This document shows positions 1 through 23,690 of a stretch of 23,690 nucleotides of DNA, piece by piece. Under the pieces are notes generated by a model. That model worked only from the letters and a program-made list of their open reading frames with translations, searched no databases and was not told where the DNA came from. The position numbers were made by a program, and so were the translations under genes. Each line of letters starts with the position of its first letter. The stretch's first letter is position 1. The stretch lies in the IMG/VR virus record IMGVR_UViG_3300021964_000544, positions 1 to 23,690 of that record; one strand, written 5' to 3'. Source of the DNA: a virus.

Positions 1-221
1 TCAATTTGATTTTCATGTGGCTTATGTTTTACAAACCTTTCTTCACAATGGTTGCAATAGCCCACTCCCAAATTTGTGTTGTAATCCAAGCACTTTGCAT
101 TTTGCTTTTTTCTTGATGGGCTGCAAACTGGGCAAGGTGTTGAATTTTTGCCGTTGGTATTTGTGCAGTCAAGGTCATAAACCATTTGCGCATTAATAGC
201 ATAAATCTGTTCCGTCATCAT
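1..221 (-). CDS. Phage primase or primase-helicase, N-terminal zinc-ribbon part (gene runs off the window)
   Basis: The frame opens at ATG 221 (a second ATG follows at 218) and is still open at base 1, giving 73 visible residues. They hold a four-cysteine zinc ribbon: C30-x2-C33 in a TPCPVC context and C56-x2-C59 in a GYCNHCEERF context, with KCLDYN between them. This is the usual N-terminal zinc module of phage gp4-type primases and primase-helicases, which recognises the priming site on single-stranded DNA before the TOPRIM and helicase domains. Those domains lie outside the window, so helicase fusion is inferred only. The start overlaps the stop of the upstream replication gene as TAATG, which suggests translational coupling. 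Family call is from motif layout; the exact subfamily is uncertain. Confidence 0.72.
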   Translation of the reverse strand, partial: MMTEQIYAINAQMVYDLDCTNTNGKNSTPCPVCSPSRKKQNAKCLDYNTNLGVGYCNHCEERFVKHKPHENQI

Positions 222-847
222 TAAAATACCTTAACCTTTCTTTTTGTTATGGAGTTTGTGCCTTTGGCAATAAACTGAATGGTGTTTGTTAGCTTTGATT
301 TCCAATTAGTTATTTTTCTATTGTTGCCGTCTTTCCATCCATTTTCAACCCAGCTTTCAAATTTAAGCCTTAAAGCATATTCGTCAACGTTTGGTTCTTT
401 GCTAATGGCATGATCTAAAAATTCAGAAAAGTCTGGAATACTATTTCCTTTATTTTCTATTAACTTTCTATTCTCTTTCTCTTTCTCTTTCTCTTTATAT
501 TCTAAAGGTGGGTTTAAAGCTGGGTTTTTGGGTTTTTTTGGTCTGCCCCCCTTTGCACCGTTTTCTCTTGCTACCACTGCCTTTGTTCGTCTTTTGTTAA
601 CTGAACTATGCGAATAACCCAAGTCGCTTTTGGTTAGGTGCTGGGTTATTTTTTCCCATTCGCTGGGTTTTATTTGGGTTAATAATCTTCTCTCAAATTG
701 CTCTTTAGTTAAGGTAAAATAACCATCGTTTTGATACATAATAAATAGCATCTCTAAATAATAATATCTCTCAACAATATTAAGATCAAAATATGTATCT
801 GATGTCCACCAATCTTTTGGGTAAAATGTAAATCCTAACTTGCTCAT
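221..847 (-). CDS. Replication initiator-like phage protein (DUF1376 / replisome-organiser type)
   Basis: The product has 208 residues. The N-terminus (FTFYPKDWWTSDTYFDLN, residues 6-23) looks like the winged-helix start of DUF1376 and phage replisome-organiser proteins. A low-complexity basic linker follows (GAKGGRPKKPKNP, then alternating Lys-Glu around residues 117-125). The C-terminal part (LKFESWVENGWKDGNNRKI then TNWKSKL) matches the FxxYWxxNGW...I.dWKa pattern of phage replication proteins that load the helicase or primase. Its position directly upstream of the primase gene and downstream of recombination genes fits this. A role in origin binding or helicase loading is inferred. It overlaps the upstream exonuclease gene as ATG(844-847 region) coupling. 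The Lys-Glu linker is encoded by a hexanucleotide tandem repeat (473-496). Confidence 0.6.
   Translation of the reverse strand: MSKLGFTFYPKDWWTSDTYFDLNIVERYYYLEMLFIMYQNDGYFTLTKEQFERRLLTQIKPSEWEKITQHLTKSDLGYSHSSVNKRRTKAVVARENGAKGGRPKKPKNPALNPPLEYKEKEKEKENRKLIENKGNSIPDFSEFLDHAISKEPNVDEYALRLKFESWVENGWKDGNNRKITNWKSKLTNTIQFIAKGTNSITKRKVKVF
473..496 (-). repeat. Hexanucleotide tandem repeat (CTCTTT x4 on plus strand)
   Basis: Four perfect copies of CTCTTT (plus strand) lie inside the replication-initiator-like gene and encode alternating Lys and Glu in a charged linker. The unit is 6 bp, so gain or loss of a copy keeps the reading frame and only changes linker length by two residues. Confidence 0.9.
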
Positions 848-1593
848 ATTTTATTTGATTTTGAAAATAATTTGCTTGTTACTTCATTAGCTGCACTTAA
901 TACATCATTAATTAATTGCTGCCTTTCTATTTTGTCAACTTTCCATTCAATCACTACTTGGTTCGGCAAGCTACTTTCTTTTGGAACGTGAGGCAATTCA
1001 TAATAATTTGAGAACAATACCCAATGATGTTTGCCTTCTCCATCATCGGCATAAGCCCTGATTCCAGTTTTGGTTTCTTCAATGTCTGCTTCGCTTGGTA
1101 CATAAAAAACAAGTTTGCATTTATCGCTGCCAGTCAAAACGGCATTGCTCATAAGCTGCCAATAATACTTTTCTCCTTCTTTGTAAGTAGCCCTTAATTT
1201 ATGTATATCGCCCTTGCATTCATAGGCAATAGCAAATCTTTCTAAATCACTTGGGCATTTAAGATCACCCACCATTTTTTCTTGTTTGTATATCATATCT
1301 GGCGTTCCCTTCCACAATGGGCAATCCGGATGCGTTAAGGTATCTGTTGGAGTAGGTGTTCCAAGTTCAATCTGAGCCATGTACCATTTTTCAAGTAACT
1401 TTCCCCAGATAGTTGGCCGACTATCTCCATAACTTGACATCGGGCAATTATATTGCAATTCCATGAATACTTTGTTAATATAAGAATCTCTGCTTACTAA
1501 ATATTCTCCAGTTTTTTTGTGCCTTGCCACCAGCTTGTAAATTTCGCTGCTTGTAAATGCTCCAGCACGTTTAGTCAAAAAGTCTTTATCCAT
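844..1593 (-). CDS. YqaJ / lambda-exonuclease-like recombination nuclease
   Basis: The 249-residue product has the layout of PD-(D/E)XK exonucleases of the lambda Exo/YqaJ family, which resect one strand of double-stranded DNA ends. Visible motifs: FTSSEI (residues 13-18), WGKLLEKW with E68, GTPDMI with D99, the core GDLKCP with D110 and K112, and YYWQLM with Q146. These are the expected metal-binding acid, D-x-K and Gln helix positions. Length is usual for the family. The upstream neighbour is a Rad52-like annealing protein and the two genes overlap slightly (1586-1593), so they form a classical exonuclease-plus-annealase phage recombination pair. Confidence in family is high; processivity and ring formation are inferred from family knowledge. 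Confidence 0.85.
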   Translation of the reverse strand: MDKDFLTKRAGAFTSSEIYKLVARHKKTGEYLVSRDSYINKVFMELQYNCPMSSYGDSRPTIWGKLLEKWYMAQIELGTPTPTDTLTHPDCPLWKGTPDMIYKQEKMVGDLKCPSDLERFAIAYECKGDIHKLRATYKEGEKYYWQLMSNAVLTGSDKCKLVFYVPSEADIEETKTGIRAYADDGEGKHHWVLFSNYYELPHVPKESSLPNQVVIEWKVDKIERQQLINDVLSAANEVTSKLFSKSNKI

Positions 1594-2239
1594 CTTGCTC
1601 GCCTTTCTTTAATCTAATATTGCGAACCAATTTAAAAAGAAGATCAAGATTTTTGCTTTCAATAGCTTTTTCAATAATTTCTTGGCTTACATTGCTCAAC
1701 AACTCTATGTCCTTTTTTACTGCCTTTATTAAAACATTAGCATCATATTCGTGCTGCTCTGCACTTAATACTTCAACTTCCGTAAATTCATCTGGAGCAT
1801 AAACATCTTGTGCTATGCCTAATTGGGCTGCACATTTTTTTAGCGCATCTGTCGCTGCTGCTTTAAGGTCATTACCTAAGCTAAGGGCTTCGCCATTATT
1901 ACGCTTTTTCATTATCTTTTTGTTGCCGTATTGCGTTTTAACAATCTTTTGACCTCCAGTATTTACAGTCAAACGCCCTTTAACAATGGCCTCTCCATCC
2001 TGGATTATTTCGCTTACTATTTCAAAATCCCAAGCCCAACCAAACATCAAGTTTAAAACCTTTTGAACGTATGTACCTGAAACGTATTGCCAAGTGCCTC
2101 CACCTAAAGCTGGCCGAGTTTTAATGTGGTTTGATGGCGTTCTTTTAAGGAGGAATTTTGCTTGCTCTGCGTTGATTAAATTATTTTCAACCTTTGCCAA
2201 ATCTTTGGCGTTTATCCTTGCTGGCTTATTATCGGTCAA
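1586..2239 (-). CDS. Rad52-like single-strand annealing protein
   Basis: The product matches the Rad52/Rad22-type phage annealing proteins, which pair complementary single strands during recombination. Key stretches are TWQYVSGTYVQKVLNLMFGW followed by AWDFEI, then KAAATDALKKCAAQLGIA and a nearby DVYAP. The start is placed at TTG 2239 because AAAGGAG sits six bases upstream, with the same spacing as the AAAGGAG before ATG 4149. An in-frame ATG at 2257 would add six residues (223 in total) and overlap the upstream gene by 29 bp instead of 11. The gene is followed at once by the YqaJ-like exonuclease, its expected partner. The C-terminal 60 residues look helical and variable, as is usual for this family. 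Confidence 0.83.
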   Translation of the reverse strand: MTDNKPARINAKDLAKVENNLINAEQAKFLLKRTPSNHIKTRPALGGGTWQYVSGTYVQKVLNLMFGWAWDFEIVSEIIQDGEAIVKGRLTVNTGGQKIVKTQYGNKKIMKKRNNGEALSLGNDLKAAATDALKKCAAQLGIAQDVYAPDEFTEVEVLSAEQHEYDANVLIKAVKKDIELLSNVSQEIIEKAIESKNLDLLFKLVRNIRLKKGEQDG

Positions 2240-2537
2240 TGCGTTCTCCTTTCTCATTCACGTAGTACAAAACTGGTTCATCATCTCCACTTAAATTAAA
2301 CCATCTTTCCGGATCAATCTCATGCTCGTCAAGTAAGAATTGCTTAATTTTTTCAGCAGATATTTTTACTCTTTCTGGATGCCTTTTGTTTTCGTAATCA
2401 ATTCCAAATTCTTGTTCCTCAATTACGATGCTCAATTCAATAATGTCAATTTGTGGCTCTTCGTATTTTACATAGTAATCAAATTGTACTGCCAATTCAA
2501 TTCCAAAGTCTATTTCTATTTTACAAAAGTATGTCAT
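2229..2537 (-). CDS. Small acidic protein of unknown function (early region)
   Basis: The 102-residue product is not recognised. The N-terminal half alternates hydrophobic and charged residues (KIEIDFGIELAVQFDYYV, then IDIIELSIVIEE), which suggests a small beta-sheet domain. The C-terminal half is charged, with a likely helix (ISAEKIKQFLLDEHEID). The protein is strongly acidic. The ATG at 2537 follows the upstream stop by three bases, and its 3' end overlaps the Rad52-like gene, so it is part of the same operon. An accessory role in replication or recombination is inferred only from location. Confidence 0.6.
   Translation of the reverse strand: MTYFCKIEIDFGIELAVQFDYYVKYEEPQIDIIELSIVIEEQEFGIDYENKRHPERVKISAEKIKQFLLDEHEIDPERWFNLSGDDEPVLYYVNEKGERIDR
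2246..2251 (-). promoter_or_regulatory. Shine-Dalgarno AGGAG for the Rad52-like gene
   Basis: The minus strand reads AAAGGAG, then AACGCA, then TTG. Shine-Dalgarno sequences are scarce in Bacteroidota, so this site is notable and decides the TTG start at 2239. Confidence 0.6.
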
Positions 2538-2540
2538 ATC

Positions 2541-2777
2541 TTAAATGTTGTTTTTAATCAAAGCCTCTTGAATAGCATCTGTGATGGCATCATTTATGTC
2601 ATCATAGCCAATTAACTCATCTATTTGTTCTCTTGAATTGATAGTTCCAAATGCAAACTTGACATTTGTTGTAAAACTAAAAATTGTAAAATGCCCTCCA
2701 TAAGATAGGCGAGCAATTGTTTCTGCGACTTCCATCATTTTTTCGCTTGGTAGTCTGTTTATTTTGTCTAACTTCAT
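2541..2777 (-). CDS. Small early-region protein of unknown function, preceded by conserved hairpin
   Basis: The gene is read from ATG 2777, giving a 78-residue product beginning MKLDKINRLPSEKMMEV. A TTG at 2786 is in frame but lies inside the conserved leader described below, so it is unlikely to be the start. The sequence suggests an alpha/beta fold (GGHFTIFSFTTNVKFAFG strand region, then a long acidic helix ending IQEALIKNNI). No family recognised. Its leader holds hairpin copy 1 (2789-2817), eleven bases from the ATG, which suggests post-transcriptional control shared with the gene starting at 3273. Confidence 0.6.
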   Translation of the reverse strand: MKLDKINRLPSEKMMEVAETIARLSYGGHFTIFSFTTNVKFAFGTINSREQIDELIGYDDINDAITDAIQEALIKNNI

Positions 2778-2817
2778 ATACCCCAAACGCCCCCCATAAA
2801 CTTAATTATGGTAGGGC
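2778..2817 (-). repeat. Conserved leader hairpin, copy 1 (structured RNA element upstream of ATG 2777)
   Basis: Read on the minus strand, an outer arm GCCCU pairs with GGGGC, one A is bulged, an inner arm CCAUAA pairs with UUAUGG, and the loop is UUAAGU. That makes 11 pairs including one G-U. The hairpin spans 2789-2817 and is followed by GUUUGGGGUAU and then the start codon. Copy 2 lies at 3283-3311. The single stem difference between copies is compensated (A-U here, G-C there). It is GC-rich in an AT-rich genome and lacks a U-tract, so it is not a standard terminator. Confidence 0.75.
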
Positions 2818-2840
2818 TGCTTGCTGGATATGAGAAATAA

Positions 2841-3071
2841 TTATTTTATATCTAAATCAAACTTGGCTTTTTCTGCAATAATTTCCCAAGCACAACGTGC
2901 AATATCGTTTGAACTGTGTTTGATTTTTACGGCCAAAAGATAATCCAAGCTATCCTCTAAACTTTTTTCATGGTTTTCTGCAAATCTTTTTACATCGGCC
3001 ACAAATTCATTAACTAAATACAAATGTCTGTTGACTGCCGTTCTTGCGTTTATTGTTTCTGTTCTATTCAT
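2841..3071 (-). CDS. Small helical protein of unknown function
   Basis: The 76-residue product starts MNRTETINARTAV and appears all-helical (RHLYLVNEFVADVKRFAEN, then SLEDSLDYLLAVKI, then ARCAWEIIAEKAKF). No family is recognised. It starts at ATG 3071, seven bases after the stop of the upstream gene. Hairpin copy 1 begins 23 bases after its stop codon, so this gene lies between the two hairpins. Three genes in this cluster begin with MNR, reflecting a shared sequence around their start codons rather than homologous proteins as far as can be seen. Confidence 0.6.
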   Translation of the reverse strand: MNRTETINARTAVNRHLYLVNEFVADVKRFAENHEKSLEDSLDYLLAVKIKHSSNDIARCAWEIIAEKAKFDLDIK

Positions 3072-3078
3072 ATTTTTT

Positions 3079-3273
3079 TTAATTGTTAATTAAGTAGTTC
3101 AACTTGTTCTCTACTGGTGCCAATGTCTTGGTCGCCTTCACGCACTCTCCGTTTAAAATCACAAAATACAAATTGCGATTAAAACTAACCTCTATTAAAT
3201 CTCCCATGTCATTAGTGAAATCTAAGTCACCATGCATTAACTCTTCTTTTTTTAATTTTACTATTCTATTCAT
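3079..3273 (-). CDS. Small early-region protein of unknown function, preceded by conserved hairpin
   Basis: The start is set at ATG 3273 (MNRIVKLKKEELMHGDLDF), giving 64 residues. Two further in-frame ATGs (3303 and 3291) lie inside hairpin copy 2, and the conserved leader ends exactly at 3273 as it does near 2777, so those upstream ATGs are judged non-functional. The product looks like a small beta domain (IVKLKKEEL, IEVSFNRNLYFVILNG, CVKATKTLAP). No family recognised. Confidence 0.58.
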   Translation of the reverse strand: MNRIVKLKKEELMHGDLDFTNDMGDLIEVSFNRNLYFVILNGECVKATKTLAPVENKLNYLINN

Positions 3274-3311
3274 ACCCCAAACGCCCCCCATGAACTGAAT
3301 CATGGTAGGGC
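3274..3311 (-). repeat. Conserved leader hairpin, copy 2 (structured RNA element upstream of ATG 3273)
   Basis: On the minus strand GCCCU pairs with GGGGC, one A is bulged, CCAUGA pairs with UCAUGG and the loop is UUCAGU. The hairpin spans 3283-3311 and ends nine bases before ATG 3273. Apart from one compensated stem pair and one loop base, the hairpin is identical to copy 1, and the trailing GUUUGGGGUAU is also kept. Confidence 0.75.
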
Positions 3312-3333
3312 TTTTCTGTGGGTTATTGTTTTT

Positions 3334-3522
3334 TTAAATTGCTTTTAAAATGTACGCCACTTGCAAGGCAATGTTTATTTTAAAGTACGGACTTTTAAAG
3401 GTTGCAGAATCTGTACCATATTTTTTCTGTCCTTCGATTCTTAATGATTCAATCATCATTTCTCTTAAATTGATTTTGGCGTGTAAATTTCTCATGTTTT
3501 TTGTGTTTGTTTCTTTAATCAT
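3334..3522 (-). CDS. Small basic protein of unknown function
   Basis: Read from ATG 3522, the product has 62 residues starting MIKETNTKNMRNLHAK. A TTG at 3528 is in frame but overlaps a TATATTTG promoter box. The protein is basic and mostly helical, ending FKINIALQVAYILKAI. No family recognised. A TAnnTTTG box three bases upstream of the ATG suggests this gene may start its own transcript, with little or no 5' leader, which would also carry the two hairpin-led genes downstream. Confidence 0.5.
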   Translation of the reverse strand: MIKETNTKNMRNLHAKINLREMMIESLRIEGQKKYGTDSATFKSPYFKINIALQVAYILKAI

Positions 3523-3525
3523 ACA

Positions 3526-3533
3526 CAAATATA
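3526..3533 (-). promoter_or_regulatory. Bacteroidota-type -7 box (TATATTTG)
   Basis: A perfect TAnnTTTG match lies three bases before ATG 3522. No TTG is seen at the usual -33 spacing, so only the -7 element supports this promoter. Confidence 0.45.
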
Positions 3534-3583
3534 ATATAAATCATGAGATATACCATAAAAGTTAACAAAAAAACTCATTTATT

Positions 3584-3805
3584 TTATGATGTGATTGAAA
3601 TGTCATGTATTCGCTTGCTTTCTGCACTGGTTATATTGCCGTTTTTTATTTCGTTTTTAATGATCCTTTTCAACTTATCCTGAAATAGCTTTGTTCCTCG
3701 AATCATATTGCCATCGGTGTAACTGGCTTGGAATGGTTGGCCTATTACATTATTATCTCTATCTCTAAATCGCATTGTGCCTATGTAAACTTTTGTTCTA
3801 TTCAT
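3584..3805 (-). CDS. Small basic protein of unknown function
   Basis: The 73-residue product (MNRTKVYIGTMRFRDRDNN...) is not recognised. The first 40 residues could form a small beta-rich fold (VYIGTMRFRD, PFQASYTDGN), followed by a basic helix (LFQDKLKRIIKNEIKNG). It is coupled to the upstream gene by a TAATG overlap at 3805. It is the last gene before a 61-bp gap that carries the TATATTTG box. Confidence 0.55.
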   Translation of the reverse strand: MNRTKVYIGTMRFRDRDNNVIGQPFQASYTDGNMIRGTKLFQDKLKRIIKNEIKNGNITSAESKRIHDISITS

Positions 3806-4149
3806 TACAAAAAACTTAACTGCCCATCTGAATTAACTTGGATTGCTGGATGGCTTTCCTCATTCGTCAACTTCCTAAAATTAAAAACGTCACTAAACAT
3901 TGGATTTTTTTTGACAAACAACCTTGCGTAATAGCTGACATAATTGTTGTTTATTTTAAAGTGATCATCGTTGCTGGTCAAAAATGTGTTCCAACGTATA
4001 TGCTCAATTATTAACTTTGCACTTATTTTGGTTTTGCCCATCTTTATAGCCTTAATTGCTTCCATTGAGAAAGCTGCATAAATCTGTGGGTTTTCCTCGT
4101 GAAAAGTAGTAAACCTTTCTATTAAACTTTTTTCTTCATTATAATTCAT
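3805..4149 (-). CDS. Conserved phage hypothetical protein (replication region)
   Basis: The 114-residue product resembles, by eye, a family of small phage proteins found near replication genes, with a central stretch SAKLIIEHIRWNTF followed by FKINNNYVSYYARLF and an acidic-aromatic end (MFSDVFNFRKL). Function of that family is not known to me. A strong ribosome-binding site, AGGAG with a six-base gap, precedes ATG 4149; this is the clearest Shine-Dalgarno in the window and is shared in form with the Rad52-like gene. The gene overlaps the stop of the upstream gene by 11 bp. Confidence 0.6.
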   Translation of the reverse strand: MNYNEEKSLIERFTTFHEENPQIYAAFSMEAIKAIKMGKTKISAKLIIEHIRWNTFLTSNDDHFKINNNYVSYYARLFVKKNPMFSDVFNFRKLTNEESHPAIQVNSDGQLSFL

Positions 4150-4327
4150 TGTATTCTCCTTTTTCTTCTTCTATAATTTTATAAATAGGGTGTTTGTCCA
4201 TAGCAACCAAATCAATGTCAACGTTTAATTCCTCAAGGTATATTTCGCATTCGTTAAAATCTCCAACGAACACAAAATATTCCTTGCCGTTAAGCACTTT
4301 GACTATGTTAAAATAAGAACAACTCAT
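4139..4327 (-). CDS. Small acidic protein of unknown function
   Basis: Read from ATG 4327, the product has 62 residues (MSCSYFNIVKVLNGKEYF...). The ATG overlaps the upstream TGA as ATGA, the common coupling form in this phage; an in-frame upstream codon at 4342 would extend it by five residues but bury the start deep in the previous gene. The sequence looks like a small beta-alpha-beta domain with a Glu-rich C-terminus (IIEEEKGEYNEL). No family recognised. Confidence 0.55.
   Translation of the reverse strand: MSCSYFNIVKVLNGKEYFVFVGDFNECEIYLEELNVDIDLVAMDKHPIYKIIEEEKGEYNEL
4156..4160 (-). promoter_or_regulatory. Shine-Dalgarno AGGAG before ATG 4149
   Basis: The minus strand reads AAAGGAG, then AATACA, then ATG. 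The core and spacing equal those before TTG 2239. Confidence 0.65.
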
Positions 4328-4914
4328 GCCACAAGCCTCCAACCCTTAACCAATTCTCCACGCTTGAGCTTCTTAACAAAATAATAAGGAATGTCCAAAT
4401 ATCTGGTGCATTCTATTTCTGTTGAAAACCTTAGTTTCTGCCCTTCTTTGGCAATGGCAATCGGATTGCGTTTTCGCTTAGGATGACTCTTTTTGTAGAT
4501 CATTTGCTTGTTTAAATCAATAGTTAAAAAGGTAAGATCCAAAGACATTAAACTGCTGACATCTTTATTGGCATAAGCCATCGCATTTATATTTTCTCCA
4601 TAGCCCCTATGTACTTGCAACGCAATATCTATTTTTTCAAGTAGTATTAATTCTTCCACGTATTGGTTTGGGAACTCATCCCATTTTCTTACCTCGCCAT
4701 TAACGTGAATGACTGTTGAATGATCTCTGTTAAATGCTTGGCCAGTTGCTTTCAAAGTTGTTTTGCAATGCTTTTGATACGAATGGATTGCAGCTTGTCT
4801 GGCCCAAACTATCTCACGATTTCTTTTTTTACCTAAGATTTCAAAAGATGGAATCATTGTATTTTGATAAATGACTTTTAAAATTACATCTTTTATTTCG
4901 CTAAACTCGTTCAT
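4324..4914 (-). CDS. Orphan DnaA domain-IV protein with C-terminal NUMOD-like DNA-binding module
   Basis: The 196-residue product has no AAA+ ATPase. Residues about 30-80 match the C-terminal DNA-binding domain of DnaA: REIVWARQAAIHSYQKH, then LKATGQAFNRDHSTVIHV with the signature RDHSTV at residues 63-68, which in DnaA contacts the DnaA box. The last 40 residues (KEGQKLRFSTEIECTRYL, then FVKKLKRGELVKGWRL) look like a NUMOD1-type helix-turn-helix, usually seen in homing endonucleases, but no nuclease domain is present. It may bind a phage origin, or compete with host DnaA at its boxes. It is the first sizeable gene of the early operon. DnaA domain is well supported; the NUMOD-like call is weaker. 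Confidence 0.78.
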   Translation of the reverse strand: MNEFSEIKDVILKVIYQNTMIPSFEILGKKRNREIVWARQAAIHSYQKHCKTTLKATGQAFNRDHSTVIHVNGEVRKWDEFPNQYVEELILLEKIDIALQVHRGYGENINAMAYANKDVSSLMSLDLTFLTIDLNKQMIYKKSHPKRKRNPIAIAKEGQKLRFSTEIECTRYLDIPYYFVKKLKRGELVKGWRLVA

Positions 4915-5035
4915 CTTGACTCTTTAAATAATTGTAAAACTTAATGTACCTTAACCAAACTTCATAAGATGGTTTCTTTTTTGGATAGCAAACGCTTGAA
5001 TAAATTGGTTCGCCTTGTTTAATATTTCTTATCAT
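4901..5035 (-). CDS. Small 44-residue protein, first gene of the early operon
   Basis: An open frame runs from ATG 5035 to TAG 4901, coding for 44 residues (MIRNIKQGEPIYSSVCYPKK...) with a basic, aromatic-rich composition (KPSYEVWLRYIKFYNYLK). It fills a gap otherwise without a gene and overlaps the start of the DnaA-like gene by 14 bp, in keeping with the tight packing here. A TACATTTG promoter box lies seven bases upstream of its ATG. Function unknown. Its reality rests on position and amino-acid composition only. Confidence 0.5.
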   Translation of the reverse strand: MIRNIKQGEPIYSSVCYPKKKPSYEVWLRYIKFYNYLKSQDERV

Positions 5036-5042
5036 TATGCAA

Positions 5043-5050
5043 CAAATGTA
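5043..5050 (-). promoter_or_regulatory. Early leftward promoter -7 box (TACATTTG)
   Basis: A perfect TAnnTTTG box on the minus strand lies seven bases before ATG 5035 and is well placed to drive the whole replication/recombination operon. The expected -33 TTG is replaced by TTT at that spacing. It shares a 75-bp divergent intergenic region with the plus-strand box at 5099. Confidence 0.5.
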
Positions 5051-5098
5051 AACAAAAAAGTTAAAATAAAAAGTATTTTTTTTACCACGTTATTTATA

Positions 5099-5106
5099 TA
5101 GCTTTG
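5099..5106 (+). promoter_or_regulatory. Rightward promoter -7 box (TAGCTTTG)
   Basis: A perfect TAnnTTTG box on the plus strand ends four bases before ATG 5111. A T-rich tract occupies the -33 position without a clear TTG. It would give a transcript with almost no leader for the two plus-strand genes. Confidence 0.45.
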
Positions 5107-5110
5107 CAAA

Positions 5111-5644
5111 ATGCGTTTAAAAACACAACAAATAATTAGTATTTTAATTTTGATTTGCGCTTGTATGCTTTTCACATCAACGTTTTTTTGCAAAAAAGCC
5201 AAGCCAATTGAATACAAAAATGTTTACATTGAAAAGGAAAGCCAATGGAAAAAAATATATCAAGATGCCGAAATAAAACACTTAAAGCAAATGGATAGTT
5301 TAAATAGATTAACCATCAAACAAGTTGAAACTAAATACCAAACAATTGAAAAGTTTATTTTCGTTCACGATACAATTAGCTTAACTCCATTAGATACTTG
5401 CAAACAATCTTTGGTTTATTACTCTACCCAATTAAAGGGCAAAGAAAAACTCCTTGAAATCTGCAATGATATAAGCAAAGAAAAAAGCCTTGAACTGGAT
5501 ACCCTAAACCAAAACGCATTTGCTCTGGCCCAATCTAATGATCAACTCACAAAAAAACATCACAAGCAAATAAAACGAAAAAAGAGATGGCGCAAAATTG
5601 CCTTTGCTCTTGGCATTGCCTTAACCTATAACTTAAAAAAATGA
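5111..5644 (+). CDS. Membrane-anchored coiled-coil protein, spanin-like candidate
   Basis: The 177-residue product has one N-terminal membrane segment (IISILILICACMLFTSTFF, residues 8-26), then a long charged region rich in Lys, Glu and Gln predicted as coiled coil (about residues 45-155), and a short hydrophobic end (IAFALGIALTY). This topology resembles inner-membrane spanins and related lysis proteins that bridge the envelope, and the next gene is an exported cell-wall enzyme joined by an ATGA overlap. No family signature is visible, so spanin is an inference. Alternatives are a DNA-ejection or superinfection-exclusion protein. It is one of only two plus-strand genes in the window. Confidence 0.5.
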   Translation: MRLKTQQIISILILICACMLFTSTFFCKKAKPIEYKNVYIEKESQWKKIYQDAEIKHLKQMDSLNRLTIKQVETKYQTIEKFIFVHDTISLTPLDTCKQSLVYYSTQLKGKEKLLEICNDISKEKSLELDTLNQNAFALAQSNDQLTKKHHKQIKRKKRWRKIAFALGIALTYNLKK

Positions 5645-6072
5645 AAAGTATATTTTTCGCCCTAATTGCCTTGACCTTTTTTGCAGCCAAAGAACCAGCA
5701 GCAAATCTGGCAATTGTAAAACCAAAGCCAAAAGTAAAAATAATATCTTGGAATGACTTTGTGAATGCCGTTATTTATGTTGAAAGCAAAGGCAATGACT
5801 TAGCCTATTGCGCAAAAGAAAAGGCTATTGGTTGCCTCCAGATAAGGCCAATAATGATTGCCGAGATAAATCGCATTCAAAAGAAAGTAACCTACAAACA
5901 TTCTGATGCTTGGAATAGGGCAAAGTCAATAAAAATCTTTAATACAATAGCTAAAAAAGAAAGCTATGAAAAGATAGCAAGGAAATGGAATGGTGGCTTT
6001 TATGGAGATAATAAAACCAGCACTTTAAAATACTGGGAAAAAGTAAAAAAACGCCTTAGAATATATGAGTAA
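5641..6072 (+). CDS. Exported lytic transglycosylase / lysozyme-like (SLT-type) protein
   Basis: The 143-residue product begins with a typical signal peptide (KSIFFALIALTFFAA, cleavage likely near residues 15-16). The mature part has the SLT-type lysozyme fold signature: catalytic Glu E48 in IYVESKGND, then AIGCLQIRP (residues 62-70), which corresponds to the family's GLMQI.P motif, and a distal KWNGG. Such enzymes cleave the glycan strand of peptidoglycan in the periplasm. Size fits a stand-alone domain. The start overlaps the upstream stop as ATGA. The 3' end overlaps the metallophosphoesterase gene tail to tail by 17 bp. The phage also encodes a GH108 lysin without a signal peptide, so this second wall enzyme probably has a distinct role. 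Confidence 0.72.
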   Translation: MKSIFFALIALTFFAAKEPAANLAIVKPKPKVKIISWNDFVNAVIYVESKGNDLAYCAKEKAIGCLQIRPIMIAEINRIQKKVTYKHSDAWNRAKSIKIFNTIAKKESYEKIARKWNGGFYGDNKTSTLKYWEKVKKRLRIYE

Positions 6073-7177
6073 ATCTTGCCACTTGGCCGTTCTCTTTGCT
6101 ATGTAAAAAGCCTTCAATGGCCTTTGGGTTGTGTTGATACCCTTTTTTGTGATGCCAAGAATCTGTTCCACTTGGGCTGCGCAAACTTTCAATCGTAATT
6201 CCTTGAAAATCCTTGCTCGTTTTATGATGCACATGGTGGGTATAAACATACCGATGCTTTGTTTCTGACCACCATTGGGGAAATTCAACGGCCATAAGCA
6301 AAGGTAAATCACTCATCTTTGCGCCATCTCCATGTGTTGTTCCGATTAAATTAAGGCCATATTTGTACCCTTTTCTGTGGGCAATTGAGCAATCAAAAGT
6401 TATATTTTTGTTAAGCCTAAACCAGCTTTGTATGACATCGGCCAAGAAAAAACCACTTTGATAGTCATGGTTTGATGGGTTAAATGTAAAATGCACATCA
6501 GCTAATGGCAACAACATCTCCAAACAATCAATGTAAACTTGTTTTGCTTTAAGAAAGTTTGAGTACCACATTCCGTCAGTATCTTGGGGAGTTCCAGCAC
6601 TTGTTTGTCTTTTTGGCGAATCTATGTGTAAGATGTCATTTCCCCCAATAAAAAGTATCTTGTCTATGTTATACCCTTGTGACTTGTTGATAATGCCTTG
6701 TACCCCCTCTAAAACTCTTTTTACGGCAATGTTTTCATTGTAATCCTCGCCAGTTTCAAAGGCCATGCAAAGTTTGCCAATGTGAACGTCAGCTGGATCA
6801 ATAACCAACAAATGCCCATCCTTGATTTTATTCCTTTTTATCTTTGGGTATTTTGGCGCATACGCTTTTAAATCATCAATTAGTTTTTCACGTATAGTAT
6901 CATAATTTACTGCGCCTTTGTAATCTGGGTTAGTAAAGAATAAGGATGTATCTTTTGTTTTAACCCAACCATGTTTTACGTTATTGTTTGGTATGCCAGC
7001 AGTTTCGCAATAGTCGTTAATCTTGCTTTTTAGCTGCAAGTATCTCTCTTTTATTGTAAGGCCACTCTTGCCAACTAATTGCCCCAGTCTATCATAATAG
7101 TCGCTTTTGCTTTCTTCCTCGTGTATTGGGTTATTTGTGAATAGTTCAAAATATTGTTGCTTAATATTATTTGACAT
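6056..7177 (-). CDS. Metallophosphoesterase (calcineurin-like)
   Basis: The 373-residue product shows the full set of calcineurin-like metal-site motifs: DVH (D130, H132), GGND (D181), SNHD (N236, H237, D238), THGD (H282) and a terminal THHVHH (residues 313-318). These coordinate two metals and cut phosphodiester or phosphomonoester bonds. The first 115 residues form a separate helical region (LTIKERYLQLKSKINDYCET) that may be a DNA-binding module. Phage homologues of this size occur next to tail or lysis genes; the substrate is not known and could be DNA or a nucleotide signal. It is the last gene of the leftward late block and converges on the plus-strand pair. Confidence 0.78.
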   Translation of the reverse strand: MSNNIKQQYFELFTNNPIHEEESKSDYYDRLGQLVGKSGLTIKERYLQLKSKINDYCETAGIPNNNVKHGWVKTKDTSLFFTNPDYKGAVNYDTIREKLIDDLKAYAPKYPKIKRNKIKDGHLLVIDPADVHIGKLCMAFETGEDYNENIAVKRVLEGVQGIINKSQGYNIDKILFIGGNDILHIDSPKRQTSAGTPQDTDGMWYSNFLKAKQVYIDCLEMLLPLADVHFTFNPSNHDYQSGFFLADVIQSWFRLNKNITFDCSIAHRKGYKYGLNLIGTTHGDGAKMSDLPLLMAVEFPQWWSETKHRYVYTHHVHHKTSKDFQGITIESLRSPSGTDSWHHKKGYQHNPKAIEGFLHSKENGQVARFTHIF

Positions 7178-7196
7178 TGTTTTTGTGCTTTAAGGT

Positions 7197-7214
7197 AACT
7201 GGTTTAAACTGGTT
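7197..7214. repeat. Two 8-bp direct repeats (AACTGGTT) at 10-bp spacing
   Basis: AACTGGTT occurs at 7197-7204 and 7207-7214, in the 50-bp gap between the endolysin stop and the metallophosphoesterase start. One helical turn separates the copies, so both would face the same side of the helix. This could be a small operator for the downstream gene; no promoter box was seen next to it. Confidence 0.4.
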
Positions 7215-7227
7215 ACAATTTTGGTTT

Positions 7228-7791
7228 TTATTTTCGCTTGTAGCTTCTTTGCTCAATGTCATTTGTTCGATTGAGCCAACCTTTTAAAAACCTTTTAAGC
7301 CTTGCATTATTTTCAGCAAGCCTATAGTATCTGCGCTTTCTTACTTCAGTTAGTTTTTCCAAGCTAACTAAGTACATTTTTTCTTTGGTCTTTCTTCCAA
7401 TTATGCCATCAGGAACAACGCCAATCAGTTTTTGCATTATCTTAATTGTGCGCCTTGTTCCAAGATTGTAGCACATATCAAAGTACATAATTTGCGCCAA
7501 TGGTTGCACCAAGTTGACATGCGCTGGCAAGTAATATTTACAAAAAGCAATGGCAGCAGCTTCATCGTAAACAGTATCTTTGAAATCTGCTAAATTATTA
7601 AAGTATTCCTTATTGTAATTAAACGCAATGCCGTAAATTGTCCAGCCACCTGAATCGCCTTTTAGTTTATGCAGCTTTGCGCCACCTTCCCAGATTAATG
7701 TGTGCTTAAAAATGTCACGTTTAAATCGTTCAAAGTTTTCTTTGTTGTACTTTGAATTTGCTTTGCGTATTGCCTTAGTTAACTTATTCAT
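7228..7791 (-). CDS. GH108-type endolysin with peptidoglycan-binding domain
   Basis: Read from ATG 7791, the product has 187 residues. It has the GH108 lysozyme signature: catalytic Glu E35 in WEGG, followed by KGDSGGWTIYGIA (residues 44-56), the characteristic D-x-GG-x-T-x-YGI. The C-terminal half (VQPLAQIMYFDMCYNLGTRR, then VPDGIIGRKT) matches the PG_binding_3 domain commonly fused to GH108. The enzyme cleaves the glycan backbone of peptidoglycan at the end of infection. There is no signal peptide, so release should need a holin, and two small membrane proteins are encoded just upstream. An in-frame ATG at 7827 would add 12 residues but overlap the holin gene by 44 bp instead of 8. Confidence 0.88.
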   Translation of the reverse strand: MNKLTKAIRKANSKYNKENFERFKRDIFKHTLIWEGGAKLHKLKGDSGGWTIYGIAFNYNKEYFNNLADFKDTVYDEAAAIAFCKYYLPAHVNLVQPLAQIMYFDMCYNLGTRRTIKIMQKLIGVVPDGIIGRKTKEKMYLVSLEKLTEVRKRRYYRLAENNARLKRFLKGWLNRTNDIEQRSYKRK

Positions 7792-8044
7792 TTTTTGTTG
7801 TTTGGTTTTTAAAGAAGAATAAAACAATAATCATTACTATCTCCAGTAAGTCTTTTATATTGCCACCAATTAGCCTTTCAAATACTTCCTCGCTGACCTT
7901 GCCTTTTGCGAAGAAATAATTCAGTTGCACCATTTGGTAAATGTTTATGATTAAATAAGTAATGATAAAAACGCTACCAATCCAAGCCATAAATGATAGC
8001 TTGCTGCTGCCATCAATGCCTAAGAATTTAAGTAGTTTTCCCAT
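7784..8044 (-). CDS. Holin-like small membrane protein
   Basis: The 86-residue product has two hydrophobic segments, WIGSVFIITYLIINIYQM (about 21-38) and IKDLLEIVMIIVLFFF (about 64-79), and a charged C-terminus (KNQTTKNE). This size, two-segment topology and position right before the endolysin fit a phage holin that permeabilises the inner membrane. No family signature is certain. Its start overlaps the upstream stop as TAATG, and its end overlaps the endolysin start. Confidence 0.6.
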   Translation of the reverse strand: MGKLLKFLGIDGSSKLSFMAWIGSVFIITYLIINIYQMVQLNYFFAKGKVSEEVFERLIGGNIKDLLEIVMIIVLFFFKNQTTKNE

Positions 8045-8247
8045 TATTTATTGTTTGCCGTAAATATCCATTTTAGATATTTCCAATAGCTTCCTTTATG
8101 GTCTTTTTTTACTGTTTTGTGCGTTAAAGCCACCCAATATAGTACGGCTAAAATTGATGCAGTCGTTCCAAGATAGCCACTAAAATCTAAAGATGTCAAA
8201 ATTGTTGGAATCACTAAAATGGGCAATGTTTCAATTGAATTAAGCAT
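8044..8247 (-). CDS. Small membrane protein, possible holin partner
   Basis: The 67-residue product has a hydrophobic N-terminal half (LPILVIPTILTSLDF, then YLGTTASILAVLYWVAL, likely one or two membrane segments) and a basic C-terminal half (THKTVKKDHKGSYWKYLKW). Paired directly with the holin-like gene, it could be a second holin, an antiholin or a membrane lysis regulator. Not recognised beyond that. The start overlaps the preceding gene by 8 bp. Confidence 0.5.
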   Translation of the reverse strand: MLNSIETLPILVIPTILTSLDFSGYLGTTASILAVLYWVALTHKTVKKDHKGSYWKYLKWIFTANNK

Positions 8248-8674
8248 TTTTAGTTCCTTTCAAATGTGTTAAATAATGCCCCATCCCTTCGGTAAATGGG
8301 TTGACATTGCGCTTAATTAGGTGCTTGTATTTGTAGTAAAAATACCAAGCTAAATTTACGCCAATTAACCTTCTTTTTGCCTCTGACTTTTTAAACCCAG
8401 TTGCAAGCATTATGTGATAAAATATTTTGTTTGACTTCCATCCCCCACGCCCACTTATCCAGTGATAATCATGAAGAAAGCAAGAAATACAAGGGTGATC
8501 TTTATCTTGAACCAAAGTGCATCCATCATATTCTAATAAAGGATTCCAGCTTGTATCATTTAATGCTTCATCAACCATTTGATTAATAGTCAGGTTTAAT
8601 TTATAGTGAAAGCATTGCTTTTTTAGCTGAGTTTCAAGTTCAATTATTGTCCAAAGTCTGTATGGTTGTTTCAT
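8240..8674 (-). CDS. Protein of unknown function with C-x2-C-x2-HD motif
   Basis: The 144-residue product is not firmly recognised. Its centre reads HPCISCFLHDYHWISGRGG, that is C62-x2-C65-x2-H68-D69-x2-W-x2-G, then KIFYHIMLATGFKKSEAKRR and an aromatic-rich helix (GVNLAWYFYYKYKH). This arrangement recalls the C..HD..Y..G core of phospholipase-A2-like folds found in some phage proteins, but the calcium loop is not clear, so this is a weak hypothesis. It sits between the tail-tip gene cluster and the holin genes; both ends use short ATGA-type overlaps. Confidence 0.5.
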   Translation of the reverse strand: MKQPYRLWTIIELETQLKKQCFHYKLNLTINQMVDEALNDTSWNPLLEYDGCTLVQDKDHPCISCFLHDYHWISGRGGWKSNKIFYHIMLATGFKKSEAKRRLIGVNLAWYFYYKYKHLIKRNVNPFTEGMGHYLTHLKGTKNA

Positions 8675-9216
8675 ATATCTAAAGTAAGTAATTCTGTTTT
8701 TATTTCAAGCCATAATGATTCTGGCATTTCGCTTATTGGGCATCCACCATTTTGTATCTCATTTCGCCAATCACTTGTTGCAAATTGCACGAAATCTTCA
8801 ATCTCTTTTTTCCACGCATGGAACAAATCATATACATAAGGTTGAGCTTCCTCATCAGCCGTTTCAATCTGAATATCAACAATGTTTTGCCGTTGGTTTA
8901 TTTCAAATCTTCTTAACTCCACCTTGTTTAATTTAATTAGATTTTGAATAATTACATCTGGGCTTCCTAAAAACTTGTATTTCTCTGTAATGATTGCGCC
9001 ATAGTCAACCAGTTGCAATTCTTGTGTTTTGGTGCAAACCAAAATATCAGGAATCACTCCAGTAGGTTCAATATTTAAGTAAAATTCTCCTAATTTGTAA
9101 TGGCCATTTTTGTAGTCTAAAATTATATTTTCATAGGCATTGTTTGTTTCCTTTAAAATATTCAAAGGGTTCTGGCCTTGCTTGCTTATATCGGTGTATT
9201 CAATTAAATATATCAT
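8671..9216 (-). CDS. Tail-tip-associated protein of unknown function
   Basis: The 181-residue product is not recognised. The first half alternates beta-type segments (YKLGEFYLNIEPTGVIPDIL, then TQELQLVDYG), the second is acidic and helical (EEAQPYVYDLFHAWKKEIED). It overlaps the large tail protein stop as ATGA. Because it follows the tail-tip gene it may be a baseplate accessory protein or a chaperone for the receptor-binding protein; this is inferred from position only. Confidence 0.55.
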   Translation of the reverse strand: MIYLIEYTDISKQGQNPLNILKETNNAYENIILDYKNGHYKLGEFYLNIEPTGVIPDILVCTKTQELQLVDYGAIITEKYKFLGSPDVIIQNLIKLNKVELRRFEINQRQNIVDIQIETADEEAQPYVYDLFHAWKKEIEDFVQFATSDWRNEIQNGGCPISEMPESLWLEIKTELLTLDI

Positions 9217-12155
9217 GGAGTCAAATATTTGAGAACAATGTTTTCATATTTTCTATGTCGCAAAATAGCGCATTGAAAATCTACCTCTCCAGAAATTGTA
9301 ACTGTTTGCGTTTTCATTTCAGTTGATACGCCTCCACTTATTTTTGTCCAAACCAAATCCCAAGAATCTCCACTTGTGTTTGTTCCAGTAAGTTTAAAAG
9401 TATCGCCATTGGCCCAAGACAAAGAACCAGTACTTGTTCCCCCATTGACCAAAGGAATTGCAGTTACACTTGCGAAATAAAAGCCATGATCAACTGTGGG
9501 ATAGCCGGGAATGCTTGTTACTGGTGCGCCTAATCCTGCTGTCCCATAATGGTTTGTTCCAGTTGTTCCTTCTCGCAATGGATCAAACAAAAGTTCAAAT
9601 GTTGTTGCTGCATCTGGCAATTCCTCAAACCAACCACCTTGCGCCCAGTTTGTACCATTATTCGGAAAAGAAATAAACCCCTCGCCAGTTGTCATTGATC
9701 CAGTTGTATTCCAAACTGTCGTTCCATCCCCCGGAACTAACTCAGCAGTCCAAACAATTTCATAAGTCCATAAGGCCGTAAACGTAACGCCATCAATTGT
9801 TACATCACAAGTATTAACGGCCTCAGCAGATGCAATGGCCGTAATGTTTAAAACCATTTCTTCTGAACTATTTATTGTAGTTGTGTTTAGAGTTCCTTTG
9901 CTTATTGAAACAACGCTATCTTCTTTGAAATATGATCCAGTCAAAGTAATGTTTACAGTTGCCCCAAATGGAACGGATGATGTATCAGATGTTACGTTAA
10001 AAGGTACACCAGCCTCTGTAATTTCTTTAAGGTTATACAAATAGCTTTCACTTGCTGAATCGTAATCGATAAACAAGCCCAAACTTTCATCAGATGTCGG
10101 ATTTGCCGTTCTGTTTATATCATTAAAAACGGCTTGCATCATCTGCTCGCCATTATTGCCATTGGTGCTTGCTACTTGAATCAATCGGTCATCTAAAGAC
10201 TTGAAAATATCTCCAAAACCAGAATTTCCACCTCTGAATCTATCATTGTATTTGCTACCACTTGTTCCAGTATTAACCGATCCAAATGCAACTTTTATCC
10301 ATTGGCCACTCCATACTTCATTTTGAGCATTATAAGTTCCCCCATTAAATGCCCATCTTGAAGAATCTATATTGATTGAATTGATTGCATATATTGCTCC
10401 ATTAGTGTGCAAATCTCCTTCAATTGTTTTTATGTTATCTTCATATATATTAGCTGCCATTATCAATGGCAATATTTCGGCTTTTGCAGTTCCAGATACA
10501 CCAACTAAATTAAATTCAGGCAAAGCCCATTTTGATGTTGTATTGTTCCAATATTGAACCCCATAAACATCTGTACTTAATCCTGAATGGTAAAGATTGC
10601 CTAATGTTACATTATTACTCAAATTTGCGTTTGCCGTCAATATATCGTTTGCAAACTTTTCGGTTAAGCCATAATCTGCTGTATCGTCATTATTCCACGT
10701 ATTATAAGCAAATTCAATACCCATTCTTGATTTGGCAAAAGTATCATCAGCATAAGCAAATTTAAATCCCAATAATCTTTTTGGGTTAATATAAGTAGGA
10801 ACAATGATTGCTTCATACCAATTGGTTCGTGCAACTATTTCCAAGTTATACTCTACGATTGTTTCATTTGGCAATTTGATTTCGTAAACCACATCAATCA
10901 TTTCATTTGGATTGTTGGTTGTATCCTTGTGGGCAATTCTTGTGTAATAATTTGGTATTCCGGGATCATCCCACAAAACTATTTCGCCATCTTTTAGGTA
11001 GTAATAATCTCCAACGTCATTTTTTACCCAAAAATCAGCCCAAATCATTATATCATTGGCCCAGTAGTCTTTTTGATTGTTTTGTACTCTGGTTAATATA
11101 TCTTTAAGTTTTACAACTATTCGAGCATATTTATATGTAATATCTCCTACATCCGTATTCGACAAAGTACCCAAAACAGATGATGCCGTTGTTTTATCAA
11201 TGTAATCAATTTGGCTTTTTGTTATTTCTGTGCTTATTTCTCTAATTGCTGGCTGAAATGTATATTCAGGAATAGCCTCAAAACAACTTCTTGCATTATC
11301 TTGAACATTTATGCCGTTGCTTATTGTATAAACGCTTAATGCGCCCAATGTTTTAGTATATGCGTTAAATTCGGTACTTGCTGAATATTGATTGTCAATA
11401 TGCCTTATTACATAATAGCCATTTGTTAAAACTATTTGAGCATTAAAAACTTGTAATATTTGCCTAAGTGCATCTGTACATTTAATGTATTCATCCTCTT
11501 CACCAAAATCAGCAGTTAAAGTAAAATTTTGTATAAAACTTTCTTTCTTAAAAGATACATTGTATAAAGTTCCATCAAGTTGGTTTGTAGCTTTGTTTTC
11601 GATAGAATCTAATAAATAACGTGAAGATGCTCCATACAATGCAGTGATGTAAGTATTATTGTGCTGAATTATTTGCTTAATAATTTCAAGCCCTCTTTCT
11701 CTATTTAATGGCAAGGAAAACGTACCAAAATCAAAATCAACGGAACTTAGTAATTTTAGTCGGTCATTCGCTTTAATGTTTACTGATGGAGTACCTTGAT
11801 AACTTGCCCTTGGCAAAGTCATTTGGTCTGTTACTATAGTACCATGCCAGAATAAATCTTGCCCCTTGTAAATTACAAGTAAATAATCATTTTCCTTGCT
11901 TTCTGCAATTGCTGACAATCCATCCAATACGGCTTGTGATTCCACAAGTATATCAAAAGAACAACTTGAACCCATTATGTTGTTTTCATAGGTTGTAGAG
12001 CCTTGACCTTCATAATTAAGTTCAAAACCTCCAGTTGCTAAATTTATTTCTATTGCAGTTGCTGGTGGAATTGGAGTTAAAGTTTTGTGATGTATCTCAA
12101 CTGTGTAACTGTTTCCAGTTATGCTTTCAACTTCTCCAAAATATTGCTTTCCCAT
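9213..12155 (-). CDS. Large tail-tip protein, receptor-binding candidate
   Basis: The 980-residue product directly follows the tape measure gene (TAATG overlap), where siphoviruses encode distal-tail and tail-associated proteins. Residues 1 to about 570 are a mixed beta domain of the tail-tip type (early stretch YFGEVESITGNSYTVEIH). Residues about 717-800 look like an IPT/TIG-type immunoglobulin-like domain (GATVNITLTGSYFKEDSVVS, then CDVTIDGVTF). The last 180 residues are a Gly, Thr, Trp-rich beta region (WAQGGWFEELPDAATTFELL) resembling a jelly-roll or lectin-like domain. The likely role is forming the tail tip and contacting the host surface. Domain limits are by eye. No separate Dit and Tal genes were seen, so this one may combine those roles. 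Confidence 0.65.
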   Translation of the reverse strand: MGKQYFGEVESITGNSYTVEIHHKTLTPIPPATAIEINLATGGFELNYEGQGSTTYENNIMGSSCSFDILVESQAVLDGLSAIAESKENDYLLVIYKGQDLFWHGTIVTDQMTLPRASYQGTPSVNIKANDRLKLLSSVDFDFGTFSLPLNRERGLEIIKQIIQHNNTYITALYGASSRYLLDSIENKATNQLDGTLYNVSFKKESFIQNFTLTADFGEEDEYIKCTDALRQILQVFNAQIVLTNGYYVIRHIDNQYSASTEFNAYTKTLGALSVYTISNGINVQDNARSCFEAIPEYTFQPAIREISTEITKSQIDYIDKTTASSVLGTLSNTDVGDITYKYARIVVKLKDILTRVQNNQKDYWANDIMIWADFWVKNDVGDYYYLKDGEIVLWDDPGIPNYYTRIAHKDTTNNPNEMIDVVYEIKLPNETIVEYNLEIVARTNWYEAIIVPTYINPKRLLGFKFAYADDTFAKSRMGIEFAYNTWNNDDTADYGLTEKFANDILTANANLSNNVTLGNLYHSGLSTDVYGVQYWNNTTSKWALPEFNLVGVSGTAKAEILPLIMAANIYEDNIKTIEGDLHTNGAIYAINSINIDSSRWAFNGGTYNAQNEVWSGQWIKVAFGSVNTGTSGSKYNDRFRGGNSGFGDIFKSLDDRLIQVASTNGNNGEQMMQAVFNDINRTANPTSDESLGLFIDYDSASESYLYNLKEITEAGVPFNVTSDTSSVPFGATVNITLTGSYFKEDSVVSISKGTLNTTTINSSEEMVLNITAIASAEAVNTCDVTIDGVTFTALWTYEIVWTAELVPGDGTTVWNTTGSMTTGEGFISFPNNGTNWAQGGWFEELPDAATTFELLFDPLREGTTGTNHYGTAGLGAPVTSIPGYPTVDHGFYFASVTAIPLVNGGTSTGSLSWANGDTFKLTGTNTSGDSWDLVWTKISGGVSTEMKTQTVTISGEVDFQCAILRHRKYENIVLKYLTP

Positions 12156-14248
12156 TATGCCCTGCTATTATCCTTTAATCCTCTGCCTAAAACACCAACT
12201 AAATCTCTGCCCTCAATTCTGAATTTTACATTGCCACCATTGTTATTATTTCCAACTGCATCTGCTATCATTCCACGAAGATACGAACTTCTAATGGCAA
12301 CCTCTGGATCATTGTTTGCAGTGTTATATTCAGCAAGCATTCCGAAAGTAGTTCCTTTCATTACTCCACCTTCAGCCAATGCCGTAGGTTTTGCAATATC
12401 TTTACTCATTGCAGCCTTCATTGTAGAGCCAGCTAAGGTCAAACCAAAACCAGCAGCAATTGCAGCACCAGCACCTCCAAATTGAACCATAGCAGTATCA
12501 AAGCCAAGTTTGGCAATACCAGCAGTTATCATCAATTGACCCATATTAGTCAAAAAGTCTGCCATTCCAACCATTACAGTATCTCCCATTGCTTTGCCCA
12601 TATCTTCATTGTTGGCAATTGCTTGACCTAAATTTGTAGCCAATGCCGTAGTCATTTGACTGGATGTATCTTCCAATAATTTACCTACTTCAACGTTTAC
12701 CTGAACTGCATTTGCTGCTGCCATTTCAGCTGCTTCTTTTTCTGCCTTTTCTTTTTCTTTTGCTAATCTTTTTTGTTCGGCTGCTTGAATTTTTGCTTCT
12801 TTTGCTTTTTCAGATGTTAGCTTTTTTCCATAAGATATTTGAGCATCTAATAAGTTAGATTCAATGCTTTTAACATCTTTGCCATAGCTTTCATATACTG
12901 AAATAATCTCAGCCAGCATACTGCTTTTATCTCTAAAGTTTTGTTCATCAAATTGCTTTTGAGTTAATTGCCCCTCTAATAATCTTGATTTAGTTGTATT
13001 GTTTACTTCTGAATAGTAATTATCAATTTCTTTTAAAGCCTTATCGAAATCAATATCAGCAATTTCTTGCTCAGTTAATATTTTATCTTTTGATTCTTTT
13101 GTTACTTTTGGTGCATCTGGTATTTTTGTTTCTTCAAATTCAAAAAAATCATCTGGACTACTTTCGGCTAAATCTGTAATTGCCTTTTCAATACCCTCAA
13201 TTTCTGTTGCTACACCAGCAAGCCTTTGACTTGTATAATCAATATCTGCCGTACCTAAACTAAAAACTGCCGTTGCCGATGTTTTAACTATATCTAACCA
13301 AGATACACCTTGATCGTTTAATTCTTTTTGCTTTTCGGTTAGTGCCTCAGTCAATGCAGTCATTTTTGCCTTATTAATTATGGCTTTTGTTGCTGCTTCC
13401 GTTGCTGCTGCTCCTTTTTTTGTTAAAAACGCTTCATATGAAAGATTTTTGAAATGTCTTGGTGATGCTTTTTGCAATTTTTGATAAGCACCTTTGCGAT
13501 TCTCTAAACTTAGGTTCAAATTATTGGCTTGTTTCGCTAACAACTTGACTTTTACAATGTCACTGGTTGCTGCCTCAGCCCCTTTTTTCATTGCATCATT
13601 TACCAAATCTTGCGCAATTGCCACATGGTCTAAAGATTTTTGCAATTGATATGCAGCCGTAGCAATACCAGCAATTGCAGTTGCAGCAAAAAAGATAGGA
13701 TTTGCCTTTATAACTATTCCTAAAGCCTTAAAACTATCTCCTAAAGTTTCAATACTATCCAAACTTTGAGCAAATGACATTGCAGCTTGAACCTTTAGCA
13801 TCATTTTTTGAGTTTCTTCGCTTTCATCTCCAAATAAAGCCATAGCAGATGTACCCATTTGAACGGCTTGGCCAGCACCTTTAACGGCCTTTGCCATAGA
13901 CTTCCAAGGTAATGCAGTTGAATGCATATCCACCAATTCCATGATGTCCTTTTCTTTGTCCTTTAATGCTCCAGCTTGCTTTAAAACCTCTCCAAAAGCC
14001 TTAGAACCTTCCATGCCAAACTGCGACATAGTACCCAAAAGGTTTTCCATTTGTCGATTGGCTTGCTTCAAGGTTTTGGCCTTGCCAATGCGATCCATTT
14101 GGGCTTGGATTATTGCCGTTTGCTTTTTGGCCTCTCCTTCTAATTTTTTGCCAGCACCATGACTGCTTTTTACTGCTTCATCAAATCCTTTTTGGATTTG
14201 GCTTATATCTATTCCAAGACTTAAATTAATGTCGCTTTTCCTACTCAT
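12155..14248 (-). CDS. Tail tape measure protein
   Basis: The 697-residue product starts INLSLGIDISQIQKGFDEAV, typical of tape measure proteins, and is mostly helical with long coiled coils (for example KQTAIIQAQMDRIGKAKTLK and a Lys/Glu/Ala-rich block near residue 510). Two hydrophobic stretches (IKANPIFFAATAIAGIATAA near 180-200 and GGAGAAIAAGFGLTLAGSTM near 590-615) are expected for insertion into the host membrane during DNA ejection. At about 1.5 angstrom per residue the tail should be roughly 105 nm long (inference). It starts within the end of the tail terminator gene (8-bp overlap) and is followed by the tail-tip gene. Confidence 0.9.
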   Translation of the reverse strand: MSRKSDINLSLGIDISQIQKGFDEAVKSSHGAGKKLEGEAKKQTAIIQAQMDRIGKAKTLKQANRQMENLLGTMSQFGMEGSKAFGEVLKQAGALKDKEKDIMELVDMHSTALPWKSMAKAVKGAGQAVQMGTSAMALFGDESEETQKMMLKVQAAMSFAQSLDSIETLGDSFKALGIVIKANPIFFAATAIAGIATAAYQLQKSLDHVAIAQDLVNDAMKKGAEAATSDIVKVKLLAKQANNLNLSLENRKGAYQKLQKASPRHFKNLSYEAFLTKKGAAATEAATKAIINKAKMTALTEALTEKQKELNDQGVSWLDIVKTSATAVFSLGTADIDYTSQRLAGVATEIEGIEKAITDLAESSPDDFFEFEETKIPDAPKVTKESKDKILTEQEIADIDFDKALKEIDNYYSEVNNTTKSRLLEGQLTQKQFDEQNFRDKSSMLAEIISVYESYGKDVKSIESNLLDAQISYGKKLTSEKAKEAKIQAAEQKRLAKEKEKAEKEAAEMAAANAVQVNVEVGKLLEDTSSQMTTALATNLGQAIANNEDMGKAMGDTVMVGMADFLTNMGQLMITAGIAKLGFDTAMVQFGGAGAAIAAGFGLTLAGSTMKAAMSKDIAKPTALAEGGVMKGTTFGMLAEYNTANNDPEVAIRSSYLRGMIADAVGNNNNGGNVKFRIEGRDLVGVLGRGLKDNSRA

Positions 14249-14636
14249 TATATGTAATATTAAAGTCTAAAATAAAATGCACCAACCCAAAACCATCTGC
14301 AAAGTCTTCTTCTTGATCTATTTGGTTAAGTAGTTTCGTACCTTGAACCACTACACTTCCAAACGTTCCAACTTTATCGGATAATGCCGTTTTGATGGCA
14401 TCTGATAAAATAAAAGCATTGTTGTAATCGTTTTCAAAAACGTTTACTTGCACCCTTGATTGGTAGCTGGTAAAACCAGACTTTGAATTGTAAGGTACAT
14501 TGCTTATTGTTTGGTAAGTAATGCAAGGAAAGGCAGTCTTATCAGGCACTCGTAATGGATAAATTCGATTCGCAACTATATCAGTAACTGCACTTGCAGA
14601 TGATAATAAATTGTATATTGCTTTTCCTTGCTTCAC
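14241..14636 (-). CDS. Tail terminator / tail completion protein (DUF3168-like)
   Basis: The 131-residue product matches the DUF3168 (gp17/gpU-type) tail terminator family: IYNLLSSASAVTDIVANRIY near the start, PCITYQTIS, then YQSRVQVNVFENDYNNAFIL and a C-terminal beta strand (VHFILDFNITYNE). Such proteins cap the tail tube after it reaches full length. The start codon is GTG 14636, immediately after the stop of the second chaperone frame. The position is odd: in lambda- and HK97-type phages this gene normally precedes the major tail protein, while here it lies between the chaperones and the tape measure. Confidence 0.78.
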   Translation of the reverse strand: MKQGKAIYNLLSSASAVTDIVANRIYPLRVPDKTAFPCITYQTISNVPYNSKSGFTSYQSRVQVNVFENDYNNAFILSDAIKTALSDKVGTFGSVVVQGTKLLNQIDQEEDFADGFGLVHFILDFNITYNE

Positions 14637-14918
14637 TTAATTCAATGTTAGTTTTTCAAATTTGTCTTTGTTTGCCTTAATCCATTCCAGCGTTCCTTGA
14701 GTTTTTTTATCCCAATACAACGGCCACAATTTCTTTGGGCTTATGTTCTTTTTTGTGTGTGGCGAAACTGAGAAATAAGCCAATGTTCTGGCAATTTCAT
14801 AAATCTCCTTTGTCCTTTCTGTTTCAGCTTTGCGCTTGCCTTCAATTGCTAAAGTCAAATACTCTGGACTACTTTCCTCGTATTCTTTTTGTCGCAAACC
14901 TAATTCCCCAAAGGCCAC
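14637..14918 (-). CDS. Tail assembly chaperone, -1 frameshift extension (T-like part)
   Basis: The frame codes for 93 residues from a nominal GTG at 14918 (ELGLRQKEYEESSPEYLTLA and on), but the frame has no stop as far back as 14966 and lies in the -1 register of the upstream chaperone. It is therefore most likely expressed only as the C-terminal part of a fused protein made by -1 frameshifting at 14966-14972. The fusion would run from 15307 to 14637 and have about 223 residues. The pattern YEESSPEYLTLAIEGKRKAE followed by a basic helical end resembles the second chaperone frame of other siphoviruses (lambda gpGT type), which holds the tape measure during tail assembly. Confidence 0.72.
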   Translation of the reverse strand: MAFGELGLRQKEYEESSPEYLTLAIEGKRKAETERTKEIYEIARTLAYFSVSPHTKKNISPKKLWPLYWDKKTQGTLEWIKANKDKFEKLTLN

Positions 14919-14942
14919 AGTTTTAAGTAGTTTAAAGGTTGT

Positions 14943-14972
14943 GGGGACTACTTTGCCCCCTTCGCCTTTTTT
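14943..14972 (-). promoter_or_regulatory. Programmed -1 frameshift site with downstream hairpin
   Basis: The slippery heptamer A-AAA-AAG occupies 14972-14966, in the correct phase for codons GAA, AAA, AAG of the first chaperone. Five bases downstream, GGGGG (14960-14956) can pair with UCCCC (14947-14943), four G-C pairs and one G-U around an eight-base loop. The -1 frame is open from there into the second chaperone frame. Confidence 0.8.
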
Positions 14973-15307
14973 TCTACTTTTTCATCTGAGTTGTCAGTAA
15001 AAAACCCAAGCCAAGATTTTGTAAATACTTCGCTAAATGGGCTTAAATCTGCAAACTTTGTAACTTTTTGACCAAGTTTTTCAATTGATTCAAAAGGGCA
15101 ATCGATTTCGTTTTCAATGCTTGCACAAAGTAAACCATGATAAGCAATAATGCGACTGCTTTTAAGCAATGCAGTTATGTTGCCAGACATCATCTTTTGC
15201 CCCATTTCCTCAATATTGTCAACGCCCATATCTTCTGCTATCTTTTCAAATGATAACATATTATAGTGAACATCGTATTCTTGATCTAAAAATATAATCT
15301 TATCCAT
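14948..15307 (-). CDS. Tail assembly chaperone, zero-frame product (G-like)
   Basis: The 119-residue product (DKIIFLDQEYDVHYNMLSFE...) is encoded between the major tail protein and the tape measure, where siphoviruses carry the chaperone that coats the tape measure before tube assembly. It is mostly helical and ends in a Lys/Glu-rich tail (KVEKKAKGAK). The A-rich stretch in that tail contains a -1 slippery heptamer, so a minor share of ribosomes should make a longer G-T type fusion. Starts at ATG 15307, 11 bp after the tail protein stop. Confidence 0.75.
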   Translation of the reverse strand: MDKIIFLDQEYDVHYNMLSFEKIAEDMGVDNIEEMGQKMMSGNITALLKSSRIIAYHGLLCASIENEIDCPFESIEKLGQKVTKFADLSPFSEVFTKSWLGFFTDNSDEKVEKKAKGAK

Positions 15308-15318
15308 ATTTTCTTAAA

Positions 15319-15756
15319 TTATGCTGGTACTGCTGCCTGTGCTACTGCGCCAGTAATTGTAATATCTCCAGTAAAACTTGCTGCATCATTATCTGGTGCG
15401 CTTAAAGATAAACCACCTAATAACGCTGAACCAGTGTATTTTCTGTCTGCCGTTACATTTGTTGTAAAAACAACTGTTAAGTTAGTTCCAGCAACCATTG
15501 CATCGTATAATTCCTCAAAAGAATATTCCGTTGTACCTACTGATGCACTCTCCTCAAATCTTCCTTCAAATGATCCAGATGCACCAAAATGTCCGTACAT
15601 AAATTCTTTACTTCCAGCACTACTTTTGCTTGTTACTTCGATCAAATCTTTAGTAAACGAAATATCGTTGCTTACTAAGTTTGCAATCGGCTTTAGTGTT
15701 CCACTATCATCTACAAAAAGACGTAGTAGAGTTCCATTAATTGTTCCTGATGACAT
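15319..15756 (-). CDS. Major tail (tube) protein
   Basis: The 145-residue product matches the TP901-1-type major tail protein family: an N-terminal GTLLRLFVDDSGTLKPIANL, then SNDISFTKDLIEVTSKSSAG, then the loop-strand region GSFEGRFEESA, and the C-terminal DAASFTGDITITGAV. It forms the hexameric tube of the tail. Its 14-bp leader (15757-15770) is nearly pure A and T on the minus strand, A-rich ahead of the ATG, which is the form of efficient translation start in Flavobacteriia and suits a highly expressed protein. Confidence 0.88.
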   Translation of the reverse strand: MSSGTINGTLLRLFVDDSGTLKPIANLVSNDISFTKDLIEVTSKSSAGSKEFMYGHFGASGSFEGRFEESASVGTTEYSFEELYDAMVAGTNLTVVFTTNVTADRKYTGSALLGGLSLSAPDNDAASFTGDITITGAVAQAAVPA

Positions 15757-15770
15757 AATATTTTATTTTT

Positions 15771-16193
15771 TTATTTTTTTAATTTTTGAACTTCTGTTTT
15801 TATTCTTGCACCTATTTGTTTTTCCACTTGTTTAATATTAGAGTCTATTGCTGGCCTCATGAATGGTGTAGCAATAATCTGCCCTCTATAACTTCCATCT
15901 TTTGTATATCTGGGCTTTGTTCCATATTCAAAGAAATGTGCAAGATTTCCCTCTGGATATTTAGGTGCTATTAATACGTGCAAAGGATAATTGCCTCTTT
16001 CAATATGTTGTATGCTATTTGATACACTTGAACTTACTGATAAAATATTTGCTTTTGCATTATTTACAATCACATTGGTTTCTTCAGTTAGAATTTTTTT
16101 CACTCGCCCATCTTTTAAAGCATTTAAAACTTTTTCTGATAGCTTATTAATACTATCCGTACCATTTAATTTGCTTTGATTCTTTTTGCTCAT
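15771..16193 (-). CDS. HK97 gp10-like neck / tail-completion protein
   Basis: The 140-residue product fits the HK97 gp10-like family: helical N-terminus (INKLSEKVLNALKDGRVKKI), a central helix ending NNAKANIL, then LAHFFEYGTKPRYTKDGSYR and the conserved end TPFMRPAIDSNIKQVEKQIG. Members act at the head-tail joining site or in tail completion. The ATG at 16193 overlaps the stop of the head-closure gene as ATGA. Confidence 0.85.
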   Translation of the reverse strand: MSKKNQSKLNGTDSINKLSEKVLNALKDGRVKKILTEETNVIVNNAKANILSVSSSVSNSIQHIERGNYPLHVLIAPKYPEGNLAHFFEYGTKPRYTKDGSYRGQIIATPFMRPAIDSNIKQVEKQIGARIKTEVQKLKK

Positions 16194-16510
16194 GATACCA
16201 ATTCAGTTTGAACTTCAATTAAATGCCTTCTTGTGATTTCTCGTATTCCCTTAATCACATAATTCTGGCCCTCATAAACGATTCTCATTGATTCGTTTAT
16301 TTGTGTGGAATAACGCATTGTCCATTTTACTGGGTAAGTGCTTTCTACTTTATCAGCAGCAACGCTTTCTGAACTAAGGCTTGTTTCCATCCTGGCCCAC
16401 ATTTGAGTCGTTAAAGTTGTCCAAGTTATTGCACCACTTGCTCCAAAACTATCTGTTGTAACAGTTGGATATTGAATACTTACGAGTCTATCTAATCGTC
16501 CAGCGTTCAT
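16190..16510 (-). CDS. Head closure / head-tail adaptor protein (SPP1 gp16 family)
   Basis: Read from ATG 16510, the product has 106 residues starting MNAGRLDRLVSIQYPTVTTD, exactly how head-tail adaptor proteins begin. The family layout continues with WARMETSLSSESVAADKVES, YPVKWTMRYSTQINESMRIV, and GQNYVIKGIREITRRHLIEV. It closes the connector and prevents DNA leakage. An ATG at 16534 is in frame but lies in the previous gene and breaks the family alignment, so 16510 is chosen; this leaves two bases after the upstream stop. Confidence 0.87.
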   Translation of the reverse strand: MNAGRLDRLVSIQYPTVTTDSFGASGAITWTTLTTQMWARMETSLSSESVAADKVESTYPVKWTMRYSTQINESMRIVYEGQNYVIKGIREITRRHLIEVQTELVS

Positions 16511-16512
16511 AA

Positions 16513-17061
16513 TTAAGTAAATGCCCTCAAACAATAGTTAAATGCAATCGCAGAAACACCTCTTGGAATGTAATGCAATTTGACTGGCAATTGATCGCCA
16601 CGCTGCTCATATAAATCTGCAACAATCAGTTTTAAACAAACTTGCAAATCTTTAGGAAACAATGCAGCCGTATATCCAGCCTCAATTGTCACTTTGTATT
16701 TATAGCCGTATTCATTAATGTCGTATGTGCCATCGTAATCTATCTTTACTTGATAGCCATTAATATCATGGTTAAAATCTGTTATTTCGGTATAATCTCC
16801 ACCTGGATGCTGTTCATGATGATAAAATAAATGAGGAATATTATTTGCTTGTGCTAAAAATTCCAAGTCATTGCAAAATCGGTTGTATTCAGTTGCTTGA
16901 ACGTAATACCCTAAATGGTTTGACAAAATAGATGCAGCAGCAGTAATCATTGTGGTAATTTCTGTATCACTATCTGTGCCAGTTACACGCAAATGCTCTT
17001 TGGCTTCTGCTAAACTTAGCAAATCCGTTGCAGGTATCTGGGTATCTATCTCTTGCCTCAT
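16513..17061 (-). CDS. Head-tail connector (gp6-like) protein
   Basis: The 182-residue product shows the gp6-like connector pattern: LLSLAEAKEHLRVTGTDSDT, followed by a helix ITTMITAAASILSNHLGYYV, and late DLQVCLKLIVADLYEQRGDQ. It forms the ring below the portal. A central insertion (FLAQANNIPHLFYHHEQHPG) is longer than in minimal members. ATG 17061 follows the upstream stop directly. Confidence 0.85.
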   Translation of the reverse strand: MRQEIDTQIPATDLLSLAEAKEHLRVTGTDSDTEITTMITAAASILSNHLGYYVQATEYNRFCNDLEFLAQANNIPHLFYHHEQHPGGDYTEITDFNHDINGYQVKIDYDGTYDINEYGYKYKVTIEAGYTAALFPKDLQVCLKLIVADLYEQRGDQLPVKLHYIPRGVSAIAFNYCLRAFT

Positions 17062-17250
17062 TTACTTTTTCTTTTTTGAAATTACTTTTTTAACTGGCTT
17101 TTTAGCAACTACCTTTTCAGTTGGTACTTCCTCAGCTACACCAGCAGCAATCAATTCCTTTGCAAGCACTAAATTTAATTCAGCCGTTTGCCCTATTGAA
17201 TAAGCAAGGTTGTAAATACCAGTTGGACTTTTTAAAAATATAACTTTCAT
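17062..17250 (-). CDS. Small phage head-region protein of unknown function
   Basis: The 62-residue product begins KVIFLKSPTGIYNLAYSIGQ and then AKELIAAGVAEEV, a pattern common in small genes between capsid and connector genes of HK97-type phages. The last 17 residues are very Lys-rich (KKPVKKVISKKKK), a possible DNA- or capsid-interaction tail. Function unknown. A likely terminator separates it from the capsid gene. Confidence 0.62.
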   Translation of the reverse strand: MKVIFLKSPTGIYNLAYSIGQTAELNLVLAKELIAAGVAEEVPTEKVVAKKPVKKVISKKKK

Positions 17251-17256
17251 TCACCC

Positions 17257-17288
17257 AAAAACCCCGCACAAAAATCAATTTGGCGAGG
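17257..17288 (-). terminator. Rho-independent-like terminator after the major capsid gene
   Basis: On the minus strand CCUCGC (17288-17283) pairs with GCGGGG (17267-17262) through six pairs including one U-G, followed by UUUUU (17261-17257). The loop is 15 bases. It lies 24 bp after the capsid stop. It may be partial, raising capsid mRNA over downstream genes. Confidence 0.5.
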
Positions 17289-17311
17289 CAATGGGATATG
17301 AATAAGACTAA

Positions 17312-18625
17312 TTATGCGGTCAATGCGTCTTTCATAGCTGCGAATGACTTTGCTCTTTTTACTGCGATATCACAGAAAAGTTCAGTGTGCATTCTAACTC
17401 TTGATTTTCCAGCTTGTGTATATGGATCTGGCAAGATAAATACACCACCAAATTGTCCAACAACTAAGTCAGCAAAGTTACCGAATACAATTGCGTTAGC
17501 ATCACTGCTTGTTCCTTTAGTAAGGTTGCTTGGTACGTTAGAAGAAGTCATGGCATTATATCCATTCATTGTTTCTCCATCCCAAATGTAACCAGAAACA
17601 CCACTTGCTTTCAAAGTTTGCTTCAATGCTCCTTTGATTCCAGCAGTAGTTAAGTAACCTAAATTACCTTCAAGTGCATCGTCAATGTTTACTTCACTTT
17701 CAAGATCAACTATATTTCCCCAAGTTGGTACTGCTCCGTTTGTTCCACCTACTACATCTCCAATACCAGCAGTATTCAAAATACCAGTTGGTTGGCCACC
17801 AGTTCCACTTCCGTTGATAGCAGCAGCATCTAAAGTGCTATTTACTGCAACGATGAATTGGTTGTTTACGTAGTTTTGAATATCAAAAGATGCTTGGCGC
17901 AATAAGGTTCTACTCAAGTCAGCATATCCAGCCATTCTTTTTGGCGTTAATAATACCTCGGCAAATGTTTTGCTTGTTTCAGCAGAATCATCATTTTCTC
18001 CTTCCCAAGTCATAGAAAATAAGTTTGTGTCTTTTGGAAGAGATAAATCTCCAACAAGGTTAGGAAGAACAGTTGCTCCCATTCGGCTTACTATCGGTGC
18101 TGGTGCAAATGGCTCGATTAAATCGCCTTTGTCCGTTTGAATAGTGTAACCACCTTCGCTATCAGTTCCAGCACTTTGTGCACGATTGAACTTTGCGTTC
18201 ATGTTTTGCATTACGATGGTAGGAATACCAAAACCACCAGACTCAGATGATAAACCACTTGCTCGTAGTTCTTTTTCTGCTTCTTGGTGCATTTCTTTTT
18301 CAAATCCTTCAAGTTTACCAGAAATGGCTTGGTTCATGAATCGGATCATTGAGAAATTTTTCTCAATTTCTTTAGACTCATTTTTTGATGTACTTACAGA
18401 ACCAATTGATGCTGAACGTACTGCTTCTTCTTTGTTCTCTTCGTCCATTGTTTCCAATGCACCAATTTCCTTTTTGAATGCAGCAAGTGCAGTTTCAATA
18501 GCCTCAACTAAAGCAATCTCTTGCTCAGTCATTGCTCTGTTTTCAGTTTCCAGAGTTGTGTGCAATGCTTTCAACTCAGCTTTTTTGTCTGCGCATAGTT
18601 CACGCAATTCTTTTAAACGTTTCAT
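17312..18625 (-). CDS. HK97-fold major capsid protein with N-terminal delta domain
   Basis: The 437-residue product has a coiled-coil scaffold-like N-terminus (about residues 1-115: LKELRELCADKKAELKALHT and EIALVEAIETALAAFKKEIG) followed by the HK97 capsid fold (from about residue 150, SEGGYTIQTDKGDLIEPFAP, then LPKDTNLFSMTWEGENDDSA, and near the end GQFGGVFILPDPYTQAGKSR). The neighbouring S78 protease should remove the delta domain during maturation. The start overlaps the protease stop as TAATG, and a terminator-like hairpin follows the gene. Confidence 0.93.
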   Translation of the reverse strand: MKRLKELRELCADKKAELKALHTTLETENRAMTEQEIALVEAIETALAAFKKEIGALETMDEENKEEAVRSASIGSVSTSKNESKEIEKNFSMIRFMNQAISGKLEGFEKEMHQEAEKELRASGLSSESGGFGIPTIVMQNMNAKFNRAQSAGTDSEGGYTIQTDKGDLIEPFAPAPIVSRMGATVLPNLVGDLSLPKDTNLFSMTWEGENDDSAETSKTFAEVLLTPKRMAGYADLSRTLLRQASFDIQNYVNNQFIVAVNSTLDAAAINGSGTGGQPTGILNTAGIGDVVGGTNGAVPTWGNIVDLESEVNIDDALEGNLGYLTTAGIKGALKQTLKASGVSGYIWDGETMNGYNAMTSSNVPSNLTKGTSSDANAIVFGNFADLVVGQFGGVFILPDPYTQAGKSRVRMHTELFCDIAVKRAKSFAAMKDALTA

Positions 18626-19278
18626 TATTTATTTAGTATGTATTTTATTTTTAAAATGTCTTGATCACGTTGTGGTGCATCATCCTTTATTTGTTCAGCT
18701 TGCACAACTTCTTTTTCTTTTTCTTCGCCTTCCACTATCATTTCAGTAGTTTCGCTATTCTCACGAACTGTTGCTCTGTGGTCTGCTGGCACGCTTACAA
18801 AACTTACCTCAAATGGTTGCCAGCTTGTTGCAACGTATCTTTTTACATCGTCAACTGTTCCGGAGTACATTGAACGCATCACGTTATATCCAACAGAAAT
18901 ATTTGTGATTATTCCGTCTTTAATATCTTCCCAGTAATCTTGAACGGCTGCTCTTTTTGAAAATCTGATTCGGCAATAAGCTTTTCCATCTTCAATTCGT
19001 ACTGAATCCTCAACAACTTTGCCTAAAATGGCATCAAGCCCACCTTGTGAATTATGCGAGTTTAGTAATGGTGCGCCAGAGTTAAGTCTGGTTTCATCCA
19101 TTGCGCCTTCTTCTAAAGACAAAGATTCTAAAATTCTCCCTTCGCCAAATTTATACATTGGCACATCTGCATCACTTGCAAAGCAAACTTCACATTCACG
19201 TTTTTCTTCATCAATAGATGCTGCATAAACTGCTGCTCTTTTATAAAATGGTTGTACTTTTATTTTATTGTTCTCCAT
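18625..19278 (-). CDS. Prohead maturation protease (peptidase S78 family)
   Basis: The 217-residue product carries the S78 signatures: catalytic His H75 in LLNSHNSQ, preceded by an acidic helix and LNSGAP, and catalytic Ser S128 in NISVGY, with RIRFSKRAAV and the WEDIKDGII stretch between. The later WQPFEVSFVSVPAD is also typical. The enzyme digests scaffold domains of the capsid protein in the prohead. The Glu-rich C-terminal tail (EGEEKEKEVVQ) may be a self-cleaved linker. It overlaps the portal gene by 14 bp and the capsid gene by one base. Confidence 0.92.
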   Translation of the reverse strand: MENNKIKVQPFYKRAAVYAASIDEEKRECEVCFASDADVPMYKFGEGRILESLSLEEGAMDETRLNSGAPLLNSHNSQGGLDAILGKVVEDSVRIEDGKAYCRIRFSKRAAVQDYWEDIKDGIITNISVGYNVMRSMYSGTVDDVKRYVATSWQPFEVSFVSVPADHRATVRENSETTEMIVEGEEKEKEVVQAEQIKDDAPQRDQDILKIKYILNK

Positions 19279-20470
19279 TGTTTTCCCCTTCTGGATTGTT
19301 ATTCATGTTTGACTTGTTTAAATTATTTATTTTTGCGTTTATCCATTCCTCAATTTGGTCTGCTGGAATGTTAGCTGCATTTATAAACCTTTTATCTCCA
19401 CCCTCATATCCATCTAAATCTTCTAAGTGCCTTGCTTCATTCGGACTCATTATGCCGTTATTGATTGCAGATGTAAAAATTTCCATTCTTTCCTTTGCGC
19501 TTGCCCTTAGTAATGAATTAAAATTGTGCTTGTAATACTGGTAAGCTTTTTCCTTTTCGGTTAATAACTTTCTGTCGTATTCTTGCTCATATTGAGTTGC
19601 TCTTGGCAATAAAGTCTGCTTGTGCAAGTTTATAGCATCTTGCTCTACTGTTGCTTTGCTTGAACTTGACTCTCTAACTACTAAACTTGGAGGAACGTTG
19701 AACATCAATGCGATGTCGTGTTCGCTGGCATTAATACTATCCAAATAACCAGCTTCATCAGGTGTAAGACTCATTGATTGAACATCTACGCCATTTGGAA
19801 CAGTTACTGTTGTTTTTTCGTTATTTAATACTTTCTCAATGCTTTCTTGAACAGCTTTTGCTTGGTCAGCATTCCAACCTTCGCCACCTTTTAAAAAGTA
19901 TTTCTTTGCTCCAGTTTTAAAGGTATTATCTAAGGCATTGTAAGCCCTCATGTTTAATTGCAACGCTTTTGCATGGGCTTTGATTGGGTTAATCCCGTTA
20001 AAGTAATTATCCACGCACAAGCCTTTAAAATGAAGTATGTCTAAGTAATGAACTACCCTTGGCAAGCCATTTAAGACATCATCTGCGTTTAAGGTGTAGT
20101 AAAGTTCGCCATTTGTTATTTTTTGCTCATAACTTGCCGTAATTGGAAGCAATTTGTTTGGTGTTCCGTTGGCATCCCTAAAAATATATGCTAAAGCATT
20201 ACCTTGATATGCTGCCATGACTGCCATATACTTGCGAAACTCATAACCAGTTTGAAATGGGTTTGGATCATTTATAACGGAATCAGGAATTTGTTGCCTT
20301 TTATCGCCAATCTTTTCGTATTTCTTTAATGACATTTGTGCGATGCCATCTCCAATGATTGTAAGGCATTTATTTACTGCCGTAATCCGTAAAGCAGTTG
20401 TATTGTTTACGCTTGCCTCCCCACTATCAATTCCCAAAGTATCCATAAGCCATTTGGCTGGATCACGCAA
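19265..20470 (-). CDS. Portal protein (HK97 type)
   Basis: From TTG 20470 the product has 401 residues. It has the portal core: DPAKWLMDTLGI, then VNNTTALRITAVNKCLTIIG, DGIAQMSLKKYE, a central LLPITASYEQKI block, ALMFNVPPSLV, and late GIMSPNEARHLEDLDG. The dodecameric ring is the DNA channel of the head. The start is uncertain: the frame stays open upstream to 20560 and encodes 30 more residues of portal-like, basic character (NLIQKYKQRIFPTQPESQVR) without any ATG, GTG or TTG, so an unusual ATT start near 20554 is possible. Confidence 0.9.
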   Translation of the reverse strand: MRDPAKWLMDTLGIDSGEASVNNTTALRITAVNKCLTIIGDGIAQMSLKKYEKIGDKRQQIPDSVINDPNPFQTGYEFRKYMAVMAAYQGNALAYIFRDANGTPNKLLPITASYEQKITNGELYYTLNADDVLNGLPRVVHYLDILHFKGLCVDNYFNGINPIKAHAKALQLNMRAYNALDNTFKTGAKKYFLKGGEGWNADQAKAVQESIEKVLNNEKTTVTVPNGVDVQSMSLTPDEAGYLDSINASEHDIALMFNVPPSLVVRESSSSKATVEQDAINLHKQTLLPRATQYEQEYDRKLLTEKEKAYQYYKHNFNSLLRASAKERMEIFTSAINNGIMSPNEARHLEDLDGYEGGDKRFINAANIPADQIEEWINAKINNLNKSNMNNNPEGENNGEQ

Positions 20471-20562
20471 ATCCGTATTAATTACATTTCTTACTTGGCT
20501 CTCTGGCTGAGTAGGAAATATTCTTTGCTTGTATTTCTGTATTAAGTTGATAATGCAAAATT

Positions 20563-20690
20563 ATTACACTTGCAAATAAAATAAGTGCAACAATGTTACC
20601 TTTTAAATTTAAGAACCTTTGTAAGTCAATAAAAACGCTAAAATATTAAAGTAATTTTTTAATCTACGCAACTAAGCATAGCCTTAGCCT
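20563..20690. other. AT-rich non-coding gap upstream of portal
   Basis: No reading frame with coding character was seen on either strand. A short imperfect hairpin (arms CTAAG and CTTAG near 20672-20687, plus-strand reading) follows the ribbon-helix-helix gene but has no T-run. No exact TAnnTTTG box was found for the portal gene on the minus strand. Confidence 0.5.
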
Positions 20691-20816
20691 TTATTTCCCA
20701 ATAGCATTTTTAAGAATAAAAACTATTTGTTTGTTTACGCTTCTGTCATTTTCAGATGCTAACCGGACTATTTTATTAAATAACTCGGTTGGTATTTCAA
20801 TTAATTTCTTTTTCAT
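20691..20816 (-). CDS. Ribbon-helix-helix (Arc-like) DNA-binding protein, 41 residues
   Basis: An open frame from ATG 20816 to TAA 20691 encodes 41 residues: MKKKLIEIPTELFNKIVRLA, then SENDRSVNKQIVFILKNAIG and a final Lys. This is a complete ribbon-helix-helix domain: beta strand KLIEIP, helix A from Thr10 to about Ala20, turn END, helix B starting SVNKQIVF. Such proteins dimerise and bind short palindromes through the strand. It starts one base after the stop of the 67-residue gene, so the two form an operon. The palindrome over that operon's promoter (21059-21084) is a natural candidate operator, implying autoregulation. Confidence 0.78.
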   Translation of the reverse strand: MKKKLIEIPTELFNKIVRLASENDRSVNKQIVFILKNAIGK

Positions 20817-20817
20817 A

Positions 20818-21021
20818 TTAGTAAACTTTAGATATGTTCAATCCCAATTCTAACATATTGTCTATTCTAAATAATGAAATAGAATCAAACTCATTTTCAG
20901 CGTTTAATTCTTGAAATCCATATTTTTTGTTAGTTGTTACACTTATATAAGTGTAAACACTTGAATCATTACCTATTTTAAATTTGTTGCCTTTTTTAAA
21001 ATTTAAACCTTGTATCTTCAT
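20818..21021 (-). CDS. Protein of unknown function paired with a ribbon-helix-helix gene
   Basis: The 67-residue product (KIQGLNFKKGNKFKIGNDSS...) looks like a small all-beta domain: repeated strand segments NKFKIG, VYTYISVTT, KYGFQELN, DSISLFRID. No family recognised. It is followed after one base by the ribbon-helix-helix gene and preceded by a promoter with a palindrome. The arrangement resembles a two-gene regulatory or toxin-antitoxin-like unit, but no toxin fold is visible and the order (unknown gene first) is not decisive. Confidence 0.55.
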   Translation of the reverse strand: MKIQGLNFKKGNKFKIGNDSSVYTYISVTTNKKYGFQELNAENEFDSISLFRIDNMLELGLNISKVY

Positions 21022-21047
21022 TTTTTTCTTATAGTGTTTTACTATTA

Positions 21048-21077
21048 CAAATATAACAATATATATTGTAAATACAA
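21048..21077 (-). promoter_or_regulatory. Bacteroidota-type promoter: TTG (-33) and TATATTTG (-7), 19-bp spacing
   Basis: On the minus strand TTG (21077-21075) and TATATTTG (21055-21048) are separated by 19 bases, matching the Bacteroidota sigma-factor consensus TTG-N19/20-TAnnTTTG. ATG 21021 lies 26 bases downstream of the -7 box. It is the most complete promoter seen in the window. Confidence 0.68.
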
Positions 21078-21084
21078 TATATAT
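21059..21084. promoter_or_regulatory. Perfect 12-bp inverted repeat, candidate operator
   Basis: ATATATATTGTA (21059-21070) and TACAATATATAT (21073-21084) are perfect inverted copies with a two-base AA spacer. The repeat covers the -33 TTG and part of the promoter spacer, so a bound dimer pair would block RNA polymerase. The most likely ligand is the ribbon-helix-helix protein encoded in the same operon. Confidence 0.62.
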
Positions 21085-21093
21085 ATATAAATT

Positions 21094-21327
21094 TTACAAA
21101 TATTTTTTTTGCTTTAGGCTTCGCCTTATTGTTTGCCTAAAACTTTGGTAACTGGAGTATTTACGTTCAAAATATTGAATTTGATATATTTCTTCAAGTG
21201 CCTCATAACATTGCTCATAAGTTTTGTAGTGCTTGCTTGCTTTGTAGAATACTTCGGCAAAACCTGACTTAGATGCCATTAGCCTCAAATCCCTTTCATT
21301 TAATATTAGTACACTTGCATAAATCAT
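21094..21327 (-). CDS. Small basic protein of unknown function between terminase and regulator module
   Basis: The 77-residue product is helical and basic (ERDLRLMASKSGFAEVFYKA, then YEQCYEALEEIYQIQYFERK, ending RRSLKQKKYL). No family recognised. The start overlaps the terminase stop as TAATG, so it is translated with the terminase. A packaging accessory role is inferred only from this. Confidence 0.55.
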   Translation of the reverse strand: MIYASVLILNERDLRLMASKSGFAEVFYKASKHYKTYEQCYEALEEIYQIQYFERKYSSYQSFRQTIRRSLKQKKYL

Positions 21328-23000
21328 TAGTTAAATTCTATCGGTGCAAACCATTGGTTTGGCTTATCATTTGCCTCGTGATGCAATTGCGCACCTTTTG
21401 CCATTACCTCTGCCACAACGCCATCAATTTTATTTTTTGACTTTTCCTTGTTTGGCTTTTGGTTTCCGTTATGATCTATTTTCAAAATAGTATTGCTAAA
21501 CATCCATCTTTGAATAGGATTATTGTTGTGCTGGTTTAAGTGATTTAAAATGTCTACTTCCAATGCCTTGCATGGTGCAGTTAAATGGCCGATGCTTTGG
21601 TGCATAGGAATCAAAATGCCTTCGCCTAATTCGTCAAGCAAACTACTTGCCAAGTCAGATGCATTGTACCTATCATAAGCCAAAATTCGCAAATCATAAA
21701 TCTCGGCAAACTTTAGAATGTCTGCTTTAATTATTGCGTAATCTGTAACATTGCCCTCTGTAATAGTTAAAAAGCCATCTTGCTGCCATTGTGAATACAT
21801 CATTTGTTCGCTACCATTTCTGTTCTCCAATGCAATCTCTGGTAAATAGTATTTATAGATATTTTTAAAAGTGCCATCGTCTAAAGGAAACTTTAAAACC
21901 AATGCAGTAAAATCTCTAACCGATGCTAAATCCAAACCACCATAACAAGGCAAGCCAACCAAGTCATCTACATTGTAAGCTTCTTGCTCTTTCATATATT
22001 CTTGGTCACTTATCCAAACGGCCTCAGTATTGCACGCAATATTTAGATGCTTAGTTTTAAACTGAACGCCTTTCTGTGCATTGTTTTTTGCCAAGTCTAT
22101 TTTATCACTTAAACTACTTGGATAAACCGAAACCTTCCAATTTGGATTCGCTTTTATCCAGCTTGTTTCTTCTGTCCAATCATCCCCTTCATCAATAGTA
22201 TATATCATCGCAAAAACCGAATCATCTTTGACGTTGCCACTTAATACATCTTCTAAGTATTTACGCCTTTTGCTGAATGGACTGGCCAAACCACCGAATC
22301 CCTCTGTCGTTATCTTAAAAAGTATCGGCTGCATTCTTGCTCCCATTCCAGTTTCAAGTACATCAACTAAATCATCATTTTTATGAGCATGGTATTCATC
22401 AATTATTGCAAAGCTTGGGTTCATACCATCTTGACTTTCTGGCCTCCACTCTAACGGCCTAAAAAAGCCATCAGCATAAACAATCCTATTATTGTTGACT
22501 GAGGAAAAAACATTGCTTTCCTTGTTTAGTATTTCATGACTTCTTACTTGCGCTGCTGCTGCATTAAATACATATTTTGCTTGATCCAGTTTTGTCGCTG
22601 CTGAATAAATTTGTGGCGCACCTTCTCCATCTGCATAAAGCATAAAATTACCAATTGCCCCAGCTAAAGTGGACTTTGCATTTTTGCGAGGAACTGCAAT
22701 ATCAACGTACTTAAACCTTCTTCTTCCATTTGGCCTTAACCAACCGAACATATTTGCAATAATAAATATTTGCCACGATTCAAGTTTAAACTTTTGCCCA
22801 GCCCATTCGCCTTCTGTAAAACTTAGGTTTGAGATAAAATTTAACGGCTTTAACGCTGCCTCCTCACTAAAACTTATATCATCCCTTTGCAAGTCATCCA
22901 AGTGCCTTTGTACTGCTTGCTTAATATAGATGCACGATGGTATTTTGTCGCTAAGGACATCCTCGCAGTATTGGTTTAGTATTTCGGTTAGTTTACTCAA
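21327..23000 (-). CDS. terL: Terminase large subunit
   Basis: The product has 557 residues. ATPase motifs: Walker A-like VPRKNAKST (residues 103-111), Walker B with IIDEYH (D201, E202), and the coupling motif KITTEG (229-234). Nuclease acids appear as GGLDLAS (D356), AYDRYNA (D442) and KNKIDGVVA (D525), the RNase H-like set of headful and cos terminases. It powers DNA packaging and cuts concatemers. The start is TTG 23000, overlapping the small subunit stop as TTGA; no ATG exists nearby, so termination-reinitiation at a TTG is likely. Confidence 0.95.
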   Translation of the reverse strand: MSKLTEILNQYCEDVLSDKIPSCIYIKQAVQRHLDDLQRDDISFSEEAALKPLNFISNLSFTEGEWAGQKFKLESWQIFIIANMFGWLRPNGRRRFKYVDIAVPRKNAKSTLAGAIGNFMLYADGEGAPQIYSAATKLDQAKYVFNAAAAQVRSHEILNKESNVFSSVNNNRIVYADGFFRPLEWRPESQDGMNPSFAIIDEYHAHKNDDLVDVLETGMGARMQPILFKITTEGFGGLASPFSKRRKYLEDVLSGNVKDDSVFAMIYTIDEGDDWTEETSWIKANPNWKVSVYPSSLSDKIDLAKNNAQKGVQFKTKHLNIACNTEAVWISDQEYMKEQEAYNVDDLVGLPCYGGLDLASVRDFTALVLKFPLDDGTFKNIYKYYLPEIALENRNGSEQMMYSQWQQDGFLTITEGNVTDYAIIKADILKFAEIYDLRILAYDRYNASDLASSLLDELGEGILIPMHQSIGHLTAPCKALEVDILNHLNQHNNNPIQRWMFSNTILKIDHNGNQKPNKEKSKNKIDGVVAEVMAKGAQLHHEANDKPNQWFAPIEFN

Positions 23001-23461
23001 ATTCCGAATCCTTCATTCAACATTCCTTTTAAGGTTTTCTTTTCTTTTGGTGCTGCTGCAACTTTTGTTCTTGCTGCTGGTGTCATTCCAAATTCAATGC
23101 AAATCTTCATCACGCTTTTTAAGGCATCATTAGCAATTTTTAAATATGGGTTTGTCAAGGGCGAGCCATTTTTGCCTTTTGAAACCAAGCCCATTGAATT
23201 TATTTTCTTTATAGCATCAATATAAATAGAATAATCAATTGCCAATGCCGTAACTGCAACATCATCCATTGTAGTCATTAAACCTTGCTTGCTAAATTTA
23301 TCTACAAAGAATTGAAACATCTTTTTTTGATCGCCTTGCAAAAAGTCAGGTGCTTCAATATTTGAAATTAAAACTGGAGCAAGTTCATTCTCCAAAGTTC
23401 TGGACTTTTGTAAAGTGCCTTGTTGTTTTTTTGTTGCAGTTGGTTTTCTTGACCTACCCAT
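22997..23461 (-). CDS. terS: Terminase small subunit (P27 family)
   Basis: The 154-residue product matches P27-type small terminases: a basic N-terminus (GRSRKPTATKKQQGTLQKSR), a helical core with ALAIDYSIYIDAIKKI, the NPYLKIANDALKSVMKI helix and the hallmark EFGMTPAARTKV. It recognises phage DNA and recruits the large subunit. Its start overlaps the methyltransferase end by 8 bp, and it is coupled to the large subunit gene. Confidence 0.9.
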   Translation of the reverse strand: MGRSRKPTATKKQQGTLQKSRTLENELAPVLISNIEAPDFLQGDQKKMFQFFVDKFSKQGLMTTMDDVAVTALAIDYSIYIDAIKKINSMGLVSKGKNGSPLTNPYLKIANDALKSVMKICIEFGMTPAARTKVAAAPKEKKTLKGMLNEGFGI

Positions 23462-23690
23462 TTATACCCTCGTATATTTTGCCGTTGATTTTTACCTTTA
23501 AAGAATCATCAAGTTTTAACATTCTGTCTATTATAACTTGGCAATACTTTGGGTCAAGTTCCATTCCATAGCATTTACGTTTGAGCTGATGGGCTGCTAC
23601 CATTGTTGAGCCAGAACCGAGAAAAACATCCATTACTAAACCATTATCAGGACAACTGCTTTTTATAACTCTTTCACCTAATGGTATTGG
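23454..23690 (-). CDS. DNA methyltransferase (N6-adenine/N4-cytosine, beta-type order), C-terminal end
   Basis: The frame enters from the right edge and ends at TAG 23454, giving 78 residues. It contains the S-adenosylmethionine-binding motif MDVFLGSGSTMVAA (D-x-F-x-GSG-x-T) followed by RKCYGMELDPKYCQVIIDRM. In this class the catalytic DPPY-type motif lies upstream and the FxGxG motif comes near the C-terminus, so the missing part should hold the catalytic motif. The product probably methylates phage DNA, either against host restriction or to mark packaging sites; the recognition sequence cannot be seen. It directly precedes the small terminase gene. Confidence 0.85.
   Translation of the reverse strand, partial: PIPLGERVIKSSCPDNGLVMDVFLGSGSTMVAAHQLKRKCYGMELDPKYCQVIIDRMLKLDDSLKVKINGKIYEGING

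Follow-up and report, generated by a model that had tools for sequence, protein, structure and literature searches.

A family of bulged-A hairpins at intercistronic gene starts in related phages and its probable part in control of the following gene

The window analyzed here, meaning the whole 23,690-nucleotide stretch of DNA, is a 23.7-kb virus record that encodes terminase, portal, protease, and capsid genes together with a DnaA-C-like protein and an exonuclease-like protein, next to which lies a protein with a match to an uncharacterized family and a weak one to an exonuclease family. A terminase-based search for related phages reached distant phages from other phyla. The homologs of a 78-amino-acid (aa) gene, the AT-rich DNA, and a promoter of the TAnnTTTG type suggest that this is probably a Bacteroidota phage: annotated homologs of that gene occur in Flavobacterium phages only, and TAnnTTTG is the Bacteroidota promoter motif described in the literature. 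The putative promoter is kept in the related locus L122 and lies upstream of an operon of small genes that carries two hairpins (Table 1).

Table 1. Features of the window and positions of the bulged-A hairpin copies
Feature	Position	Strand	Remarks
Putative Bacteroidota-type promoter (TTTTTTTG ... TATATTTG)	3533..3577	-	Motif TAnnTTTG, read by eye
64-aa ORF upstream of element 1	3334..3528	-	Stop codon 60 nt ahead of next start
Element 1	3274..3323	-	Core 3311-3283, bulged A, loop UUCAGU, basal stem
64-aa ORF after element 1, orphan	3079..3273	-	Homolog in L127 76% identical, behind a family hairpin
76-aa ORF, without hairpin in the window	2841..3071	-	L122 ortholog directly behind a family hairpin
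Element 2	2778..2831	-	Core 2817-2789, loop UUAAGU, basal stem
78-aa ORF after element 2	2541..2777	-	Homologs in L122, L118, L127, and elemoA
Third intercistronic hairpin	17251..17305 (within 17247-17314)	-	Between major capsid gene and next gene
Bulged-A copies	window 3310, 2816; L122:6834, 7125; L118:11173, 11826; L127:4035; L133:4764

Both hairpins that an earlier note had placed at 2789-2817 and 3283-3311 on the minus strand are present, and its description of their outer arms (GCCCU/GGGGC), bulged A, 6-bp inner stem, and six-base loop is accurate, as are the start codons 11 nt (2777) and 9 nt (3273) past the stem and the absence of a terminator-grade U-tract behind either hairpin. The inner arms are CCAUAA/UUAUGG in one and CCAUGA/UCAUGG in the other, with loops UUAAGU and UUCAGU, and a shared 39-mer pattern matches the window only at 2778-2816 and 3272-3310, with no match in 100 shuffles. 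The note had read the difference between the arms as one compensated base pair, which is correct but thin evidence when it comes from two copies in one genome; with related phages included, five pairs are changed on both sides. Its hairpin coordinates also stand, but the element is larger, with a basal stem that extends beyond them and joins the nucleotides immediately preceding the start codon to those immediately following the upstream stop codon. In element 1, positions 3323-3320 pair with 3277-3274 and 3318-3315 with 3281-3278, so that the fold stops 1 nt short of the start codon at 3273, and in element 2 a CAUAU/AUAUG pairing can take in the start codon at 2777. With their basal stems, the two elements are predicted to fold at -26 to -29 kcal/mol (z = -4.5 and -5.1). 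A peptide-coding role was rejected, since in-frame ATGs (MIQFMGGVWGMNR) lie in the hairpin of element 1 and none lie in element 2 despite its near-identical core, showing that coding is not conserved.

Related copies were gathered by a 14-mer scan of viral sequences, which gave mostly chance matches, by exact structured pattern scans of IMG/VR, and by reading of contigs. Eight distinct bulged-A copies came from three phage types, together with unbulged relatives; the copies are few and partly related, and the contigs are mostly fragments. The copy at L133:4764 recurs in L134, and the GC-rich L123 was left out of the count. All eight align without gaps across 47 columns, in which GCCC (giving a CCC/GGG clamp), the bulged A, the A-U pair closing the inner stem, the loop UUNRRU, and GGGG are fixed, partly as expected because some of these letters were required by the pattern scans. 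No letters were prescribed for the stem, whose inner part occurs as CCATGA, CCATAA, CTTAGA, GTTAGA, CCTTGA, and GATGGA, each with its complement. Every one of the 80 pair cells (8 copies by ten stem positions) holds a standard pair, G-U pairs among them, and half of the ten positions are altered on both sides with pairing kept. On these ten core pairs, the basal stem being variable among copies, 13 cells showed a double change, compared with a mean of 3.9 in shuffles, and the covariation score was 0.60 versus 0.22 for shuffles and 0.13 or less for slid-partner controls. Without guidance, RNAalifold recovered these ten pairs as well. Since relatedness alone can lift sequences above shuffles even where there is no structure, the weight rests on how many different stems occur. 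The earlier note had made its proposal depend on further copies with compensatory changes, and related phages supply them.

Rfam gave no match to the whole window at gathering scores and none to positions 2760-3345 at E values up to 5, and no description of the hairpin was found in the literature searched, which leaves out most subscription papers; the family of which both window hairpins are members is absent from Rfam. A covariance model (R1) recovered further, more distant relatives but nothing better than E = 0.08 in ten cultured Bacteroidota phages (~550 kb). Scanning the bacterial chromosomes of 84,980 genomes with the exact pattern of the GGGGGGCGUUU subtype returned three GC-rich, non-Bacteroidota matches without such structure. 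Chance duplication of the window hairpins is rejected on the basis of the shuffles, the covariation, and the covariance-model relatives, and a palindromic DNA site for a dimeric protein is disfavored by the G-U pairs and by half-site letters that drift under maintained pairing.

All bulged copies are oriented in the sense direction, in the gap that separates the stop codon of one gene from the following start codon; a second hairpin intervenes before that start in L133 and L134. The seven tight bulged-A copies with their flanks form an irregular hairpin of ~18 to 20 bp with an internal loop, at predicted energies of -19 to -29 kcal/mol (z = -3.6 to -5.8), and their basal stems reach toward the start codon, in the closest cases with GGGGU running straight into AUG. 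As in element 2, the start codon itself can pair at L122:7125. The segment between core and start reads CGUUUGGGGUAU, AAUUUUGGGUAY, or AAUUGUUGGUAU. Folding in longer context kept the core of L118:11173 and L118:11826 and changed or left out pairing at the annotated start, the basal stem being open in the best fold of the former and the annotated ATG lying outside it in the latter. Spacing was measured in seven bulged copies plus the third window hairpin (17250), L127:5284, and L118:143; stop and start are 58 to 64 nt apart in nine of the ten, the exception having 75 nt to ATG and less if an in-frame GTG is used, whereas background gaps of 35 to 110 nt in 15 loci are scattered over the full range. 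Predicted mean unpaired probability over positions -15 to +3 is 0.12 to 0.35 in 8 of 10 copies. Gaps within the window fold strongly only at the two elements and at the hairpin behind the capsid gene, with -0.35 to -0.39 kcal/mol per nt versus -0.05 to -0.18 in other gaps shorter than 330 nt.

Comparison of sites indicates that copies are exchanged between them. The 40-nt core of window 2816 is identical (40/40) to that of L122:6834, which stands ahead of a different gene with unrelated flanks (51%), and matches the copy at its own orthologous site, L122:7125, at only 25 of 40 positions, with flanks there 92% and 78% identical. Recurrence of the L122:7125 arrangement on the separate contig L129 speaks against misassembly. 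Genes have also been gained or lost directly after hairpins: the window and L122 differ in this way by a 64-aa gene, and L133 and L134 by one gene, with breaks at start codons, ATGAATAGA and ATGA. These copies in related phages support the earlier view of a duplicated, exchanged RNA element with structure-keeping changes at the starts of unrelated genes, one that appears to move among genes faster than its flanks diverge. Recombination may be the route. An IS200/IS605 or REP mobile hairpin would be expected to have a Y1 transposase in its element or genome; six records, mostly fragments, had no match to PF01797, an enzyme that could act in trans. Integron-attC and homing explanations were set aside, as no matching part was found.

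Some of the genes behind these hairpins recur as well. In L122 and L118, family hairpins precede homologs of the 78-aa gene; in L127 a terminator-grade relative does so, and Flavobacterium phage elemoA has a distant homolog without the element. The 78-aa orphan family (window, L122, L118, L128, L131, and L132) has invariant GGH and F-x-F motifs, no match in Pfam or PHROG, and an AlphaFold2 model that was uninformative (pLDDT of 52 from five sequences). More distant homologs at L128:7600-7980 and L132:4400-4662 have a promoter and terminator-like hairpins in their leaders, so this small gene seems to have been set repeatedly behind structured leaders. The annotated collection gave no phage homologs of the 64-aa product or of a small membrane protein from L118. 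That membrane protein gene (L118:11880) and one at L133:5648 (minus strand) encode homologous products in two phage types (MEKLINRTRQFF... and MRKLIKITEKFL...), and only the L118 copy stands behind a family hairpin.

Part of this group looks like intrinsic terminators. The third window hairpin is terminator grade, with a GC hairpin, U5, and UGGGUGAAUG, and its basal CCCA/UGGG and UUCA/UGAA pairs form a foot that pairs with the region of the next start codon, in the layout of the two early elements; with an R1 score of only 12 bits, it is a layout relative outside the bulged-A family. L127:5284, in a sister phage, has a perfect 11-bp stem followed by UUUUU and precedes the same gene as the bulged copy L118:11173, so that terminator and nonterminating hairpin may be alternatives at one site, and L118:143, L127:1416, and L118:8799 likewise have unbulged stems with U-tails. 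By the d'Aubenton score, which was set on E. coli terminators and is only a guide here, these four and window 17250 range from +10 to +34, while all eight bulged copies fall between -11 and -35, lacking the combination of a GC-rich stem and an immediate U-tract that marks intrinsic terminators. Because unbulged relatives score as terminators and bulged copies do not, these are probably all terminator-derived hairpins, some of which would no longer terminate. The natural reading is that these terminator-shaped intercistronic hairpins form a single lineage, with the bulge and broken U-tract in part of it, the data being compatible with change in either direction. Among terminator-like hairpins of the loci compared, a UUNRRU-type loop outside the family was seen only in L131, which, with none of the ten cultured phage records giving a better match than that noted above, argues that this is not the ordinary terminator of Bacteroidota phages. 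A possible sister family occurs in L133, on the minus strand near 7942, 7561, 7196, and 4675: a conserved [UG]AGGU[AG]GUA box lies between each of these intercistronic hairpins and the following gene, and two of them share an upstream ACUUAAA able to pair with UUUAGGU.

Shine-Dalgarno pairing is rare in Bacteroidota, and start regions free of structure are thought to be required there. A hairpin that is conserved, passed between sites, and located precisely at the start region is unexpected for such hosts; it probably controls whether the next gene is read and would offer a natural way into how translation is set by these hosts and their phages. The reading we tentatively favor, at somewhat short of even chances, is a cis-acting intercistronic RNA element of ~60 nt that by default represses independent initiation of the next gene. 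mRNA past the upstream stop codon would fold into a terminator-shaped hairpin whose foot extends as far as the next start codon or includes part of it. Both window copies are of the bulged-A form, which has a broken U-tract and should therefore let transcription through. With the initiation region still paired, independent initiation would be strongly repressed, and little of the downstream small gene's product would be made unless the foot were opened, whether through cleavage, a trans-acting factor, or a ribosome that terminates on the upstream gene; copies would be exchanged among sites by recombination. From the fold, compensatory changes, position, spacing, and exchange that can be read in these sequences, we infer the repression and its relief.

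Published data on start-region structure bear on this proposal. In Prevotella, a structure of -11 kcal/mol at the start region lowers protein to ~1%, while a structure at -21 is not inhibitory (PMC3155529), and initiation in F. johnsoniae is likewise tuned by start-region structure (PMC6847099). With the hairpin foot at the start codon, independent initiation should therefore be repressed, and the Prevotella results make default translational repression the likeliest effect; ribosome-access control, which the earlier note had put forward, fits the position of the hairpin. The stop codon lies directly before the foot, which makes a ribosome finishing the upstream gene an attractive means of relief. 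Coupling by reinitiation normally fails past ~20 nt, however (PMC10666635), and masking the stop codon plus 10 nt in silico freed the start region only modestly. Against a plain lock on the start codon, the conserved bulged A and UUNRRU would not be required, and they hint at a specific partner. The variable basal stem, the two L118 copies in which pairing at the annotated start is changed or left out, and the extra hairpin of L133 and L134 also count against it.

Such a partner is the basis of a rather unlikely alternative, in which the hairpin is an operator for a specific phage or host RNA-binding protein that reads the bulged A and UUNRRU and governs a small posttranscriptional regulon. 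Copies stand ahead of several different genes, and fixed bulge, clamp, and loop letters amid stem letters that drift while paired are the usual signature of a recognized hairpin. However, a candidate protein was not identified, an unbulged terminator-grade relative precedes the same gene (L127:5284 versus L118:11173), and loops of a loosely similar kind occur in AT-rich terminators from other Bacteroidota phages. It is unlikely that the element is instead a transcriptional attenuator, an intergenic intrinsic terminator that lowers downstream transcription and sits near the start only through genome compaction. This would account for the same-layout relatives with perfect or near-perfect stems, U4-U5 tails, and positive scores, and for a layout like that of terminators after capsid genes, such as T-phi of T7, but the score is negative for every bulged copy, also for the two of the window, which lie inside an operon leading to recombination and replication genes, and a pure terminator needs neither a fixed distance to the start nor a conserved bulge.

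A bolder reading, and quite an improbable one, treats the ~61-nt stop-hairpin-start unit as an exchangeable cassette that would couple genes across the foot, the ribosome crossing the looped-out stem and a factor reading the bulged A and UUNRRU, to make a portable coupling module for hosts without Shine-Dalgarno use. We consider it highly unlikely that the hairpin is looped out within a split initiation region, joining the A-rich stretch after the stop to the start codon and aiding initiation or reinitiation, as the T4 mechanism is not directly transferable to Bacteroidota, which rarely use Shine-Dalgarno pairing. The foot adjoining the start codon, the A-rich single-stranded stretch directly after the stop, the near-constant spacing, and the precedent of T4 genes 25 and 38 (PMC3014915) speak for it, but basal pairing covers -1 to -12 too and start structure in Prevotella is strongly inhibitory (PMC3155529). 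If the hairpin acts as either a lock or a coupler, it would be a candidate part for gene control in Bacteroidota. An RNase III-type processing site separating the messages of neighboring genes is an equally faint prospect, since RNase III sites show little sequence conservation and clamp, bulge, and loop letters are fixed here, even though an irregular, always intercistronic hairpin of this length with an internal loop resembles the intercistronic sites of T7.

The element can be set beside several known systems. Like intrinsic terminators, it has a GC-rich hairpin with an A-rich 5' side and unbulged relatives with U4-U5 tails, but the bulged copies differ in their conserved unpaired A, broken U-tract, negative score, and constant spacing to the start. 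Operators of PP7- and MS2-type RNA phages have a bulged A in a stem near the start codon and, in PP7, a hexaloop; the earlier analogy to coat-protein operators is possible but unsupported, as only the bulged A and hexaloop are shared and no binding protein was identified, and the element belongs to a DNA phage, with another loop and bulge position and no coat-protein link shown. At the T4 split sites of genes 25 and 38, a hairpin likewise separates the loading site from the AUG that it immediately precedes, but there it enhances initiation via a Shine-Dalgarno sequence upstream of the hairpin, which the hosts here rarely use. The extended start-associated sequence (ESAS) of cluster K mycobacteriophages is a repeated element with an inverted repeat just upstream of the starts of nonhomologous, nonstructural genes; its arm differences do not support RNA pairing, and it has been proposed as a DNA-binding site (PMC3203893). 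Both elements are repeated at the starts of nonhomologous genes and present or absent at orthologous ones; arm changes here, in contrast, keep pairing and include G-U pairs, and the 13-bp Shine-Dalgarno-like SAS, GGGATAGGAGCCC, is absent between core and start. T4 also has inhibitory start-region helices in genes e, soc, 49, and I-TevI, which cut lysozyme synthesis ~100-fold (PMC3014915), and the element is predicted to resemble them as a phage mRNA helix burying a start region. The T4 structures are gene specific, gene e being relieved via a late promoter inside its hairpin, whereas one hairpin family is common to unrelated genes here and no internal promoter was seen. The element probably works like the T4 inhibitory helices and is distributed like ESAS, as a demonstrated member of neither.

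Follow-up and report, generated by a model that had tools for sequence, protein, structure and literature searches.

The window is a stretch of viral DNA of 23,690 bases (IMG/VR record IMGVR_UViG_3300021964_000544, positions 1 to 23,690), in which capsid, head-tail and tail genes lie in series on the minus strand. Pfam identified the capsid (PF05065) and head completion (PF05521) genes among the structural genes on that strand. The tail region contains the following features, in the direction of transcription:

15319 to 15756, minus strand: major tail tube protein (PF06199, 2.3e-7; phrog_1407, 1.9e-24), directly upstream of TAC1
14948 to 15307, minus strand: TAC1, first tail assembly chaperone frame (gpG-like), 119 aa, ATG at 15307, TAG at 14950-14948
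14637 to 14972, minus strand: TAC2, the -1 frame from the slip site to its TAA at 14639-14637, 111 residues
14966 to 14972, minus strand: slippery heptamer A AAA AAG, phased as X XXY YYZ relative to the TAC1 codons, as a -1 shift requires
14961 to 14965, minus strand: spacer GCGAA, 5 nt, between heptamer and hairpin
14943 to 14960, minus strand: putative stimulatory hairpin GGGGGC-AAAGUA-GUCCCC, 6-bp stem and 6-nt loop
14916 to 14918, minus strand: GTG at which a standard annotation would begin TAC2 (nominal start), within predicted helix 1 of TAC2
14241 to 14636, minus strand: tail terminator / tail completion gp17-like protein (PF11367, 2.6e-13; phrog_347, 2.2e-16), adjoining TAC2
12155 to 14248, minus strand: 697-aa probable tape measure protein, assigned from its size and position (no match to a named family; phrog_30292, unknown function)

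The gene order is thus tail tube, TAC1, TAC2, tail terminator and probable tape measure. Both chaperone frames lie between the major tail protein and the probable tape measure, as the G/GT type requires, with the terminator gene intervening between TAC2 and the tape measure; the terminator gene starts with a GTG directly at the TAC2 stop. The last codons of TAC1 read GTA GAA AAA AAG GCG AAG GGG GCA AAG TAG. An initial annotation, made from the letters of the window, had proposed that a -1 frameshift on the heptamer joins the two frames, and its structural particulars hold: the heptamer at 14972-14966 is in phase with the TAC1 codons, a GC stem of 6 bp begins 5 nt past it, and the second frame, in the -1 register, is free of stops through the GTG at 14918 and on to the TAA at 14639-14637. 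Read from the slip site, the -1 frame gives KK-GEGG-KVVPTTFKLLKT-V, the last residue being that of the nominal GTG. The products are likewise of the sizes given there, 119 aa for TAC1 and 223 aa for the fusion of TAC1 and TAC2 on a -1 shift.

In the hairpin, GGGGGC (14960-14955) pairs with GUCCCC (14948-14943), and the TAC1 stop codon falls at the loop/3' arm. Heptamer, 5-nt spacer and putative 6-bp stem correspond to a -1 signal of the dnaX kind. A 31-mer containing the hairpin folds at -11.5 kcal/mol, with a z of -2.5 against dinucleotide shuffles (3 of 200 equally stable), and the hairpin is unremarkable in longer stretches (z -0.96 for 61 nt, -0.78 for 86 nt and -1.6 for 91 nt). It never varies in the seven close genomes and shows no covariation. 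A contribution of the hairpin to slippage is plausible.

TAC1 is encoded by six other virus contigs at 84-95% identity, and a search of viral contigs with the TAC1 alignment returned nothing beyond the same six loci. Heptamer, spacer, hairpin and register are identical in all seven close genomes, the window included. The 671-nt cassette has 127 variable columns among these genomes, and none of them lies within 14975-14941, a 35-nt segment that spans heptamer, spacer and hairpin and is the longest invariant run of the cassette. When columns were shuffled within frame and codon-position classes, a run of at least 35 nt arose somewhere in 710 of 20,000 shuffles; the run alone is moderately unusual, and its weight comes from its position on the element. 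Counted over the three codon positions of the -1 frame, the sites that vary number 0, 0 and 2 from the TAC1 TAG to the nominal GTG, and 5, 4 and 41 past the GTG. With changes at third positions only, the stretch ahead of the GTG behaves as a protein read in the -1 frame, although it has just two changes.

More distant relatives were reached through TAC2. The TAC2 profile found 47 loci in viral contigs and one locus, in a Porphyromonadaceae MAG, in named bacterial genomes; TAC2 relatives occurred in 3 of 395 Bacteroidota genomes (one being the same MAG) and are thus rare in the genomes drawn. The isolates related by TAC2 are Cellulophaga phage phi39:1 and the Bacteroides phages F2, F4 and Bacuni_F1, to which a faecal phage sequence is added. 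TAC1, the tail tube and the tape measure of the window had no match among phage isolate records. Judging from the relatives, the host phylum is probably Bacteroidota. TAC2 also matches PHROG 16333 by HMM (E 2.1e-11, residues 20-109); this family is matched by 22 of the 22 members of alignment A5, and PHROG 7377 by 8 of the 22. Both families are labelled 'unknown function'. PHROG 16333 probably represents the -1-frame half of frameshifted tail chaperones, and PHROG 7377 perhaps has the same role.

Both genes are visible in 54 of 56 records tallied; the other two (L039, L048) start too near TAC2 to reveal TAC1 and were counted as not seen. The second frame is in the -1 register with an in-phase heptamer in 53 of the 54, and in the +1/-2 register in one, phi39:1. 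The initial annotation had named, as evidence against itself, relatives that keep both genes separately and have lost the heptamer; none of the seven close genomes is of this kind, and among the wider records the single departure is phi39:1 with its run of A8. Grouping of the records at 60% TAC2 identity gives 14 lineages, and 28 of the 54 assessable records come from a single one (L032; 30 members, 28 assessable). Thirteen of the lineages have the -1 register, and every one of the 13 carries an X XXY YYZ heptamer in phase within the overlap. Several entries are duplicates: L064 and L075 are the L012 record, L069 equals L068, L008-L011 are the same contigs as others, and L074 has the same junction as L072. 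L027 and L068 each have a further open frame in the +1/-2 register, of 78 and 112 aa respectively; these two frames were set aside manually, since it is the -1 open reading frame that is TAC1-like (by alignment for L027, by eye against Bacuni for L068).

The heptamer differs among lineages. It is A AAA AAG in the window clade, L020 and L068; A AAA AAA in L058, the L062 group, L070, L072/L074 and L073; G GGA AAG in the L032 group and L076; G GGA AAC in L071; G GGA AAT in L027; and C CCA AAC in the L028 group. L020, with a capsid only 30% identical, still has the same heptamer as the window in the same phase. A stimulatory hairpin is not general: when the 60-nt stretches of 12 sequences were compared, z was -3.96 for L029, -2.65 for L058, -2.61 for L020, -2.02 for L071 and -0.69 for the window, and it was above -0.5 for 7 of the 12, the hairpin being absent in some lineages such as the L032 group (the L068 stretch was taken one base short of the end of A AAA AAG). 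In L029 (4986-5045), and also in L028, L030 and L031, a long and stable stem begins 5 nt past C CCA AAC and is a stronger candidate stimulator than the hairpin of the window.

The identity of TAC1 was approached through structure. Among solved structures, a model built from 17 sequences (pLDDT 86) is closest to the tail assembly chaperone of phage HK97, gp13 (PDB 2ob9; Z 5.4, 82 residues aligned, 3.3 A, 7% identity). On realignment of 154 chains, 2ob9 came first and the next row, an unrelated protein, had Z 3.5; a Foldseek search with the model gave nothing significant. For a mostly helical protein, Z 5.4 is supportive and not proof, as the modelled similarity may be merely a common arrangement. 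At E 0.01, neither Pfam nor PHROGs has a family that matches the TAC1 of the window. Of the 17 members of the TAC1 family, one weakly matches Pfam Phage_TAC_12 (3.7e-4) and one weakly matches the PHROG 'tail chaperone protein' (phrog_183, 0.009). A sequence-profile search of solved structures with alignments A4 (TAC1) and A5 returned no chaperone and no meaningful match. The TAC2 model (pLDDT 76, pTM 0.53) has no useful structural neighbour, which says nothing on the novelty of its fold. In the record of phi39:1, gp14-gp18 and gp22 bear a label of MS/MS detection and the tape measure is described as a virion component; gp19 and gp20, the counterparts of TAC1 and TAC2, do not carry the MS/MS label, which is consistent with chaperones that leave the virion. 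The G and GT proteins of lambda are not in virions, according to an excerpt of PMC5009743. Gene order and the modest fold match to HK97 together support the identification as chaperones.

The cassette resembles lambda G/GT in lying between the genes for the major tail protein and the tape measure, and in having a second frame in the -1 register that is accessible from a heptamer placed in phase shortly before the first frame ends. In the lambda record, G GGA AAG was verified to lie in phase 15 nt before the G stop, the same distance as in the window. The lambda heptamer is that of the L032 lineage, whereas the window has A AAA AAG; the window also differs in its terminator gene between TAC2 and the tape measure and in its short hairpin, and no resemblance between lambda T and TAC2 was noted by eye. 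HK97 is similar in that its record notes a -1 frameshift, but gp13 has no detectable sequence similarity to TAC1 and the structural match is of modest strength. Escherichia coli dnaX shares A AAA AAG and a downstream hairpin (PMC5009743 and PMC3711429, both in excerpt), and the site ranks with the most shift-prone ones of that bacterium (PMC5009743, same excerpt). However, dnaX is a different gene with a different purpose, its shift gives a shorter product where that of the window gives a longer one, and no upstream Shine-Dalgarno-like stimulator was noted by eye in the window. Bacuni_F1, F4 and phi39:1 have the order TAC1, TAC2, tape measure with a homologous TAC2; the gene before TAC1 is annotated as tail tube in Bacuni and as an unnamed structural protein in phi39:1. 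Unlike the window, Bacuni_F1 and F4 have A AAA AAA as heptamer, and in Bacuni and phi39:1 TAC2 and the tape measure are adjacent, with no terminator gene between them. In Bacuni_F1 (L072, 2399-2508) the second gene as deposited begins within the first, at locus 2450, ahead of the slip site A AAA AAA, so that the record shows an overlapping gene and no fusion.

TAC2 might instead be a separate gene, started at the GTG at 14918 by coupling to TAC1 termination, with the heptamer incidental. The GTG is present in the window and kept in all seven close genomes, a mechanical annotation yields a separate GTG gene there, and the public records of relatives hold two separate proteins. Yet the stretch ahead of the GTG evolves as a -1-frame protein, and the GTG itself falls inside predicted helix 1 of the TAC2 model (residues 13-24). 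Independent expression would moreover require a start codon before the conserved part of TAC2. In L020 the TAC2 frame has no ATG, GTG or TTG before residue 74 of 110, so that a frame change is needed for its expression there; in L029-L031 the sole such codon ahead of residue 81 is a TTG at residue 15. Together with the retention of heptamer and register in 13 of the 14 lineages, this makes an independent start very improbable.

Slippage of the polymerase in place of the ribosome would act on the same letters, the site being a run of A7 that extends to A8 or A9 in some relatives (phi39:1, L068, L070). Transcriptional slippage is caused by longer A runs, An with n > 7, as stated in an excerpt of PMC3711429, and A7 falls short of this length. 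The explanation is also inapplicable to homologues with G GGA AAG, G GGA AAT, G GGA AAC or C CCA AAC, and the layout of spacer and hairpin fits a ribosome, so that for the window it is held to be extremely improbable. As for a chance heptamer and overlap at an A-rich gene end, codon shuffling of the gene end puts a heptamer in phase within this overlap about 7% of the time, and the heptamer alone is therefore not rare; however, codon shuffling of the TAC1 of each lineage gives 0.98 lineages expected with one against the 13 observed, and the longest invariant run of the cassette spans the element. An accident of this kind is scarcely credible.

The cassette very probably encodes a tail assembly chaperone of the lambda G/GT type made by -1 programmed ribosomal frameshifting. 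The majority of ribosomes would end at the TAC1 TAG and release the 119-aa chaperone. A minority, probably a few per cent if other phages are a guide, would shift back by one base at A AAA AAG, in a tandem slip in which two lysyl-tRNAs re-pair on AAA AAA, probably aided by the short hairpin, and would continue through TAC2 to give the 223-aa fusion. Frameshifting reached 6 and 7% in two constructs of other tail chaperones (PMC3711429, in excerpt). Shifting on AAG is favoured where the only tRNA-Lys has a UUU anticodon (PMC5009743, in excerpt). By analogy with lambda, the TAC1 part would coat the tape measure protein, the TAC2 part would recruit tail tube subunits, and neither product would remain in the virion.

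The tail chaperone frameshift is itself established, and this cassette is an added case. It is described as widely conserved in long-tailed phages in an excerpt of PMC5009743, and the 28 phages of Xu et al. are cited for it in an excerpt of PMC10885494. No description of a frameshift of this type in Bacteroidota phages was found in the open-licence literature searched. The cassette indicates that the mechanism reaches through a divergent family of probably Bacteroidota phages, and that a tool-free reading identified what is very probably a real recoding site. That reading had also expected annotation to miss the fusion, and the records of cultured relatives do give two separate hypothetical proteins; the public records of the family still leave the two unconnected, and annotation pipelines would benefit from taking the fusion into account.

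Cellulophaga phage phi39:1 (L012 4420-4440, NC_021804.1) is the only lineage of the 14 outside the -1 register, its gp19 and gp20 being arranged in the +1/-2 register around a run of A8. The nearest relative found, L076, is 53% identical and in the -1 register with G GGA AAG. Either the direction has changed in phi39:1 (a -2/+1 or a transcriptional shift), or the record has a homopolymer-length problem. As a tentative reading, somewhat on the doubtful side, this may be one Bacteroidota-phage chaperone family in which the fusion has been kept while slip site (A AAA AAG, A AAA AAA, G GGA AAN, C CCA AAC), stimulator (strong, weak, none) and, in phi39:1, even direction were repeatedly replaced, the +1/-2 shift on A8 there perhaps occurring by -2 or transcriptional slippage. 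One contig, IMGVR_UViG_3300020469_000117 (36.5 kb), contains two related but distinct TAC cassettes, L047 and L049, which have the same orientation and about 28 kb between them, and is either a chimeric assembly or a pair of adjacent phages.
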